Assembly: GCF_013912375.1 (NCBI RefSeq)
Contig: NZ_JACETV010000001.1
Span: forward strand, 558,001-622,000
DNA: 64,000 nt
Reading direction: 5' to 3'
From: Emticicia sp. BO119
GTDB lineage: Bacteria > Bacteroidota > Bacteroidia > Cytophagales > Spirosomataceae
The translations under genes and the position numbers were made by a program. Numbering within the stretch: position 1 is the stretch's first letter; the number at the start of each line of letters is the position of its first letter. Positions 1-64,000 of the stretch are shown in pieces. The notes beneath the pieces are model-generated. The model was not told where the DNA came from and searched no databases. It saw only the letters and a list, made by a program, of their open reading frames with translations.

Positions 1-199
1 TTTTGAATATTAATGTTAACATTACCAAAAAATAGACTGAAAAGCCTACTAAAATAATTAAAACTGATTCACTAACATTGCCCTGATTGTACTCAGCAGT
101 GGCATACATCTGCAAAAGGGCAATAGCTTGAAGACAATAGGCAATTAATCTTAAGCCTAAGATTTTTAAAAATATTGACCAAAATGTTCTGATAGTCAT
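1..199 (-). CDS. Membrane protein, partial (C-terminal part outside window)
   Basis: The reverse strand has an open frame of 66 codons from an ATG at 199 to the window edge, with no stop. The product starts MTIRTFWSIFLKILGL and holds two hydrophobic stretches (about residues 5-30 and 44-65) separated by a short polar loop, so it is probably a small polytopic inner-membrane protein. The family cannot be named from this fragment. It is transcribed away from the receptor gene at 684. The gene is cut by the window edge, not visibly broken. Confidence 0.6.
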   Translation of the reverse strand, partial: MTIRTFWSIFLKILGLRLIAYCLQAIALLQMYATAEYNQGNVSESVLIILVGFSVYFLVMLTLIFK

Positions 200-465
200 A
201 AAAGCAAATGAATTTGGGGTTGTATATGGTTATTTTCTTACTATTCTCATGCAATTATCAAAAATCAAAGATACAATTTATTGGTTATGAAAATCACCAT
301 GCAGGCATCGCGCTGTAATGAATTACTTTATGAGTCGTCTATAATCGAAAACGGAAAATTGTATGATAAAGAATTTAACAAAATCTCGCTGTAACCTTTT
401 CCCTCAGCAGGAGTTTCCATTTTGCAAACCCAAAAAAACAATCATTTATCAAGCTAATCGGTCAT

Positions 466-537
466 CTACGAATTTTTTCGTAATAAATTTTGAAATAATC
501 AAAAGAGGGTATATATTTGCTACGAAATTATTCGTAG
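466..537 (+). promoter_or_regulatory. Promoter bracketed by two BlaI/MecI-type palindromes
   Basis: Seen: TTG at 490-492, a 19-base spacer, and TATATTTG at 512-519, a full match to the Bacteroidota sigma-A promoter. A palindrome CTACGAA-TTTT-TTCGTAA lies at 466-483, and CTACGAA-ATTA-TTCGTAG lies at 520-537, over the expected transcription start. TACGA-N-TCGTA palindromes are the general form of BlaI/MecI/CopY operators. Assignment to that family is inference, and no blaI or M56 peptidase gene lies in this window. Confidence 0.55.
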
Positions 538-551
538 TTAAAAAATGTTAA

Positions 552-596
552 ACGCAAAATGGGGGATTCATAAATAAACATTAATACCTATCTTTG
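552..596 (+). promoter_or_regulatory. Activator-type promoter of receptor gene at 684
   Basis: The -7 box TATCTTTG lies at 589-596 with no TTG at the -33 position. An imperfect palindrome (ACGCAAAATGGGG, 552-564) is centred at 558, 31 bases before the first base of the -7 box. The same arrangement occurs before the paralogue at 10757 and the broken copy at 13377. The leader to the ATG is about 80 bases. Confidence 0.55.
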
Positions 597-683
597 TGAC
601 AACAAGCTGGTCTCTTTATAAGCAAAACAGTAAAAAATACTGGTTGCCATTTACAAAATTATTGAAAAGCTATAACAATTATC

Positions 684-3104
684 ATGAAAAATTTATTACT
701 CGTATTACTCTTTACGGGCATATCAAACCTTTTGTATGCTCAAACCTTCTCTGTTAAAGGTCAGGTAAAAAATCAACAGAATGAAGTAGTTTCATTTGCT
801 ACGCTTGCAATCCACGCCAACAAAGATTCATCATTAATAAAGGCTGATATAGCCGACGAAAACGGAGGCTTTAAAATCAATAATCTTAAGGCAGGCAGGT
901 ATTTTATCAAAATTACTGCAGTAGGATTCAGTCCTTTCAACTCACCGGTTTTTGAATTGGTTGATAAAGACCTGGATTTTCAGCCATTTACCATATCTTC
1001 TGATACTAAACAATTGAGTGAGGTTAAAGTAGTAGCTGCCAAGCCCCTGATTGAAGTACAAAACGACAAAATTGTATTTAATGTAGAAAGTAGTATCAAT
1101 GCGGCAGGCCTCAACGGGCTGGAAATACTCCAGAAATCACCAGGTGTTCAGGTAGATAAAGATGAAAACATATTAGTAAAAGGCAAGGCAGGTGTGCGCA
1201 TCTATATTGATGGACGCCCGTCGCCTATGAGCGGAAAAGATTTAGCTTCTATACTAAAAAGTATGAATTCATCTGATATTGAAGCCATTGAGATAATTAC
1301 CAACCCATCGGCTAAATATGATGCCGCAGGCGATTTGGGTATTATTAATATCAGATTGAAGAAAAATAAGAAATTAGGTACGAATGGAACTGTTAATTTA
1401 GGGTCTAACTGGGGTATTACCCCTAAATTCAATGGATCTGTTAACCTGAATCATAGAGATAAGAAAGTTAACATTTTTGGTAATTACAGCTATAATCAAG
1501 GTGCATGGCATAACCAAACACTTGATGACCAGATTTTGAATAATATTGCCTATAACAAGACCTGGAAAGGGATTTATCGTGACACCTCTCATAATGCCAA
1601 AATCGGCATGGATTATTTTATTAATTCAAAACATACACTGGGGTTTAATGCTAACGGGCGTGCAACCGACCATAATGGTGGCGGTGAAAGCCAGACCTTG
1701 ATAGGAAACAAAGCACTGGCTCAGCCGGACTCGGCTATTCTTAATTCACGTACTTCAAATCCTGAAAAAAACAAAAACCTGAACCTCAATCTTAACTATC
1801 GGTATGCCGATACTACGGGGCATGAACTGAATGTAGATGCTGATTACGGCATTTTTACTTCCAGAGGTGTCAGTTATCAGCCAAACACCTATGAGTTTCC
1901 AAATTCTGACAGACCGTCCTTCAGCCGCAACTTTGTCACTAAAACACCTATCGATATCAGAATTAAATCATTTAAGGTAGATTATGAGCAACCATTTAAG
2001 AAAGGTAAATTAGGCTACGGAATTAAATTGTCAGATGTGAAATCTGATAATACCTTCGACTTCTTTAATGTATTGAATGATATTGAAATAAGAGATTTTG
2101 ATAGAAGCAACAACTTTGTTTATACCGAACGCGTGTATGCGGCATATATCAATTATAACAAATCATTGAACAAAAAATGGGATTTGCAAGTGGGCCTGAG
2201 AGCTGAGCGCACGCACTCGTTGGGTAATTTGACAAGCTATAAACAGAATGATCTGGATAAAGTAGATACAACCTATTTTAACCTTTTTCCAAGTGGGGCT
2301 ATCTCATTTAAAGTATCTGAACATCATAACCTGAATCTGAATTATAGCCGCCGGATTAACCGACCAAGCTATCAGAACCTGAACCCGTTTGAGTATCGGG
2401 TTGACGAGTTGGTGTACTCAAAAGGAAATCCTTTTTTGCGTCCTGAATATGCCAATAACTTTAAATTAACCCATGTTTATAAAGGCAAACTTACTACCTC
2501 ATTAGGCTATTGGCGTACAAGATTCCCTGTGGTGGGTTTAAGGCTTCCATATGATCAAAGCCGTACTTATTTTATAGCCCGTAACCTGAATTATAGCCAG
2601 GGATTCAGTCTGGATATGAGTCTGGCGACCGATATTACCAAATGGTGGAATATCTATATAAATGTTAGTGGCTATACAAATGTATGGAGAGGTAACTTTG
2701 AAAATGGGCTTGTTATTAATAATAGTACCATTGCTGCCAATGCCAATGCACAAAGTACCTTTAAGCTCAAAAACAACTGGACAATCGAGCTGTCCGGCTG
2801 GTATAATTCACCGTATCGTCGTATAGATTATAATAGAGCTATGGGTACAATGGATGCGGGTGTGCAGAAGAAATTCTGGAAAGATAACGCTACTCTGAAA
2901 GTTAGCTTCACTGATGTGCTACATACAGGTAGAGGAGGGTATCATTCAGAATATGCGGGAGTTTATACCAATCTTCGATTTAAGTGGGAGTCGCAACAGT
3001 TGAGGGTCAATTTTACTTACCGTTTTGGTAGTAATGAAATCAAAGCCGCCCGAAACCGAAGAAGTGGTTCAGAAGATGAACTGAACCGTATAAAAGGAGG
3101 CTGA
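684..3104 (+). CDS. TonB-dependent receptor-like outer membrane beta-barrel protein
   Basis: An 806-residue outer-membrane protein. Residues 1-20 are a signal peptide ending in YAQ. Residues 23-105 form a carboxypeptidase-regulatory-like beta-sandwich. A TonB plug follows, with the usual KAGVRIYIDGRP and ITNPSAKYDAAG motifs at about 165-220, and then a beta-barrel of the OMP_b-brl_3 type to the C-terminus. Such proteins take up or bind unknown ligands or act as signalling receptors; no SusD partner is adjacent. It is a clear paralogue of the gene at 10757: same domain order, same plug motifs, and a similar Arg/Ser-rich tail after the last strand. The substrate is unknown. It is followed by a strong hairpin terminator. 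Confidence 0.88.
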   Translation: MKNLLLVLLFTGISNLLYAQTFSVKGQVKNQQNEVVSFATLAIHANKDSSLIKADIADENGGFKINNLKAGRYFIKITAVGFSPFNSPVFELVDKDLDFQPFTISSDTKQLSEVKVVAAKPLIEVQNDKIVFNVESSINAAGLNGLEILQKSPGVQVDKDENILVKGKAGVRIYIDGRPSPMSGKDLASILKSMNSSDIEAIEIITNPSAKYDAAGDLGIINIRLKKNKKLGTNGTVNLGSNWGITPKFNGSVNLNHRDKKVNIFGNYSYNQGAWHNQTLDDQILNNIAYNKTWKGIYRDTSHNAKIGMDYFINSKHTLGFNANGRATDHNGGGESQTLIGNKALAQPDSAILNSRTSNPEKNKNLNLNLNYRYADTTGHELNVDADYGIFTSRGVSYQPNTYEFPNSDRPSFSRNFVTKTPIDIRIKSFKVDYEQPFKKGKLGYGIKLSDVKSDNTFDFFNVLNDIEIRDFDRSNNFVYTERVYAAYINYNKSLNKKWDLQVGLRAERTHSLGNLTSYKQNDLDKVDTTYFNLFPSGAISFKVSEHHNLNLNYSRRINRPSYQNLNPFEYRVDELVYSKGNPFLRPEYANNFKLTHVYKGKLTTSLGYWRTRFPVVGLRLPYDQSRTYFIARNLNYSQGFSLDMSLATDITKWWNIYINVSGYTNVWRGNFENGLVINNSTIAANANAQSTFKLKNNWTIELSGWYNSPYRRIDYNRAMGTMDAGVQKKFWKDNATLKVSFTDVLHTGRGGYHSEYAGVYTNLRFKWESQQLRVNFTYRFGSNEIKAARNRRSGSEDELNRIKGG

Positions 3105-3127
3105 TAACAAAAGAATAAAGGTTTGAT

Positions 3128-3168
3128 TTCCCCACTGTCACATAAAAGATTATAAAGACAGTGGGGAA
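3128..3168. terminator. Bidirectional intrinsic terminator
   Basis: A perfect 12-base stem TTCCCCACTGTC / GACAGTGGGGAA with a 17-base loop lies between convergent genes, with T-rich sequence on both sides. Confidence 0.85.
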
Positions 3169-3173
3169 TTTTA

Positions 3174-3716
3174 TTATTTTTTGCTGAAAACAAATCTATC
3201 TTTCACGCTTATTACTTCGGCAATCTTTGTAATAACCAAGGTCGGCACTTCAATTTTATAATCTTTTAAGGCCACGTCAAAGTCAGAAATCAAGGTTATT
3301 TCATTATTATTGACAATCAGTTTACCTTTCATAATCCTTTCTTTTTGTACACCGTGCATGGTTAGTTGTCCTTTTGCAAAAATATCATAGGTGCCATTTT
3401 TTGAAATATCAACTGGTTCCTGAAACTTTCCTGAAAAAGAGCCTGTCGGATACTTCTCTGATTCCATATAATTTTCGTTAAAATGCTCTTCCATCAGGTG
3501 ATTCTGAAATTTGAAATCAGTCATAGTCATTTTTACGGCAATCTCTCCTTTTGTAAAATCAATCAACGAGATTACATTTTTATTTACGGCAGCGATATTT
3601 TCGAGTGGTGTTTCAGAAAAGAAACTGGTTTCGCCTTTACGACAAATCCATTGATTCTGTGCAAAAGTTACAGCAGCTACAAAGTTGAGAGTTGCGATTA
3701 AAAATACTTTTTTCAT
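3174..3716 (-). CDS. YceI family periplasmic protein
   Basis: 180 residues with a signal peptide (residues 1-20, ending FAQ) followed by a YceI lipocalin-like beta-barrel. Typical signs are the central NHLMEEHFNENYMESEKYP stretch (residues ~72-90) and the GQLTMHGVQKE motif. YceI proteins bind isoprenoid or other amphipathic molecules in the periplasm. Family length is about 170-190 residues, so this copy is complete. Its start codon overlaps the stop of the DUF5777 gene upstream, so it is the last gene of the Rieske-DUF5777-YceI operon. The window has a second YceI gene at 36814, again beside an outer-membrane protein gene. Confidence 0.85.
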   Translation of the reverse strand: MKKVFLIATLNFVAAVTFAQNQWICRKGETSFFSETPLENIAAVNKNVISLIDFTKGEIAVKMTMTDFKFQNHLMEEHFNENYMESEKYPTGSFSGKFQEPVDISKNGTYDIFAKGQLTMHGVQKERIMKGKLIVNNNEITLISDFDVALKDYKIEVPTLVITKIAEVISVKDRFVFSKK

Positions 3717-4615
3717 ATTTTTCTTTTTTTGTCAAAACTGAATGTTCTTGAAATATTAAATCCATAGTGTATATCCCCCTTTCTCCATTGACCTTCTGTC
3801 TGTGTAATAAACTGACGTTCTATCATACCCAGAGAATTGGTGAAATGTAACTGAAAAACGTGTCCGCCTGTTTCGATATCAAATCCCATGGAAAGAGAAT
3901 TATAGTAAGGTGAATTCTGGATAGTCCCGGATTGGGAACTTAAAGGCACCCGATAAAAATATTCAGCATTAAATGAGGTACGCTTACTGATTTTTATACG
4001 GCCTCCAATACCAATAGCTACAACGTCATTCGGTACACTACTTGTTTCTACCCGATTACTGTGAAGATAAGTCGGGCTAATCTGAAGAGATAACCGTTCG
4101 TTAAACTTACGGGCAATTAATAGCTGACCGACGTAGGTAAATCGCTCAACATTGTTATAGAATGTAAGCTGAGGGCTCGTGCTCAACGAAATAGCATCAG
4201 CAGAGACAAGTGCTGTAACGCTTAAGGGCATACCTCCCGGCCCGGATGCTTGTCTGAGTAGTTTATATTTGGCAAAATAGTCGAAAGTTTTCTGACTCGT
4301 ACTACGCCCGATGCCAATCATCAGATTATCAGTTAATCCATATTCTAACCCCAGACGCATTGTGGCAGCATCCAGTCCGAAAAAATTATATGCACCTTCG
4401 TTTAACATACCGAAACGATGAGATATTCGTAAATCCCAATGATTTTTGGCAACAGTTTCTACAGAGTGTCCATTAATAATGCGGGTCGATTTGAAAGTAG
4501 CCGTAGAATAGTTCTTCCGGGGCTTTACGGTTTTGTCTAATTCATCTAATAAATCCTGACCAGCAGCAGTAAGCGATATAATTTCTAAAAAGATAATCCA
4601 GATTATTTTTTTCAT
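3713..4615 (-). CDS. DUF5777 family beta-barrel protein
   Basis: 300 residues: a signal peptide (1-19), a short linker, then alternating amphipathic strands typical of an outer-membrane barrel (for example WDLRISHRFGMLNEG and LGLEYGLTDNLMIGIG). It matches my memory of DUF5777 proteins, which in Bacteroidota often sit beside YceI and small redox proteins. Function unknown. Here it lies between a Rieske protein gene (14-base gap upstream) and a YceI gene (overlap downstream), so the three are probably one transcript and one envelope-located function. Confidence 0.7.
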   Translation of the reverse strand: MKKIIWIIFLEIISLTAAGQDLLDELDKTVKPRKNYSTATFKSTRIINGHSVETVAKNHWDLRISHRFGMLNEGAYNFFGLDAATMRLGLEYGLTDNLMIGIGRSTSQKTFDYFAKYKLLRQASGPGGMPLSVTALVSADAISLSTSPQLTFYNNVERFTYVGQLLIARKFNERLSLQISPTYLHSNRVETSSVPNDVVAIGIGGRIKISKRTSFNAEYFYRVPLSSQSGTIQNSPYYNSLSMGFDIETGGHVFQLHFTNSLGMIERQFITQTEGQWRKGDIHYGFNISRTFSFDKKRKI

Positions 4616-4628
4616 AGAAACAGTTTTT

Positions 4629-5057
4629 TTAAGCAGTAATAGTAAGTGTATTCCCTGAGAGTGAAACCTGATAGATAGTGAGGCCTTTTTTGCCTTCGCT
4701 ATTCAGGCCTTTTCCGGTTACGTCAAACCTGGCTCCGTGTGCTGTACAATACCATTGATTGCTTTGGAAAGTAATTTGTTGCCTGCCTTCATGACTACAA
4801 GTGAGGGTAGCAGCAATGTAATTACCATTATAATTAGCCACTACTATACCACTCTTGATAATATAACCACCCGTTTTTTTGAGATTGGCATAGCTTGAGT
4901 CGGTTAAGTCAAGTGTAAGGCCACTTGATGGTAGAGGAGTAACTCCTGCTGCTTCATTCTTACAACTTTCGGTGGTATAAAGTGCAAAAAGTGCGGCCCC
5001 AGTAAAGCCTAATTGTTTTAGAAATTTGTTCCGATTGATTTTTTCTTGCAGTTTCAT
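4629..5057 (-). CDS. Rieske (2Fe-2S) protein
   Basis: 142 residues. The cluster ligands are visible as C87-x-H89 (CSH) and C104-x-x-H107 (CTAH), spaced as in Rieske ferredoxin-like domains. The N-terminus has a short basic region, a hydrophobic stretch and a Cys at 32 (TTESC), like the Tat-type or lipoprotein-like leaders of other Bacteroidota Rieske proteins, so it is probably exported and membrane-bound. It would transfer electrons in the periplasm; the partner is not evident, since no cytochrome bc gene is adjacent. First gene of an operon with DUF5777 and YceI, and divergent from the sigma-factor gene. Confidence 0.85.
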   Translation of the reverse strand: MKLQEKINRNKFLKQLGFTGAALFALYTTESCKNEAAGVTPLPSSGLTLDLTDSSYANLKKTGGYIIKSGIVVANYNGNYIAATLTCSHEGRQQITFQSNQWYCTAHGARFDVTGKGLNSEGKKGLTIYQVSLSGNTLTITA

Positions 5058-5118
5058 GAGAATAATGTTTAGTATTTAGTTTTACTTACGCAGCAATTTT
5101 TTCTTTGCTTCCTGAGGG

Positions 5119-5138
5119 AGATTAAAATTTTTTAATCT
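5119..5138. promoter_or_regulatory. Palindrome between Rieske operon and sigma gene
   Basis: AGATTAAA-ATTT-TTTAATCT, perfect 8-base arms, lies 62 bases from the Rieske start and 86 from the sigma-factor start. It could be an operator serving either divergent unit, or an AT-rich chance palindrome. Confidence 0.3.
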
Positions 5139-5223
5139 TAGCATATTTATGAAGGAAGCATTTTAGGGATTATCTTCGTAAGTAACAGTAAACATCTTTT
5201 TTAATGAACCTAACCTATTAGAA

Positions 5224-5793
5224 GTGTTTTTTAAAAGAAGAAATAAACAATTTGATTTAATAAAAACCATTGGAGGGTGTAAAGCAAGGAAACCTCTGGC
5301 GCAAAAAGAATTATTTGATTATTACGCCAATTATGCCAAAAATATATGCTTGCGGTATTCTGCCAACGATGAGGAAGCAGAAGAAATGGTCAGTGATGGG
5401 TTTATCAAGGTTTTTAATAACATTGACCGATATGATTCTAAACAGGTATTTGATGCCTGGTTCAGAACTGTCATGGTTAATGCGGCCATAGATTACTTCC
5501 GTAAGCATCATTCCAGAGTAGAATTTACAGATCTGAGCCAGGCATATGAAGTAGAAAATGACGAGAGATATCTGGAATTAATGACTGTAGATGAAATTAT
5601 GGAATTTGTACAGAAACTTACGCCAGTATATCGTACCGTTTTTTCACTTTCTGTAGTTGATGGGTATTCACATACCGAAATAGCAACGATGTTAGGCGTA
5701 ACAGAAAGTGCGGTTCGGGCTAATCTGGTAAAAGCCAGAGCAAAATTGCAGGAATGGATTCAAGCCTATTTGTCGAGACAATCAAAAATATAA
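5224..5793 (+). CDS. ECF-type RNA polymerase sigma factor
   Basis: 189 residues. Sigma region 2 is seen at about residues 25-90 (DEEAEEMVSDGFIKVFNNID) and region 4 at about 130-180, with the helix-turn-helix YSHTEIATMLGVTESAVRAN. It directs RNA polymerase to a small set of promoters, usually for envelope or stress genes. No in-frame ATG exists between the upstream stop at 5179 and the conserved sequence, so GTG at 5224 is chosen as start. The next gene begins 6 bases after the stop and is probably co-transcribed; it has a membrane segment and may be the regulatory partner. Confidence 0.85.
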   Translation: MFFKRRNKQFDLIKTIGGCKARKPLAQKELFDYYANYAKNICLRYSANDEEAEEMVSDGFIKVFNNIDRYDSKQVFDAWFRTVMVNAAIDYFRKHHSRVEFTDLSQAYEVENDERYLELMTVDEIMEFVQKLTPVYRTVFSLSVVDGYSHTEIATMLGVTESAVRANLVKARAKLQEWIQAYLSRQSKI

Positions 5794-5799
5794 AGCTTT

Positions 5800-7005
5800 A
5801 TGGCAAACGAGCTATTTGATAAAAAAATTAAAGAAAAACTCGAGTCGGTTCAGCGACCCGTTGGCCCTAATACGTGGGATAATATCCGTAAAAGAATATA
5901 CGCACCTTGGTATTTTGATTTCTGGCGAAAATATGGATTGCCTTTGTACTCAACAATCGCAACAGTTCTGCTATTAGTTAATCTGAAAGATAAATTTAAT
6001 TACGAAAAACAATTCCGGTTATTGAATGAAAAGATTTCTACGATTCAACAGTTAAAACCTGCTAAACAAGTACAAACAATTGTACATAAGGATACAATAT
6101 ACATTAACAAAACAATTTATATAATACAACGGACAGAAGAAAAACCCGAAGGCCCTTTAGCTTCAGCTCAAGAAACTATGCCTTTGGTAGAAAAATCAGT
6201 TGAGCAGTCGGTTGTTGTTTCAAATCAGGTAAAACCAGAAGAAATACTGCCAGCCAATGATCAGCAATTAGTAAAAGAAGCAACAATGGAGGAGAAGACC
6301 AATAGTGATTTTCCGAAAAAGGATAGCGCAGATAAGATTAATAAACTGAAGATTCCGACAAAAACCATTCAGCAAAGTCCATCTAAAAAAACGCTTAAAT
6401 GGCCCAGAATAGATACAAGACTTGGACTCAGTGCCGGGCACGGATTTAATCATACAGTAGATTTAGGGCCGTCTTTTGAATTATTTTTTGGTAAAAATCT
6501 TAGTTTTAATACTGGCGTTTCCATCTTCAGCCATCCAGAATCCGAATATTATAACCCTAAAGAATTTAATATCAAGACAAGCGCAGATTTTGCAGACTTG
6601 TATAAACCTCATCTTCCTCCAAAATATGACCAGATAGAAGACATTCATATTAAAGCATCTTTAATCACTATTCCTTTAAATATGAATTATTATCTGCCTA
6701 TCAACAAGCGGTTTGATGTGAAGTTTTTGTTAGGTACAAGTATTGATTTGAAGTTGTATCAGAATGTGAAGTTTGAAAGCCATTTGGATGGGGATGAACA
6801 TTACTCTTCATTTGATACAGAACAGAAAAAAGGTGCTTGGAATAGTATGACTTTTGGTTCAGGCCTACAATACCGTTTGAAAAGGTACGCTTTTCAATTA
6901 ACACCAACTTATATATATCATTTTAAAGAAACCGATTTCCTAAGCCCGAAAACCAATTTCAGGGTGAGTGGGGGAGTCCTGATAAATCTCAAAAGAGATA
7001 AATAG
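5800..7005 (+). CDS. Membrane-anchored protein with C-terminal beta-barrel-like domain
   Basis: 401 residues. A soluble N-terminus of about 45 residues precedes one transmembrane helix (about 46-62, LPLYSTIATVLLLVNL). A charged, low-complexity linker follows (about 65-200, rich in Lys, Gln and Pro). The C-terminal ~200 residues have alternating strands like outer-membrane barrel domains (DTRLGLSAGHGFNHTVDLGP onward). It lies 6 bases after an ECF sigma gene, and that position plus the N-terminal cytosolic segment suggests an anti-sigma-like or signal-transducing role (inference). A helix plus a barrel-like domain in one protein is topologically odd. Confidence 0.65.
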   Translation: MANELFDKKIKEKLESVQRPVGPNTWDNIRKRIYAPWYFDFWRKYGLPLYSTIATVLLLVNLKDKFNYEKQFRLLNEKISTIQQLKPAKQVQTIVHKDTIYINKTIYIIQRTEEKPEGPLASAQETMPLVEKSVEQSVVVSNQVKPEEILPANDQQLVKEATMEEKTNSDFPKKDSADKINKLKIPTKTIQQSPSKKTLKWPRIDTRLGLSAGHGFNHTVDLGPSFELFFGKNLSFNTGVSIFSHPESEYYNPKEFNIKTSADFADLYKPHLPPKYDQIEDIHIKASLITIPLNMNYYLPINKRFDVKFLLGTSIDLKLYQNVKFESHLDGDEHYSSFDTEQKKGAWNSMTFGSGLQYRLKRYAFQLTPTYIYHFKETDFLSPKTNFRVSGGVLINLKRDK

Positions 7006-7328
7006 AGGTAAAAGATAATCAATACTGCAAAAGTTTCAATAGGTTGGTATTTTAGATAAAAAAAGATTAGAACTTTAATCTATTCCTGATGCATTTAAGG
7101 TATTTCAAGGTCACACTGTGTCTTGATTTATGATTAATGCAAATATACCGAACAGACCAGGTTGTCTTTAAATACATATAATCTTACCACAAATACGCTA
7201 TTTTATGATAGCTTTTTTAGCATATCTTTACTGTTTTATCTCTATTTATACCCGAATCATCTGATTTTCAGGAGCTGAAAACGATTTTATCGTAAATTTA
7301 AAGATTAATCAACAAGCTATTATTAGGT
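7006..7328. other. Intergenic region upstream of S41 protease
   Basis: No gene seen. It is AT-rich, with a TATCTTTA -7-like box near 7223 and a perfect inverted repeat TTTTCAG-GAG-CTGAAAA at 7265-7281, 48 bases before the protease start, which may be an operator. No GC-rich terminator hairpin was found after the barrel-protein gene. Confidence 0.4.
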
Positions 7329-10300
7329 ATGAAAAAAACGCTTTTAACCTCAACAATTACCTTTTTAACAGTATTTTGTCTGCAAGCACAAAATAAACTT
7401 TTGCTTCGGCAGCCAGCCATTAATAAAGATGGCTCTTTAGTCGCTTTTTCTTTTCAGGGAGACATCTGGACGGTACCAACTTCAGGTGGCAAAGCTTCCC
7501 GCCTTACAATTCATGACGCTTATGAGTCAAATCCTGTTTTTAGCCCGGATGGCAAACAGATAGCCTTTTCAGGAGCAAGATTTGGCAATAATGACATTTT
7601 TGTGATGTCAACCGAGGGTAGTATGCCTAAAAGACTTACCTTTCATTCGGGCTCTGATAACATTTCAAGCTGGACTCAGCCGGATAAAATTTTATTCTCG
7701 ACTAATCGGGAGTTCAGACAAATTGAGCGACCCAATGAAGTGTATGCAATTAATCCGAAAGGTGGTACTGAGTCAAGAGTCCTGGATGCCGTTGGGTTCG
7801 ACCCGGTTCTCTCGCCTGATGGGCGTTTCTTGGCATTTGTTCGTGGTGATATTAATCCGGTTGCCCGTCAGGCATATAAAGGAAGCTCTGATCGTGATAT
7901 CTGGATTTACGATACAAAAAACAAAACCTATCAGCAATTGCCGGGGTTTGAAACCAACGATGTTTTTCCGCAATGGGGTAGTAGTAATACTTTATATTTT
8001 TTGAGTAGCGAATCAGGAGCATATAATATTTATCGCCTGAAATTAGACGCCAATGGGAAAGCGGGTAATACACCAGAAAAACTCACCAATTTTAAAGATG
8101 AGTCAATCCGTGCCTTTAGTGTGTCTGCCGATGGTGGTTCAATTGTTTTTGAAAAAGACATGAATCTTTATACAATGAAGACAGATAAAGGTTCGGCCCA
8201 AAAACTGAATGTAATAATAAGTGCTGATGACCGTCTTGACGCCACCGAGCAGAAAACCTTAAATTCAGGAGCAAATGATTATGCGGTTTCGCCAAATGGT
8301 AAATTGATTGCTTTTTCTATTCGAGGCGAGATATTTATTAAAGAGGCCGATAAGGAAAAAGCAAGAAGTATTAATGTTTCAGAAAATGCTTATAGAGATG
8401 TAGAACCAACGTGGTTGAACGATTCCACTTTGTTGTTTACAAGCGACAGAGCCAACGGTAATTTTGATATTTACATGGCACGGTCAATTGATACTATGCA
8501 ACACAATGTATTCAGATCAATGAAACATGGGTTGGTTCAGGTTACAAAAACTACTGGTGATGAAACCAATTTAGTGGTATCGCCTGACAACAAAAAAATT
8601 GCCTATGTACGCGGTAGAGGAACTTTTGTTGTAGCAGATATTAGTGCTGATGGTAAATTATCGAACGAAAAAGTATTAAATGATAGCTGGGATAGCCCGA
8701 ATGGTATTGCCTGGAGCCCAGATAGCAAATGGATAGCCTATGCAGTGAGTGATTTGTATTTCAATCAGGAAATTTTTATCCAGGCGGCTGATAACTCAAC
8801 CAAGCCTGTGAATGTAACCATGCATCCGCGAACTGATGGTCGACCGTTCTGGAGTGCTGATGGCTCAAAATTAGGATTCATTTCGGCGCGTAGTACAGGC
8901 CGTAGCAACGATGTTTGGTTTATATGGTTGAAAAAAGAAGATTGGGAAAGAGAAACACAGGATTGGCAGGAAAGGGACACACCAGAGATTTCTGCTGCAC
9001 CTGCCAAAGGAGGAAGTGATAAAAAAGCTCCGAAGCCTGTTAAGATTGATTTTGATAAAATTCATGAAAGAATTGTGCGTGTTACAAGTTTTCCGGGTGA
9101 CGAAAGTGACCTGGCAATTTCGAAAGATGGAGAAACATTCTATTATACCACCTCCTCAAGCAACTCAAGAGGTCGTGATTTGTATAGTATTAAATGGGAT
9201 GGTAAAGATCTGAAGGAAATCACGAAAGGAGGCGCTAATCCTAACGGTGTTACGATGGACAGGGAGGGAAAGTACTTGTACTATATGCGTATGGGTGGAG
9301 CTTTGGCAAGAATAGATATGAAGTCTAACGCAACGGAGTCATTACCTTATCTTGCTAAAATGAAAGTTGATTATAATGCCGAGAGAACACAGGTATTTGA
9401 AGAAGCGTGGCGTACAATCAGAGATGGTTTCTATGATCCTAAGTTTCATGGAAATGACTGGGTTAAACTGCACGACAAATATAAAGAACGTTGTATCAAT
9501 GCCAGTACAAGTAATGATTTCAGAGATATGTTTAATTTATTGTTGGGCGAACTGAACTCAAGCCATATGGGTATGACTGTAACCGACCGTATTGAAACTC
9601 AAAAAGAAACTACCGGGCTTTTAGGAACCGAATTAGTACCTGTAAGTGGTGGTGTAAAAATTACTCACATAGTGCCGGGTACACCTGCCGATAAAGAAAA
9701 AAGTAAATTGAATGAAGGTGACGTAATTACGGCAGTAAATGGCCAGGAGGTAAATGCTGATGATAATTTTTATGATTTGTTGAATGGACTGGTAAACGAA
9801 AAAGTATTGCTCAATGTGCGCGGGGCAGATGGTAAATCAAGAGAAGTAGTGATTCGTTTAACAAATAGCATTACTAATAATTTGTATGAAGAATGGGTTG
9901 AGAATCGTAAAAAATTAGTTGATAAATATTCTAATGGTCGTTTGGGTTATATCCACATCAGAAGTATGGATTTTCCGAGTTTTGAGGTAGTAGAAAGAGA
10001 GTTTACTGCCGCAGGATTCGGCAAGGAGGGGCTTGTGATTGACGTACGCTACAATGGGGGTGGTTCAACTACCGATTACCTCATGACGATTCTGAACTAT
10101 AAACAGCACGCTTACACTATTCCAAGAGGAGCAAGTGAAGATCTGGAAAAAGATAAGTTGAAGTTCAAAAGCTATTATCCGATTGGAGAGCGTCTGGTAT
10201 ATGCTGCATGGACAAAGCCATCAATCGCACTTTGCAATGAGGGTAGTTACTCAAATGCCGAGATTTTCTCTCATGCCTACAAAACCTTAGGCGTTGGTAA

Positions 10301-10541
10301 ACTCGTAGGTGTGCCAACCAATGGTTCGGTAATTTCAACAGGTGGCAAGTCTTTGATGGATGGATCGTTTGTTCGTCTGCCGGGTCGTGGCTGGTTTACA
10401 AAGGCAACTGATAAAAATCAGGAATTAGGTGCTGCCATACCTGATATTATTGTAGAAAATCAGCCAGATTGGTTAGCCAAAGGAACTGACGACCAGTTGA
10501 GGGCGGCAGTTGATGAGTTGTTGAAAGAAATAAAGAAATAA
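7329..10541 (+). CDS. Tricorn-like S41 family serine protease
   Basis: 1070 residues: a signal peptide (1-20), a PD40/WD40-like beta-propeller region (about 30-560, repeats such as FSPDGKQIAFSG), a linker, the tricorn core (about 690-760), a PDZ domain (about 770-855) and an S41 tail-specific protease domain (about 870-1060). Catalytic candidates are S745-H746 (LNSSHMGM) and the nucleophile S975 (EGSYSNAEIF), matching tricorn active-site motifs. Tricorn proteases degrade oligopeptides; this exported form likely handles peptides in the periplasm. It stands alone between terminated genes. Length is normal for the bacterial tricorn family. Confidence 0.9.
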   Translation: MKKTLLTSTITFLTVFCLQAQNKLLLRQPAINKDGSLVAFSFQGDIWTVPTSGGKASRLTIHDAYESNPVFSPDGKQIAFSGARFGNNDIFVMSTEGSMPKRLTFHSGSDNISSWTQPDKILFSTNREFRQIERPNEVYAINPKGGTESRVLDAVGFDPVLSPDGRFLAFVRGDINPVARQAYKGSSDRDIWIYDTKNKTYQQLPGFETNDVFPQWGSSNTLYFLSSESGAYNIYRLKLDANGKAGNTPEKLTNFKDESIRAFSVSADGGSIVFEKDMNLYTMKTDKGSAQKLNVIISADDRLDATEQKTLNSGANDYAVSPNGKLIAFSIRGEIFIKEADKEKARSINVSENAYRDVEPTWLNDSTLLFTSDRANGNFDIYMARSIDTMQHNVFRSMKHGLVQVTKTTGDETNLVVSPDNKKIAYVRGRGTFVVADISADGKLSNEKVLNDSWDSPNGIAWSPDSKWIAYAVSDLYFNQEIFIQAADNSTKPVNVTMHPRTDGRPFWSADGSKLGFISARSTGRSNDVWFIWLKKEDWERETQDWQERDTPEISAAPAKGGSDKKAPKPVKIDFDKIHERIVRVTSFPGDESDLAISKDGETFYYTTSSSNSRGRDLYSIKWDGKDLKEITKGGANPNGVTMDREGKYLYYMRMGGALARIDMKSNATESLPYLAKMKVDYNAERTQVFEEAWRTIRDGFYDPKFHGNDWVKLHDKYKERCINASTSNDFRDMFNLLLGELNSSHMGMTVTDRIETQKETTGLLGTELVPVSGGVKITHIVPGTPADKEKSKLNEGDVITAVNGQEVNADDNFYDLLNGLVNEKVLLNVRGADGKSREVVIRLTNSITNNLYEEWVENRKKLVDKYSNGRLGYIHIRSMDFPSFEVVEREFTAAGFGKEGLVIDVRYNGGGSTTDYLMTILNYKQHAYTIPRGASEDLEKDKLKFKSYYPIGERLVYAAWTKPSIALCNEGSYSNAEIFSHAYKTLGVGKLVGVPTNGSVISTGGKSLMDGSFVRLPGRGWFTKATDKNQELGAAIPDIIVENQPDWLAKGTDDQLRAAVDELLKEIKK

Positions 10542-10596
10542 AGAAAAACACCCATTGTACCTAAAACGGGATAAAGAATAAAGTAGTAGTTTTTTG

Positions 10597-10632
10597 AAAG
10601 CCATTCAAATGTCAGTTTGAATGGCTTTTTTA
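10597..10632 (+). terminator. Intrinsic terminator of S41 protease gene
   Basis: A perfect 13-base stem AAAGCCATTCAAA / TTTGAATGGCTTT with a 6-base loop and a run of T, 56 bases after the stop codon. Confidence 0.9.
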
Positions 10633-10684
10633 TAAGGTATCTCATAAGTTTTCATCCCCATTTAGGTTTAATGTTTTCTAAATC

Positions 10685-10729
10685 CCCCAATATGGGGTAA
10701 AACAATCAAATGATAGCATTCTATTTTTG
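10685..10729 (+). promoter_or_regulatory. Activator-type promoter of receptor gene at 10757
   Basis: Palindrome CCCCAATATGGGG at 10685-10697 (centre 10691) and -7 box TATTTTTG at 10722-10729. The centre-to-box distance is 31, as at the other two receptor promoters of this window. No TTG stands at -33, so an activator bound near -42 is likely needed. Confidence 0.6.
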
Positions 10730-10756
10730 CCTTATCGAATATGAAAAAGCATTATT

Positions 10757-13192
10757 ATGAAAAAGCTATTTACTGTTTACTTGTTAGGTATTACTATGCC
10801 CGTTTATGCCCAAACCTTATCAGGAAAGATAGAAGGGCAAGTAAATGATGATACCAAAAAATTGGTTGAATTTGCCAATGTAACACTTCACCACGAAAAA
10901 GATTCATCGCTTGTTAAAGTTGCCATTACAGATGATAAAGGGAATTTTGGGTTTGAAAACATTCATGAAGGTCGATATTTTGTTAAGGTTTCTCAGGTTG
11001 GCTATCAGAAATACAAATCTCCGGTTTTTGGTTTAAACGCCGATAATAAAAACATTAAACTGTCTTCTATTGAATTATTAACCGATGCCAAGGCATTGGG
11101 CGAAGTTACCGTTCGTTCAAGCAAACCTTTTATTGAGCGTGAAATTGACAAAATTGTGCTGAATGTAGAGAATAGCATCACTTCTGCAGGAAACAGTGTA
11201 ATAGAAGTATTAGAAAAAGCTCCGGGTGTAACAGTGGATGCCGATGGAAATATTTCTCTTAAGGGAAAGCAAGGGGTATTAATATTAATTGATGGCAAAC
11301 CAACCAATCTTTCTACTACAGATTTGGCCAATATGCTGAGAGGAATGGCTGCTAATCAGATTGAAAAAATTGAATTGATTACTAATCCTTCAGCTAAATA
11401 TGATGCTACTGGTAATGCAGGGATTATTAATATCCGTATGAAACGAGATAAAAGACTGGGTATGAATGGTAGCATAAATCTGAGTGCCGGACAAGGGTTA
11501 CGTTTTAAGCAAAACGCTGGGCTTAATCTAAATTACAGAGATAAAAAATGGAATTTATTTGGTAATCTAACACAAGTAAACAGAGGAGGAGAAAACAGAA
11601 CAGTACTTAACCGGAAGTTTGTGGCTGGTGATGCCAGTATTTCTACCTTAACCCAAAGACCCATACAATTACCGCATTTCAGTTCGCAGAATTTAAAGGT
11701 AGGAGTAGATTATTTTTTAAGTCGCAAAACTACTTTAGGTGCGAATATAAATGGAGTGATAAACAATATTGTGGTCAGGGCAAGCACCCCCAGTGATTTC
11801 AAAGACCCAAGCGGGACTATCACTAATAGTAATGTAACAAATAATTCTAATAAAGATCGTTGGCGAAATTATACCCTGAATCTGAACCTGAAACATACTT
11901 TTGACAGTACCGGTAAAGAATTGACTGCCGACCTTGATTATGCCAGTTATAATCAACGGATTATCCAGAATTCTACAACCGAAACCACTTACTTGCCAGG
12001 GCAGGCTTTGCCACCTGCTTATATTTTAAGAGGTGATTTGCCTTCTGATATTGACATCAGGACTATCAAGATTGATTATGTACATCCTTTAAGTAAAGAA
12101 ACAAAGTTTGAAATAGGAGCCAAAAGTAGTTTTGTAAGCAATGATGGCAATGCCCAGTATTATCTGTTGCAAGATGGTGCAGAGATTGTAGATATAACCC
12201 GAACCAACCATTTTATCTACCACGAGAATATCAATGCAGGGTATTTGAATTTTAATACAAAATTCAAGAAAACGGGTATTCAGTTAGGTTTACGAGGAGA
12301 ACAGACAATTGCCGAGGGAAATCAACTATCAACTAACGCAACTTTTAGCCGCAAATATTTCCAGTTGTTTCCAACGGTGTTTATCCGACAGGAAATCAAC
12401 AAAAACCATGAGTTAAGTCTGAATGTAGGCAGACGTATCCAACGCCCCAATTATCAGGATTTGAATCCCTTTAAATTTTTCCTTGATATCTACGTCTATC
12501 GTGAGGGAAACCCGCAATTACAGCCTCAGTTTACATTTAATTCAGAGCTTGCTTATACCTTTAAGCAGCAGTATAACATTACCTTTTACCATAGCCGAAC
12601 GAGAGATATTATCTCGACAGTACTGATTCAGAATGATATTACTAAAGTAGCTGCCCAATCACAACAGAACCTCAATAACTTAGAAACCATCGGATATAAT
12701 ATCTCATTTCCGGTGAAATATGCTAAGTGGTGGAATGGCAACCTTTATTTTGAGAATTATAACAACAGGTATTGGGGTAAGTTCCTGAATGGGGAGTTCA
12801 ATCAGCAACTAACCACTTTCTTTGTTAATACCACCAACACATTTACGATTGGTAAAAACTGGAATGCCGAATTAACAGGCTATTATCAATCACCATTCCT
12901 TTTCGGAACATTCAAGATACTTTCGCAGGCGCAAATAGCATTAGGCTTGCAGAGACAACTCTGGCAACGCAAAGGAACATTGAAGCTTAGTGTAAGTGAC
13001 CCATTCTTAACCCAAAGAAATAATATGATTGTGAAATACCAGAATATGGATATGACTCTGCGTCGCCGCCTGGACAGCAGAGTGGTTACAGTGGCATTTA
13101 ACTATCGTTTTGGTAAATCAACAGTAGCACCTGCACGCAGAAGAAATAGTGGCTCGGAAGAAGAAAACCGCAGGATTCAGACCAACGGATAA
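10757..13192 (+). CDS. TonB-dependent receptor-like outer membrane beta-barrel protein
   Basis: 811 residues, paralogue of the protein at 684. Signal peptide at 1-18 (VYAQ). Carboxypeptidase-regulatory-like domain at about 22-110 (HHEKDSSLVKVAITDDKGNF). Plug with LSLKGKQGVLILIDGKP-type and LITNPSAKYDATGNAGI motifs at about 165-225. Beta-barrel to the end, with a tail rich in Arg, Ser and Glu. A single-gene unit with its own promoter and terminator, sharing an operator-like palindrome with its paralogue. No SusD-like or ABC partner is adjacent; the ligand is unknown. Confidence 0.88.
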   Translation: MKKLFTVYLLGITMPVYAQTLSGKIEGQVNDDTKKLVEFANVTLHHEKDSSLVKVAITDDKGNFGFENIHEGRYFVKVSQVGYQKYKSPVFGLNADNKNIKLSSIELLTDAKALGEVTVRSSKPFIEREIDKIVLNVENSITSAGNSVIEVLEKAPGVTVDADGNISLKGKQGVLILIDGKPTNLSTTDLANMLRGMAANQIEKIELITNPSAKYDATGNAGIINIRMKRDKRLGMNGSINLSAGQGLRFKQNAGLNLNYRDKKWNLFGNLTQVNRGGENRTVLNRKFVAGDASISTLTQRPIQLPHFSSQNLKVGVDYFLSRKTTLGANINGVINNIVVRASTPSDFKDPSGTITNSNVTNNSNKDRWRNYTLNLNLKHTFDSTGKELTADLDYASYNQRIIQNSTTETTYLPGQALPPAYILRGDLPSDIDIRTIKIDYVHPLSKETKFEIGAKSSFVSNDGNAQYYLLQDGAEIVDITRTNHFIYHENINAGYLNFNTKFKKTGIQLGLRGEQTIAEGNQLSTNATFSRKYFQLFPTVFIRQEINKNHELSLNVGRRIQRPNYQDLNPFKFFLDIYVYREGNPQLQPQFTFNSELAYTFKQQYNITFYHSRTRDIISTVLIQNDITKVAAQSQQNLNNLETIGYNISFPVKYAKWWNGNLYFENYNNRYWGKFLNGEFNQQLTTFFVNTTNTFTIGKNWNAELTGYYQSPFLFGTFKILSQAQIALGLQRQLWQRKGTLKLSVSDPFLTQRNNMIVKYQNMDMTLRRRLDSRVVTVAFNYRFGKSTVAPARRRNSGSEEENRRIQTNG

Positions 13193-13231
13193 TCCCTCTA
13201 TTTTGAGGCTTACATACAGTTTGTTAGTTTT

Positions 13232-13264
13232 AAAATCCTATCCGATTGCGATAGGATTTTTTTT
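13232..13264 (+). terminator. Intrinsic terminator of second receptor gene
   Basis: Stem AAAATCCTATC / GATAGGATTTT (11 bases), 7-base loop, followed by a T run, 39 bases after the stop. Confidence 0.88.
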
Positions 13265-13306
13265 AACAAATTTTAACAAATCAATGGGTTGCCGTTCATC
13301 ACAATC

Positions 13307-13351
13307 ACCCAAATTGGGTTACTATATAACCCCAGTAGATTAGTATTTTTG
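13307..13351 (+). promoter_or_regulatory. Duplicated receptor promoter before broken third copy
   Basis: Palindrome ACCCAAATTGGGT at 13307-13319 (centre 13313) and TATTTTTG at 13344-13351, again 31 bases apart. The 30 bases after the -7 box closely match those before the gene at 10757, including the start codon context. Confidence 0.5.
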
Positions 13352-13376
13352 TCTTATTGATTATGAAAAGCATATT

Positions 13377-13742
13377 ATGAAAAAGCTATTTACAACTTAT
13401 TGGCAATCTTATGCCTCAACGAGCCATTTATGTCCAGGTCTGGAGTATAGCTCAGTAGTTGTAAATACCTATTTTCTTCAAAATTGTGTGGCAAATCTTT
13501 TAAATGGCAATGATTTTAAATGTGAGATTAATATACGATTAATTTCTTTTAATTTTTTTGTTGATTTTGCAACATATCCAAAGGTAAATCCGTTGTTATT
13601 AACGTATAGTGCTGAAATCACACACACGTATAGACAAACGCTTACTACCTCGTTTACTTTCAGTCGTCCGGCTGATGTGTTACCCTCAGTACTTTTTGGG
13701 AGTATTCCCAAATCTAATACCACTGTTAGTGGTTGGAAATAG
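13377..13742 (+). pseudogene. Remnant of a third receptor gene 5' end
   Basis: The first codons (MKKLFT) and the preceding ~35 bases nearly repeat those of the receptor gene at 10757: both have the -7 box, a short leader with ATGAAAAAGCAT-like sequence, then ATGAAAAAGCTATTTAC. After about 60 bases the similarity fades; the expected signal peptide, plug and barrel are missing. The frame stays open for 121 codons, but its composition does not resemble any domain I recognise. The likely history is duplication of the receptor 5' region followed by decay, or an insertion that separated the 5' end from its gene. A new short secreted protein is the less likely alternative. Confidence 0.45.
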
Positions 13743-14414
13743 CTTTGTCCTCATAAGGGATGGGTTTAGTAATTTATGCCTAAACAAGCGACAAAAAAGG
13801 ACAATTAATAGTGAAGTGAGGAGGTGCGTTTGGATTATATAGTATAAACTTGCTTACTTTGCCACAACAAAGAGTTAAAAGGGTCAATAAAAATGATAGT
13901 GTAGAAGATGCAAGTTATTTCGGGGAGAGGGGTCAGAAAAAAACTAAAATTCAGGTTTTGAATCAATCCGTGAAATAAATTAAGTGAGGTTGAATGGAGT
14001 ATATATTTTTAGTGCAAAATTTTCTACGGAGAAGTCCGGATTTTGCCAAATGGCGATTTGAGTTTTTAAAAAAACGAAATAGAAACGTTGTTGGCTCAAA
14101 TTTTAGTGAATGAATTTAAGGTGTCATATCAGACCCAAGACCGCATATTTCTGTAAGGGATAAGACAAAAAAAATATGACCGTTTACAACAACGGGAAAG
14201 AATTTATACAGTTTAGTTTAGTTTATTGAGACAAAAACCGGCCGCATTGAGTCGGTTTTTTTTTGTATATTATTATAGATTTTCCGTTAATAAAACCTGG
14301 TTCTTTATTTCTGCGTAGAGAAATCAGAAAATTTAATATTTTCTTAATCTCAACGTATTATTAAACGCGAATGTATCGAAAATGTTTTGTTGGCGGTATC
14401 AATTTTAATATTCT
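13743..14414. other. Decayed or non-coding stretch
   Basis: No intact gene. There are short, interrupted reading frames: 13850-13978 (+, TTG start, 42 codons, product includes PQQRVKRVNKNDSVEDASYF), 13994-14113 (+, 39 codons) and a piece ending near 14210. The first has amino-acid usage like a real protein tail. A terminator hairpin at 14233-14264 suggests that a + strand unit once ended here. It follows directly on the broken receptor copy. Confidence 0.4.
14233..14264 (+). terminator. Intrinsic terminator
   Basis: AAAAACCG / CGGTTTTT stem with a 12-base loop and a long T run. It has no intact gene in front of it on this strand, which supports decay of an upstream gene. Confidence 0.7.
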
Positions 14415-14852
14415 TTATATCCACTTCTCTACTGTATTCTTTATTGTAAAAAGGGTTGTTCGCCAATAAAATTCTAAATGCTTGCGGATACTTTCTGTTG
14501 GGAAGTTCTCAATGTTAAGTATCATTTTAGTGGTGTTATCAATTGGTTCCAAGATGAATGTAAGCATCGAATAGCTTTCTGGTATATCCGGTAACTTTGA
14601 AACTGAACTCAAATGAGTAAAACTCAATTTCCTTTCTTTATCAAAGGCTAATACAAGCCCTTTATTTTCAAACTTTACATGATGGAATCCTTTGATGATG
14701 ATGGGAGTATTGACTTGCCAGTTTGTTAGTACTTCTATCTCCATGCCTGGGTCGTCAAGCCATTGGGGTATAATTTCAATATCTGTTAAGGTTTGCCAAA
14801 CTTTAGTGGGATTGGAGTTTATAGTAATACTGGTTGAGAAGTTGTCAGACAT
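14415..14852 (-). CDS. SRPBCC (AHSA1/polyketide cyclase-like) family protein
   Basis: 145 residues with the START/Bet v1-like layout of SRPBCC proteins: an early strand plus NPTKVWQTLTDIEIIPQWLDD (about 12-32), central beta-strands with SVSKLPDIPESYSMLTFILEP, and a long C-terminal helix (about 115-143). These proteins bind hydrophobic ligands; many are annotated AHSA1-like without known function. It lies alone, on the strand opposite to aroC, next to a small Cys-rich gene upstream. Length is normal for the family. Confidence 0.75.
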   Translation of the reverse strand: MSDNFSTSITINSNPTKVWQTLTDIEIIPQWLDDPGMEIEVLTNWQVNTPIIIKGFHHVKFENKGLVLAFDKERKLSFTHLSSVSKLPDIPESYSMLTFILEPIDNTTKMILNIENFPTESIRKHLEFYWRTTLFTIKNTVEKWI

Positions 14853-15328
14853 GGAATTAAATTTATAGGCAGTTTATCAACAGAGTTATCTATAGAAAAG
14901 TTTATAAGGCTTAGGTATTATACTCAATATAGGTGATGGGTTTAGACTCATTTCCATTCCAATAAATATGTATTCTTTTGTAACTACTACATTTTAGGAT
15001 ACTTGTCATTTTGATAGATAGTTCTTCACTATCTATATTTTCTTCAAGTTTATCATAATCTACATCAGAAATCATAAGCCATTCATGTGGACAGGGGATC
15101 TCACTTAGACTAATTATATTTCCACAACTGCATACTATTTTCGGAATATCTGTTCAATTATTTTAATCATCTTATAAAAAATAGATCTATTTCCTGCTAT
15201 TTATTAATTCTTTAATAGTCAGTAAATTAGCTAATAGAAATCAAAACCCAAAATATCTCATCCATACCCCAACATTTTGTCGTAATTTTGATGCAGTATA
15301 TTATAACCTAAGTTTTTGTTTTTCTCTC
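14853..15328. other. Gap before aroC, holding a small reverse-strand gene
   Basis: Apart from the small Cys-rich reading frame at 14911-15147, this region is AT-rich leader sequence. TAATTTTG at 15283-15290 is a good -7 box for aroC. TTATCAACA and TTATCTATA near 14876-14900 resemble single DnaA boxes but are only two and imperfect. Confidence 0.4.
14911..15147 (-). CDS. Small Cys-containing protein with non-standard start (or broken start)
   Basis: An open frame of 78 codons on the reverse strand. Its product starts (I/M)PKIVCSCGNIISLSEIPCP and contains CxC, a further Cys in PCPHEW, the stretch SDVDYDKLEENIDSEELSIK, and LKCSSYKRIHIYWNG near the end. It resembles small zinc-ribbon proteins that begin MPxIxCxCG; here the second knuckle is reduced to one Cys (LKCSSY). 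The frame is limited upstream by a stop 9 bases before, and the only codon at the expected start is ATT. Either ATT is used as a start, or the gene lost its ATG by one substitution. An internal ATG would drop the Cys-rich part. Family not named with confidence. Confidence 0.5.
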   Translation of the reverse strand: MPKIVCSCGNIISLSEIPCPHEWLMISDVDYDKLEENIDSEELSIKMTSILKCSSYKRIHIYWNGNESKPITYIEYNT

Positions 15329-16408
15329 ATGAGTAGTACGTACGGAACAATTTTTAAGATTTCAACATTTGGCGAGTCGCATGGTACAGCCATTGGCGTA
15401 GTAATAGATGGTTGCCCAGCAGGAGTAGATTTTGACGAAGCATTTATTCAGAACGAATTAGACCGTCGTAAACCCGGACAATCGCGTATTACTACGCAGC
15501 GTAAAGAAGCCGATGAATTTCAGGTATTGTCAGGGGTTTTTGAGGGAAAAACCACAGGTACACCCATAGCTATGGTGATTCAGAACGAAGACCAACGTTC
15601 TAAGGACTACGGACATATAGCGCATCAGTTCCGCCCTTCACATGCTGACTATACTTATACAGCTAAATATGGAGTACGCGATTATCGTGGTGGAGGCCGT
15701 AGTTCCGCCCGTGAAACTGCCGCCCGTGTAGCCGCAGGCGCTTTGGCTAAAATTCTATTGTCGACACAACAGATTTCTATACAAGCGTATGTTTCACAAG
15801 TAGGAAAAATCAAATTGGGTAAGGAATACTGGGAGCTGGATTTGTCAAAAACTGATGATAATGCTGTGCGTTGTCCAGATGAAGCCGTTGCACAACAGAT
15901 GTTCGATTTTATTGATGAAACCCGTAAAAAAGGTGATTCGATAGGGGGTATTATCACCTGTGTTATTAAAGGTGTTCCGGCAGGATGGGGAGAGCCTGTG
16001 TTTGACAAGCTACATGCTGAGTTAGGAAAGTCCATGTTGGGCATTAATGCCGTGAAGGGTTTTGAATATGGGAGTGGATTTGAAGGTGTTGAGCTCTATG
16101 GCTCGCAGCACAATGATGAGTTCTATATGGGTGAAGATGGCAAAGTGCACACCAAAACCAATCATTCCGGCGGTATTCAGGGTGGGATTTCTAATGGTGA
16201 AGATATTTATTTCAGAGTGGCTTTCAAGCCTGTGGCAACTATTATGCAAGACCAGGAGAGTGTAAATGATGCTGGCGAAAAAGTAACGGTATCGGGCAAA
16301 GGTCGCCACGACCCATGTGTATTACCACGTGCCGTACCAATTGTAGAAGCAATGGCCGCACTGGTTTTAGCTGATTTTAGCTTAAGAAGCAAGACTAATA
16401 AGTTATAA
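15329..16408 (+). CDS. aroC: Chorismate synthase
   Basis: 359 residues, full length. It catalyses the last step of the shikimate pathway, 5-enolpyruvylshikimate-3-phosphate to chorismate, using reduced FMN. Signature motifs are [18 protein letters not shown] (about 13-30), [27 protein letters not shown] (about 120-135) and [16 protein letters not shown] (about 328-343). Chorismate feeds aromatic amino acids and menaquinone; menA lies in the same window at 60408 but not in the same operon. The following methyltransferase gene has its own promoter. Start ATG at 15329 gives the usual N-terminus ([19 protein letters not shown]). Confidence 0.96.
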
Positions 16409-16469
16409 AAACAATCTTTGCAGAAAGACCGTTTAATAGGTATCAGGGCAAAAAAAGACCCCTGTGCAC

Positions 16470-16498
16470 TTGGTTTTTTCAAAATTGTTCTATTTTTG
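16470..16498 (+). promoter_or_regulatory. Promoter of O-methyltransferase gene
   Basis: TTG at 16470-16472, an 18-base spacer and TATTTTTG at 16491-16498. It lies 19 bases before ATG 16517 and inside the longer open frame that starts at 16418, so it decides in favour of the later start. Confidence 0.6.
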
Positions 16499-16516
16499 TA
16501 TCAAAATGCTTTCCTG

Positions 16517-17155
16517 ATGGAATTTATTCCCTCCGATATTGACAAATATTGCGTAGAACATACTACGCCCGAAAATGATCTTTTGAGTAAACTCAACCGT
16601 GAAACTCATGCAAGGGTCTTACAGTCCCGAATGCTTTCTGGACACCTGCAGGGGCGTTTTCTGTCGATGTTGTCATATATGATTCAGCCAAAGCTTATTC
16701 TTGAAATTGGTACTTACACGGGTTATTCTGCCTTATGTCTGGCTGAGGGTTTAGCAGAAAACGGGAAAATTATTACAATAGATGTCAATGAAGAATTAGA
16801 GGATTTTGTAAGAGATTTCTTCGGCCAATCTCCTCTAAATGAAAAAATAGATTTCAGAATTGGCAATGCGAAGCATATTATCCCAATAATAGGTGATTCG
16901 TTTGACCTTGTTTTTATTGATGCCGATAAACTGAATTATACCAATTATTACGATCTGGTTTTTGACAAGGTGCGTTCAGGAGGCTATATTATTGCTGATA
17001 ATGTATTATGGAGCGGTAAAGTTAGTAATTCGTCAGCCAAAGATAAAGATACCATCGCGATTAGAGATTTTAATAAGAAGATTCAAGATGATGAGCGTGT
17101 AGAGAATATCCTTCTCCCGATTCGTGACGGATTGATGGTGTTGCGGAAGAAGTAA
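16517..17155 (+). CDS. O-methyltransferase, class I SAM-dependent
   Basis: 212 residues from ATG 16517 (MEFIPSDIDKYCVEHTTPEN). It is of the catechol/caffeoyl-CoA O-methyltransferase type: motif I ILEIGTYTGYSALCLAEGL (about 55-75), metal and SAM-binding acidic motif FVFIDADKLNY-like near 135, and ADNVLWSGKV near 160. Such enzymes methylate catechol-type hydroxyls with a divalent metal. The frame extends upstream to 16418, but a promoter sits inside that extension and the added residues are not family-like. The gene precedes a palindromic repeat and the lytic transglycosylase gene. The substrate is unknown. Confidence 0.85.
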   Translation: MEFIPSDIDKYCVEHTTPENDLLSKLNRETHARVLQSRMLSGHLQGRFLSMLSYMIQPKLILEIGTYTGYSALCLAEGLAENGKIITIDVNEELEDFVRDFFGQSPLNEKIDFRIGNAKHIIPIIGDSFDLVFIDADKLNYTNYYDLVFDKVRSGGYIIADNVLWSGKVSNSSAKDKDTIAIRDFNKKIQDDERVENILLPIRDGLMVLRKK

Positions 17156-17160
17156 ATAAA

Positions 17161-17252
17161 AGCCCCCACTCCCTAAATCCCTCTCCCCAACAGTGGAGAG
17201 AGGGAATTTCCCTCCCTTCCCCACTGTTGGGGAAGGGTCGGGGATGGGGTCA
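17161..17252. repeat. C/G-rich palindromic (REP-like) element
   Basis: A C-run/G-run element in otherwise AT-rich DNA. CCCCAACAGTGG at 17185-17196 pairs with CCACTGTTGGGG at 17221-17232; a smaller inner hairpin (GAGAGGGAA..TTTCCCTCCC) lies between, and the outer arms (CCCCCACTCCC.. and ..GGGGATGGGGT) are also partly complementary. This double-hairpin form is typical of dispersed intergenic REP-like repeats. It sits just after the methyltransferase stop and could also stop transcription. Confidence 0.65.
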
Positions 17253-17297
17253 ATACTTTTAATATAAATTGTGCTTTCAATATAATTTCCTAATTCC

Positions 17298-19391
17298 ATG
17301 AAAAAAACGTTAGCTTTCTCGTTTTTTATGGTAAGCTTATATGCGGCTTTTGCTCAAAAGCCCGGCTTACCTGAGGTGTCTCGAAAAGTAGATTTTGCAG
17401 GTATTACCGTAGAATTGGATGCAGATGCCCAAAAGCTTGTTCAAAAAGAGGTTTCTTCTTTATTAATTCCAGAGAATAAATATGTATTGGATAAACTCCA
17501 AAGAATTCAATGGTATTTCCCAGTAATAGAACGTATTCTTGAACTGGAAAAAGTGCCTGATGATTTCAAGTATCTGGCAGTTGTTGAAAGTTCTTTATTA
17601 CCCGATGCTATCTCAAGCTCTAATGCGGTGGGCTTCTGGCAAATGAAAGCCAGTACAGCGCAGGAAATGGGACTTAGAGTAGATAGTGATATTGACGAAA
17701 GAAAGAATATCTATTCGTCAACCAGAGCGGCGGCGGCTTATCTGAAACGTAATAATCAGATTTACAAGAACTGGATCTCGACTCTTTACTCTTATATGTT
17801 AGGAGCAGGTGGTATCAGCAAAATTGTTCCTTCTGAATGGACCAATGCTTCAAGAGTTGAGTTTGATGGTCGTACTGACCGGTACCTCCTTAAAACCATC
17901 GCTGCGCGCATTGCTTTTGAATACAGGGTAAACCGTATGAAAGACAATGCCTTTGGTTTTGTAGAATATCGCAAAGGTAGGGGTAAAACATTAGCCCAGA
18001 TTGCCTCTATGATTGATGTCGATGCTACCGACCTGAAAAAGAATAATTCCTGGTTACAAACCAATGTTATTCCTGATGATTACTCGGTGGCTATTTTAGT
18101 ACCTGTAACCAGATTAGATGAAGTTCAATCTAAAATCGGTCGTCAGCCTGATTTCGTGACAAGTAAAGTTAACAAAGCTAAGAAAGAGGAAATTAAACAC
18201 AGAGATTACCCGGTACTGGAAAGAGTTACAATGCAGGTTAATAACGAAGAAGACCCTGTTTTTTATACTATTAACGAAAAGAAAGGGATTCTTGCAAAAC
18301 CTGGTGATGATGTTGCTTCATTGGCAAGAGGAGGGAAGTTGAAAATTAAGGATTTTTTACTTTTCAATGATATGAGTGATAGAGACGCAATTGAAGAAGG
18401 GCAGGTGTATTATCTGCAAAGAAAACTTAAAAAAGGGCCTATCGAAAAACATCAGATACAGTCTGGTGAAACTATGTGGGGCATTTCTCAGATGTTTGGA
18501 ATTAAACTCAAAAATCTGTTGAATCTCAATCGTATGAGAACCTCAATGCCGATTCAGGAAGGACAAATAGTGTATTTGCAGAAAAAACGTCCTAAAACTG
18601 AACCAATAGAGAATAATAATGGGGTAAAAGAACAGGAGCCCGATCGTAAAGTGCCTGTAGTAGAGAATTATGAAAATGAAACATTAGTAAAAGATGCTAA
18701 TGCTAAAAAAATACCAAGCCCTGAAGTGACCATGCAGAATCAGGGGGAGACTGTTGTAATAGAAAGAACTACAAAAAGACAACCGCAAGCCAAGAAAGAG
18801 CCCGTAAAAGAAACAGTAAGTGCCACAACTACGAGTACTACAGACGAAGGTGATGAAGATGATATTGTGGTTATTACGGAAGACGAAGATAAAACTGATT
18901 TTACTGCTTCAACGGTGCCTGTAAAACCCGCCTACTCGAATCCGAATGTAACAATTAAGGATTCTCCTAAAACTACAGAAGCAAGAAAAACTGTTACTGC
19001 TGCCACCCCAACTGCTTTGCCTAAAACAGGTATTCATACAGTTGATGTTGGACAAACGCTTTATAGTATTGCACGCCTGTATAAAGTAACGGTAAGAGAT
19101 TTGGCTGCCTGGAATGGTTTTACAACCAATGAGCGAGTAAAAGTTGGCCAGGAACTGATTGTTAGTAACAGAGTAAAGGTTGCAGACTCGCCGCGAGCTA
19201 ATAGTGTTGACAAAAATAATGCTAAATCAGAAAAAGAGGGCGGTGTAGCTACACATCAGGTAGTAAAAGGTGAGACTTTGTTCAGTATTGCTAAGCGTTA
19301 TAAGGTAGCAATGAAACAGATTCAGGAGTGGAACAATATGAGTGACCAGAATGTTAAGATAGGGCAGAAGTTAATTATCAGAAAGATTTAA
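17298..19391 (+). CDS. Lytic transglycosylase (SLT domain) with three LysM repeats
   Basis: 697 residues, MltD-like. Signal peptide 1-19. SLT goose-type lysozyme domain at about 65-210, with the catalytic Glu at E97 (AVVESSLLPDA) and the motifs AVGFWQMKASTAQEMG and YMLGAGG. LysM peptidoglycan-binding repeats lie at about 378-425, 575-622 and 650-697. Between the first and second LysM is a Lys/Glu/Thr/Pro-rich linker. The enzyme cleaves murein glycan strands to 1,6-anhydro ends, in cell-wall turnover. A single gene between a REP-like element and a DUF3109 gene that has its own -7 box (TATCTTTG, 19401-19408). Confidence 0.92.
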   Translation: MKKTLAFSFFMVSLYAAFAQKPGLPEVSRKVDFAGITVELDADAQKLVQKEVSSLLIPENKYVLDKLQRIQWYFPVIERILELEKVPDDFKYLAVVESSLLPDAISSSNAVGFWQMKASTAQEMGLRVDSDIDERKNIYSSTRAAAAYLKRNNQIYKNWISTLYSYMLGAGGISKIVPSEWTNASRVEFDGRTDRYLLKTIAARIAFEYRVNRMKDNAFGFVEYRKGRGKTLAQIASMIDVDATDLKKNNSWLQTNVIPDDYSVAILVPVTRLDEVQSKIGRQPDFVTSKVNKAKKEEIKHRDYPVLERVTMQVNNEEDPVFYTINEKKGILAKPGDDVASLARGGKLKIKDFLLFNDMSDRDAIEEGQVYYLQRKLKKGPIEKHQIQSGETMWGISQMFGIKLKNLLNLNRMRTSMPIQEGQIVYLQKKRPKTEPIENNNGVKEQEPDRKVPVVENYENETLVKDANAKKIPSPEVTMQNQGETVVIERTTKRQPQAKKEPVKETVSATTTSTTDEGDEDDIVVITEDEDKTDFTASTVPVKPAYSNPNVTIKDSPKTTEARKTVTAATPTALPKTGIHTVDVGQTLYSIARLYKVTVRDLAAWNGFTTNERVKVGQELIVSNRVKVADSPRANSVDKNNAKSEKEGGVATHQVVKGETLFSIAKRYKVAMKQIQEWNNMSDQNVKIGQKLIIRKI

Positions 19392-19481
19392 AGATTTTTG
19401 TATCTTTGATACGTTAAAATAGATTTTATCATTTAAGTATGCCATGCTTCATAGTATGGCATATTTTATTGTGTTCAGACA

Positions 19482-20048
19482 ATGATCTTAATAGAAAATA
19501 CCTGTATAAGTGATGATGTAGCGGAAAAATTCTTTGTTTGCAATCTGGAGAAGTGCAAAGGCGCCTGCTGTGTTGAGGGTGATTTAGGAGCCCCGTTAGA
19601 AGAATCTGAATTGCCAGTATTGGAAGAGATATACGAAGAAGTAAAACCTTATTTATCAGAAGCTGGAATTAAGGCAATTGAAGAACAAGGCAAATATATT
19701 AAAGATTGGGAGGGTGATTTCTCGACACCGACAATCGATAACCGTGAATGTGCATACGCAATTTACGATGAAAGAGGAATTTTAAAATGTGGGATTGAAC
19801 AAGCTTATATAGATGGTAAAATTTCCTGGAAGAAACCTATCTCCTGCCATTTGTATCCTATACGTATTACCAAATATGAAAGCTATCATGCGGTTAACTA
19901 CGATCGGTGGTCTATCTGCTCTGATGCGTGCGAATTAGGTGATAAATTAGGTGTGCCTGTCTACAAGTTTTTAAAAGAGCCTCTTACACGTTTTTATGGG
20001 GAAGAGTGGTATAAGACTTTGGAGAAAGAAGTAGAGGAGAGAAGCTGA
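19482..20048 (+). CDS. DUF3109 family protein
   Basis: 188 residues, recognised as the DUF3109 family by its Cys-rich pattern: [20 protein letters not shown] (about 22-41), [20 protein letters not shown] (about 87-106), [20 protein letters not shown] (about 125-145) and [10 protein letters not shown] (about 148-157). The conserved cysteines suggest a metal or iron-sulfur centre as in the related YkgJ-type proteins, but no function is established. Length is typical. It is monocistronic, with a TATCTTTG -7 box about 75 bases upstream of the start. Confidence 0.82.
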
Positions 20049-20201
20049 AATGATTAATTAGCTTTTTGTCGAACAATGATTTGACTGATTTTGAAATCAG
20101 TAATCGATTTTATAATCATAAGGCTTCTTATTCAATTTTATCAATTATAGAGCTTTCAATTGGACGTAATTCAACGCATAGTTAAAGACAATATTATTTC
20201 A

Positions 20202-20534
20202 ATGGCTTCTTCTCAAGAAAACATTTTTGATGATATATATCAGATAGTTAAACTCATCCCTAAAGGTAAAGTAACCAGTTATGGGGCCATTGCTCAGTAT
20301 CTGGGCTCTAAAGCAGGTGCAAGAATGGTTGGCTGGGCTATGAATGCCTGTCATAACAGGCCTGATGTGCCTGCGCACAGAGTAGTGAATAGAAATGGGA
20401 TTTTGAGCGGTAAACATCATTTTGGCGGAAATATAATGCAGGAAAGATTAGAGGCTGAAGGTATAAAAGTGAAAAATGATCAGATTGTGAATTTTGACAA
20501 TCATTTCTGGAATCCGGTTACGGAATTATTGTAG
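20202..20534 (+). CDS. Alkyltransferase-like protein (MGMT family, no active Cys)
   Basis: 110 residues from ATG 20202. It is the DNA-binding domain of O6-alkylguanine-DNA alkyltransferases alone: GKVTSYGAIAQYLGSKAGARMVGWAM (helix-turn-helix, about 22-47) and PAHRVVNRNGILSG, where the usual PCHR is PAHR. Without the acceptor Cys it cannot remove alkyl groups. ATL proteins of this kind bind O6-alkylguanine and hand lesions to nucleotide excision repair. The frame could start earlier at TTG 20160, but ATG 20202 gives the normal length. Followed by a strong terminator shared with the convergent atp operon. Confidence 0.88.
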   Translation: MASSQENIFDDIYQIVKLIPKGKVTSYGAIAQYLGSKAGARMVGWAMNACHNRPDVPAHRVVNRNGILSGKHHFGGNIMQERLEAEGIKVKNDQIVNFDNHFWNPVTELL

Positions 20535-20552
20535 AATGGCTATAAAGAAAAA

Positions 20553-20571
20553 ACCCCCGAAACTCGGGGGT
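20553..20571. terminator. Bidirectional terminator between ATL gene and atp operon
   Basis: ACCCCCG / CGGGGGT stem with a 5-base loop. The A run before it gives a U tract for the reverse strand, so it mainly ends the atp operon. Confidence 0.9.
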
Positions 20572-20625
20572 ATTTCTCAACTTTATAGCCATGAAAACTA
20601 ATTTCTTTATAACATAACGCAATAT

Positions 20626-21159
20626 CTATGCTAATGTTAGTTTCAAATCGTTTAATTTTTTTCTGATAGAAGTATCTACTTGTCTGTCCTCTAACTTCAA
20701 CACATAACCCCCAATCAGGTCTTCATTGATTTTCTCCTCTAAAATTACATCTTTTTTGGTAGCTTTTGCAACCAGATCTGTAAATTCTTTGCGTTGGGTA
20801 TCGGTCAATGGAGAAACAGTAGTAATTGTAGCTTTTTGAATACCTTTTTGCTCATTGTACAGCTTCTGAAACTCTTCAGCAATGGGATAAATCAAATTCT
20901 CTCTATGTTTCTTTGTTAAGACGTTGAATATTGAATAAGTCACATCGTTGACACGATTTTCAAAAATATTCTTCAATATCCCTAATTTTTTGTCGTGACG
21001 AACGATTGGATTGTTCATAACAACAGCAAACTGTCTGTTTTCGTCGCAGATCTTTTGAAACAACAGCATATCGTTGTTTACTTTATCTACAACTTTTTTT
21101 TCTGTTGCCAAATCAAATAATGATTTAGCATATCGGTATGCAACTATTGAATCTGCCAT
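20626..21159 (-). CDS. atpH: ATP synthase F1 delta subunit
   Basis: 177 residues from ATG 21159 (MADSIVAYRYAKSLFDLATE), the family-typical start; the frame extends 19 codons further upstream without similarity. OSCP/delta family: N-terminal helical domain (1-105) and C-terminal part with LIGGYVLKLEDRQVDTSIRKKL (about 145-170). It links the F1 head to the peripheral stalk made by subunit b. Last gene of this atp transcript: a terminator follows and atpA/atpG are not present, unlike the usual order atpBEFHAG. Confidence 0.92.
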   Translation of the reverse strand: MADSIVAYRYAKSLFDLATEKKVVDKVNNDMLLFQKICDENRQFAVVMNNPIVRHDKKLGILKNIFENRVNDVTYSIFNVLTKKHRENLIYPIAEEFQKLYNEQKGIQKATITTVSPLTDTQRKEFTDLVAKATKKDVILEEKINEDLIGGYVLKLEDRQVDTSIRKKLNDLKLTLA

Positions 21160-21335
21160 TTTTCTAATTATAGAACTAAATTCTCGGTTGCAACATATAT
21201 TTATACAAAAATACAACCGACTCTATCAAAAAAACAAATTTTGGAACACTTATTTTGCAAAAGCTTAACAACAATATAACAAAAAAGTGGTATTTTTTAT
21301 TTAACGGCGATAAGTAAACTGATAGATTAATCCGA

Positions 21336-21830
21336 TTAGTTTAACTTCGCTTCGGAAATAAGGTTAGATACTAACGACTCTTGTGCTTTTTTGTCTGTCA
21401 ATTCTTTGCGTAAAACCTTTTCAGCAATTTCAATAGAGAATGCAGCTACATCTTTTTTCATTTGTGCTACCATAGCTGTTTTTTCTTGTTGAATGGCTTC
21501 GCGCGCATCAGCAATGATTTTATTGCCTTCTGCTACTGCTTTATCTTTGGCTTCAGCAAGCATATTATCAGAGGCATTTTTAGCTTCACGGATAATCTTG
21601 TCACGTTCTAAACGGGCTTCAGCAATAATTCTATCATTATCAGCTTTCAATTTTGCCATTTCTGCACGTGTCTCCTCGGCCATTCTCAAAGCTGATTCAA
21701 TTGAGTCTTCACGCTCTTTTAATGCACCTAAGATAGGTTTCCAAGCAAACTTAGCTAAGAAAAAAACTAAAATACCAAAAACCAAAAGCATCCAGAAAAT
21801 CAATCCAATGCCGGGGGTTAGTAATTCCAT
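21336..21830 (-). CDS. atpF: ATP synthase Fo b subunit
   Basis: 164 residues: one N-terminal transmembrane helix (about 7-28, PGIGLIFWMLLVFGILVFFL) and a long Ala/Glu/Lys-rich coiled coil (about 32-150) with the ALKEREDSIESALRMAEETR hallmark. It forms the peripheral stalk that holds the stator. It lies 176 bases before atpH and 169 after atpE; spacing is larger than usual but the direction and order are those of an atp operon. Confidence 0.93.
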   Translation of the reverse strand: MELLTPGIGLIFWMLLVFGILVFFLAKFAWKPILGALKEREDSIESALRMAEETRAEMAKLKADNDRIIAEARLERDKIIREAKNASDNMLAEAKDKAVAEGNKIIADAREAIQQEKTAMVAQMKKDVAAFSIEIAEKVLRKELTDKKAQESLVSNLISEAKLN

Positions 21831-21999
21831 ATCAGTTAAAAGATTTTATTTTAATTATTTGATTTGTAAAGAGGTTCATTTATAACAACTATTTTATTAT
21901 AAATTACTTTACACTTGCCGTTAGTGCTTAGATTGAATCCTGTACTAACGCCTAATGCGAATAGTACAGGATTTTAATCAGCGTCGTTTAATTTGATTC

Positions 22000-22281
<282 letters not shown>

Positions 22282-22315
22282 TTATATGAGTGAAACATTA
22301 AATACAATAAAATTA

Positions 22316-23380
22316 TCAATGACCGTGGTCTGCTTCGTGATGGTCTTCAATTGCGCTTCCGATATACATTGAGGATAACAATGTAAAAATAAAAGCTTGC
22401 AAAAACGCAACAAGCAACTCGATGGCATTCATAAATAAGGTGAATACTGTGATTACCCCACCTACGGCAAAGCTTTTAAATATAAAAATCAGACCTAATA
22501 AACTTAAAATGATAATGTGGCCTGCTGTCATATTGGCAAAAAGACGAATCATTAAAGACATAGGTTTCATAAACACACCAGCAATCTCAACTACCCACAT
22601 TAATGGTAACATTAATACAGGAACTCCTTCCGGTTTTACCAGGTGTAGCCAGTAATGTTTATTGGCATTGATATGTGTGATAATAAAAGTAATCACGGCC
22701 AATGTCATGGTAATGGCTATATTACCAGTTACGTTAGCCCCACCGGGTAATAAGCCTAAAAGGTTATTAATTAAAATAAAGAAGAATAAAGTCAATAAAT
22801 AAGGCAAATACTTTGCGTATTTAGGACCAATATTAGGTTTTACTACTTCGTCTCGGATAAAGAATATAACAGGCTCTATAAATGACTGAATACCTTTAGG
22901 AGCTTTACCTCTGTTAGTATTGAAGCTCTTGGCTACTGTCGACATCAATACAATCAGGATAATGGCACTTAGCATAAGAGAGGCTACGTTTTTTGTAATG
23001 GAAAAGTCCAAAACATGTACGGCTTCATCTATTGAGCCATCAGGGCTTAATCTGTGAATATGTTCATGCAAGTTAATATAACCGTTATAAACGCCATTTC
23101 CTTCTCTGAAACGGTTTGAAGAAAATACTTCTACTCCATATTGTTCGGTATATAGAATAACCGGAAGTGGTATAATGGCACCATGTGCAAATTCCCATTC
23201 GTGCGAATCAGAAATATGGTGCATAATCATCTGGCCGATGTCAAAATGTTCTTCTTCATGAGCTGCCCCATCTTTTGCTTCATGATGCCCTTCGTGCTCT
23301 TCTTGTGCGAATGAAAATGTCAGAGAAAAGATTGATAATGAGGCTATTAATAAGAATTTATTTGTAAGTAAACGCAACAT
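22316..23380 (-). CDS. atpB: ATP synthase Fo a subunit
   Basis: 354 residues. A signal-like hydrophobic N-terminus (1-25) and a His/Glu-rich extra segment (about 26-110) precede the five or six membrane helices, as is typical of Bacteroidota subunit a. The essential stator Arg is in MSLMIRLFANMTAGH (about 275-290); IELLVAFLQAFIFTLLSSMY forms the last helix. It makes the proton half-channels. Its gene follows two small membrane protein genes (23420 and 23822) and precedes atpE by 46 bases. Confidence 0.94.
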   Translation of the reverse strand: MLRLLTNKFLLIASLSIFSLTFSFAQEEHEGHHEAKDGAAHEEEHFDIGQMIMHHISDSHEWEFAHGAIIPLPVILYTEQYGVEVFSSNRFREGNGVYNGYINLHEHIHRLSPDGSIDEAVHVLDFSITKNVASLMLSAIILIVLMSTVAKSFNTNRGKAPKGIQSFIEPVIFFIRDEVVKPNIGPKYAKYLPYLLTLFFFILINNLLGLLPGGANVTGNIAITMTLAVITFIITHINANKHYWLHLVKPEGVPVLMLPLMWVVEIAGVFMKPMSLMIRLFANMTAGHIIILSLLGLIFIFKSFAVGGVITVFTLFMNAIELLVAFLQAFIFTLLSSMYIGSAIEDHHEADHGH

Positions 23381-23419
23381 AATTTTTAAATTATTCGGTC
23401 AATCAACGTTTCAGGATAA

Positions 23420-23788
23420 TCACTTTTCTGAATTTTGGCGCAAGTTACTATTTAAATTCCAAATCTCAAAGATTGTGTAAAATAAATATAATACAAAAAA
23501 GTTTGCAATGAATAATTCCTGCTGTTGCAACCCCATGTACAATTCGATTCCAATAAAGATTATACTCAGAATTAGACGAAAAGCAACACTTGCGAGATAA
23601 AAAGGGATAAAGTTTTTACTTTTTTCTTTAAAACCCATTTCTATTAAGCGATTGAACAGAAAGGAATAGGCAACGAAAAAGCTTAAAATTACCCATTTTT
23701 GCGGATGTAATAAATGGTCTAATCCGATAGTGTTAGCTAAAAAAAATACAATTATGAGTATGCCCGTAAGGATGAGTGTTTTTGACAT
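23420..23788 (-). CDS. Small membrane protein of the atp operon (AtpI-like)
   Basis: 122 residues, four predicted membrane helices (about 5-22, 30-47, 63-85, 90-110). No diagnostic motif. Its place between an AtpZ-like gene and atpB is where many bacteria carry atpI, and a four-helix protein of this size fits an ATP synthase I role in assembling the c ring or in Mg2+ handling (inference from position). Confidence 0.6.
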   Translation of the reverse strand: MSKTLILTGILIIVFFLANTIGLDHLLHPQKWVILSFFVAYSFLFNRLIEMGFKEKSKNFIPFYLASVAFRLILSIIFIGIELYMGLQQQELFIANFFVLYLFYTIFEIWNLNSNLRQNSEK

Positions 23789-23821
23789 AAAGTGCTGGTA
23801 TGAATGTAAATAAGAAACTGC

Positions 23822-24037
23822 TTACTGCTTTGGTAGCTGTCTTATAACATTATATAAAGAAACCCCTATAGATGTAAGAGATAAAACGAGTGTCCAGACA
23901 GGGGTTTTATTGGCCGCTTTTTGGTCGAGCCAATAGCCAAACCATGTTCCTAAGCCGATAGTTAAAATCATCTGCAAACCAATCTGGGTAAATTTTAGCC
24001 AGGTTTTGGTATTTTTCATGTCGTTGTTCTCTTCCAT
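23822..24037 (-). CDS. AtpZ/AtpI family protein
   Basis: 71 residues with two membrane helices (about 15-33 and 45-63) and the AtpZ-type pattern QIGLQMILTIGLGTWFGYWLD, then PVWTLVLSLTSIGVSLYNVIRQ. AtpZ/AtpI proteins are encoded at the head of atp operons and assist assembly of the Fo sector. First gene of this atp transcript; the glycerate kinase gene upstream ends only 21 bases before it, so read-through from there is possible. A start at the second Met (residue 7) is also possible. Confidence 0.75.
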   Translation of the reverse strand: MEENNDMKNTKTWLKFTQIGLQMILTIGLGTWFGYWLDQKAANKTPVWTLVLSLTSIGVSLYNVIRQLPKQ

Positions 24038-24058
24038 GCGCTTGATTTTTTTACAAAA

Positions 24059-25186
24059 TTACGATTTAATTGCAGAAATCTGATAAAACATATTCACTAA
24101 ATAATAAGTAGCATCTCTTACCCCTTCGTATCCGACTTGTAAAGCATCGGCTAAACTCTGAGGTTTATTGAGTATTGAATTAGCATAAAAAATACCGATC
24201 TCCTGCATTTGCTGGGGGGTAACAGCTAAAGTGCCACAAATAGCTGCAACTGGAATTTGTTGTGCTTTGTTTGTAATACCTTTAATGAGTTTACCTTGTA
24301 GAGTCTGGTTATCAATTTTGCCTTCCCCTGTAATAATTAAATCAACATTGTACAGGTTTTTATCGAAGTTGCAGAAATCCATCAGCAATTTTACTCCTTC
24401 TTTGAGTTTAGCGTTCAGAAAGAATACACAACCAAAACCTAAGCCGCCTGCCGCTCCAAACCCTGGGCCATTGAAAGTATCTTCTGGTAAACCTGTCAAA
24501 TGAGCAAAATCCGTTAAACCCATATCTAAAATTGCCACTGCTTCAGAATCCGCTCCTTTTTGCGGGCCGTAGATGTGTGCTGCTCCATTAATACCATATA
24601 AGGGATTAGTAACATCGCAGGCTACCTGAATTTCTGGTAATTTTGAAGAGGGTAGAGGGGGGACAATTTTTTTTATTAAAGACAAATTACCACCAATGGC
24701 TTCTATTTCCTGATTATTTGCATCAAGAAACTGCCAGCCTAATGCTTTTGCCATACCTATGCCGGCATCGGTAGTAGCACTTCCGCCAATGCCAAGAATA
24801 ATCTGTTCTACACCTGCTTCTACTGCGGTTTTAATCAGTTCGCCTGTTCCAAAAGTACTGGTCAATAAAGGATTTCTTTCGTCAGTTTTTAATAAATTCA
24901 AACCAGAAGCAGTTGCCATCTCAATAAATGCCGTTTTACCGTCAGCTGAAATGCCATATTGCGCGTAAATGAGCCTTCCTAACGGGTCATGTACCTTGGC
25001 TGTTCTCTTTTGCCCACCTGCATACCATAGAAGCAAATCCAAAGTACCCTCACCGCCATCAGCCATTGGTAGACTTATAACCTCAATCTCTGGCGAAACC
25101 ATTTTTATACCTTCAGCCATGGCCTGGCAAACTTGTGGGGCATCCAGTGAACCTCTGAATTTATCGGGTGCTAAGAGTATCTTCAT
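24059..25186 (-). CDS. Glycerate kinase
   Basis: 375 residues, GlxK/GarK type. Signatures: LLAPDKFRGSLDAPQVCQAM (about 4-23), PMADGGEGTLDLLL (about 40-53), GIGGSATTDAGIGMAKALGW (about 130-150), GAAGGLGFG (about 228-236) and ITGEGKIDNQTLQGK (about 285-300). It phosphorylates glycerate with ATP, linking glyoxylate/glycerate use to glycolysis. The start codon overlaps the stop of the mutase gene upstream (ATGA), so both are co-transcribed, although the two activities have no obvious common pathway. Confidence 0.9.
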   Translation of the reverse strand: MKILLAPDKFRGSLDAPQVCQAMAEGIKMVSPEIEVISLPMADGGEGTLDLLLWYAGGQKRTAKVHDPLGRLIYAQYGISADGKTAFIEMATASGLNLLKTDERNPLLTSTFGTGELIKTAVEAGVEQIILGIGGSATTDAGIGMAKALGWQFLDANNQEIEAIGGNLSLIKKIVPPLPSSKLPEIQVACDVTNPLYGINGAAHIYGPQKGADSEAVAILDMGLTDFAHLTGLPEDTFNGPGFGAAGGLGFGCVFFLNAKLKEGVKLLMDFCNFDKNLYNVDLIITGEGKIDNQTLQGKLIKGITNKAQQIPVAAICGTLAVTPQQMQEIGIFYANSILNKPQSLADALQVGYEGVRDATYYLVNMFYQISAIKS

Positions 25187-26550
25187 TCAAACAGGGAAGC
25201 AATTCGTCTATTGGGTAAAAAATGTTTGACCTTAGTTGATTGTTCTGATGCGTGAATAGGGGGATCTTTAGGAGAAATAAACTTGTTAACCCCCACCATA
25301 ATTTTGCTATTCTTCAAGGCTTCTGCTTTCTGCCGATAAGCCTTTTCAATTTCGGTCTGTATAAAATCTTCTTCAAAGGCTTTCAATATACCTCCCTGTT
25401 GTTCTATGGAAAGAAACAACTCCCAGACTTTTGCTGATAAATCATTAGTCAGGTTTTCGATATAATACGAACCTGCTGATATATCCCTACTTTTACCTAA
25501 GTAACTTTCATCACTTAAGAGTACAGAGATATTGCGCGCAATTCTTTCGCTCATCTCATCATAGCCCGTTCCCAGAACAGCATTATATCTATGTATTGTC
25601 AATGAGTCACAACCACCAATTACTGCCGACATGGCTTCAGTGGTAGCCCTTAACATATTAGTATGTGCATCAAGTATAGAATCATAAAAATAAGAAGTCT
25701 GGCAATTAATCTGGCAGTTATTATCAGTGCATTGATAAGTTTCTGAAATTTTGCACCATAGAAAACGTAAACTTCGGATTTTTGCAATTTCCATGAAGTA
25801 ATTGGTGCCGATTGCCAAAGAAAATTCTATCTTCGGAACTATCTGCCCAATGCTGAGCCCAATGTCAGTCAATTTATCTAAATAAGTAGTTGCCGAAGCT
25901 AAGGTAAAAGCAAGTTCCTGCACTGCATTTGCTCCTGCATTATGAAATACATCAGACCGAATAGTAATTGCCGTAAAGGCAGGATATGAAGTACAATAAT
26001 CAAAAATTTTTTTTGTACTTTCCCAAGTTGTATTGTCTATTTTAGCTTTTCCTGTAAAGAAATCACCTAAAGAATCAAAGATAAAGCCGCCTTTGGGTTG
26101 ATAATGGATATATTTACCAAGCACTGCTAATAAACCTTCAATTTGGTTGGTCTGAAAATAAACAGGCGTATCACTTAATTTTATTTTATCCAGTAGTTTT
26201 GCGAAATCAATCTTATTAATATCAGTTCCCCTAAAGTCAATCACAACCTCATCAGCCCCATTGCGAAAGAGATCAAGAACTAAGGTATTAGTCGGTTTTT
26301 CCTGCGAAAATTTCGCTAATGCTCGGTTTTGCCAGTTTGCAGCCTTTTTGTTTGATTGGGATTGCTGAATTTCTCTGAGTGGAAGATTAAACAGGTCTTC
26401 TTCCGTGTAATAAGGCTGAACCATAATTTCTTCTGGTGTATTCCAGATAAGGGTTTCTTCAAAATTTTTCCCTTTCAAATCCTTAACTACTTGTGCCCTC
26501 CAAATTTTTTTTGTCGATTCCGGAAATTCTTCGAAGAATTTTTTCGTCAT
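25183..26550 (-). CDS. Methylmalonyl-CoA mutase family protein, small (beta) subunit
   Basis: 455 residues, similar to the TIM-barrel part of the non-catalytic small subunit of methylmalonyl-CoA mutase (start FFEEFPESTKKIWRAQVVKDLKGKNFEE; TNIIR-like and AVIGGCDSLTIHRYN motifs about 315-330; ERIARNISVLLSDESYLGKSRDISAGSYYIENL about 345-378). It lacks a C-terminal B12-binding domain, as short small subunits of this phylum do. The large catalytic subunit gene is not adjacent; the next gene upstream is divergent dnaA. It should pair with an unlinked MutB to interconvert succinyl-CoA and methylmalonyl-CoA. Confidence 0.78.
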   Translation of the reverse strand: MTKKFFEEFPESTKKIWRAQVVKDLKGKNFEETLIWNTPEEIMVQPYYTEEDLFNLPLREIQQSQSNKKAANWQNRALAKFSQEKPTNTLVLDLFRNGADEVVIDFRGTDINKIDFAKLLDKIKLSDTPVYFQTNQIEGLLAVLGKYIHYQPKGGFIFDSLGDFFTGKAKIDNTTWESTKKIFDYCTSYPAFTAITIRSDVFHNAGANAVQELAFTLASATTYLDKLTDIGLSIGQIVPKIEFSLAIGTNYFMEIAKIRSLRFLWCKISETYQCTDNNCQINCQTSYFYDSILDAHTNMLRATTEAMSAVIGGCDSLTIHRYNAVLGTGYDEMSERIARNISVLLSDESYLGKSRDISAGSYYIENLTNDLSAKVWELFLSIEQQGGILKAFEEDFIQTEIEKAYRQKAEALKNSKIMVGVNKFISPKDPPIHASEQSTKVKHFLPNRRIASLFE

Positions 26551-26698
26551 AACAGAATTGTATTTTTCGGTGAAAAAAAGTCAGTTACCAAAGCAAATGT
26601 AAAGGTACATTTTGTATTTTTATAAGGCAAATCAAATTTGGTAAAATAATGTTTGAGAATTACTTTGAAAATACATTAAAAATCTCAAAATTCACTTC

Positions 26699-26728
26699 TT
26701 GGTAGGTACATAAATTTTAGTATCTTTG
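26699..26728 (+). promoter_or_regulatory. dnaA promoter
   Basis: TTG at 26699-26701, a 19-base spacer and TATCTTTG at 26721-26728, followed 30 bases later by the dnaA ATG. A full match to the Bacteroidota sigma-A consensus. No cluster of DnaA boxes was seen here. Confidence 0.75.
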
Positions 26729-26758
26729 CACCCCCTTTAAGAATCCCAATGAAGCCAA

Positions 26759-28219
26759 ATGACTATTTTAGAAACTCCTAAAGTCCAACGAGATGTTGAT
26801 GTAGTATGGCAGAATTGCCTCAAAATTATCCGTGATAGTATCTCGGAACAAAGTTATAAAACTTGGTTTGAGCCTATTATTCCGGGTAAATTAGAGGGAA
26901 AGAAGCTGACTATTCAAGTCCCAAGCCAATTCTTCTACGAGTGGCTGGAAGAGAACTATGTTCAACTCTTAAGAAAGGCTTTGGATTATGCGATTGGTCG
27001 TGAGGGGATGTTGGAGTATTCTATTATTGTAGATAGTGGGAATCAGAAAAAAAACGAGCCACCGATTTCTATCAACATGCCACAGCAAAATCCTTCTGCC
27101 GGACGGGCAGATGGGAATGGCAGAGCAGACTCCCATCATACAAACGAGCAGGTAAGAAATCCGTTTGAAATGAAGGATCTGGATTCTTTAAATCTGGACT
27201 CTTATCTTAATCCGAATTATACATTTGATAATTTTGTGGAGGGTGACTGTAACCGCCTTGCAAGAGCAGCAGGATTTGCAGTGGCTTCCAAACCTGGGGT
27301 AACTTCGTTTAATCCATTAATGATCTATGGGGGTGTTGGGCTTGGAAAAACTCATCTGGTGCAAGCAATCGGAAATTTTATGAAGAATAGGGCTGTCAAT
27401 AAATTTGTCCTTTATGTATCTTCTGAAAAATTTACGAGCCAATTTATCAATGCTATCAGAAATAATAGCTTGCAGGATTTTATGAACTTCTATATGCAGG
27501 TAGATATTCTGATTATTGATGATGTACAGTTTTTATCAGGCAAAGAAAAAACTCAGGAGACTTTCTTCCATATCTTTAATCATCTGCATCAATCAGGGAA
27601 ACAAATCGTGATGACTTCTGACCGCCCGCCACGCGAGTTGGAAGGGGTAGAAGACCGATTATTATCTCGTTTCAAATGGGGTTTAACTGCTGATTTGCAA
27701 ACACCTGATTTTGAAACACGTATTGCTATTATTCAGAAAAAAGCTCAGGCAGAGGGTATTTCTATTGCCTATGAGGTAATTGAATATCTGGCTCATAGTA
27801 TTGATACGAACGTACGTGAATTAGAAGGAGTAATGATTTCTTTATTGGCACAAGCGTCGCTGACGCGCAGAGATATAGATGTTGAATTGGCTAAAAGCAC
27901 ACTTCGCCACCTGATAAAAGATTCAGAAAAGGAAGTAACTATTGATACAATCATTGAATCTGTAACAGAACATTTCAAAGTACGTATTCCTGATCTGAAA
28001 GGGAAAAGCCGCTTACGTGAGATTGTATTGCCACGACAGATAGCCATGTATTTAGCAAAAGAACTCACTAACTTATCGCTAAAATCAATAGGTTATCATT
28101 TCGGAGGCCGTGACCATAGTACCGTGATTCATGCTATTCAGACTGTGAATGATTTAATGGATACTGATAAGGATATAAGCGGTGCGGTAAATAAGCTATT
28201 GAAGGTTTTCAGAAAGTAA
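26759..28219 (+). CDS. dnaA: Chromosomal replication initiator DnaA
   Basis: 486 residues. Domain I at about 10-90 (VWQNCLKIIRDSISEQSYKTWFEPI), a flexible linker (about 95-150), the AAA+ ATPase with Walker A GGVGLGKTHL (about 195-205) and Walker B ILIIDDVQFL (about 258-268), and domain IV with the DnaA-box binding signature FGGRDHSTVIHAI (about 450-463). It melts the origin and loads helicase. Length is normal. It stands alone with its own promoter; dnaN and recF are not adjacent, and convergent coaE ends one base after it with no terminator in between. Confidence 0.97.
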   Translation: MTILETPKVQRDVDVVWQNCLKIIRDSISEQSYKTWFEPIIPGKLEGKKLTIQVPSQFFYEWLEENYVQLLRKALDYAIGREGMLEYSIIVDSGNQKKNEPPISINMPQQNPSAGRADGNGRADSHHTNEQVRNPFEMKDLDSLNLDSYLNPNYTFDNFVEGDCNRLARAAGFAVASKPGVTSFNPLMIYGGVGLGKTHLVQAIGNFMKNRAVNKFVLYVSSEKFTSQFINAIRNNSLQDFMNFYMQVDILIIDDVQFLSGKEKTQETFFHIFNHLHQSGKQIVMTSDRPPRELEGVEDRLLSRFKWGLTADLQTPDFETRIAIIQKKAQAEGISIAYEVIEYLAHSIDTNVRELEGVMISLLAQASLTRRDIDVELAKSTLRHLIKDSEKEVTIDTIIESVTEHFKVRIPDLKGKSRLREIVLPRQIAMYLAKELTNLSLKSIGYHFGGRDHSTVIHAIQTVNDLMDTDKDISGAVNKLLKVFRK

Positions 28220-28220
28220 G

Positions 28221-28814
28221 CTACGTTTGTATGCTAAGTTTTTTGTGTAATACTAAAACCTGCGGAATCAGCAGGTGCTCATCATCATTAATAATAGTAT
28301 AGTTGGCAATTGAAGCAAATTGCTCTTCTGTTTTTTGTCGGTCTATTATTGCCTTAATTTCTTCTTCGGTTCTTTGGGGGTCTCGTTTTCTGATACGAGC
28401 AATTCTTATATCTACTGGTGCACTTACTAATACAACAGCGTCAAAGTCATTATTATCACCTGCGGCATTCATCAGTGCAGCTTCTCTTAGGGTATATGGC
28501 TTATCCTGGTGCTGTAAAAACCATTGGTCGGTATCGGCAAATACACGCGGGTGAATCAAGGCATTAAGCATCTTCAATAACTCGGGGTTATCAAATACCT
28601 GAGATGCTACCCATTTGCGGTTATATTGCCCTTTCTCGTCGTAGGCTTGTCTACCTAATAATTCTTTAATTTCCTTGCGGAGCTGTAAATCAGTATTGGT
28701 AAGCCATTTGGCGCGTTCATCGGCATAATATACCGGAATCCCTAAGATTTCAAACATCTTACAGACAATAGTCTTGCCAGACCCTATACCACCAGTAATA
28801 CCTATTTTAAGCAA
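28221..28814 (-). CDS. coaE: Dephospho-CoA kinase
   Basis: 197 residues from TTG 28814 (product MLKIGITGGIGSGKTIV). It phosphorylates dephospho-CoA, the last step of coenzyme A synthesis. P-loop GGIGSGKT (about 8-15), lid and acceptor motifs YYADERAKWL and LIHPRVF, and RDPQRTEEEI. The frame is open to a GTG at 28916 that overlaps the glycosyltransferase stop, but a -7-like box (TATCTTTA, reverse strand 28844-28837) lies inside the extension and the family starts at the P-loop strand, so TTG is preferred. The early GTG, with translational coupling, is the alternative. Confidence 0.88.
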   Translation of the reverse strand: MLKIGITGGIGSGKTIVCKMFEILGIPVYYADERAKWLTNTDLQLRKEIKELLGRQAYDEKGQYNRKWVASQVFDNPELLKMLNALIHPRVFADTDQWFLQHQDKPYTLREAALMNAAGDNNDFDAVVLVSAPVDIRIARIRKRDPQRTEEEIKAIIDRQKTEEQFASIANYTIINDDEHLLIPQVLVLHKKLSIQT

Positions 28815-28912
28815 TGTTGATTTGGTTTTTGTTAAGTAAAGATAGGGGAAAAACTCTTTCAAAGTGGTATAGTGGTGACATAATGGCATCTTTATTAAAA
28901 GATGCAAATCTC

Positions 28913-29899
28913 TCACAACTCCCCAAACCTTTTCTTCCCCCTCAAAAAATAATCCAACACAATACTCTTAGGATATATGTCCTTCAATTGCTTAGGAGAT
29001 TTTCTTTCTAATTTGGGAATCATGGCATAAAAAGCGAAGTGGGCTTTCAGAATGGCCCAGATGTCTTTGAATGAGCCTGCAAGCAGGAATTTGATGCTTG
29101 AAACCCCATCTAATACTAATCTCAAAAAGATGGTAGTAAATAACTGATTAGTGGGCAGGTTTTTATACATCATAGCCAATCCATTCCGGTAATTCAGGAA
29201 GGTTTTACGTGGATTCGATTTATGGAGTGTACCTCCTCCGACATGATATACTGTTGAGGCTGAAGAATAGTAAATCTGATAACCTGCGTTTTTCATACGC
29301 CAGCACAAATCTATTTCTTCCATATGGGCAAAGAATTTAGTATCAAAACCACCTAATTCATGAAAAACATCGGCTCTTACAAACATGCAGGCCCCCGTAG
29401 CCCAGAATATCTCTTTGGTATCATCATACTGTCCGGTATCTTCTTCCCAAGTATCAAAAATTCTTCCTCTACAAAATGGGTATCCTAACCAATCAATATA
29501 ACCTCCTGCGGCACCTGCGTATTCAAAATAGGCATGTTTGTAATAGTCTCGCATTTTGGGTTGACAAGCCGCGATTTTTGGGTTGACTTCCATCAAATCT
29601 ATGATAGGATTAACCCAGTTTGGTGTCACTTCAATATCAGAATTTAACAATATATAGTAAGTGGCTTGTACCTGTTTCAGCGCTTCGTTGTATCCTCCTG
29701 TGAAACCACCGTTATGAGGCAATTGAATAAGATGAATGTAAGGATAGGTTTGATTCAAAAATTTAACAGAAGTATCTGTAGAAGCATTATCGGCCACGAT
29801 GATTTCGTGTCCTTGAGAGTGTTGAATAACAGAAGGCAAGAATTTCTCAAGAAACCCTTGCCCATTGTAGTTCAGTATGACTATAGTGACTTTTGGCAT
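28913..29899 (-). CDS. Glycosyltransferase family 2 protein
   Basis: 328 residues. GT-A fold: VTIVILNYNGQGFLEKFLPSV (4-24), EIIVADNASTDTSV (about 33-46), the donor/metal motif LLNSDIEVTPNW (about 83-94), and a C-terminal acceptor region with FFAHMEEIDLCWRMKNAGY (about 198-216) and YHVGGGTL. It resembles the rhamnosyltransferase-like GT2 proteins that build surface polysaccharides. It transfers a sugar from a nucleotide donor; the acceptor is unknown. No other polysaccharide genes adjoin. Upstream lies a set of inverted repeats. Confidence 0.85.
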   Translation of the reverse strand: MPKVTIVILNYNGQGFLEKFLPSVIQHSQGHEIIVADNASTDTSVKFLNQTYPYIHLIQLPHNGGFTGGYNEALKQVQATYYILLNSDIEVTPNWVNPIIDLMEVNPKIAACQPKMRDYYKHAYFEYAGAAGGYIDWLGYPFCRGRIFDTWEEDTGQYDDTKEIFWATGACMFVRADVFHELGGFDTKFFAHMEEIDLCWRMKNAGYQIYYSSASTVYHVGGGTLHKSNPRKTFLNYRNGLAMMYKNLPTNQLFTTIFLRLVLDGVSSIKFLLAGSFKDIWAILKAHFAFYAMIPKLERKSPKQLKDIYPKSIVLDYFLRGKKRFGEL

Positions 29900-29906
29900 G
29901 TATAGG

Positions 29907-30055
29907 AATTGAGTGAATTTGTGAATTAGTGATTGAGTGATTATTTTGATTTAATTTAATAGTAATAAGTAAATCTCCATGAGAGCAAATACTTTGAGGA
30001 AGGAACCAAAATAATTTTAATTAAATCACTCATTCACTCAATCGCTAAATTACTC
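29907..30055. repeat. Imperfect inverted repeats built of ATTGAGTGA units
   Basis: The left part (about 29908-29945) repeats ATTGAGTGA / GAATTAGTGA / GATTGAGTGATT; the right part (about 30021-30055) is its near reverse complement (AAATCACTCATTCACTCAATCGC). The arms of about 35 bases flank an 80-base AT-rich core. It lies between the glycosyltransferase and YbaB genes. It may be a dispersed intergenic repeat family of this genome. Confidence 0.5.
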
Positions 30056-30060
30056 AACTA

Positions 30061-30405
30061 TTATTTATTAAACATCTTGTCAAAGTCCATGCCCGGGATA
30101 TTCGGCATCATGCCTTCGGTGCTTTTTCTGAGTTCTTCTTTGGCTTTCTCTTCTACTTTTTCAAGTGCTTTGTTGGTGGCTGCCACAATCAGATCCTGCA
30201 AGATTTCGCGCTGGTCTTTACTGATCAGGTCTTCGTCTATTTCAATTTTTATCAATTGTTTTTTGCCATTTACAGTAACTTTCACCATCCCTGCACCTGA
30301 CTCTCCGGTTTCAGTAATTTTACCAAGGTTCTCCTGTGCTTCCTGCATACGGGACTGCATTTCTTTCATTTTTCCTGCAAGCCCAAAAATATCTCCCATA
30401 TTCAT
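30061..30405 (-). CDS. YbaB/EbfC family nucleoid-associated protein
   Basis: 114 residues from ATG 30405 (MNMGDIFGLAGKMKEMQSRM). Family signs: an N-terminal amphipathic helix with MKEMQSRMQEAQENL, strand GAGMVKVTVNGKKQLIKIEID (about 39-59), then EILQDLIVAATNKALEKV (about 71-88). These small dimers bind DNA and are often co-encoded with DnaX or RecR, which are absent here. The frame extends 26 codons upstream across a terminator hairpin, so the later start is preferred. Two starts (30405 and 30399) are possible. Confidence 0.87.
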   Translation of the reverse strand: MNMGDIFGLAGKMKEMQSRMQEAQENLGKITETGESGAGMVKVTVNGKKQLIKIEIDEDLISKDQREILQDLIVAATNKALEKVEEKAKEELRKSTEGMMPNIPGMDFDKMFNK

Positions 30406-30452
30406 AATATATAATTCGGTTAAGTGATAAACATTTTTCAAAGACAAAACTA

Positions 30453-30480
30453 CAAAAAAAGGCAGTCGGTTCAGACTGCC
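30453..30480 (-). terminator. Terminator of the type IX cargo gene
   Basis: A GGCAGTC / GACTGCC stem (30461-30480) with a 6-base loop; an A run on the + strand gives a U tract for the reverse strand. It lies 28 bases after the stop at 30508. Confidence 0.85.
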
Positions 30481-30507
30481 CATAAAAATATCATGAGAAT
30501 TTGTTTT

Positions 30508-32643
30508 TTATCTTAATAACAAAACCGAACCTACTTTTTTAAATTCTTGCCCGGCATTGTCTATTCCGTATATTTTATAGCTATAATTACCCTCCGGTGC
30601 CGGATCACCATTTTCTTTACCATCCCAACCAATGTCGATATTTTTTGTTTCAAAAATAGGAGCTCCCCAACGATTATAGATAACCATATTAAATTCTGAG
30701 ATGAACTTCCCATTGGCTCTAAATACTTCACTTGCCTCAGGGCCCTGCCCGTCAGGTGTAAAGGCAGTAGGAAGATATAGTCTTGCTGGGGTAATAAAGG
30801 TATAATTATTTGAATAGCTACTTAATGGAAAAGGTGTGGGAACATTTCCTATGTCAAGTGTGGCAACCTGACGCCCCAAAACCCTGAAGATAACCCTGCC
30901 ATTATTCAATGGATCGTCTAATAGTCTGTCCAGATAATCTTTTACGTCATATTCTGTATTAAACGTCTCGTCAACCGGAGTCAAAACAATCCCTTGATCA
31001 TTTACAATATCTATTGTATATAAAATCTGTTGTCTGTCATACCACATATTGGTAGGGTCACTGACTGCAAAGGGAGTCCAGCTAAGTGTATTTGCCTGCG
31101 CAGAGGTAAGAAAAATGGTACAGAAAGGGTCTGATAATTCAGATTCATTCCCACAGTCATCTTCAAAAGCTACTTTGTAACAATATTGCTGCTTATCTAA
31201 TTCTACGGCTTTATCCTGATAGCTGTTAGTGATCAGTGAAATAAGTGGCTCAAAATTGCTTGAGTTGCCTTCTGCTTTATAAATATGGTATTTAGGGTAA
31301 AACTCTCCATTAGGGTACATATTAATGCTTACTTCATCTTTTCCTACTGAAGCATAGCTTAACAGTGCATTGGGTAGCTTACCTCCCTGATCAGGATCAA
31401 CAGGGAATGGTGGCGATGTTATTTGAACTCTGTTGATTCCTGCTCCCCAATATCCTTCTATATAAAATTCATATTTCTGGCTACAAATTAAGGCATCATA
31501 AGTAAAAGTCGGACTTGGAGAAGGGTTGACGCTTACATAATTTGTGGCGTTTAATGGCATTGCTTTGTAATGTACCCGATAACTTGTAACATTGGCATTT
31601 GATTCTGAATTCCAGTCTATTTTTACTTTTCTGGGTGAAAGTACCTGTGCCGAAGTATTGATAGTACATATAGGGTCAGATGTGGTGGAGGCACCACAAA
31701 GTGCATCTTTCTGCAATCTGAAACAATATTCGCCATATGCAGTCGGTACAGTAATTATTTCTGAAGGTGTAGGATTTGCAGTTGTTACTTTAATTTTTTT
31801 TCCGGTAGCTGTCCAGCTACCACCTTTAGGTTTCATTTCAATATTAAACTCAACATCTTCAGTGCCCCCTTTAACTGTAATTTTATTATCTTTGCCTCCT
31901 GCTAAACCCTCTAATATCACGATTTTAGGCGCTACTGAAGGAGTGGTTTCCAAATTAAGTCCATCACTTTTACAAGCATTGCGACTGCCACGAACATATA
32001 TCCCTTTTACATTTGGTTTTAAAGTCGGAGGAGTGGTTCCATAATTGTAATCAATTGAAAATGGATAGGTTGTTATATCGTAGACTTTTGCCGGAGTTCC
32101 ATCACCCCAGGCAATCTCCACTCTCTGTTGCTCTCTATTGTTTGGTGTATCCTTTATGGTAATTTTTACATTGTACGGATCACAAAAATTATACTCTATA
32201 TCTAATTTATGTGTATCAATTACTTCAACAGATTTACAAGTAACATAAGAAGTGGAGGATGATAGTAATTTGCCATTTATAGCAATCCAATAAGTACCAG
32301 GTGTTGAAAAAATAGTTGAAGGGGTAACATTTCCGGTAAATTGCAAAGGAGCTTTAGCATCAGTATAATCATAAAAGAAATTAACTGTTCCGGATTGACT
32401 GATAAAAGTTTGTCCATTGGGAGTAACTACGTTACTGATATTAACCTGAGCTCCAATATTTCTATTAACATCAGTTAAGCAACCTGTTTGGGGAGATATT
32501 GTGAAATCTGCTCCGATTGTATGTCCGGAAGATGTAATATTTATTGATTTACATGCTTGCGGCTCAGTAGCCTGTTGGCCAAGAGCAGTAATAGCAGTGC
32601 ATAGGCTAATGAATCCAAGCAAGTATGATTTAATGCGGGACAT
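30508..32643 (-). CDS. Secreted protein with gliding-motility-type (T9SS type B) C-terminal domain
   Basis: 711 residues. Signal peptide 1-22. A PKD/Ig-like and fibronectin-like multidomain surface part follows (about 25-610; SPRKVKIDWNSESNANVTSYRVHY is fibronectin-III-like at about 335-358). The C-terminal ~85 residues carry the gliding motility-associated sorting domain: LPTAFTPDGQG (about 625), FNMVIYNRWGAPIFETKN, GWDGKENGDPAPEGNYSYKI. This domain directs export through the type IX secretion system and attachment to the surface. Likely an adhesin-like cell-surface protein; no enzymatic domain is seen. Single gene with its own terminator. Confidence 0.88.
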   Translation of the reverse strand: MSRIKSYLLGFISLCTAITALGQQATEPQACKSINITSSGHTIGADFTISPQTGCLTDVNRNIGAQVNISNVVTPNGQTFISQSGTVNFFYDYTDAKAPLQFTGNVTPSTIFSTPGTYWIAINGKLLSSSTSYVTCKSVEVIDTHKLDIEYNFCDPYNVKITIKDTPNNREQQRVEIAWGDGTPAKVYDITTYPFSIDYNYGTTPPTLKPNVKGIYVRGSRNACKSDGLNLETTPSVAPKIVILEGLAGGKDNKITVKGGTEDVEFNIEMKPKGGSWTATGKKIKVTTANPTPSEIITVPTAYGEYCFRLQKDALCGASTTSDPICTINTSAQVLSPRKVKIDWNSESNANVTSYRVHYKAMPLNATNYVSVNPSPSPTFTYDALICSQKYEFYIEGYWGAGINRVQITSPPFPVDPDQGGKLPNALLSYASVGKDEVSINMYPNGEFYPKYHIYKAEGNSSNFEPLISLITNSYQDKAVELDKQQYCYKVAFEDDCGNESELSDPFCTIFLTSAQANTLSWTPFAVSDPTNMWYDRQQILYTIDIVNDQGIVLTPVDETFNTEYDVKDYLDRLLDDPLNNGRVIFRVLGRQVATLDIGNVPTPFPLSSYSNNYTFITPARLYLPTAFTPDGQGPEASEVFRANGKFISEFNMVIYNRWGAPIFETKNIDIGWDGKENGDPAPEGNYSYKIYGIDNAGQEFKKVGSVLLLR

Positions 32644-32678
32644 AAATTAAATAGTTTCTATTGTATTCACTCAATGTA

Positions 32679-32694
32679 ATGATTCAAAAATCAT
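32679..32694. promoter_or_regulatory. Palindrome upstream of type IX cargo gene
   Basis: ATGATT-CAAA-AATCAT, perfect 6-base arms, 36 bases before the start codon at 32643. The form is close to FNR-type boxes (TGAT-N6-ATCA). No clear -7 box was matched to it, so an operator role is a guess. Confidence 0.25.
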
Positions 32695-32902
32695 GCCCGA
32701 TAAAGAGGGATCCTGACATTTTAAGGGCGTATAGTGCAGTTTATCTAACAAATTAGGAAGGTTTTTAAGGAAAAAGCAAATTTTTTAACAGAAAATTTCT
32801 TTGTAGTTCTTTGAAAATCAATTAGTTATAAGTTGTTTATCGGTATTAAAAGGCATTTGGCGTGAAATTTGTGGAGTGAAAAACGGAGGTTTTAGAAAGT
32901 TT

Positions 32903-33610
32903 TCAAGCGGTAGCATTTATGTTGTTTAAATGGGGTTTCCCAAACAAAGTTCCTTCTATCTTTAAAGGAATCAATCGTGCAAATAACTCTTCCGAGTACC
33001 AATCCTCTTTTCGGGTCCTCTTAATCACCTCTGCATGTTCTTGTTGCCGGTAGGCAAATTGTCTGACATCATCAATGCTTTCCCAAATCGAAAATGTGGC
33101 CTGGCGGATAAAAGGTATTTCTCCTATACCAACAGAAGTTACAAAACCCGGGGCACTTTGTAATTTATTTGCTACCTGAGGTACATTGCTCCAGAAGTAT
33201 TTAAGTTTTGAAACCCTGATACTGGCTCTTGTGAGCACGGCGATTTTCCCGTTATAAGTTTTATCTTTTATATTTTTGCCAAAAGGCTCCTTGCCATCCC
33301 ATTTACCATGTGATTCATAGGGCTGGCAAAGGATGGTCCATTGTTCTTTGGTAAAAGATTTCCACCATTTTTGAATGAGGGAATTCCGCTGAAAAGTAAC
33401 AAAGTCTTCTTCGGTTTTCCATACGCCCAACAAACCCCACTGTGTTAAATCTGGTTGAATATCAAAAGACCCATTTTTACCACAGCCCAACAATTTCCAG
33501 AATGTAATGCCTTTTGTAAACCACAAGGGAAGCCTGAACAATGCCATTGAAAGTATGGCTATCGGAATGAGGTATTTAGGGTATCGGACTATGGTAAGAG
33601 AAACAAACAT
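32903..33610 (-). CDS. Spheroidene monooxygenase (CrtA)-like protein
   Basis: 235 residues. It resembles CrtA-type heme monooxygenases: FWKLLGCGKNGSFDIQPDLTQWGLL (about 37-61), the motif SHGKWDGKEPFGK (about 100-112), GFVTSVGIGEIPFIRQATFSIWES (about 155-178) and EVIKRTRKEDWYSEELFARL (about 192-212). CrtA inserts a keto oxygen in carotenoids; here no carotenoid genes are near, and the gene follows a type III PKS and a methyltransferase by 15 bases on the same strand. It may instead oxidise a polyketide-derived ring or chain (inference). Signal peptide or anchor: a hydrophobic stretch at 12-30. Confidence 0.72.
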   Translation of the reverse strand: MFVSLTIVRYPKYLIPIAILSMALFRLPLWFTKGITFWKLLGCGKNGSFDIQPDLTQWGLLGVWKTEEDFVTFQRNSLIQKWWKSFTKEQWTILCQPYESHGKWDGKEPFGKNIKDKTYNGKIAVLTRASIRVSKLKYFWSNVPQVANKLQSAPGFVTSVGIGEIPFIRQATFSIWESIDDVRQFAYRQQEHAEVIKRTRKEDWYSEELFARLIPLKIEGTLFGKPHLNNINATA

Positions 33611-33625
33611 ATAAGGTAAATATAC

Positions 33626-34324
33626 TTATTTTTCAACAATAATTAACCAGCGGAATGCCCATTTCCATTGGATGGAATAATTTTTTATTTCGGCCTGTTG
33701 TAAGAGATATTCCCATTCTTTGCGGCTGAATCCTCTTAAAACAGATAATGGAGCGTCGTTTTTAACCAAGTATGATTTCGAGAAAAGTCGTGTAAGCCAT
33801 TTGATCGAATAATAGGCTAAAACATGACGATGCAAGTCAGCAATAAAGAATCCTTTTTCAGAGTTTTGGTAAAGCCATCTTAGCATTCTTACTAACTGCG
33901 GGTCTGTGAAATGATGGCAGAATAGTGAATTAAAAATGTAATGTGGTTTCTTTTTTTTAGTATCTGCCAGCCGATAATCACAAATCTGATAGGAGACCTG
34001 AATATTTTGCTGGCTTAAAGCAAATTGCACGCAATCTTCTTTTAAATCTACTCCCTGTAATTGGTATGGTATTTTCTTTTTGTTTAATAATATGCCTGTT
34101 TCTCTCAAATTATCACCACCACCACTGCCAATTTCCATAATAGAAACCCTTTGGTCTTTTGTACGCTTTTTCAGAAAAGCTCTGACTCCGTCTAATACTA
34201 CTTTATGACCACCCAGCCATCGATTGATAAAGTCGAGTTCCCGAAGATTCTGATAAAGGTCTTCGGTGGGAATATCATTATTATCTAACAGTTCAGGTGT
34301 ATAAGAGCGGGTCTTGAAATTCAT
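33626..34324 (-). CDS. Class I SAM-dependent methyltransferase of type III PKS cluster
   Basis: 232 residues. SAM-binding motif I IMEIGSGGGDNLRETG (about 61-76), acidic loop LQGVDLKEDC (about 88-97), then IADLHRHVLAYYSIKWLTRL and APLSVLRGFSRKEWEYLLQQA, features of the methyltransferase that regularly follows type III PKS genes in Bacteroidota. Its start overlaps the PKS stop by 4 bases, so translation is coupled. Likely methylates the phenolic or pyrone product of the PKS (inference). Confidence 0.83.
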   Translation of the reverse strand: MNFKTRSYTPELLDNNDIPTEDLYQNLRELDFINRWLGGHKVVLDGVRAFLKKRTKDQRVSIMEIGSGGGDNLRETGILLNKKKIPYQLQGVDLKEDCVQFALSQQNIQVSYQICDYRLADTKKKKPHYIFNSLFCHHFTDPQLVRMLRWLYQNSEKGFFIADLHRHVLAYYSIKWLTRLFSKSYLVKNDAPLSVLRGFSRKEWEYLLQQAEIKNYSIQWKWAFRWLIIVEK

Positions 34325-35388
34325 AAGGTAAGCATGGCTGTTTCAATGGTAATGCCAGGGCCAAAAGCTACAGTAAAAATATTCCCTTTGGTTGTTGGAT
34401 TATCTATCATTTGCTTGAGTACAAATAAAATTGTTGCCGACGACATATTACCATAATTGCGAAGCACTTTATAGGAAGTTTCTAAGTCTGCTGAACAAAG
34501 TGATAATGAACTTTCAACGGCTTCTAAAATATTTTTACCTCCCGGATGTATAGCCCAGTTGGATATATCTTTGATTGATAAGTTAAGTTGTGTTAAGGCA
34601 TTTGCCAGAAGACTTCCGATTTCGTCTTTAATCAGTTTGGGTACATGATTGGTGAGTGTCATCAGGAAACCATTACCTGATAATTGCCATGCCATATCAG
34701 GCTGACCAGCCAATGCTATTTTAGAGAAGAACTGCTGGATACTCAAACCCTTTTCTTTTTCGTCTCCAACCACCAGGCAAGCGGCAGAACCATCAGCAAA
34801 GAGGGTAGAGGATAGTATAGAATCAATATCGCCTGATTTCTGAAAATGAAGGGTACATAATTCAGTGCACACAATAAGAACTTTAGCAGCGGTATCTGCT
34901 TTACAAAAGGCATTGGCTATTTTAAGGGCATGCAGTGCTGCATAACAACCCATAAAGTTCACCGAAGTACGTGTAATATGTGTAGGAAGATTAAGTTTTT
35001 CGGTCAATAATATATCTAAACCCGGGGCAGAGAGCCCTGTGCAGGTTACAGTAATCAGATGTGTGATTTCCTGTAAGTTTCTTTGTCCCAGACAATCTAT
35101 GATTGATTTTTCAGATAAAGCCACCACTTCTTCATTGAATAGCTTCATCCGTTGTTCGAGTGAAGGAGCGGTACAGTTATTACCAAAAAAATGCCAGTTA
35201 CCACGTAAAAGAGAAAAGTCGGAGAAAACAGAATACCGGGTTTCGATACCACTACGCTTATAAAGTATAGGCAGTAGTTTTCTGTTTTTCTCATCGGGAT
35301 AGGTAGCATCAAGCATAAAACGCATGATGTCGTCCTGCTTATGTGCATAACGGGGTACGGCTGTTCCGATAGAAACGATTTTTGGCAT
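34321..35388 (-). CDS. Type III polyketide synthase (chalcone/stilbene synthase family)
   Basis: 355 residues. The complete Cys-His-Asn triad is visible: C148 (NFMGCYAALHAL), H281 (NWAIHPGGKNIL) and N314 (NYGNMSSATILF). The family GFGPG-type loop is VAFGPGITIETAML at the C-terminus. It condenses malonyl-CoA onto a fatty acyl or other starter to make alkyl-resorcinols, pyrones or related phenolics; the starter cannot be read from sequence. First gene of a three-gene cluster with a methyltransferase and a CrtA-like oxygenase. A TATGTTTG box (reverse strand, 35496-35489) about 100 bases upstream could be the promoter. Confidence 0.92.
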   Translation of the reverse strand: MPKIVSIGTAVPRYAHKQDDIMRFMLDATYPDEKNRKLLPILYKRSGIETRYSVFSDFSLLRGNWHFFGNNCTAPSLEQRMKLFNEEVVALSEKSIIDCLGQRNLQEITHLITVTCTGLSAPGLDILLTEKLNLPTHITRTSVNFMGCYAALHALKIANAFCKADTAAKVLIVCTELCTLHFQKSGDIDSILSSTLFADGSAACLVVGDEKEKGLSIQQFFSKIALAGQPDMAWQLSGNGFLMTLTNHVPKLIKDEIGSLLANALTQLNLSIKDISNWAIHPGGKNILEAVESSLSLCSADLETSYKVLRNYGNMSSATILFVLKQMIDNPTTKGNIFTVAFGPGITIETAMLTL

Positions 35389-35524
35389 CTTGGTTTTGGG
35401 CTATTTTAAACGATGTGCCGGAGCTTTTGAGTGTCTGACGAATCTGTAAAACATACGAAAACAATAGTATTTGGGTTGCCTGTCTTAGCAAACATATCGT
35501 ATATAAGCCTAAAATAAAGACATA

Positions 35525-36250
35525 TCAAACACATTCTATAAAAACTCTGTAAACATACTTTTTGTTTTTTTGCAGGTCTTCATAGTTTACTAAAAACTCT
35601 TCAGTGTCTACCTGGAACTGTGTAATGCTAAGTGTCTTAAGCACTTCATCCCGATTCATCTTAATATCGTTTCTGATATCGCCTTTACCCCCGGAATGAT
35701 GAAACCACAGGATGTCTTCGGCGGTATAATCCGGTTTGTTTTGCAGGAAGTCATTGAACCACTGTTCTCGTTCTCGTATAATCTGGGGAGAGTAAAGCGT
35801 AACAGATGACCATATTCGTGGTTCGGCCCGAGCATGCACTGTAGATAAAACCTCTTTACCAGTCCATCGTATTTCGTAATATATTTTCTCATTCTGTCTG
35901 TTGATAATAACCAATGTAAATGGCTCTATCCCGTCAAACTGGTAGTTATTTATGAATTTTTCTTCGTTCTGAAACCTGTAAAAATCGAGAATTACTTTAC
36001 CACGACTCTGCCGATATGGTGGAGAAGATATGTGTGGGTTTAATCCACCATTTAGCAGGCAAAGTGTAAAGGTATCACAACCGCCAATCCAGGTACCATT
36101 GCCTTGCGGGTCTTTCGGATAAAACATATACCGACCTTCAACCTCATATTTGCGAGGTGGAATAGCCGACACCCGATTCATTTTTTCATCCCGGTTGGAA
36201 GTAAAAATAAAACCGTTGTTTTTGGTCGGTAAATAAGTCAGAACACACAT
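35525..36250 (-). CDS. NRDE family (TANGO2-like) protein
   Basis: 241 residues, beginning MCVLTYLP with the TSNRDEKMNR motif at about 17-26, and WIGGCDTFTLCLLNGG near 52-68. This is the NRDE/TANGO2 family with an Ntn-hydrolase-like fold, where Cys2 is the candidate nucleophile after Met removal; eukaryotic members act in heme or lipid handling, bacterial function is unsettled. It follows the DinB gene by 66 bases and may be the last gene of that operon. Confidence 0.85.
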   Translation of the reverse strand: MCVLTYLPTKNNGFIFTSNRDEKMNRVSAIPPRKYEVEGRYMFYPKDPQGNGTWIGGCDTFTLCLLNGGLNPHISSPPYRQSRGKVILDFYRFQNEEKFINNYQFDGIEPFTLVIINRQNEKIYYEIRWTGKEVLSTVHARAEPRIWSSVTLYSPQIIREREQWFNDFLQNKPDYTAEDILWFHHSGGKGDIRNDIKMNRDEVLKTLSITQFQVDTEEFLVNYEDLQKNKKYVYRVFIECV

Positions 36251-36316
36251 GAATTAATTAATGAATAGTGAATCAATACCTTATTATAATATTTTTTTGA
36301 ATGTATTCAGGCATCA

Positions 36317-36817
36317 TCAGCCAAATTGTTCTTCTCTGTATTGAATAGTTGAATAAGCTACTCCGAAATTTTCAGGAATGACTACTTCCTTGAAGTTTTC
36401 CTGCAATCCAATTCGTATCAGGGCGTAGTGATGAATTGAATGTTCTATGAGATAAACAAGCTCACGCATAAAACTGGTATCAATATAGGCTTTGTGATTG
36501 GCTTCATAGCTCACAGCTAAAAGTAGAGGTTCTGCAATATCAGAAACAGCTTCAATACCGGTAACAATATCTTCAATGGTTTGTAAAGTAAAGCTAAGAT
36601 CGTTTTCTAACAGAAAATTCCGCTCGCGTGCATCATAGTCTATTACACCACTTTTATGCCCTTTCAGAAGGCATTGATAAAATTCTATAATATGTCTGGT
36701 GTGCTGACCTATACTACTACCATTGAGTACACAAAGTGACTGTGAGTAATTCTGAGAACTCAGTTGGTTTAATAATTCAGCTAATTGTTTGATTACATTC
36801 GTATGTATCTTTTTCAT
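36317..36817 (-). CDS. DinB-like four-helix protein
   Basis: 166 residues, all-helical, with metal-ligand candidates of DinB/YfiT folds: GQHTRHIIEFYQC (about 37-49) and EHSIHHYALIRIGL (about 128-141). DinB-like proteins bind a divalent metal and include thiol-dependent transferases; no substrate is known here. Its start overlaps the stop of the YceI gene upstream (ATGA), so it belongs to the DM13-OMP-YceI operon. Confidence 0.75.
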   Translation of the reverse strand: MKKIHTNVIKQLAELLNQLSSQNYSQSLCVLNGSSIGQHTRHIIEFYQCLLKGHKSGVIDYDARERNFLLENDLSFTLQTIEDIVTGIEAVSDIAEPLLLAVSYEANHKAYIDTSFMRELVYLIEHSIHHYALIRIGLQENFKEVVIPENFGVAYSTIQYREEQFG

Positions 36818-37356
36818 ATTTGTTGGGTTTTTATCTCAATGATAATTGCGGCGGTATCGCTCAATAAACTACTTTTGGTACCCACACCATATTCAGTACG
36901 ATTAATCATGAAATTTCCTCTAAAAGTAGCCTTAGCACCATTTTGTACAAAAGTGAAAGGAATTCTGATGTTTTTGGTAATATTCTTAATGGTCAGGCTA
37001 AAATAACCAATGTATTCGTTTTCTTGCTGAGCTTTTTCAATCTTTGTCGATTGCAGTGTAATTTTTGGGTATTTTTCGGTGTCAAAATAGTCACCGCTCC
37101 GCAAAGTTCTATCTCTTAAACTAATTCCGGTATTAATAGTTTTAGTTTCAATACTCCCTTTCAGGGAAGAAGTTGTTAAATTATCAGGATCAAAAATCAT
37201 GACTCCGGTAAAACCACCAAATGACCCGTCAGCAGTAGCTCCTAAAGCATGTTTAATTTTAAAAGTAACAGAAACATTAATTGGTTTCCAAGGGTTAGCA
37301 TATAACTGATAAGAATTTATCCATAAGAAAAGTATCAGTGAAATGTATTTTTGCAT
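36814..37356 (-). CDS. YceI family periplasmic protein (second copy)
   Basis: 180 residues: signal peptide (1-21), then a YceI-like beta-barrel with VSVTFKIKHALGATADGSFGG, GDYFDTEKYPKITLQSTKIE (about 88-107) and FRGNFMINRTEYGVG. It is diverged from the YceI at 3174. The family binds hydrophobic ligands in the periplasm. Third gene of the operon DM13 - outer-membrane protein - YceI - DinB, whose promoter carries a Crp/Fnr-type palindrome. Confidence 0.82.
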   Translation of the reverse strand: MQKYISLILFLWINSYQLYANPWKPINVSVTFKIKHALGATADGSFGGFTGVMIFDPDNLTTSSLKGSIETKTINTGISLRDRTLRSGDYFDTEKYPKITLQSTKIEKAQQENEYIGYFSLTIKNITKNIRIPFTFVQNGAKATFRGNFMINRTEYGVGTKSSLLSDTAAIIIEIKTQQI

Positions 37357-37367
37357 AGTAACAGGAT

Positions 37368-38075
37368 TTAGAATTTATAAGAGATGGCTATCATTGGCAG
37401 CAAATTTTTGGAACGAAAGCGATCGTTTTCGAAAGTCAGCAATCGATTGGTTGTGTACTCAGTAAACTGAAAACTCGCACCAGCCCTCAAGCCAACCTTG
37501 TTGGTAAACCAATAGCGAAAATATAATTCGGAATTGAGGCTTCCAAGATCATTATCACTTACCAGCAGAAGGTTAAACGTGGTGGGTTTAGCCAATTGGA
37601 TACTACCATTAAGGGTGGGGGAGTCGCTCGCCCTGAATACTCCTTGTTGAGATTTGCCAAAACTCAAACCAATGGCATCAATATTAAAACCTATTTCAAA
37701 CCTGTTACTGAAACTATATTGTAAATGAATGGGGATATTAAAATAAAAAGCACTTACTTTATTCAGATGCAGGGTGTCTAAATTAGCCTGGATATTCTCA
37801 ACAAATAAAACCTGTGGTCCTGTTTGTCCAGAGGTAAGTCTGGCCGGAGCCGTGATAAAATCTTTGTTTGGTGCTGCAAAAAAAGTGAGTCTGGCTCCAG
37901 TCCCGATTTTGAACTTACCATTTTTACCAATCCCCCAAAGATAATTATATGATATTGCCGGAGAGATGCCTTTGGCACCAGCAACAGATAAATCAAACGA
38001 TTGTTGATTTTTTTTCTGAGCGCTTACCAGATTGGCAAGAATCAGGATAATAATAGTAATTGATAACTTTTTCAT
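37368..38075 (-). CDS. Outer membrane beta-barrel protein, unknown
   Basis: 235 residues with a signal peptide (1-19, VSAQ) and alternating strands of an eight- to ten-stranded barrel (SVAGAKGISPAISYNYLWGIG; LYFRYWFTNKVGLRAGASFQF near the end). No named domain recognised. It lies 3 bases after the DM13 lipoprotein gene and 11 before the YceI gene, so it shares their regulation and probably their envelope function. Confidence 0.65.
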   Translation of the reverse strand: MKKLSITIIILILANLVSAQKKNQQSFDLSVAGAKGISPAISYNYLWGIGKNGKFKIGTGARLTFFAAPNKDFITAPARLTSGQTGPQVLFVENIQANLDTLHLNKVSAFYFNIPIHLQYSFSNRFEIGFNIDAIGLSFGKSQQGVFRASDSPTLNGSIQLAKPTTFNLLLVSDNDLGSLNSELYFRYWFTNKVGLRAGASFQFTEYTTNRLLTFENDRFRSKNLLPMIAISYKF

Positions 38076-38078
38076 GTT

Positions 38079-38522
38079 TTAGTTTGATTTTAATTCGGCA
38101 CTGCCAAAAAGTACGGCGAAACGTTTACACCAGATAAGTACGTATTTTTGTTTCAAAGGGTCGGCTTCATCAGGTATAGCTAAACTATAAGTGCCATTAA
38201 TATTAACTTTATCAGTTATTTCAATGAAATTGGTGAGCACTTTATCTTCTGCCATGTAAATTCTCAGATCGGGCCCGCTATCAGTTTTGAAATTTTCAAA
38301 AAGCAAAACTTTTTTCAGATTGATATCTCTATATACTTTCACTTCACCGCTTGTTGTGTGAACAGCCGATTGAAAAGTTCCTTTGGCAATCAGATTTTCG
38401 GGTTTTTGCGTAATCGGGTTTGGTAGTAAGGATTCATTATCAGTTGATGTCGTGATATTTTCTTTCTGACAGGCTAAAGAAAATAATAATACAACTGACA
38501 ACACAAATGATTTTTTTCTCAT
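38079..38522 (-). CDS. DM13 domain lipoprotein
   Basis: 147 residues. Lipoprotein signal peptide with lipobox LFSLAC (Cys18). The mature part has the DM13 pattern: KGTFQSAVHTTSGEVKVYRD (about 47-66), LLFENFKTDSGPDLRIYMA (about 72-90), and a conserved Cys in YVLIWCKRFAVLFG (about 128-141). DM13 domains have been proposed to act in electron transfer or hydroxylation, based on a conserved Cys; this is not proven. First gene of a four- or five-gene operon with a strong activator-type promoter. Confidence 0.82.
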   Translation of the reverse strand: MRKKSFVLSVVLLFSLACQKENITTSTDNESLLPNPITQKPENLIAKGTFQSAVHTTSGEVKVYRDINLKKVLLFENFKTDSGPDLRIYMAEDKVLTNFIEITDKVNINGTYSLAIPDEADPLKQKYVLIWCKRFAVLFGSAELKSN

Positions 38523-38546
38523 GACCTTTAACTTATATTAATAAGA

Positions 38547-38591
38547 CAAAAGTAGATTAAGTTGTAAAAACAGGATGTCGGCTGGCTGACT
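38547..38591 (-). promoter_or_regulatory. Promoter with Crp/Fnr-type palindrome, DM13 operon
   Basis: On the reverse strand, the -7 box TACTTTTG lies at 38554-38547. TGTC-GGCTGGCT-GACT at 38576-38591 is centred at 38583.5, 29.5 bases upstream of the first base of that box, near -42. No -33 TTG. The same layout is found at 41269-41313. Confidence 0.6.
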
Positions 38592-38643
38592 AAGAATATG
38601 AATAATTTTCAGAAGATATGCTTGAAAGATTAAACCCTACCGA

Positions 38644-39321
38644 TCAGGTTAAGGCAGAAAGATTTTTAATTGTAATTTCATTACGGGAGTAGTCGAGAAT
38701 ATTTTTTTCTTTCAATTCATTAAATAATTGTGTAACTGTCTGGCGAGTACTGCATATGAGGCTTGCTATGTCCTGATGGGTAAGATAATTTTTTAATACG
38801 ATTTCATTTTTCTCGCTATTCCCCTCTTTTACTGCCCAATCTTTCAGAAAACTATTCAGACGGGCTCTTACGTCTTTAAAAACCAGATTGGCATAACGGT
38901 TTTCCATTCGTTTTAATCTGAAACCAACCCATTTAGTATAACGCAATGCCAGAACTGGGTTTCGCTCTATAACATCTTCAAAGTCAGTCAATTTAAAACT
39001 GCAACAGGTTACATAGTCTGATACCGCCACAGCATACTCATCGAGTGTTTGATTGACCAGTGTAAATTGCCCGAATAAATCGCCGGTTTGTAGAATATCT
39101 TTTACAATTTCATTACCCTTGTCATCAATTTCGACGATTTTTATTGTACCTCTTTTAATGGTATAAACACGGTCAGCCTCATCATGCGAAAAGTAGATTA
39201 TCTCACCTTTTTTAGCAGTTTTAAAATTGGTAATGAGGCAGATTTGCTTTAACTCGGCTGAATTTAAAGCGTTGAATAATTGATGATTATGCAAATGCCA
39301 GTATTTGGTTTCAAGATTCAT
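38644..39321 (-). CDS. Crp/Fnr family transcriptional regulator
   Basis: 225 residues. Cyclic-nucleotide-binding-like jelly roll at about 15-125 (KGEIIYFSHDEADRVYTIKRG), dimer helix (about 125-150) and a winged helix with LTHQDIASLICSTRQTVTQLFNELKE (about 178-203), ending in the recognition helix STRQTVTQLF. No N-terminal Cys cluster, so it is not an iron-sulfur FNR. The effector is unknown. It lies 45 bases after the ATP-grasp gene and may be its operon's last member. Palindromes of Crp-like size stand before both flanking operons, so it is the likely activator of both, by inference. Confidence 0.88.
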   Translation of the reverse strand: MNLETKYWHLHNHQLFNALNSAELKQICLITNFKTAKKGEIIYFSHDEADRVYTIKRGTIKIVEIDDKGNEIVKDILQTGDLFGQFTLVNQTLDEYAVAVSDYVTCCSFKLTDFEDVIERNPVLALRYTKWVGFRLKRMENRYANLVFKDVRARLNSFLKDWAVKEGNSEKNEIVLKNYLTHQDIASLICSTRQTVTQLFNELKEKNILDYSRNEITIKNLSALT

Positions 39322-39366
39322 GGCTCAAGGGATAATACCCTAAATATACTAATAATGGAGTTTTAA

Positions 39367-40383
39367 TCAACCAAAATGTTGCTTCACAATCTGGATTATT
39401 TCTTTAAGAGGGAGGGGTTTTACGCCCCTTTTCTGATTCTCAATACTAATCTCGGCTACCCGATTCCAATGCCAGCCTAAATCACGGTAAGCTTGCCATA
39501 AATAATAGCGGGGGTCGTAGATATGCCCAGGATCAGAGCTAACACCGTTCAGCTCCAAAATCCTGATGTTTTTTCCGGCATATAAATCCTCATAGCTGGC
39601 TACTTTCATATCAAACCTGCCATAATAAAAGCCCTCAAATGGCATGGCAATTTTTGTAAAAACCTTATGTAACTGTTCATTAATCAGGTGATTGGCATTA
39701 ACAAACTTAGTTCCTCTACAATGGTTTCCAATGGGTTCCAGAATTCTTTTTTCATTTGCTGGTAACACTTCTTTTATTTCTTCTCCTAATTTGTTTCTGA
39801 GAGTTTCTAACTGAAATCTTGCTCTTGTGCTATTGAGAATTAACTCTTCAATTGTCGATTTCCCGTCACCCGTAATACTCAGAAACTCTTTTAGAGTAAC
39901 TGATGAGACTTGTCCTGATTGCTGATTGGGCATTCTGCTGAATAGAACCCCCAGTTCTATCGGATATTCTATAAACTCCTGAATCAGATAATCAGCTTTT
40001 ATACTTTCATGGTATATTTTCAGTTGAGCTTCTGTCAGTATTTTTACCACTAAAGTGCCTCTTTCCCCTACGTTAGGCTTGGCAATAACAGGAAAATTTA
40101 ATTTGTGCAATTGTAATGCAGATAATACCTCATCGAAATCAGTTTCGGGTGAAATATATACAGTAGCTGGCAGATATTCTGTTGGAATATATTTCAGAAT
40201 CTCGCTCTTATGTTCGCCATAAAACCCCCCCGCTTCTATACTTGGATTAACGGCTGTAAAATAAGTAAGTGACCTGGCGCGAATAGCCTGAAAAATCCAG
40301 TATGGAGTCATTGGCAGATAAAATACCCACCATGACCAATACTCATAATTAAAGATCTTGACTAAAAAAAGTGGAAGCCTCAT
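39367..40383 (-). CDS. ATP-grasp (D-alanine-D-alanine ligase-like) protein
   Basis: 338 residues. Glycine-rich ATP-binding loop in FPVIAKPNVGERGTLV (about 95-110) and the C-terminal metal-binding segment YGRFDMKVAS with ILELNGVSSDPGHIYDP (about 280-296), typical of ATP-grasp ligases of Ddl/RimK type. It would join a carboxylate to an amine or thiol via an acyl phosphate; the substrate is unknown, and N-terminal residues 1-60 include a membrane-like stretch. The start overlaps the DoxX gene stop by 4 bases. Confidence 0.78.
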   Translation of the reverse strand: MRLPLFLVKIFNYEYWSWWVFYLPMTPYWIFQAIRARSLTYFTAVNPSIEAGGFYGEHKSEILKYIPTEYLPATVYISPETDFDEVLSALQLHKLNFPVIAKPNVGERGTLVVKILTEAQLKIYHESIKADYLIQEFIEYPIELGVLFSRMPNQQSGQVSSVTLKEFLSITGDGKSTIEELILNSTRARFQLETLRNKLGEEIKEVLPANEKRILEPIGNHCRGTKFVNANHLINEQLHKVFTKIAMPFEGFYYGRFDMKVASYEDLYAGKNIRILELNGVSSDPGHIYDPRYYLWQAYRDLGWHWNRVAEISIENQKRGVKPLPLKEIIQIVKQHFG

Positions 40384-40772
40384 GCGAATTTCTTAATAAC
40401 CCTAAAAATGGTAGCTTTTTCTTTATAAACTACAAATAAACAACAAATTGTTGTGAGTAATGCCATATAAAAAAGCTGCCCACCGTCGTCCATTACTTCA
40501 ATACCTAATAGAAACAGATGTGACACAATTGCTCCAGCCATAATGCCAATACCCATTAATGCCCCAAGCCATGAGGTATGGGGAATTAATAATAGGATAG
40601 AAGCGATTAGTTCGGCAATACCGGTTCCAATTCTTCCCCAAGGTTCAAGCCCGATTGTCGAAAATATGTAGACGCTCTCTGCCTGAGCGGTAAATTTAAA
40701 ATACAGAGTCTGTAGCATAATTATGGCAGCTACCAAGCGAGCTACCCAAAGCAGAATAAGTGTTGTTTTCAT
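40380..40772 (-). CDS. DoxX family membrane protein
   Basis: 130 residues with four membrane helices (about 5-22, 42-62, 68-88, 98-118) and the DoxX-type pattern GRIGTGIAELIASILLLIPHT followed by GALMGIGIMAGAIVSHL. DoxX proteins are small quinone-linked or redox-associated membrane proteins; the exact role is unknown. It lies 24 bases after the YHS gene and overlaps the ATP-grasp gene. Confidence 0.8.
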   Translation of the reverse strand: MKTTLILLWVARLVAAIIMLQTLYFKFTAQAESVYIFSTIGLEPWGRIGTGIAELIASILLLIPHTSWLGALMGIGIMAGAIVSHLFLLGIEVMDDGGQLFYMALLTTICCLFVVYKEKATIFRVIKKFA

Positions 40773-40796
40773 GATTTTAAAAAAATTAGCATTGAA

Positions 40797-41243
40797 TCAT
40801 TTGTAAATCTTTATCCAGTTTATATCTGCCTGTTTCTTGAGTCTTGCTTCTTCCTCATTCCAGCTATTAAGCGTATTGTTAAAAATGGTTTTGTAGAAAA
40901 GATAGACCTTCCCATCAATAATTTTGTAATTTTCCGGGTCAACCTCTACCTTTTCACCTTTTGCTCCCATTGCATAGGCACACCAGCCACCATAAGCAGG
41001 TTCATATTGAAGGGGTGTTTTTTTGAAGGCTTCCAGATTAGGTTCATTGGCAAATTTGTAAGTAATGCCATTAAATATGTAAGAAATTTTACCTTTTACT
41101 GGTTTATTTGAAAAGTAACTAACAGGGTCATATCCTGATAAAGCAATGCCTTTTTCTAATAAAAAATGTTTTTGACGAATAGCTGTTTCTTGTGCCAAAC
41201 TCTGAAGGGATACCATCACCAACAGAAAAAATAATTTTTTCAT
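40797..41243 (-). CDS. YHS domain-containing periplasmic protein
   Basis: 148 residues: a signal peptide (1-17, SLAQ) then a YHS domain (about 28-90) with SGYDPVSYFSNKPVKGK and YEPAYGGWCAYAMGAKGE. YHS domains are small metal-binding modules with Tyr/His/Ser-based patterns; exported forms are common beside redox proteins, and one Cys (YGGWCAYAM) is conserved here. First gene of the operon YHS-DoxX-ATP-grasp-(regulator). Confidence 0.82.
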   Translation of the reverse strand: MKKLFFLLVMVSLQSLAQETAIRQKHFLLEKGIALSGYDPVSYFSNKPVKGKISYIFNGITYKFANEPNLEAFKKTPLQYEPAYGGWCAYAMGAKGEKVEVDPENYKIIDGKVYLFYKTIFNNTLNSWNEEEARLKKQADINWIKIYK

Positions 41244-41268
41244 TTTGATTTTCTTTTAATTTCTATCG

Positions 41269-41313
41269 CAAAAGTAAAATATATGGATTGAGTAAAATGT
41301 CGGGCAAATGACA
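41269..41313 (-). promoter_or_regulatory. Promoter with Crp/Fnr-type palindrome, YHS operon
   Basis: On the reverse strand, TACTTTTG lies at 41276-41269 and TGTC-GGGCAAAT-GACA at 41298-41313 (centre 41305.5), 29.5 bases upstream. Same -7 sequence and same spacing as before the DM13 operon; no -33 element. Confidence 0.62.
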
Positions 41314-41403
41314 GAATGAGACGGTTTTGAGTATGGCAAATAGTAGAGCCCAAAGGAGACGGAGCTAAGGATAAAATTTATTTTATTACTGAGTCTACTC
41401 CCT

Positions 41404-42027
41404 TTAATCAACCCATGTTTTGATAACCTGAAACAGCGCTAATATTAAAAAAATAAGACCAATTGCTCGATTAATAGGGTAGCCTTTTAACAATTTCTGA
41501 ATTTTCAGTTGCTGACGATTGCTAATGAATGCAAAAAGATACAAAATACCAAAGGCGCCAGTAACAGCCCCTAAAATAAAGGCAGATTTGGTGGCAAGGC
41601 TGCTGATAACTATATATTTATTAATATAGACTGATATAAAGAACCAAAAGGGAAGAATCTGGGGGTTAACCATACCTAACGAAAAACCTTTCAGGAAATT
41701 AACCTTAAGGTTGACAGGCGTAGCAGTAGCTATGTTGACATCAGGATTTTTCTGAAAAAAATAGACAATACCCATCACAATAAAGACAGGTATCATGAGT
41801 AGGTTGAGTTTGTCAAGAAATGACTGGTTTTGCTGAATAAATAATAATCCTTCTAAAGCCAATGCAGAATAGATGATTTCTGGGATACTTCCACCTATAG
41901 CTACCGATACCCCGGCTGAAAAATTTTTGCTAAGAGTAGTTTGTATAACAGCTAAATTTACTGAACCTAATTGAATAGATCCTAAAAAACTGATAGTGGC
42001 CGTAAGAAGAAAAATCAGAAATTCCAT
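41404..42027 (-). CDS. LysE family amino acid exporter-like transporter
   Basis: 207 residues from ATG 42027 (MEFLIFLLTATISFLGSIQLGSVN). Six predicted membrane helices; the N-terminal GSIQLGSVNLAVIQ replaces the common PGP motif of LysE/RhtB transporters, and KGFSLGMVNPQILPFWF (about 115-131) matches the second repeat. It probably exports amino acids or similar small molecules. The frame is open 47 codons further upstream but the added N-terminus is charged and not family-like, so the later ATG is used. Confidence 0.78.
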   Translation of the reverse strand: MEFLIFLLTATISFLGSIQLGSVNLAVIQTTLSKNFSAGVSVAIGGSIPEIIYSALALEGLLFIQQNQSFLDKLNLLMIPVFIVMGIVYFFQKNPDVNIATATPVNLKVNFLKGFSLGMVNPQILPFWFFISVYINKYIVISSLATKSAFILGAVTGAFGILYLFAFISNRQQLKIQKLLKGYPINRAIGLIFLILALFQVIKTWVD

Positions 42028-42173
42028 AAGTCTTGATTTCAACAAAGCAAAATAAAGAATTTTTCGACTAATGAAATGTCTTTTGGATGACTTTGTAAAA
42101 ATATTTATATTTAATCTGATAAATACTTTTTCAAAAGATGCCTGATATCTATCTATTTTAAGGACCATATTAA

Positions 42174-42599
42174 ATGAACATAGAAATACGAAAAGATCTC
42201 CAATTAACTATTTATGGCTTTGGAGCTACTGCATTACAGAAAGATTACGTTGATACTGTCTTTAAATTAAGCGGAAAGGTGTGGGAAGTGGTGAAAAATC
42301 TCGGCTTGAAAAGTAAAGGCACCAATATTTGGGTATATGAACCAAATAATTTTGTTTTTGCAGGTGTGGAACTTGACAATACGAGCAATAGACTTGTTGA
42401 AAAGAAAATAAAAATTGAAAAATACGCATATTATAAACATATTGGCTCCTATAAGCTTATTGGCAGTACTGGACAAAAAATGATAAATGCGCTGGTAAAT
42501 ATGGAGTATGAGGCTATTCTTCCAAATATTGAAATTTATGGACATTGGAATTCAGACGAATCTAAACTGGAAACTGAATTAATAATGTGTTTAAAATAG
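42174..42599 (+). CDS. GyrI-like small-molecule binding protein
   Basis: 141 residues. Probable GyrI/AraC-effector-binding fold: two SHS2-type repeats with YGFGATALQKDYVDTVFKLSG, then FVFAGVELDN (about 60-69), KYAYYKHIGSYKLIG (about 82-96) and YGHWNSDESKLETEL (about 122-136). Stand-alone members bind small molecules or act as inhibitors. No DNA-binding domain. Single gene, divergent from the LysE-type gene. Confidence 0.7.
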   Translation: MNIEIRKDLQLTIYGFGATALQKDYVDTVFKLSGKVWEVVKNLGLKSKGTNIWVYEPNNFVFAGVELDNTSNRLVEKKIKIEKYAYYKHIGSYKLIGSTGQKMINALVNMEYEAILPNIEIYGHWNSDESKLETELIMCLK

Positions 42600-42691
42600 A
42601 AATTTTATCTTACATCTCTACTCAGAAGCTTTTTCCAAAAAACTTTCAAATACACTCAATTACATTCTAACTTTGCAGAAAAAAATGTTGT

Positions 42692-43225
42692 ATGAGAAAA
42701 TTGCAAATGGAAGAATTGAATCGTCTGTCGATAGAGGAGTTTCAGGAGGTTGAAAAAAAGAACTTTTGCCTGATATTAGACGATGTCAGAAGTATGAATA
42801 ATGTTGGTTCCGCTTTTCGGACAGGAGATGCTTTCTTGGTAGAAAAAATCTATTTATGTGGTATCACTGGTACACCACCCCACCGAGAGATTGAAAAAAC
42901 AGCCTTAGGTTCAACAGATTCGGTAGCGTGGGAACATCGGGCGGATATTGTGACATTAATTACAGAATTGAAACAAAATGGATATATAGTGTTGGTGGTA
43001 GAACAAGTGGAAGATAGTATGAGTTTAACAGATTTTCGACCTGAGCCTTTCAAAAAATATGCTTTTGTATTCGGCAACGAGGTTTTTGGGGTGAATGATG
43101 AAGCAATTGCCGCTGCCGATCATTGTATAGAAATACCACAGTTTGGTACCAAGCATTCGCTTAATATTTCTGTTACGGTCGGAATTATCTGCTGGGATTA
43201 TGTATCGAAAGTGATGGCGCGATAA
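42692..43225 (+). CDS. RNA methyltransferase, SpoU/TrmH family
   Basis: 177 residues. SPOUT motifs: LILDDVRSMNNVGSAFRTGD (about 28-46; motif 1), FVFGNEVFGVN (about 128-138; motif 2) and IEIPQFGTKHSLNISVTVGI (about 149-168; motif 3). It 2'-O-methylates ribose in tRNA or rRNA with SAM, using a trefoil-knot site. No extra RNA-binding domain. A TAACTTTG box (42668-42675) precedes the ATG by 16 bases, so the leader is very short. Start at residue 6 is an alternative. Confidence 0.9.
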   Translation: MRKLQMEELNRLSIEEFQEVEKKNFCLILDDVRSMNNVGSAFRTGDAFLVEKIYLCGITGTPPHREIEKTALGSTDSVAWEHRADIVTLITELKQNGYIVLVVEQVEDSMSLTDFRPEPFKKYAFVFGNEVFGVNDEAIAAADHCIEIPQFGTKHSLNISVTVGIICWDYVSKVMAR

Positions 43226-43320
43226 TTGCTTATTTGTTCATGCAATTTTTTTGCATCTTTTTCCGTCTTTATAAAAGAATTGACTGACTCACTCAATAAA
43301 TTTTACCTAAACATTTACTA

Positions 43321-44580
43321 ATGCGTCTGTTAGGAAAACTCTTTCTTTTGTTATTGACTTATCAAACAGCACTTGCGCAGGTAGAATCAATGCCTGCTGA
43401 GCCGGTTATTTGTTATTACACCGAAGAAGATAGCTTTACAGAACTGTTATCCGATAAAGATCGCCTATCCAATACCAGAGTCCTGGCTACTTCAACTATT
43501 CAGGTATCTTATGTTGACTTTCCCGAGGCTGCAAAAACAGCCTATGAAAAGGCCATGAGTATATGGTCAAAATACCTGTATTCTACCCAGCCTATTCGTA
43601 TTAAAGCCACATGGACCGCTCTTTCAACAGGAGTATTGGCTGTTACAGGCTCAACCCGTATTTATAAAAACTTTCAGAACGCGCCTTTTCAGAATGTCTG
43701 GTATCCGGTATCATTGGCAGAAGCAATTTCGGGCAAAGACCTGAATGAAGGGGATTTTGAGATTGAGATGAAGCTCAATAGTAATATGAACTGGTATTAT
43801 GGTGTAGACGGGAAATCACAATCGGGTAAGTTCGATTTAATTACGGTTGTTATGCATGAAATTGCACACGGTCTGGGTTTTTCATCTTCAATGAAATTAG
43901 TCAATAGCAATACACAAGGGCAATATGGGCAGTCAGGCAGCAATTATATTTATGATATGTTCTTGCAGAACGTAGGCAAAATTAAATTAACAAACAACGG
44001 TGTTTTCGGAAACCCATCTACAGACCTGAAAGCCGCTTTAACAGGTAATGCGCTTTATTTTGGTTTGAGAAATAGCCAATATGCCAATTTTCTGCCAAAA
44101 CTCTATGCACCCACCTCATTTAATGAAGGCTCAAGTATATCTCATTTTGATGAAACTTACTACCCACAGGGCAACCCTAATTCTTTGATGTCGCCCAATG
44201 TACGTTCAGCCGAGGTAAATCAGCAGCCGGGTGATTTACTGCTGAGGTGTTTGCAGGACTTGGGCTGGCAGATTGTGGGGATTGAGGGGAATCCAATTAC
44301 GGCAAACGAATACATAGTTGAACCTGTGTTAAGTGCCATTATATTTCCTAATCCTGTAGCAGACATTGTAAAAGTTGCTTTCCCATTACGGAATCAGGGA
44401 CGTGACGTAAGCATAGAATTGTTGGATAGCAAAGGAAGGACAATTCAGCGTGTTGACAGCCAATCTATTACTTCTGAAACTATTCCAATAGACTTAAGCT
44501 CCCTGCCGGATGGTGTTTATGTACTAAAAGTTGTTGATGGCAGTCAGATAATTACCAAAAAGTTGGTAAAATCTCCTTAG
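43321..44580 (+). CDS. Secreted zinc metalloprotease-like protein with T9SS type A sorting domain
   Basis: 419 residues. Signal peptide 1-19. The catalytic region has HExxH (H179-EIA-H183) followed by GLGFSSS, so the third His of metzincins (HExxHxxGxxH) is missing there; a His at 275 in ISHFDETYYP, before NSLMSPNVRS (Met-turn-like), could be the third ligand, as in other bacterial proteases with an SHFD motif. The C-terminal ~75 residues (NEYIVEPVLSAIIFPNPV, DLSSLPDGVYVLKV, QIITKKLVK) form a type A sorting domain for the type IX system. Secreted hydrolase, substrate unknown. Confidence 0.85.
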   Translation: MRLLGKLFLLLLTYQTALAQVESMPAEPVICYYTEEDSFTELLSDKDRLSNTRVLATSTIQVSYVDFPEAAKTAYEKAMSIWSKYLYSTQPIRIKATWTALSTGVLAVTGSTRIYKNFQNAPFQNVWYPVSLAEAISGKDLNEGDFEIEMKLNSNMNWYYGVDGKSQSGKFDLITVVMHEIAHGLGFSSSMKLVNSNTQGQYGQSGSNYIYDMFLQNVGKIKLTNNGVFGNPSTDLKAALTGNALYFGLRNSQYANFLPKLYAPTSFNEGSSISHFDETYYPQGNPNSLMSPNVRSAEVNQQPGDLLLRCLQDLGWQIVGIEGNPITANEYIVEPVLSAIIFPNPVADIVKVAFPLRNQGRDVSIELLDSKGRTIQRVDSQSITSETIPIDLSSLPDGVYVLKVVDGSQIITKKLVKSP

Positions 44581-44583
44581 AGT

Positions 44584-45678
44584 TTAATATCCAAACTTCT
44601 CTTTCCAATGATTGATTGGTTTCTCTATCAGAAACCATGAAATAGAGGCAATTCCAATTGTAATTGCATATAAGAAAAAAAACTTTAGTGGTAAGTGATT
44701 GGCAATAATAGGCAACTTGTTCAATAACCTGATAGTAGGATGATTAGGTGAGGAATGATAAAAGTTATAGATAAAATTGTGATAGATGTAAATCCCATAG
44801 CTAATACGACCAATATAAATGCTTAATTTGTTTTCTAATATGCCTTTCATGATGCCTCCGAAATTATAAGCGGCATTACCTACCAAAAATAGAGATAGGA
44901 AAGACTCAAATATTCGTAAGAATACAATGGTTATGATGCTTTGCCCTTCTGAAACCCATTTACTCAACATAATTACGCCTGTATAAAGCAGCACACTCAC
45001 CCCAATCCATACTTTATTAGTAACAAATGCTTTGACTTTCTCATTTTTGTGATAAAAAAAGTAAGCTAAAAGCCCTCCCATACCAAAAGCATCAAGGCAG
45101 GTAGGCATCAGTACATAAGAAGCCATCCATGCTACACCGTTAAGGTAAAGAACAAGTCTGAGTAATATTGAGAGGCCGATAAAGCCAAATAACACTCTAA
45201 CTAAATAGCGTGAAGGAATAAAAAAGATAACGAAAGGGAAAAAGAGGTAGAACTGTTCTTCCACTGCCAATGACCACAAATGGTCGATTACCCCTAACCA
45301 TGATTCATAAATGGCAATATAGATATTGGTTGAGTATGTAAGGCACCACACGATTTTATCCCGAACTGGAGGAACATTAAGAATATAAAGGATAAGGATT
45401 GTCAGGTAATAAACAGGGAAAATGCGAATGGTACGTCGTATGAAGAATTGCTTGAGAGAAAACCCATGCGAACGATTGAGTGCTTCGTCTTTATCTTTGG
45501 CGTTTAACAAAATGCGGGTTATCAGAAATCCACTTAATACAAAAAAAAGACAAACGCCTAAGAATCCCAAAGGGAGTTTTAGCTTTTCGTCAGACCAATG
45601 GTCTATTAGAACCAATGATACTGCTATAAATCGTATGCCATCTAATTGTTTTAAATAGGAAGTGTTTTGTGCCGACAT
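44584..45678 (-). CDS. Acyltransferase family 3 (OafA/YrhL-like) membrane protein
   Basis: 364 residues, about ten membrane helices. N-terminal motif YLKQLDGIRFIAVSLVLIDHW (about 8-28, catalytic His in IDHW) and GFLGVCLFFVLSGFLITRILL (about 37-57), plus WSLAVEEQFYLFFPFVIFF. These enzymes O-acylate sugars of cell-surface polysaccharides or lipids. It lies 24 bases after a polytopic membrane protein gene and is the last gene of that unit. Confidence 0.9.
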   Translation of the reverse strand: MSAQNTSYLKQLDGIRFIAVSLVLIDHWSDEKLKLPLGFLGVCLFFVLSGFLITRILLNAKDKDEALNRSHGFSLKQFFIRRTIRIFPVYYLTILILYILNVPPVRDKIVWCLTYSTNIYIAIYESWLGVIDHLWSLAVEEQFYLFFPFVIFFIPSRYLVRVLFGFIGLSILLRLVLYLNGVAWMASYVLMPTCLDAFGMGGLLAYFFYHKNEKVKAFVTNKVWIGVSVLLYTGVIMLSKWVSEGQSIITIVFLRIFESFLSLFLVGNAAYNFGGIMKGILENKLSIYIGRISYGIYIYHNFIYNFYHSSPNHPTIRLLNKLPIIANHLPLKFFFLYAITIGIASISWFLIEKPINHWKEKFGY

Positions 45679-45702
45679 CAGGATTATAATTCTTATAGAA
45701 AT

Positions 45703-47400
45703 CTACCAGTTTTGCTTGGGTTTTTGCTTCTGTATTGCTTGGATATTGATTGATTGGTTCGTAAAAGTAACAACAGATTGCTCATTTTCTACTCTGACAA
45801 TACCTATCTGGTAAGTACCAGACTGAATATAAAATTTTGTAAAATCGCACACAAAGCTACCAAGCTTCAATTGATTTTTGAAAAGAAATCCGATATTAAT
45901 ATAATCTTTTAACTGAAAGGAAGCCTGAGTAAAAATTTTACAAGGAAACAAATAAATATTTTGTGCCGACCTTAAAATTATATATTGTCCTGCATCGGCT
46001 GAACTTACATCGAGGGTACCAGACTGTTTATCCGTCAATATAAAGCCTGATTCATTCTCTAAGATATTGATTTGTGTTTGTACTGAATCTTTTGCAGACA
46101 ACAAGTCAGGCAAGAGTGAATCATAGAATGTCGGGACGGGTCGTTGTAATTGCGCATAAATGCCGTTTGCAGGCATTTCTTTGTCACTGTATTGTATCTT
46201 AAATTGGTCGGTTATGCGTTCATGCCTCAAATAAACAATATGCTGGAATTCAGCCAGATAAGTATAAAAATTAAACCCGATGCTCAATAAAATGGCTATT
46301 GTGATGACTTTTTTTTGTTTTTGTTTGACAAGTGAGTTGAGAATAATAAGATAACTTATACAAAGTATAAGAATCGAATTAATCTTGTACTTACTTGTCA
46401 GAAGAACTTCTATGCCATATGAAATACGGCCTATAGCTATGCCCAGGCAAGTAATAACTAAAAACATCAGGCAGCTAAGCAGAAATAAATCATTATTGCG
46501 TTGGCGGATGTTGTATTTACTGAATAAAACCTGAAAACTGAATAATCCGATAATGATCAATATAATAACACCTGTTGCCATTGATAGATCAAGGTGTTTG
46601 TTTGGAGATAAAAAAGACAAATCTATTGCATTGCCCGTAACCGCTAAGAATCCTTTTACTATGATAGGAATAGATGAAAAATTGAAACTGGAAACTTTAT
46701 CAGGAGATGACTGGTATTGGAAAAAATACAAAAATAAGAATAAGACTGATGGCACCACCCAGGCAGTGAGTTCACGATACCGTTTCTGAAATAGAAGAAT
46801 GGTTGTTCCGATAATTGGAATCAGGATTCCATTACTGCTTGTAAATATACCCAAGAAACAAGTAGCAATTGTTATAGAGAAGTAGGTTTTTGTGGGTTTG
46901 TCGTAACTGTAAATCAAAATATAAAAAGAGAGAAAGGCTAAGAATATAACCCAGAAATTTTGAACAGCGGCCATTCCCCAGAACATATTCTCGTACAACC
47001 CACTATTAAACAGCAAAAACGAAATTGGTACCAAGGTTATTAAAGCTGAATGATTATGGCTTCTAAACCTGTATAAAATCATTAAGATACCAATAAGACT
47101 TAAATTGCCTAATAGCATAAGCAGTTTTAAATCTAACGTACCTTTCAGAAAAAATATAAATAGTGCAAATATACGAGTCAGGAAAATCCGGTGCTCGTTA
47201 TGTTGCGCAAAAAGTATTCTGACTTTGTTGAAAAATGAGTCTGATGTAAGAAAATCAGCTAATGAATTTCGTACAGCTAAATCGTCCCAATGAGGGATAT
47301 TAATAGCATATTTCTGAAAAATAAATCCGAAAAGTACAGGCGGAATAAGTATCAGACAGAGCGCAAGGCCTTTCTGTACCAATGAATTTTTTAGTAGCAT
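45703..47400 (-). CDS. Polytopic membrane protein, possibly GT-C type
   Basis: 565 residues with about ten to eleven membrane helices in residues 1-400 and a soluble C-terminal part (about 400-565). The first periplasmic loop has NIPHWDDLAVRN (about 34-45): an acidic pair in this place is the hallmark of GT-C glycosyltransferases, which use lipid-linked sugars. No full family match recognised. It lies between an OmpA/PD40 protein gene (3-base gap) and an acyltransferase gene, which suggests a role in modifying surface glycans. Confidence 0.55.
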   Translation of the reverse strand: MLLKNSLVQKGLALCLILIPPVLFGFIFQKYAINIPHWDDLAVRNSLADFLTSDSFFNKVRILFAQHNEHRIFLTRIFALFIFFLKGTLDLKLLMLLGNLSLIGILMILYRFRSHNHSALITLVPISFLLFNSGLYENMFWGMAAVQNFWVIFLAFLSFYILIYSYDKPTKTYFSITIATCFLGIFTSSNGILIPIIGTTILLFQKRYRELTAWVVPSVLFLFLYFFQYQSSPDKVSSFNFSSIPIIVKGFLAVTGNAIDLSFLSPNKHLDLSMATGVIILIIIGLFSFQVLFSKYNIRQRNNDLFLLSCLMFLVITCLGIAIGRISYGIEVLLTSKYKINSILILCISYLIILNSLVKQKQKKVITIAILLSIGFNFYTYLAEFQHIVYLRHERITDQFKIQYSDKEMPANGIYAQLQRPVPTFYDSLLPDLLSAKDSVQTQINILENESGFILTDKQSGTLDVSSADAGQYIILRSAQNIYLFPCKIFTQASFQLKDYINIGFLFKNQLKLGSFVCDFTKFYIQSGTYQIGIVRVENEQSVVTFTNQSINIQAIQKQKPKQNW

Positions 47401-47403
47401 TGA

Positions 47404-49500
47404 TTACAATTTCAAAATCGAAAATTCGACTCTACGATTTTTCTTTCTCGTTTCTTCTGTGGCATTGCTGGCAATTGGCCTTGACGGACCCCACCCCTTG
47501 GTCTGAATATGATTATCATCAATACCACCGACTTCAACCAGATATTTCTTAACTTCATTGGCTCTGTCCTGCGAGAGTTTTACATTTAGCATCAGGTTGT
47601 CGTCAGCACCGTCTGTATGACCTTCAATCATCACCTCCATAGTGGGATACTCTTTCATTAAAGCAATGATTCTGTTCAGCTCAGGGTAGGAAGGAGGCAG
47701 AATATCATATTTACTCTGATTAAAAAAGAGATTATGGAGTACAATCGTTTGCCCCTCTTTTATAGGTATCAGGCTAATATTCCGTCTGATTTCTCTGAAA
47801 CGATTATCTTTTGTCAAATCAATATTGTCGCTAACAGCAATGAAGCCTTTTTTGGTGGCACTCAAACTGTAATTTTTCTTCAAAGGTACAACAAATTTGT
47901 ATTCGCCGGTTTCAGGATCAAACTCTGACACGATTTTATCTTTCTTGTCTTTATCGGTGGTATCGTTAAGAGCTTCCAAAAATACATCAGCCGGAACAGG
48001 CTTTCTGTCAATGGCATTAATTACAGTTCCCGAAACTATGGCTACCGGGTCAGGCTTAATTGATGGGAAAAGTTTAATTCTGAAAATGTCTTCGGCTCCC
48101 ATCGACCTTTCTTCAGAACTCAGATAAGCATATTCGCCTGATGCGGGAATTGTAAAATAACCATCCCACTTTGCTGTATTAATCAATGAGCCCAGGTTTT
48201 CAGGTTCACTCCATTTTGTCCAGGTACTATCCAGGCGACGGCTTAAAAAAATATCATTGTCGCCATATCCTGGAAAGCCTGATGTCGAAAAATAAATAGT
48301 TTTTGAGTCAGCTGCTACAAATGGCCCTCCTTCATCTTCCACTGTATTTATATTATTTCCCATATTTACAGGTTTAGACCAAGTACCGTTTTCATGCAGA
48401 AACGACACATAGAGGTCTTTACCTCCGCGTGTATCGTTTCGTTTGCAGGCAATAATCATTACCTTATTATTAGGAGCTAAAGAAAACTCAGTATAGGAAG
48501 CATTATTATAATAATCAGTAATTTTTACTTCTTTCGGAAACTCCCAGCCTGTACGTGTTTTTTTTGATTTGGAAAGACCCGGTCGATGAGATCCATCAGG
48601 TAAATAAGTGTTTAATAAAAATACGGTTTTGCCATCAGCCGAAATCGTGCTTACAGCATTGTGTTCTTCAGTATTTATCGGTGCCTGAATATTTTCTGCA
48701 TTTCCCCAGGTGCCATCAGATTGCATTTTCGAAATCCAAACGTCCTGTTTTTTATCCCTGCCCAAATTTCCATCATGTCCTTGTCTTGTAAAGAACAGCG
48801 TTTTACCGTCTGGTGTGATGATAGGTGCAACCTCACGATATTTAGAATTAACTCCTTTGCCCAGATTTTCTTTGATGATTTCTTTTGGCATATTCTTCGA
48901 CAGATTGATTCGGGCTTCGTAAGGTGTTGCCAACTCAGAAATACCAATAGCATCAATCTGATTATAGCCAGGTACTCTTGACGGAGACATTACCAACTTG
49001 ATAGCATAGACCGAATAAGGTGTCCGTGGTATGACGATGTTCCACATCCGGCCGGGCATTTTGGGTACATCGTTTACATTATCATGTATCAGGTGTTCGG
49101 TATCAGTTGAATCGTAGGCAAATACTCTGATAATTGCCCCAGGATTATGATTTTCACCGATTGAAACCTGTTTGATTTTCATTGGTTTCTCAAAACCTAC
49201 TTTTATCCATTCATCGCCATTGGTATCAGCACCTGCCGGAGACCAGGCTGCTTTGGAGTCGCCAGTCTGTGGTAGTTTACTTGGATTTCCCAGAATCTGT
49301 ACAGCCCTGAACTCAAGACCCTGATTGGTAGGGTCAGTTCTCTCAGATGAAAACCCGATTACTTTACTGGCCCACTGAATATATTGAGCTTTGGCATAAA
49401 AAGAATGAAAAGACAGCAGGAGAATAACCCCAAAACAGGTCATAAATTTCGGATAAAACATTGCTGGTTTATCTGGTTTTTTGGGGAGTAATACATTCAT
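47404..49500 (-). CDS. OmpA-family protein with PD40 repeats and carboxypeptidase-like domain
   Basis: 698 residues. Signal peptide after a short N-terminal extension (hydrophobic stretch about 20-36, ends FYAKAQ; a start at Met14 is also possible). A discoidin-like domain at about 45-195, PD40/WD40-like repeats at about 220-480 (DGKTLFFTRQG, ADGKTVFLLNT, ADSKTIYFSTSG), a carboxypeptidase-regulatory-like domain (about 495-590) and a C-terminal OmpA peptidoglycan-binding domain (about 600-698; MIEGHTDGADDN, SQDRANEVKKYL, RKKNRRVEF). PD40-OmpA proteins of this kind include T9SS component PorE, so a link to type IX secretion is possible. Confidence 0.83.
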   Translation of the reverse strand: MNVLLPKKPDKPAMFYPKFMTCFGVILLLSFHSFYAKAQYIQWASKVIGFSSERTDPTNQGLEFRAVQILGNPSKLPQTGDSKAAWSPAGADTNGDEWIKVGFEKPMKIKQVSIGENHNPGAIIRVFAYDSTDTEHLIHDNVNDVPKMPGRMWNIVIPRTPYSVYAIKLVMSPSRVPGYNQIDAIGISELATPYEARINLSKNMPKEIIKENLGKGVNSKYREVAPIITPDGKTLFFTRQGHDGNLGRDKKQDVWISKMQSDGTWGNAENIQAPINTEEHNAVSTISADGKTVFLLNTYLPDGSHRPGLSKSKKTRTGWEFPKEVKITDYYNNASYTEFSLAPNNKVMIIACKRNDTRGGKDLYVSFLHENGTWSKPVNMGNNINTVEDEGGPFVAADSKTIYFSTSGFPGYGDNDIFLSRRLDSTWTKWSEPENLGSLINTAKWDGYFTIPASGEYAYLSSEERSMGAEDIFRIKLFPSIKPDPVAIVSGTVINAIDRKPVPADVFLEALNDTTDKDKKDKIVSEFDPETGEYKFVVPLKKNYSLSATKKGFIAVSDNIDLTKDNRFREIRRNISLIPIKEGQTIVLHNLFFNQSKYDILPPSYPELNRIIALMKEYPTMEVMIEGHTDGADDNLMLNVKLSQDRANEVKKYLVEVGGIDDNHIQTKGWGPSRPIASNATEETRKKNRRVEFSILKL

Positions 49501-49767
49501 ACAATTTTTAATACTTTTGGAATAACGTTTAAGTTGTTTCTTATAAAACGAAAGTAAAAGAAAATTATTAAACTTTCAAGAAAACGATTGTTCGATATAC
49601 CGTAGAAAATACTTTGCTCATCTGATAAACCTTTATTTAACTTTTCATTAACAAAATATTCTATTAAAAATTTAACAAATTCTTTCATTCTAACGTTTTG
49701 TTTACGTATTTAGCGGAAGAATTTCCTCTTCGACTTAAGTATTATTTTTAATCTTTATAAGTAAACA

Positions 49768-50088
49768 ATGAAAAAAACATTCTTGACCGTTGCCGTTGTA
49801 CTTGGTATAGCTTCGGTATCGAAGGCCCAAACCAAAATCCCTCCAGATGTAGAAAAGTTATTACAAAAAAATACTTGTTTGGCTTGCCATAAGGTAGATA
49901 CCCGTTTAGTAGGACCTGCTTACAAGGAAGTCATGAAGAAGAAAAAATATAAACCAGAACAAATAGTTGAATTGATTTATAAACCGGTTCCGACTAACTG
50001 GGAAGGGTATCCACCAATGGCTCCGATGAGTCAGGTTCCTAAAGAGGAGGCTCTGAAAATTGCCAAATGGATTACTACATTGAAATAA
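49768..50088 (+). CDS. Monoheme c-type cytochrome
   Basis: 106 residues: signal peptide 1-20 (SKAQ) and a small class I cytochrome c with heme motif C37-LA-C40-H41 (TCLACHK) and a C-terminal Met ligand in MAPMSQVP (M84 or M87). It carries electrons in the periplasm, probably to an oxidase. Typical of small cytochrome c551/c552. Single gene ended by a strong hairpin. Confidence 0.92.
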   Translation: MKKTFLTVAVVLGIASVSKAQTKIPPDVEKLLQKNTCLACHKVDTRLVGPAYKEVMKKKKYKPEQIVELIYKPVPTNWEGYPPMAPMSQVPKEEALKIAKWITTLK

Positions 50089-50121
50089 ACAGAAGGTAGT
50101 TTAAAGATAGTTATACAAAGT

Positions 50122-50159
50122 AAAACCCCTCCATAGGCATTAGCAGATGGAGGGGTTTT
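50122..50159. terminator. Bidirectional terminator between cytochrome and CocE genes
   Basis: A 13-base stem AAAACCCCTCCAT / ATGGAGGGGTTTT with a 12-base loop, between convergent genes. Confidence 0.88.
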
Positions 50160-50173
50160 GCGTCAATAGAGGT

Positions 50174-52033
50174 TTATTCTAATACTCGCACTTTCAGAAA
50201 ACTTGCATTTTTCTTTTCATGAAAAATGGTATGTGTAGCTGTCTGAAAATCTGAATAATCGGCAAAATGAATATTAGGCAGGTATTTCTGTGGATTACGG
50301 TCAATAATCGGGAAGAAAGTGCTCTGAATCTGAACCATAATCCTATGGCCTTTCTGGAATGTGTGGAGCACATCCTGTAGTTCAAATGATACATCTTCAA
50401 CCTTGTTGGGCTTGAATGGAACTGGTATCTCAAAGCTCTTACGGAACTTTCCACGCATCGCTTCACTTCTTACCATTTGCTGATAGCCGGCCATTTTCAT
50501 CTTTTTATCTGTGTTCGGATTATCTTTGGCATCATCAGGATACACATCTATGACCTTAACGATAAAGTCAGCATCAGTACCTGTTACAGCGACTTTCAGA
50601 TTAGCCCAGATATTTCCGGCTAAAGTAATATCTTTATCTAAAATGTCAGTCTGAAAGGTCAGAACATCAGGACGTCGGCTTGCATGGCGTTGGTCGTCAA
50701 CCATGTACTCACGAGGCATACCCGCGGTAATATAGTCAGATGATGGGACAGGTTTATCAGGATCTGATATATAAGAAGTAGTACTCTTTTTTTCTTCCGG
50801 CTCGCTGAACGAAAGTTTTCCATTAGCTCCGAAGTATAGATTTTTTTCTTTGGCTGCCTTTGGCGGCCACTCTGCAAAACTACGCCATTTGTTGGTTCCT
50901 GTTTCATACATCAGTGCTTCTGCAAAAACATTATCGCCTTGTCCTTTCAGGTAGTAATTAAAAAACTTACGCTCAATACTCCCTCGATAATAAGTGCTTG
51001 TTTTTTGCCCGAAATTTACATTGCCTAAAATATCACCATCACCTCTTGCCCATCCTCCATGTACCCAGGGACCTACCACAAAAATATTGGTAATGCCCGG
51101 ATTCTTTTCCTCAATTGATTTGTAAGTCTTGAAAGTACCATATAAATCTTCGGCATCATACCAACCACCTACTACCATTACGGCGTGTTTAATTCCATTA
51201 TGGTGATTCAGAATATTACGGGCTTTCCAGAAATCATCATAGTTGGGATGATCAAGATTGGCTCTCCAGTAAGGGTCTTTACCGAGGCTCTCTGTATAAT
51301 TCAGGGAGTTTTTCAGAGGCCCTAAGTCCAGATAAAACTTATAACCATCAGGAGTGCCAAAATTGAAGCGCTTGCCATATGATTGTGTAGGCTTATTGTC
51401 AGTTCTATTAGTAAAGCCCGGATAAAATCCGAAATTATGAGGTAACATAAAAGCGCCATTATGGTAGCTATCATCTCGCCATAAATCAGCCATCGGAGCT
51501 TGTGGCGAAGAGGCCACTAAAGCCGGGTGAGTGGCCATCAAACCTGCTGAGGCATAAAAACCTGGATAACTGATGCCCCACATACCTACTTTGCCGGTAT
51601 TGTAAGTGTTTTTTGTAAGCCACTCTATAGTATCATAGGTATCAGTCGACTCATCAATCATGGTCTTACTGCTTTTATTATCAATATGTGGGCGCATCTC
51701 TACAAATTCACCTTCTGACATCCATCGCCCACGCACATCCTGATACACAAAGATGTAACTGTCGTGCATCAGTTCAGAACTTGGCCCGACCAACGTTTTT
51801 AATTTACCTTCACCATAAGGAGCAACCGAGTAAGGCGTACGTTGCAATATGATGGGGTAATTTTTAGTGGAATCTTTTGGTAGATAAATGGAGGTAAATA
51901 AACGAACTCCATCACGCATGGTTATATATACTTCTCGCTTTTTATAGTTTTCACGCACATAATCAGCATCGGTATTCTGGGCCATTACCACACCCTGGCA
52001 TAAAAGTAAACAGATAAGAATGAAGCTTCGCAT
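50174..52033 (-). CDS. CocE/NonD family hydrolase (X-Pro dipeptidyl-peptidase-like)
   Basis: 619 residues from ATG 52033 (MRSFILICLLLCQGVVMAQ, signal peptide). Alpha/beta hydrolase with nucleophile motif GMWGISYPGFYASAG (about 150-165) and His motif VVGPWVHGGWARGDG (about 315-330); the C-terminal ~190 residues form the galactose-binding-like X-Pro domain. Members cleave acyl or X-Pro bonds, such as cocaine esterase or glutaryl acylases. The open frame extends 29 codons further but without a signal peptide. The substrate is unknown. Confidence 0.87.
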   Translation of the reverse strand: MRSFILICLLLCQGVVMAQNTDADYVRENYKKREVYITMRDGVRLFTSIYLPKDSTKNYPIILQRTPYSVAPYGEGKLKTLVGPSSELMHDSYIFVYQDVRGRWMSEGEFVEMRPHIDNKSSKTMIDESTDTYDTIEWLTKNTYNTGKVGMWGISYPGFYASAGLMATHPALVASSPQAPMADLWRDDSYHNGAFMLPHNFGFYPGFTNRTDNKPTQSYGKRFNFGTPDGYKFYLDLGPLKNSLNYTESLGKDPYWRANLDHPNYDDFWKARNILNHHNGIKHAVMVVGGWYDAEDLYGTFKTYKSIEEKNPGITNIFVVGPWVHGGWARGDGDILGNVNFGQKTSTYYRGSIERKFFNYYLKGQGDNVFAEALMYETGTNKWRSFAEWPPKAAKEKNLYFGANGKLSFSEPEEKKSTTSYISDPDKPVPSSDYITAGMPREYMVDDQRHASRRPDVLTFQTDILDKDITLAGNIWANLKVAVTGTDADFIVKVIDVYPDDAKDNPNTDKKMKMAGYQQMVRSEAMRGKFRKSFEIPVPFKPNKVEDVSFELQDVLHTFQKGHRIMVQIQSTFFPIIDRNPQKYLPNIHFADYSDFQTATHTIFHEKKNASFLKVRVLE

Positions 52034-52233
52034 AGTTTGTTGATAGTTTTTAGAAAAATGGATTTGCCTGATGATAAAAGTAGAGTAATTTCCGGCTTGT
52101 AAATATAAGGTTTGTCTCACGATTTTTTAAGCTGTCTTTTAAAAATATCCTAATTCAATAAATTCTGCTAATATTCATGGTAATCCTGCATCATGGTTTA
52201 AAAGTCTTTCTTATTGGAATTGATACATATTTA

Positions 52234-52264
52234 TTTGAACTTTTTTATTATTTTTTTACTTTTG
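52234..52264 (+). promoter_or_regulatory. Promoter of NifU-like gene
   Basis: TTTG at 52234-52237, a 19-base spacer and TACTTTTG at 52257-52264, 59 bases before ATG 52323. Full match to the phylum consensus. Confidence 0.7.
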
Positions 52265-52322
52265 TATATAGAAAAATTCTCGCGAAGAGACTCACGGGAA
52301 TAAATCCTTTGAATGCTGGTAT

Positions 52323-52571
52323 ATGGAAAATTTAATTGAAAGAGTAGAAACCGCTTTAAATTCGGTAAGACCATATTTACAAACCGATGGTGGGAATGTG
52401 AAAGTAATTGAAATTACAGATGATTATACGGTTAAACTTGAATTAATGGGAGCTTGTGGGGCATGTCCTATGTCTTCTATGACCTTCAAAGCTGGTTTGG
52501 AAGAAGCCATTTTAAAGGCTGTACCTGAAATTCGTAAAGTAGAAGCATTGAACTTAACACCAGCCTTCTAA
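52323..52571 (+). CDS. NifU-like (Nfu) iron-sulfur cluster carrier
   Basis: 82 residues, a single Nfu domain: VETALNSVRPYLQTDGGNVKV, then the cluster-binding CxxC in MGACGACPMSSMTFKAGLE (about 43-61). It accepts and transfers a 4Fe-4S cluster to apo-proteins. Length fits the minimal form. Monocistronic between a promoter and a hairpin terminator. Confidence 0.93.
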   Translation: MENLIERVETALNSVRPYLQTDGGNVKVIEITDDYTVKLELMGACGACPMSSMTFKAGLEEAILKAVPEIRKVEALNLTPAF

Positions 52572-52606
52572 TAGCCTTGGTGTCAGACTGAAAGCTAAAA
52601 ATATAC

Positions 52607-52636
52607 AGCCACTTGCAGATACAAGTGGCTTTTTTA
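52607..52636 (+). terminator. Intrinsic terminator of nfu gene
   Basis: AGCCACTTG / CAAGTGGCT stem with a 6-base loop and a T run, 35 bases after the stop. Confidence 0.9.
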
Positions 52637-52699
52637 TTATCTTGCACAGAAATTAATTTTCGCATACTTCGCGCAATAAACATCAGCTTAGGTTACATA

Positions 52700-54469
52700 A
52701 TGGCAAACAAAATCAGAGTCGGGATTTTCTTTGGCGGACAGGCCAGAGAAAGGGAAATATCATACTTAGGGGGGAAAACAGCCTTTGAACACATAGACAA
52801 GGCTTTATTTGAACCTATTCCGATATTTGTAGACAGTTTGGGGCATTTTATACAAATCAATCCCGAATTACTCTATGAAGAATCTATCCGTGATTTTTTT
52901 CCATCAAAAAACCTTAACAGGGGCTTTCGGGTGTATATTGAGTCATTAGGAGAATTAAATGAAACACAACTTTATAAACTCATTTATAAAGTTGGTAAAC
53001 AGGTTCAGCCAACTGATTTTCCTCAGATAATGGATTTTGCTTTTACCATTATGCACGGCCCTCAGGCAGAAGATGGTAGTGTGCAGGGTTTGTTAGAATG
53101 GTATGGTATCCCATATATGGGGCCTGGCTTGATGGGCTCGGCAGTCGGAATAGATAAACCCATGCAAAATAAACTGATTTCATTAGTAACAGGGCAAAAA
53201 AAGAAATCAGTTACTTTCACACGAGAAGAATGGGCTGTGGCAGATCGCTCGAAACAGTTTACAGATTTAATCAATAGTATAGGTTTTCCTTTTGTTGTAA
53301 AAGCACCGCATCAAGGGTCTTCAATTGGTGTAGCAATTGTCAGAAAAAGAAGTTTGGAGGAGTTTACAAGGGCCGTGAACCAATGCTTTTTTGAAGTTAC
53401 TTTTAAAAAGAGTGAGTGGGAGAAAATGACCGAGCGCCAGAAACGCCATATGATGGAAAAAATGTCTAATCTGGATGAGGGAATTGGTTTTCCGGTAATG
53501 GTAAATGGCAAAATACTTGCACACCCTGCCGACCTGATGGAGGAGTTGGACGCTGTTTTATTTACTTCTGATAGTGTAACGGTAGTATCGGCACATGCTG
53601 AAGACTATGTGATGATTGAAGAATTTGTAGTAGGGCAGGAGTTTTCTTGCGGGGTCATTCAGCAAGATGATGGGAAAGCCATTGCCTTGCCTCCGACTGA
53701 GATTTATGGCGAGATACAAACCTTTGACTTTAAATCAAAGTATAAGTCAAATGTTACTAAAAAACGGATTCCGGTCGATACAAGTCTTGAAAACCTACAT
53801 AAAATACATGAAAGCCTTTTGAAAACCTTCAATACCCTGGGCTTTTGTGTAGTAACCCGTATTGATGGCTTCCTGACTCCTGATAGTCGGGTATTATTGC
53901 ATGACCCGAATACTATTCCTGGTATGTCGCCATCTTCTTTAATATTCAAACAAATGGCTGAAATCGGTTTGACGGTGACACAATCAATCACTTATTTTAT
54001 TCGTCAGTCAATTCGTGAGCGTATCAGGAGCGGAAAAAATACTGTACAGTTCCGTCAGCTTTTAGAAAGGTTAGACAGTATGATTGAAGAACGGGTAAAT
54101 ACTCCCCGAAAAAAAGTAGCAGTAGTATTTGGTGAATCAGACGAGCAATACAAAACAGCCCAAAAAAAGATGGGAGAGTACTCTTCGTCACCAATTTATG
54201 AACCTGTACCAGTTTGTGCAGCCCGTAACGGACAAATGTATAAGATTCCTGTTAATCTGATGTTCAAGGCTGATATTCAGGATTTTGGACAGGCCATCGG
54301 GAAACCAAAGCATCCATTTATTATTGAAATCTTAGAAAAAGCAAAGAGTGTTACAAAAAAATATGCCGGCAGCTTTGATACACAAATGAAAAAACTTTCA
54401 GAATCTGAATTGGCAGAAACTGTACAGTTTATTTTCCAATGTGATTCTGAGACATTGATTGAACTCTAA
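52700..54469 (+). CDS. ddl: D-alanine-D-alanine ligase, enlarged
   Basis: 589 residues from ATG 52700 (MANKIRVGIFFGGQARERE); most Ddl enzymes have 300-370. The ligase core is there: N-terminal domain (1-115), FAFTIMHGPQAEDGSVQGLLEWYG, ATP-grasp region with PFVVKAPHQGSSIGVAIV (about 197-214), and RIDGFLTPDSRVLLHDPNTIPGMSPSS near 415 (the usual E-x-N metal motif is DPN here). Two additions: about 60 extra residues inside the ATP-grasp domain (about 230-290) and a C-terminal extension from about 470 that resembles a second, degenerate N-terminal domain (KKVAVVFGES). It makes the D-Ala-D-Ala of peptidoglycan; the extension could be regulatory. Confidence 0.87.
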   Translation: MANKIRVGIFFGGQAREREISYLGGKTAFEHIDKALFEPIPIFVDSLGHFIQINPELLYEESIRDFFPSKNLNRGFRVYIESLGELNETQLYKLIYKVGKQVQPTDFPQIMDFAFTIMHGPQAEDGSVQGLLEWYGIPYMGPGLMGSAVGIDKPMQNKLISLVTGQKKKSVTFTREEWAVADRSKQFTDLINSIGFPFVVKAPHQGSSIGVAIVRKRSLEEFTRAVNQCFFEVTFKKSEWEKMTERQKRHMMEKMSNLDEGIGFPVMVNGKILAHPADLMEELDAVLFTSDSVTVVSAHAEDYVMIEEFVVGQEFSCGVIQQDDGKAIALPPTEIYGEIQTFDFKSKYKSNVTKKRIPVDTSLENLHKIHESLLKTFNTLGFCVVTRIDGFLTPDSRVLLHDPNTIPGMSPSSLIFKQMAEIGLTVTQSITYFIRQSIRERIRSGKNTVQFRQLLERLDSMIEERVNTPRKKVAVVFGESDEQYKTAQKKMGEYSSSPIYEPVPVCAARNGQMYKIPVNLMFKADIQDFGQAIGKPKHPFIIEILEKAKSVTKKYAGSFDTQMKKLSESELAETVQFIFQCDSETLIEL

Positions 54470-54492
54470 CACTTAGCAGTAACAATAAATAG

Positions 54493-54527
54493 AAAGGCTG
54501 TCAGCGATTCGGTTGGCAGCCTTTTTT
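54493..54527 (+). terminator. Intrinsic terminator of ddl
   Basis: AAAGGCTGTCA / TGGCAGCCTTT (one G-U pair), a 10-base loop and a T run. Confidence 0.9.
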
Positions 54528-54541
54528 ATTTTGGCTTTAGG

Positions 54542-54874
54542 TTAGGCAGCTGTAAGCCAATCTTTTAATTCACTTCGTTTTCTACGAGAAACAGTAATTG
54601 CAATATTCTTTTTTATTAATAACCGATTATTGCTCAGAAGAGACCTGTCGGCAAAGGTCATATTTAATAAGAATCTTTTATGAATACGCAAAAAATTATA
54701 GCCTTTTAGTTTTGATTCAATCTTTTTTAAAGTAGAGGCAATGGTGATTGGATGTTTTCCTTCCAGATGAATGATTGTATAATTAACGTTGCCCTCTAAG
54801 AATAAAACTTCATTAATATTTACAGCCGTTTTTTGATTGAGAAAAACAATAGGGTTAAGTAAGTTTTTTTTCAT
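54542..54874 (-). CDS. Stand-alone LytTR DNA-binding protein
   Basis: 110 residues from ATG 54874 (MKKNLLNPIVFLNQKTAVNI). A LytTR domain alone: INEVLFLEGNVNYTIIHLEGKHPI, LKGYNFLRIHKRFLLNMTF (about 60-78) and IAITVSRRKRSELKDWL at the end. There is no receiver domain, so it is not a usual response regulator. LytTR proteins bind promoter DNA through beta-strands. It is similar to the gene at 55051 and lies on the same strand; both are separate units. Confidence 0.88.
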   Translation of the reverse strand: MKKNLLNPIVFLNQKTAVNINEVLFLEGNVNYTIIHLEGKHPITIASTLKKIESKLKGYNFLRIHKRFLLNMTFADRSLLSNNRLLIKKNIAITVSRRKRSELKDWLTAA

Positions 54875-55050
54875 GAAAATTAAATTTTTGGTCACATCAA
54901 TAGTCAAAAATGCAAATTAGCTATTAAAAGAAAACGATTATTTGCCCAAATAAGGGAAATGGTTAATGAACAACGGATTTTGTTAAACGAAAAATACCGG
55001 ACTGGTTTCGCTCCACTCCAGTATTTAGAAAGTTAATTTTGAAAATGGTA

Positions 55051-55386
55051 TTATTTCTTCTTTTTCAGGTTTCTTCTTAAGGTGCTTCTTTTTCTTCGAG
55101 AAACCTTGATAAGTACATTACCGGGTAGGGTAACAATTTCATTTTTTAGAAGTGATTTATCTGCGTAGTTGAGATTAATAAGAAATTTTTTGTGAATCCG
55201 CAGAAATCCATGTATCTCAAGCAAGGGTTGAATTTTTTTTAAAGTAACTGCAACCATCAAGGGAGCTTTTTCTTCAAAATAGACTTTTGTGTAATTAATG
55301 TCGGCTTCGAGCAACGTTATTTCGTTGGCATACACCATCGTTCTTTTGTTTAGGTAGACGATAGGGTTAGGTAAAGAATTAGTCAT
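55051..55386 (-). CDS. Stand-alone LytTR DNA-binding protein (paralogue)
   Basis: 111 residues, LytTR domain only: MTNSLPNPIVYLNKRTMVYANEI, EADINYTKVYFEEKAPLMVAV, IHGFLRIHKKFLINLNYADKSLL and VLIKVSRRKRSTLRRNL. A paralogue of 54542 with clear sequence similarity throughout. Its targets are unknown. A third, short similar reading frame lies just upstream at 55509-55574. Confidence 0.88.
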   Translation of the reverse strand: MTNSLPNPIVYLNKRTMVYANEITLLEADINYTKVYFEEKAPLMVAVTLKKIQPLLEIHGFLRIHKKFLINLNYADKSLLKNEIVTLPGNVLIKVSRRKRSTLRRNLKKKK

Positions 55387-55508
55387 AGTAAAAGCAATTT
55401 AAGTTTAAATAAGGTATAAAAAGGTTTAACTGTTCCAAGCTTTAAGGCATGAAAACAGTTTTTATTTTTATAAGAAGTGGGAGCGACTAAGCAACTGGTA
55501 AGTCTGGC

Positions 55509-55574
55509 TCAGGAAGCATTAACAGCGTTTTTGCTATCGAAGAGAACAGCAGTTTCAGGTAAGTGTTTAGTCAT
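55509..55574 (-). pseudogene. Third LytTR start, truncated (remnant or short peptide)
   Basis: The reverse strand reads MTKHLPETAVLFDSKNAVNA and stops after one more residue. It aligns with the first 21 residues of both LytTR paralogues (8 identities with the one at 54542, including KxAVN; ATGACTAA and TTACCT shared with the gene at 55051). In the +1 frame the next codons read MLPEPDLPVA, similar to the following LLEADIN part, so a frameshifted, decayed third copy is likely. A functional leader peptide is the alternative. Confidence 0.35.
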
Positions 55575-55733
55575 AGAAAAGTCAGTTATGAAACAATACT
55601 ACTAAAATAAATTATAATTATCAAGCGGTATCATAAGTATTTTTAATAGAACAGGGGTTTTAGTTAATAAAGGTAGGGTTTTGGTTGATGAAGCTTTGAG
55701 AGATTATTGGAGTTAGGTTTTAACAAAATGCAA

Positions 55734-55757
55734 AAACCCTACCAATTGGCAGGGTTT
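55734..55757 (-). terminator. Terminator of TPR protein gene
   Basis: An AAACCCT / AGGGTTT stem around an ACCAATTGGC loop that is itself palindromic; U tract for the reverse strand. 30 bases after the stop of the TPR gene. Confidence 0.75.
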
Positions 55758-55786
55758 AAGAGCAATATAGATTATAGTAATTAATC

Positions 55787-57133
55787 TTAATTACAATACT
55801 CACGTATTACATTGTAGGCTGCTGAATAGCCTAATTCACCAGCACGGCTCAGGTCATAGCAACCGCCATTATCATCTCCTAAAGCGTGTTTAATAATACC
55901 TCTTACATAAAATGCCTCTCCGTATTTAGGATTTAGTTTAATGGCATTTGAGCAATCCTGTAATGCTTCTTTCTGTGCACCTGTTGAAGAGCGGACAAAA
56001 CCACGGAAGAAATAGGCTTCGGCATAAGTAGGATTTAACTCAATCGATTTATTCAAATCATTGATTGCACCTTTGGCATCGCCATTTTTGAATTTAGCTA
56101 CGCTACGGCTATAATAAGCCTCTGAACGATCATCGGAAAACTCATTGATTTTACTTTTTTCCTGCACTACATTTCGTAGTTCATCTAAAATATTTTTAGT
56201 AATTCGTCCTGTATAAACCACTTTTGAATCAATATTCACATTATTGATTTCAATGGCTTTTGTCAGGTCATTAATAGCATCTTTCTGGCTATTTAGTTTA
56301 CTGTTGCAAAAACCACGGCCATAATAAGCTCTTACATTCTGTGGGTCTAAAGCTATAGCTTTATCGAAATCGTTTATTGCTCCTCTGAAATCATCAATTT
56401 TGGTTTTGCTGAATCCGCGATTGTAAAATGATTCACTATCTTCTGGGTTCAGTTTAATTGCTTCGTCAAAATCTTTGATGGCACCAGTAAAATCGTTGAT
56501 TCTTAAACGACTGAAACCACGACTGGCAAAAGTCTGTGAGCGTTTAGGGTTCATATCAATGGCTTTTGTAAAATCTGATATACTACCCGGATAATCCTCT
56601 AAACGTAATTTACAAGTACCACGTGAGTAATAAGCCTGAAATTTATTAACGTCTTCAGTATTCACTTCAATTACTTTGGTGAAGTCCTGAATAGCGCGTC
56701 GGTAATCTAATAATTTGGCTCTGGTAGTACCCCTTGCCAAATAGGCAAGCGCATCTTCAGGGCTTAATTCAATCGTACGATTATAGTCCTGCAAAGCAGC
56801 TCTGTGGTCTTCCTGCTCACCTTTGCTTTTGCCACGGTATAAATACGCAAGAGAATTTTTAGGATCAAGGTCAATGGTTTTATCAAAGTCTAAAATAGCA
56901 CCTCTATGGTCTTTAAGTTGCTGTTTAGCTAAACCACGATTAAAATAGCTACTTGGGTTGTCGGGGTTCATAGCAATAGCGGTACTAAATGCCTGTGAAG
57001 CACCTACAAAATCACCAGCTTTACTTTTGTTGACACCAATATCGAAATACTCTGAGGCAGTTTGTTGCGCAAAAGTTTGAGACATACACAACACTGCTAA
57101 TAGAAAGCACAAGGAGAAAAAACGATTTTTCAT
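55787..57133 (-). CDS. Tetratricopeptide repeat protein, exported
   Basis: 448 residues from ATG 57133 (MKNRFFSLCFLLAVLCMSQTFAQ, signal peptide). Around eleven consecutive TPR units of 34 residues follow, from about residue 30 to 440, with recurring GAIxDFxKAIxLNPxxxxxYxxRG patterns, and a C-terminal YVRGIIKHALGDDNGGCYDLSRAGELGY. TPR arrays mediate protein contacts; in this phylum exported forms often act in envelope assembly. No catalytic domain. Single gene, divergent from the OmpA lipoprotein gene. Confidence 0.88.
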   Translation of the reverse strand: MKNRFFSLCFLLAVLCMSQTFAQQTASEYFDIGVNKSKAGDFVGASQAFSTAIAMNPDNPSSYFNRGLAKQQLKDHRGAILDFDKTIDLDPKNSLAYLYRGKSKGEQEDHRAALQDYNRTIELSPEDALAYLARGTTRAKLLDYRRAIQDFTKVIEVNTEDVNKFQAYYSRGTCKLRLEDYPGSISDFTKAIDMNPKRSQTFASRGFSRLRINDFTGAIKDFDEAIKLNPEDSESFYNRGFSKTKIDDFRGAINDFDKAIALDPQNVRAYYGRGFCNSKLNSQKDAINDLTKAIEINNVNIDSKVVYTGRITKNILDELRNVVQEKSKINEFSDDRSEAYYSRSVAKFKNGDAKGAINDLNKSIELNPTYAEAYFFRGFVRSSTGAQKEALQDCSNAIKLNPKYGEAFYVRGIIKHALGDDNGGCYDLSRAGELGYSAAYNVIREYCN

Positions 57134-57391
57134 AGAGAATTTAAGCATTTAGGAGGAAGTATGTAATGATGCTAAGTGAACTAAAGTTTGAACAACAAAG
57201 ATAAATTTTATGAGCCTTTAGTCCATAACTTTTCTGAAAAGATTTTGTTAAGAATACCATTAAATCAGCTAATATTAAATTTTATTGCAAAAAACTTGTA
57301 ATTCTCAATAGTTTTTTAGCAATTTTACTATAATTTAAGTTTTACCTTGTGTAAAACCCCTTACTTACGTTGCTAAAAATTTCCTAAATTC

Positions 57392-58000
57392 ATGAAAGTA
57401 CTTCGTCTTTTGGCAGGCGTGGCTATTGGTATAGCGTTATTCGCCTCATGCAATTCAGCCAGAAAAACTTCACAAGACACAGCAAGTGGTCGTAAGAAAG
57501 ACCCGGAGGCAGCAAATGCGGCTTTGAAAATTGGTATTATGCTTGATAGATTAGCTACAGATTTAGTGAGTGCTACTACTGGTAAAGCAGATATTTTGCG
57601 GACAGGTGAAGGTATTAATATTACTTTTCAGCCTGATTTCTATTTTGAATCAAGTTCAGAGCAACTAACGCCTGATGCAAAGAGTTTATTAAACGAGGTG
57701 TCAGGTGTTTTGAATCGATACCCTTACACTGAGGTATTTATTGAAGGCCATGCTGATAGCAGCGGGAATCAGCTAAAAAATAAAAAACTATCAGAAAATC
57801 GTGCGAAATCAGTAGCTTTATATATGAAAGCACAAGGGGTAGTGGCTGAAAGACTGGCAATTGCCGGATATGGTGCAACACGGCCTCTGGCCAGCAATGA
57901 AACACCAGAAGGACGACGTAAAAACCGCAGAGTGCTGGTAAAAATCAGAGCCAATGAAAAGAAATTTTTAGCTTCTAAAATTCAGGTAGCAAGTAAATAG
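57392..58000 (+). CDS. OmpA-family lipoprotein
   Basis: 202 residues. Lipoprotein signal with LFASC (Cys20), a short linker, and a C-terminal OmpA domain (about 80-190): ITFQPDFYFESSSEQLTPDA, VFIEGHADSSGNQLKNKKLS (about 115-134), RAKSVALYMKAQGV, and RKNRRVLVKI. It binds peptidoglycan, anchoring the outer membrane (Pal-like). Complete, with its own hairpin terminator. Confidence 0.9.
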   Translation: MKVLRLLAGVAIGIALFASCNSARKTSQDTASGRKKDPEAANAALKIGIMLDRLATDLVSATTGKADILRTGEGINITFQPDFYFESSSEQLTPDAKSLLNEVSGVLNRYPYTEVFIEGHADSSGNQLKNKKLSENRAKSVALYMKAQGVVAERLAIAGYGATRPLASNETPEGRRKNRRVLVKIRANEKKFLASKIQVASK

Positions 58001-58038
58001 ATTGCTTATTAGTTTTTTGTTGAGGTTTTTAATATGTT

Positions 58039-58067
58039 AAAGAGCGACAGGGTTTGTCGCTCTTTTT
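58039..58067 (+). terminator. Intrinsic terminator of OmpA lipoprotein gene
   Basis: A perfect 11-base stem AAAGAGCGACA / TGTCGCTCTTT, 5-base loop, T run. Confidence 0.92.
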
Positions 58068-58109
58068 TGATTCCCGGCCCAGGTTAATTAACAACACTAT
58101 TTTCTACTT

Positions 58110-59039
58110 CTATGATTTCTTTCTGATGTAAATGAAGTCGAACATAATATTAAATGTCTTTCCTCCATCACTGGATATGTCCTGATATTGTCTGACTTTA
58201 TCCGGCCCGAGATTTTCAAAAACAAAATTACCAGGTTGAACTACCCCTTGCGCATCGGTTTGTGTATATTTAAAACGCATAGCACCATCTTTGTATTCTC
58301 CGTCATTATACTGTGTAGCACCGCCACCTGAGCCTATCCACATTTGTGTCCACTTGCCTGTGGTTGGGTTATACCAGTTCTGGCTTTTCCCGTCACCGGG
58401 GCTATTAAATGCATACCAGTTTTCAAGTATTGTACAATCACCTGAGACACTTTCAACTACGCTTGTACCTACTCTGTGATTCGGATATTGATTGTTGTAA
58501 ACCTCCCATGTGCCAATCCAGAAATCAAAGTCTCTTGCTCTGGGTTGGGTTTTACAAGGATAAACTCTGTTAGAAACGCTCTGATAAATATCCTTGAATC
58601 TGGGTAAATTGCGGATACTATCAAAATCTTTAAATTTCTCCATTTCATAGGCATTCAGATAACCGTTGGCATTGGCACTATCTAAATAAACCAAAGCCTT
58701 TTCCTTATTCATTTTCATGGCATAAGTCATGGCCATTCTTGAATATAACTGAGCTTTTAGTGCTGGCAATGGATTTTTTGATAGAATGAGGTTATAATAT
58801 TTTATAGCTTCTTCATAATCTCCGGTAAAATGATTACTAAAGGCAAGTCTGGCATAGGTAATGTTCAGTGGATTTGATGCAGTAGCCAGATAGGCATTGT
58901 ATTTAGAGATTGCCTCTTTGTACCTCATGTTAAAAAATAAAGAGTCAGCACCTCTTGTAGGCGATGGTTGTATATTTTGTGCCATAACAAAGTATGAGTT
59001 GAATAGTAAAAAAAGTACCAGATATTTGTAGTGAGTCAT
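58110..59039 (-). CDS. TPR-containing exported protein with DUF1579-like domain
   Basis: 309 residues from ATG 59039 (MTHYKYLVLFLLFNSYFVMAQ, signal peptide). N-terminal half: TPR-like helices (about 25-130; RYKEAISKYNAYL, DYEEAIKYYNLIL). C-terminal half: a beta-rich domain starting FDFWIGTWEVYN (about 158-170), with TILENWYAF and KWTQMWIGSGGG, like the DUF1579-type lipocalin-like domains. Function unknown. The longer frame to 59075 adds residues before the signal peptide and is not preferred. Confidence 0.75.
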   Translation of the reverse strand: MTHYKYLVLFLLFNSYFVMAQNIQPSPTRGADSLFFNMRYKEAISKYNAYLATASNPLNITYARLAFSNHFTGDYEEAIKYYNLILSKNPLPALKAQLYSRMAMTYAMKMNKEKALVYLDSANANGYLNAYEMEKFKDFDSIRNLPRFKDIYQSVSNRVYPCKTQPRARDFDFWIGTWEVYNNQYPNHRVGTSVVESVSGDCTILENWYAFNSPGDGKSQNWYNPTTGKWTQMWIGSGGGATQYNDGEYKDGAMRFKYTQTDAQGVVQPGNFVFENLGPDKVRQYQDISSDGGKTFNIMFDFIYIRKKS

Positions 59040-59209
59040 ACTGATGAATGTGTATTTGTAAAAGATTGTTTGCAAAGCAATCGAATGAAAAATTGATTTA
59101 GGGTAAATTTTTCATAAAAATTGCTTTGCCGGGAAATTTTCACCTTTTATTTTTATTTACATAGTAATCTTGGGTTTTGAAATAAAAAAATGATCTAAAA
59201 AGGAACCAT

Positions 59210-60316
59210 ATGGGATTCAGATTAATGATGCTGTTTTTTGTGGTAGCATCTATTCAGGGCTTTTTTATTTCGGGGGTATTATTCTTTTATCAAAAGGGGA
59301 TTCCAAACAGGCTTTTAGCTTTGTTTATTTTATTGTTTTCGATTTGCTTACTTGACTGGGTTGGCTTCTGGACTAATCATTATAATTCTTATCCTCTTTT
59401 TACTAATATTTCCATCAGTTTTTCGGCATTGTATGGGCCGATTTTATTTTTTTATTATCGTTATTCGGTTGAAAATTATAAGTTTAACAAGAATGATTTA
59501 TGGCATTTTATATTGCCTGTTTTTATCCTTATAAAATATCTGCCTTATTATTCTTTTAATTGGTTTGGCTATAAAACTGGCTGGAGATTCTTATGGGAAA
59601 TGACAATATTCAGTAGTACGGATATTACGCCTTACTTGTTACTAATCTCAGTATTTGCTTATTCAGCTTATTTGTGGTACAAATACACACCATTATTTAA
59701 AAGCCATGTTTATCAATTGTCATGGCATCGTTACTTGGTATTGTTTTTTTTCCTTTTTGGCGTTAATTCGGCCATTTATGTTATCTGGAATCGGTTTTTA
59801 GGTGGGATACCGATTTATTTTGACTTATTTATTTCGTTTGTAATTGTGGTTGCGATTTACTCGGTTACGATGCTGGCTTATATCAGGCCAGAGGTTTTCG
59901 CCGGAATGAGCATTATTCAATCAATCAAACAATTGAAGTATCGGAAGAATGGTTTAGGTATTGAACAAGGGCGAAAAATAGTGGCGCAATTGGACCAATT
60001 GATGCAGGAACAAAAACTTTATTTGGAAAGTGGACTAAAGGTGGACGAAATAGCAAGAAAAATGGGGGTGAGTAACCATCATATTTCTCAGGCTATTAAT
60101 GAGCAACTCAAAATTAACTTTTCAGACTATGTGAATCATTTCAGAGTCAAGGAAGCTGAAACACTACTTAAAACCAAAACCAGGCAGGAAATGAATATTA
60201 TTGAGATTGCCTATGAAGTAGGTTTTAATAATAAAAACTCATTTAATAATGCGTTTAAGAAAGTAGTGGGTGTAACTGCAACAGAATATCGTAGTTCTCT
60301 CAAACCTATTGAATAA
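59210..60316 (+). CDS. AraC family regulator with membrane N-terminus
   Basis: 368 residues. Seven hydrophobic helices in residues 5-235 (7TM-like sensor part), then an AraC-type helix-turn-helix at about 265-365: LKVDEIARKMGVSNHHISQAIN (first HTH) and MNIIEIAYEVGFNNKNSFNNAFKKVVG (second HTH). Such membrane-bound AraC regulators are common in Bacteroidota. The signal and targets are unknown. Single gene. Confidence 0.87.
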   Translation: MGFRLMMLFFVVASIQGFFISGVLFFYQKGIPNRLLALFILLFSICLLDWVGFWTNHYNSYPLFTNISISFSALYGPILFFYYRYSVENYKFNKNDLWHFILPVFILIKYLPYYSFNWFGYKTGWRFLWEMTIFSSTDITPYLLLISVFAYSAYLWYKYTPLFKSHVYQLSWHRYLVLFFFLFGVNSAIYVIWNRFLGGIPIYFDLFISFVIVVAIYSVTMLAYIRPEVFAGMSIIQSIKQLKYRKNGLGIEQGRKIVAQLDQLMQEQKLYLESGLKVDEIARKMGVSNHHISQAINEQLKINFSDYVNHFRVKEAETLLKTKTRQEMNIIEIAYEVGFNNKNSFNNAFKKVVGVTATEYRSSLKPIE

Positions 60317-60407
60317 AGTTAATAGTATAGACAATGGTATTTTATATATTTGTTGGGATAGGTTTTCTTGCCATAACGATTTAAAAAAAAACTGATTACT
60401 GGTTTAT

Positions 60408-61289
60408 TTACAAAAGCAACTGCCCCACACCAAATAATAACACAAATGCTAAAGTTGAAAGAGACATTTGTTTCAGCATAGGATCAGGATTGGGAAGTCT
60501 GGATACTTTGATGCCATTAATAAAAAATAAGGGGAAGCATAACACATACAGAATTGTATATTGCTCTTTCAGAATACTGAATAAAAGAATGCTTACCATG
60601 CCAGCTATTAGCAGAAACCAATGGTATCTGATTGCTGCCTCGCGACCTAAACGGGCCGGGATAGTCTTTTTACCTGCACGGGTATCTGATTCAATGTCTC
60701 GTATATTGTTGATATTTAATACTCCCGTAGCGAAGAAACCACAACTTAAAGCCGGGAGAAGATTCAACCAATCGAAAGTTTTGGTATATAGATAATTACT
60801 TCCTAAAACGCCTACCAAACCAAAAAATATCAGTACTGACATATCTCCCAGTCCTGCATAGCCATAGGGTTTTTTACCTGCAGTATAAGTATAAGCAGCT
60901 AACATACAAAGTAAGCCCAAGCCTAAAAAGCCCCAGAACTGGTTGGTAGAAGCATCTCTGAAAACAAAGTATAAAAGTGATACACCAAAAATAAGACAGA
61001 AAATAGCCAGAATAATGATGCCATTAAGCATTTGTTTAGGTGTTATAGCTCCCGACTGAACTGCTCTTTGAGGCCCTACACGTCCGGCCAAATCAGCGCC
61101 GTTCTGGGTATCGCCATAATCATTGGCAAAGTTTGACAATACCTGCAAAGCAATGGTAGTAAGGCAACAGAAAGCAAAGATAAGCCAGTTGAAATGTCTG
61201 GAAGAAGCAGCCAGGAAACTACCCATAAAGATACTTGATAACGACAAAGGTAATGTTCGGGGACGGGCAGCAGAGAGCCAGTTTTTCAT
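60408..61289 (-). CDS. menA: 1,4-dihydroxy-2-naphthoate polyprenyltransferase
   Basis: 293 residues, about eight to nine membrane helices, UbiA superfamily. Motifs: the first Asp-rich site NFANDYGDTQNGADLAGRVGPQRA (about 51-74, shown here in full only as position) and the second in NINNIRDIESDTRAGKKT (about 193-210). It prenylates DHNA to demethylmenaquinone, in menaquinone synthesis. Promoter-like TAATTTTG (reverse strand) at 61348-61341; a hairpin covers the start of the transcript. Confidence 0.93.
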   Translation of the reverse strand: MKNWLSAARPRTLPLSLSSIFMGSFLAASSRHFNWLIFAFCCLTTIALQVLSNFANDYGDTQNGADLAGRVGPQRAVQSGAITPKQMLNGIIILAIFCLIFGVSLLYFVFRDASTNQFWGFLGLGLLCMLAAYTYTAGKKPYGYAGLGDMSVLIFFGLVGVLGSNYLYTKTFDWLNLLPALSCGFFATGVLNINNIRDIESDTRAGKKTIPARLGREAAIRYHWFLLIAGMVSILLFSILKEQYTILYVLCFPLFFINGIKVSRLPNPDPMLKQMSLSTLAFVLLFGVGQLLL

Positions 61290-61310
61290 GATTCAGGTAG
61301 ATAAGAATGA

Positions 61311-61340
61311 CAAAAGCGTAAACAAAAATTTACGCTTTTG
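61311..61340. promoter_or_regulatory. Perfect 12-base inverted repeat upstream of menA
   Basis: CAAAAGCGTAAA / TTTACGCTTTTG with a 6-base loop. It lies between the gpx stop and menA start, immediately downstream of a TAATTTTG -7 box (61348-61341, with TTG 18 bases away at 61369-61367). It could terminate gpx, act as an operator at the menA start site, or be a leader hairpin. Confidence 0.55.
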
Positions 61341-61369
61341 CAAAATTACACAAATGTGTTGCAATACAA

Positions 61370-61978
61370 TTAAATTCCTACTGCTTTCTTGAAGTCTTCA
61401 TTAGATGGAAGAACTTTATCCCGGAAGAAATGGGTCAATTCGCCATTTTCGTTAATTACGTACTTACTAAAATTCCAGTTTGGAGCGTTATCATTCCACC
61501 CATTCAATTCTTTATGTGTAAGCCATTGGTATAATGGTGCCTGGTCTTCACCTAAAACACTTACTTTTTCAAGCATCTGGAAAGTTACACCATAATTCTT
61601 TTGACAGAATTCTGCAATCTCTTCATTTGTACCAGGTTCTTGTGATTTAAAATTGTTAGCAGGAATCCCCAATACCACAATTTTATCACCATATTGCTTG
61701 TGAAATGCTTGCCACTCAGCATATTGAGGGGTGTTGCCACATTTTGAAGCTACATTTATTACCACTACTTTTTTACCTTTATAGCGGCTGAAGTTAATTG
61801 TTTCTTTGCCATCAAGCGATTTCAATGAATAATCGTAAAACGATCCTTTTGCCACAGAAGTTGATGGTCGGCCTTCGTTGAATTCTCTGTCAGAGAAAAT
61901 AAGTTTTATTGTTCTGAAACTCATAGTTCCGATAATAGCCAAAAGGGCTAATGATGCTAAAATAAGGGTCTTTTTCAT
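61370..61978 (-). CDS. Glutathione peroxidase family (thiol peroxidase-like) protein
   Basis: 202 residues with a signal or anchor helix (1-20). GPx fold with catalytic Cys in VINVASKCGNTPQYAEWQ (Cys in place of Sec), VLGIPANNFKSQEPG (about 97-111) and WNFSKYVIN (about 168-176), giving the Cys, Gln/Asn and Trp active-site residues. It reduces peroxides, probably with thioredoxin as reductant. Exported to the envelope, by the N-terminal helix. Confidence 0.92.
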   Translation of the reverse strand: MKKTLILASLALLAIIGTMSFRTIKLIFSDREFNEGRPSTSVAKGSFYDYSLKSLDGKETINFSRYKGKKVVVINVASKCGNTPQYAEWQAFHKQYGDKIVVLGIPANNFKSQEPGTNEEIAEFCQKNYGVTFQMLEKVSVLGEDQAPLYQWLTHKELNGWNDNAPNWNFSKYVINENGELTHFFRDKVLPSNEDFKKAVGI

Positions 61979-62028
61979 TTAATTGAATTGTTTAGAACGG
62001 TATGCGTTGAGATTGAAAGATTCGGGTA

Positions 62029-63804
62029 TTACATTCTGATTGGTACTTCTATGCCTAATAACGCAGTTGCCTTGCGAATTGTTTCCGAAACAGCTTTTAT
62101 TAATGCCAGACGAAACTGCTGTTTATCAGTATCTGTTTCGTTCATGATAGAAATCTCGGCATAAAACTGATTAAAAGTCTTTGCTAATTCATAAGTGTAG
62201 TTGGCAATAACTGATGGTGAATACTCATCACCAGCTTTTTTAACGGCATTCGGATACTCACTCAGAACAAAAATTAATTCAGTTTCAGATTTTGCTATTT
62301 CTACATTTTTAATCCGGCTATTTACTGAAATGCCCTGTGAAGACGCCTTCCGCAAAATAGAACAGATACGTGCATGAGTATATTGAATAAAAGGCCCGGT
62401 ATTGCCTTCAAAACTGATTGAATCCGCCGGATTAAATAGCATTTTCTTCTTAGGGTCTACCTTCAATAAAAAATATTTCAATGCCCCTAAAGCAATCATC
62501 TGAAATAAAATATCAGCGTCCTCATTCGTAAAATCATCAATTTTGCCCCGTTCACGGGTTGTTACTTCGGCCGTTTCAATCATTTCGTCTACCAGATCAT
62601 CCGCATCAACCACTGTTCCCTCACGAGACTTCATTTTGCCCTCAGGTAATTCAACCATGCCATAACTCAGATGATAACAACCATCAGCATAATTACGACC
62701 CAGTTTTTTCATGATCGCAAAAAGCACTTCAAAGTGATAGTCCTGTTCGTTGCCTACTACCCATATAGCTTTGTTAATATGGAAATCATGGAATTTAAGG
62801 TCGGTAGTCCCTAAATCCTGGGTAATATATACTGAAGTACCGTCGGCACGAAGCACTAATTTTTCGTCAAGCCCTTCTTCTTTTAAATCAATCCAAACAC
62901 TTCCATTCTCTTTCTTAAAGAAAATGCCACTCAATAAGCCTTCCTCTACTAAATCTTTTCCTAACAAATAAGTATTTGATTCATAGTAAGTTTTGTCAAA
63001 TGATACACCTATTTTCTGATAAGTTTCGTTGAAACCTGCAAAAACCCAGTCGTTCATTTTACGCCACAAGGCAACAGTTTCTTTATCACCTTGTTCCCAC
63101 TTAATAAGCATTTCCTGTACCGCTTTAATAGCCGGGGCATTCTTTTTGGCCTCTTCCTCGCTCATGCCTTCCTGCATTAAGGCTGCAACCTCACTTTTGT
63201 AATGTTTATCAAAAATTACATAGTATTTACCGGCCAGATGGTCACCTTTGATACCGGACGATTCCGGTGTTTCTCCATTTCCAAATTGCTGATAAGCCCA
63301 CATGGATTTACAGATATGCACACCTCGGTCATTTACCAGACAGGTTTTAACTACATCATAACCATTGGCTTCTAATATTTTTGATACAGAAAAACCCAGG
63401 AAGTTATTTCTTAAATGCCCTAAATGCAGCGGTTTGTTAGTATTAGGCGATGAATACTCAACCATTACGGATTGATTATTCTTAGGTAAAATGCCAAAGT
63501 TTTCATCGGCTAAAATGCCATTCAAAATATCAAACCATACTTCGTCGGCCAATACAAGGTTCAAAAAGCCTTGTACAACATTATAATTTTTAATATAGGT
63601 TGTGTTGGTCTTTAAATATTCTCCTATGGCATTGGCAATATCAGCAGGGCTTTTTCGGAGTTGTTTCACCAAGGCAAAAACCACATAGGTATAGTTTCCT
63701 TCAAAATCACTTTTGGTAGGTTGTAAAATCACTTCTTCTTCTACCTGAAATAATGCTGATAAGGCCTGCTTGATAGCAGATTTTAATGATAATTCGATAT
63801 TCAT
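62029..63804 (-). CDS. argS: Arginyl-tRNA synthetase
   Basis: 591 residues from ATG 63804 (MNIELSLKSAIKQALSALF). Class I enzyme: N-terminal Add-1 domain (1-110), HIGH-type motif PNTNKPLHLGHLRNN (about 125-139), KMSKS-type motif KMKSREGTVV (about 388-397) and a C-terminal anticodon-binding helical domain (about 470-591, YTHARICSILRKAS). It charges tRNA-Arg. The longer frame to 63837 adds 11 residues without similarity. A TACTTTTG box lies 41 bases upstream on this strand. Confidence 0.95.
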   Translation of the reverse strand: MNIELSLKSAIKQALSALFQVEEEVILQPTKSDFEGNYTYVVFALVKQLRKSPADIANAIGEYLKTNTTYIKNYNVVQGFLNLVLADEVWFDILNGILADENFGILPKNNQSVMVEYSSPNTNKPLHLGHLRNNFLGFSVSKILEANGYDVVKTCLVNDRGVHICKSMWAYQQFGNGETPESSGIKGDHLAGKYYVIFDKHYKSEVAALMQEGMSEEEAKKNAPAIKAVQEMLIKWEQGDKETVALWRKMNDWVFAGFNETYQKIGVSFDKTYYESNTYLLGKDLVEEGLLSGIFFKKENGSVWIDLKEEGLDEKLVLRADGTSVYITQDLGTTDLKFHDFHINKAIWVVGNEQDYHFEVLFAIMKKLGRNYADGCYHLSYGMVELPEGKMKSREGTVVDADDLVDEMIETAEVTTRERGKIDDFTNEDADILFQMIALGALKYFLLKVDPKKKMLFNPADSISFEGNTGPFIQYTHARICSILRKASSQGISVNSRIKNVEIAKSETELIFVLSEYPNAVKKAGDEYSPSVIANYTYELAKTFNQFYAEISIMNETDTDKQQFRLALIKAVSETIRKATALLGIEVPIRM

Positions 63805-64000
63805 AGATTGTGAGTAATGCTTCTTTGTGAAGCGCAATTTTCTGCAAAAGTAAGGTTTTTTCGTCAGAAAAATATGGTTTATTCGGGGTGTTGTTGTTCA
63901 GGATGTTTTTTTATCTTGTATAAGATCAATTTGTAATCTGAATGTTATTATGGATATTGAATAAATCCTTCTATGTTCTTCCTGAAACTGATGAATTAAA

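Follow-up and report, generated by a model that had tools for sequence, protein, structure and literature searches.

A predicted Crp/Fnr-family regulon with CooA-like operators and a fixed promoter spacing in Emticicia sp. BO119 and its relatives

Introduction

At class II promoters of E. coli CRP the operator is centred near -41.5, and the CRP operator is TGTGA-N6-TCACA. The cyanobacterial nitrogen regulator NtcA uses the operator GTA-N8-TAC, and both CRP and NtcA use an Arg for their ligands. The heme ligands of CooA are Cys/His after a GDxF motif. PMC545781 gives the CooA operator consensus as TGTCGGCnnGCCGACA, TGTCGGCNNGCCGACA and the sites of the delta-proteobacterial HcpR as TTGTGAnnnnnnTCACAA or atTTGAccnnggTCAAat, and PMC5371261 gives the CooA operator as TGTC(A/G)N6(C/T)GACA.

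Here we describe palindromes of the TGTC type in a window of 64,000 nucleotides from Emticicia sp. BO119 and in related genomes. The palindromes are very probably operators of the Crp/Fnr-family protein encoded at 38644-39321, which, judged from the sequence, would act as a class II activator of its own operon, of a run headed by a DM13 gene, of a LysE-type gene and of an unlinked YHS gene.

Results

All features described in the window lie on the minus strand. The gene at 38644..39321 encodes a protein of 225 aa with the recognition helix STRQTVTQLFNELKEK; it has orthologues in relatives, and its matches to Pfam cNMP_binding (PF00027, 55.7 bits, cut-off 27.5) and HTH_Crp_2 (PF13545, 47.0 bits, cut-off 27) place it in the Crp/Fnr superfamily. 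The same run contains a member of the YHS domain-containing (seleno)protein family (40797..41243; NF041384, 113.7 bits, cut-off 70), a DoxX-family membrane protein (40380..40772; family match) and a RimK/ATP-grasp-like protein (39367..40383; weak RimK-like matches under the cut-off). A second run begins with a DM13-domain protein (38079..38522) and continues with an outer-membrane beta-barrel-like protein (37368..38075; weak family match under the cut-off), a YceI-family protein (36814..37356), a DinB-like protein (36317..36817; weak DinB_2 match under the cut-off) and a TANGO2/NRDE-family protein (35525..36250); the DM13, YceI and TANGO2 assignments are family matches. In our sample of 54 loci (886,687 bases), each with the regulator gene or a relative, the barrel family occurs in 29 and the DinB-like family in 38. 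Further along lie a type III polyketide synthase (PKS, chalcone synthase-like; 34321..35388), a methyltransferase-like protein (33626..34324; matches under the cut-offs) and a spheroidene-monooxygenase (CrtA)-like protein (32903..33610), which scores 187 bits where the cut-off is 300 and is therefore not an equivalog. No operator was found for the PKS gene in the window, where the best candidate has 3 mismatches, and this gene would be regulated here at most through the upstream run.

The first-pass annotation had reported two half-palindromes in front of identical TACTTTTG boxes, and both were recovered at the reported places. Operator 1 (AGTCAGCCAGCCGACA, AGTC-N8-GACA; 38576..38591, read 38591..38576) sits between the regulator gene and DM13, upstream of the DM13 operon, with its -7 box TACTTTTG at 38547..38554. 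Operator 2 (TGTCATTTGCCCGACA, TGTC-N8-GACA; 41298..41313) lies upstream of the YHS-DoxX-ATP-grasp-regulator run, with its -7 box at 41269..41276. Read directly from the sequence, the reported 29.5 bases run at both sites from the operator centre to the first T of TACTTTTG. The two operons had been said to flank the Crp/Fnr gene; this wording was imprecise, as the regulator (39321..38644) itself closes the run behind the 41298 operator. A third operator (AGTCATCCAAAAGACA; 42077..42092) with the same spacing precedes the gene of a LysE-type translocator (41404..42027), and its -7 box TTATTTTG (42048..42055) has one mismatch to TAnnTTTG. From the position of this promoter, the LysE-type gene probably starts at 42027 and not at 42168. 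In the sister locus L031/L075 the LysE operator is a perfect TGTC-N8-GACA. A fourth operator was found on another contig of the same genome (G000:C23), upstream of a second, unlinked YHS gene.

When searching the 6.57-Mb genome for GTC-N8-GAC-N22-TANNTTTG, exactly 2 perfect matches were obtained, namely operators 1 and 2, and operator 2 was the sole match to TGTC-N8-GACA-N21-TANNTTTG. Two coincidental palindromes close to similar boxes could be suspected from the commonness of single-mismatch matches to the first pattern (24, compared to 50 for the reversed control), and such matches prove nothing alone because the control exceeds them. A relaxed pattern gave 3 matches and its reversed control 6, so that within this genome the weight rests on the position of the matches and not on their number. 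With the spacing set to 29.5, the 54 loci gave 65 matches to GT[CA]-N8-GAC with a subsequent AnnTTTG box; 20 other spacings gave 0-4 matches apiece. Likewise, an inner gap of 8 yielded these 65 matches and each other gap from 3 to 13 yielded 0-5. Among all 3-mer pairs at the operator geometry GTC/GAC ranked first with 53 matches, and the runner-up had 13. The first-pass annotation had named a lack of conservation in relatives as one finding that would refute its idea, and this refutation did not occur: the half-sites, the gap of 8 bases and the spacing of 29.5 recur in many genera and at different promoters, with a spacer identity of only 0.34-0.35 between sites. In 58 genomes (own and relatives) the strict pattern gave 10 matches and the reversed control 0. 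The spacing, inner-gap, half-site and reversed-pattern controls all reject coincidence, which we regard as hardly conceivable.

The 65 unique sites have the operator profile tGTC..ctagCCGACAat, in which only the values for centre, spacer and flanks are free of selection, as the sites were preselected for half-sites and box. Some relatives have GTA as left half-site. A general -33 element is weak at best: TTTG immediately past GACA is present at 5 of the 65 sites, and 23 sites have TTG or TTNG somewhere in the initial 8 bases of the spacer, leaving 42 sites with no such element. Given these 23 sites, a -33-like element may be retained at a subset of promoters.

In the 54 loci the operator sites precede DM13, YHS, LysE, YceI or PKS genes and shift along with changes in gene order. 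We counted operators with at most 2 mismatches at 14 specified positions, for genes starting at least 160 bases from the locus end. Such an operator was found upstream of 24 of 30 DM13 genes, 22 of 50 YHS genes, 5 of 10 PKS genes, 4 of 17 LysE genes and 6 of 31 YceI genes; these six belong to the Lacihabitans-type loci, where YceI heads a run ending in the regulator. With the same threshold, no operator lay directly upstream of DoxX (0/34), the regulator (0/54) or the methyltransferase (0/10), and reversed upstream sequences gave a match in 1 of 384 genes. The count took longest-ORF starts, which hides the sites of the LysE genes of the window and of L083 and of the DM13 gene of L099. The DM13 genes of L080, L084, L089, L104 and L111 have no operator; that of L099 does have a site, masked by an over-long ORF.

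No relaxed site was found in 15 of the 54 loci, and 3 more have only one, distant from the cluster genes. The site-less loci include L118, L119 and L126 of Spirosoma/Fibrisoma and L123 of Thermoflexibacter, and the R-Q helix is kept there. In four of the 15 (L111, L115, L116 and L127), an AhpC/TSA-family gene follows 76 bases after TGTA-N8-GACA, which has the 29.5 spacing but a mismatch in its box.

The strict pattern was present in 7 of the 58 genomes, own included. The regulator or a relative is encoded in 20 of the 58, which include all 7, and in these 20 a broader pattern had 22 matches against 2 for the control. G005 was counted as regulator-free, having only a 63-residue match (56% identity, E 6.4e-16), no pattern match and no YHS match. 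An operator common to the whole phylum is ruled out, as the strict pattern gave 14 matches and its reversed control 18 in a sample of 395 genomes of the phylum. A YHS survey returned 39 matches, of which 29 were kept after dropping nine without a locus and L172, which is under the cut-off. Of the genes kept, 24 belong to genomes that have the regulator, and 14 of them are preceded by the operator, 8 of the 14 being new and unlinked to the regulator; in genomes without the regulator this holds for 0 of 5. The 10 YHS genes not counted are second in tandems (L175-L178), inside a run (L167), ambiguous (L179) or have no operator (L152, L165, L173 and L174); the L179 site was excluded because, despite a score of 2, it lies 359 bases upstream and has a poor box.

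In an alignment of the 54 regulators, R193 and Q194 are present in all 54. Three HTH_Crp_2 proteins of the genome are over the cut-off and only the 38644-39321 protein has the R-Q recognition helix; the remaining two have the helices SLETA and SREVV. Together with the co-occurrence of regulator and sites and the CooA-like helix and operator, this makes the protein the probable reader of the operators. The earlier proposal that this regulator activates both operons is thereby supported, and it is extended by the regulator's own operon, the LysE-type gene and the unlinked YHS gene as predicted targets. Another regulator of this genome might instead read the palindromes and the Crp/Fnr gene be merely one of its targets, given that the assignment to the encoded protein is a prediction and that three more HTH_Crp_2 matches, weak and below the cut-off, exist in the genome. 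This is very improbable in view of the two other strong helices, the suitability of the R-Q helix for TGTC, as in CooA, and the fact that, among the 58 genomes, strict sites are confined to those in which the regulator or a relative is present.

Discussion

Our data suggest the following mechanism. A dimer of the regulator would bind TGTC-N8-GACA, centred about 41 bases upstream of the transcription start, and touch RNA polymerase, thereby activating the promoter as at class II sites. At the predicted target promoters the -7 box (AnnTTTG) is good, and a clear -33 element is lacking in most of them. Through positive autoregulation the regulator would raise the YHS-DoxX-ATP-grasp-regulator operon including its own gene, and further predicted targets are the DM13-barrel-YceI-DinB-TANGO2 run, the LysE-type gene and the unlinked second YHS gene. 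What the sequences show directly are the operators, their geometry and conservation, their concentration in genomes that have the regulator or a relative, and the CooA-like R-Q helix; that this protein binds them, that it activates and does not repress, and how far the operons reach is inferred.

A 16-base palindrome at a fixed distance upstream of a -7/-10 element, as found at the 65 sites with the spacing of 29.5, is the arrangement of a class II activator. Activation is read from operator position alone; this position fits activation and is compatible with repression too. As a repressor, the same dimer would cover the -33 region and block polymerase until a signal frees the promoter. The right half-site indeed occupies the place of a -33 element, and because 23 of the sites have a -33-like TTG/TTNG (5 have TTTG after GACA), the regulator may be in competition with polymerase at some promoters. 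On the other hand, contact with polymerase demands the one-base-exact spacing that was seen, whereas a blocking repressor would tolerate shifts, and the majority of sites offer no -33-like element to block. Repression is therefore unlikely in our view, and activation is the reading we follow.

The potential redox-linked targets are YHS, DM13 and DoxX, with DUF3179 in one distant genome and the AhpC/TSA protein in Flavobacterium. The YHS and DUF3179 families both include selenoproteins. Judging from these target proteins, our guess at the signal is a redox or electrophile stress acting on the cell envelope; the controlled module would concern the envelope and possibly redox. In the sensor half, E-Y-A stands in place of the ligand Arg (Glu in 50 and Gln in 4 of the 54 regulators at the position of this Arg), and Cys28 and Cys107 are conserved. 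As the sensor half is without the heme-ligand stretch of CooA and without the ligand Arg of CRP and NtcA, we do not expect the signal to be cAMP, 2-oxoglutarate or CO sensed by CooA's route.

Literature searches of open-licence papers, part of whose results were mostly unrelated, returned no description of this regulon, and PMC9723704 mentions neither Crp, Fnr, palindromes nor TTTG. It would be an undescribed regulon in which a CooA-like DNA code is joined to a different sensor. This suggests one operator code for two different sensors and aids the prediction of regulator-operator pairs from the R-Q helix. More tentatively, and with somewhat more doubt than confidence, we propose a separate Bacteroidota branch of Crp/Fnr proteins with the DNA code of CooA and a sensor without the heme stretch, commanding a previously undescribed YHS/DM13 envelope redox defence module that in some genera is coupled to a type III polyketide/prenyl-quinone-like pathway. 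For a Crp/Fnr group of Cytophagales and Flavobacterium, the analysis supplies an operator together with its spacing rule and a list of predicted targets, and it joins the little-understood YHS, DM13, YceI and TANGO2 proteins in one predicted regulated unit. The exact 29.5-base rule offers a clean test of activator action at the unusual Bacteroidota promoter.

Compared to known systems, the regulator shares domain architecture, the helix-turn-helix and an operator position close to -41.5 with E. coli CRP at class II promoters. It differs in having Gln at the position of Glu181 and Glu95 at that of the cAMP-phosphate Arg82, and its NCBIfam scores fall below the cut-offs for E. coli-type CRP (59.8 bits, equivalog cut-off 266) and FNR (53.5 bits, cut-off 228). 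NtcA is its best profile match in both PDB (100.7 bits) and NCBIfam (86.2 bits), the half-site geometry is equal and the GTA left half recurs in the relatives mentioned above. However, 86.2 bits is far under the equivalog cut-off of 244.95, the NtcA helix reads TRVTVT in contrast to TRQTVT here, and the ligand Arg is replaced by Glu.

CooA differs in its targets, which here are other than CO oxidation genes, and in its heme-ligand stretch GDIFCTHT, which a profile alignment matches to GDLFGQFTL, with no Cys/His. The absence of this stretch and of any match to CooS (TIGR01702) in the Emticicia genome led us to reject CO sensing in the manner of CooA. Nevertheless, the chain of CooA-1 (2hkx) aligns to the regulator with 83.8 bits, and the CooA helix TTRQTVSVLLNDFKK shares T-R-Q-T-V with it. 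The delta-proteobacterial sites of HcpR, a member of the same superfamily, are different. The published CooA consensus and our profile agree in the outer TGTC/GACA and in having GCCGACA as right arm, and the D. desulfuricans cooSC site TGTCaGCcAGCCGACA is one base off operator 1. The inner left arm GGC of CooA is not conserved here. In its outer half-sites the operator is CooA-like (TGTC) and not of the CRP type (TGTGA).

Operators in the genome of Emticicia sp. BO119

The first-pass annotation had claimed two palindromes with boxes, which were found as stated on the minus strand at 38576..38591 (operator 1, ahead of the DM13 gene) and 41298..41313 (operator 2, ahead of the YHS gene); the claimed spacing was also confirmed, each centre lying 29.5 bases before the first T of TACTTTTG. 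When the whole genome (6,570,506 bases, 28 contigs) was searched for GTC-N8-GAC-N22-TANNTTTG, these two operators were the two perfect matches. The site at 42092..42077, with one mismatch and 29.5 bases before TTATTTTG, precedes a LysE-type gene of the same cluster. We take it as operator 3 because the sister locus L031 carries a perfect TGTC-N8-GACA at that place. The longest LysE ORF (41404-42168, start at 42168) would cross this site; the promoter is in better agreement with a start at 42027.

A relaxed pattern (first box base free, third half-site base C or A) gave three sites in the genome: those of DM13 and YHS, and a third (G000:C23:218174-218217) that lies on a different contig, 14 bases upstream of where a second YHS-family gene (PF04945, 38.2 bits; NF041384, 166 bits) starts. 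As the reversed control gave six matches, this count is meaningless by itself; the weight is carried by the fact that all three sites precede a YHS or DM13 gene.

Conservation of the operator and its spacing

Of 58 genomes searched for the regulator, among them the Emticicia genome itself, 20 had a match at E <= 1.4e-40; most of the remainder held distant paralogues only. A scan of named genomes added 53 loci (Emticicia, Runella, Flectobacillus, Lacihabitans, Arcicella, Pseudarcicella, Flavobacterium, Spirosoma, Fibrisoma, Fibrella, Thermoflexibacter and others), giving 54 loci and 886,687 bases with the window. Relatedness among the loci, and the fact that some are the same records as members of the 58-genome set, mean that the loci are not independent draws. 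The L080 record bears the title Cellulophaga sp. BC115SP; its cluster is arranged as in Flectobacillus (L084, L089), and the record name may be wrong.

The scan of genome and relatives that the first-pass annotation had proposed found the sites conserved at 29.5 bases: in the 54 loci, GT[CA]-N8-GAC followed by [TCG]AnnTTTG occurred 65 times at this spacing versus 0-4 times at each of 20 others (19.5-39.5). At least one relaxed site was present in 39 of the 54 loci, and 58 of the 65 sites, in 36 loci, lie within 200 bases upstream of a cluster gene. Inner gaps other than 8, within the range 3 to 13, each left 0-5 matches. When every pair of 3-mers was counted in this arrangement, GTC/GAC came first with 53 (AAA/TTT, 13; GTA/GAC, 12), and TGTC was first of 256 4-mers with 13 matches, all at 29.5, any other 4-mer giving at most four at its best spacing. 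In pairwise comparisons of DM13 promoters and of YHS promoters, identity was, respectively, 0.69 and 0.53 for the operator centre, 0.35 and 0.34 for the 21-base spacer, and 0.33 and 0.32 for the upstream flank. The length of the spacer is fixed while its letters drifted.

Genes preceded by the operator

A gene was counted when an operator with at most two mismatches lay upstream (54 loci, 384 genes). This was the case for DM13 in 24/30, YHS in 22/50 (many YHS genes are second genes), YceI in 6/31, PKS in 5/10 and LysE in 4/17. Single cases were found for ATP-grasp (1/35), DinB (1/39), TANGO2 (1/41) and barrel (1/29), and none for DoxX (0/34), the regulator (0/54), methyltransferase (0/10) or CrtA-like genes (0/4). 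With the upstream sequences reversed, one of the 384 genes matched. The operators track the heads of gene runs. Over-long ORF starts mask the sites of LysE (window, L083) and DM13 (L099).

In Lacihabitans-type loci the order is PKS-MT-FAD enzyme-YceI-ATP-grasp-(YHS)-regulator-DM13, and the operator stands ahead of YceI and DM13 in 6/6 and ahead of PKS in 4/5 with that gene (L106, L107, L108 and L112, not L114). Runella defluvii (L079) has one operator ahead of its PKS gene. Genes for a type III polyketide synthase and a methyltransferase accompany the regulon (window 32903-35388; L079, L106-L109, L112, L114), and in Runella and Lacihabitans-type loci a UbiA prenyltransferase and an FAD-dependent enzyme (Pfam) join them; perhaps this set forms a pathway to a quinone or meroterpenoid, with the same candidate operator in control.

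By eye, the left half reads GTA in Arcicella-like L101, L102 and L103, right half and spacing being unchanged, and GCA in L096. Flavobacterium L105 has TGTA-N8-GACA at 29.5 ahead of DM13. No relaxed site was found in 15 of the 54 loci, including Spirosoma/Fibrisoma and Thermoflexibacter loci that keep the recognition helix; in three more, the sole relaxed site is remote. Four of the 15 are Flavobacterium loci with a box mismatch (L111, L115, L116, L127), where TGTA-N8-GACA lies 76 bases upstream of an AhpC/TSA-family gene with the box TAATTTTA. Five or six of the 30 DM13 genes are without operator. L118, L119, L120 and L126 (Spirosoma/Fibrisoma/Fibrella) keep Arg-Gln in the regulator helix and have TANGO2 and ATP-grasp genes nearby, with no recognisable operator upstream of these.

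Mode of regulation

Transcription in Bacteroidota starts 5-8 bases after the -7 box. If this holds here, the operator centre would lie roughly at -41 from the start, and about -41 is the position of a class II activator. At 42 of the 65 sites there is no TTG or TTNG where a -33 element could stand. Because of this predicted position and the lack of a -33-like element at most sites, activation by the regulator, with autoregulation, is the most likely reading and we consider it probable; that the regulator represses from these sites instead is unlikely.

Activation would extend to the regulator gene. On the minus strand the order is LysE / YHS-DoxX-ATP-grasp-regulator / DM13-barrel-YceI-DinB-TANGO2-type III PKS-methyltransferase-CrtA-like, with one operator ahead of LysE and one at each of the two breaks between runs, before YHS and before DM13. 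Annotation of the barrel, DinB-like, ATP-grasp and methyltransferase genes is weak, their family matches being below cut-offs. The regulator gene (38644..39321, minus strand) is the last of the run headed by operator 2, a gene order that makes positive autoregulation probable; no operator lies within 150 bases upstream of the regulator gene itself in the 54 loci.

Specificity across genomes

A search of the 58 genomes for the strict pattern, TGTC-N8-GACA-N21-TANNTTTG, gave 10 matches, spread over seven genomes, and none for the reversed control. All seven genomes fall within the 20 with the regulator or a relative (chance 2.6e-4 by our own arithmetic, which ignores relatedness). Seven of the 10 matches are at the cluster and three elsewhere in the distant genome G037. 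Because the G037 regulator is just 36% identical to the Emticicia one, this operator code may extend to a broader group. In G037, back-to-back operators (L139:128-263, contig C139) precede a run with two DUF3179 proteins (Pfam-confirmed, 304 and 142.6 bits).

A wider pattern gave 22 matches versus 2 for the control in the 20 genomes. Some of the 22 have no obvious target: behind L184 and one L136 site there is no ORF of 60 codons. Across a 395-genome sample of the phylum the strict pattern showed no excess (14 versus 18 for the control). A forward test took the NF041384 (YHS) genes from the 58-genome set (29 usable loci); the operator was found at 14/24 in regulator-bearing genomes versus 0/5 in others. 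The cluster loci had already shown six of the 14; the other eight were new, on another contig or more than 100 kb from the regulator; one of these (L166) is in a genome whose regulator is 35% identical.

Between a YHS gene and the gene for an OmpR-like response regulator, a single palindrome is common to two divergent sites (L128/L185, G039:C1:8927959-8928032), and another operator precedes a pyridine-nucleotide-disulphide oxidoreductase-like gene (L191, G035:C419:757-801; 126 codons read).

The operators are real and ordinary in kind, and support for the regulon is stronger than could be known from the window sequence at first pass. No published description of the regulon was found in the literature open to search.

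Targets, sensor domain and comparison with known regulators

The target proteins suggest a role at the envelope and perhaps in redox: PMC13188914 and PMC9312934 list YHS and DUF3179 as families that have selenoprotein members.

In the regulators, Cys107 is kept in 53/54 and Cys28 in 50/54 (not L118, L120, L124, L125; also missing from the more distant L045-L049). CRP anchors cAMP, and NtcA 2-oxoglutarate, through an Arg. At this position 50/54 regulators have Glu95 and four have Gln, followed by Tyr or Phe in 53/54 and then Ala in 52/54. The heme-ligand stretch of CooA, GDIFCTHT, is replaced by GDLFGQFTL, and a search of the own genome for CooS (TIGR01702) gave no match.

PMC545781 gives the CooA consensus as TGTCGGCNNGCCGACA and lists one CooA site with a single-base difference from operator 1; PMC5371261 gives TGTC(A/G)N6(C/T)GACA. 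Compared with the CooA consensus, our site profile, tGTC..ctagCCGACAat, agrees in the outer halves and the right arm, whereas the inner left arm varies.

The own genome encodes three HTH_Crp_2 proteins over cut-off and three weaker matches; among the former, the STRQTVTQ helix is present in the cluster regulator only, the other two having ...SLETA... and ...SREVV.... Arg193 and Gln194 are kept in 54/54 regulators. In profile alignments, STRQTVTQ pairs with TTRQTVSV of CooA-1 (2hkx) and TRVTVTR of NtcA. Residue 181 of CRP sets base 7; by this rule, Glu to Gln here fits G to C.
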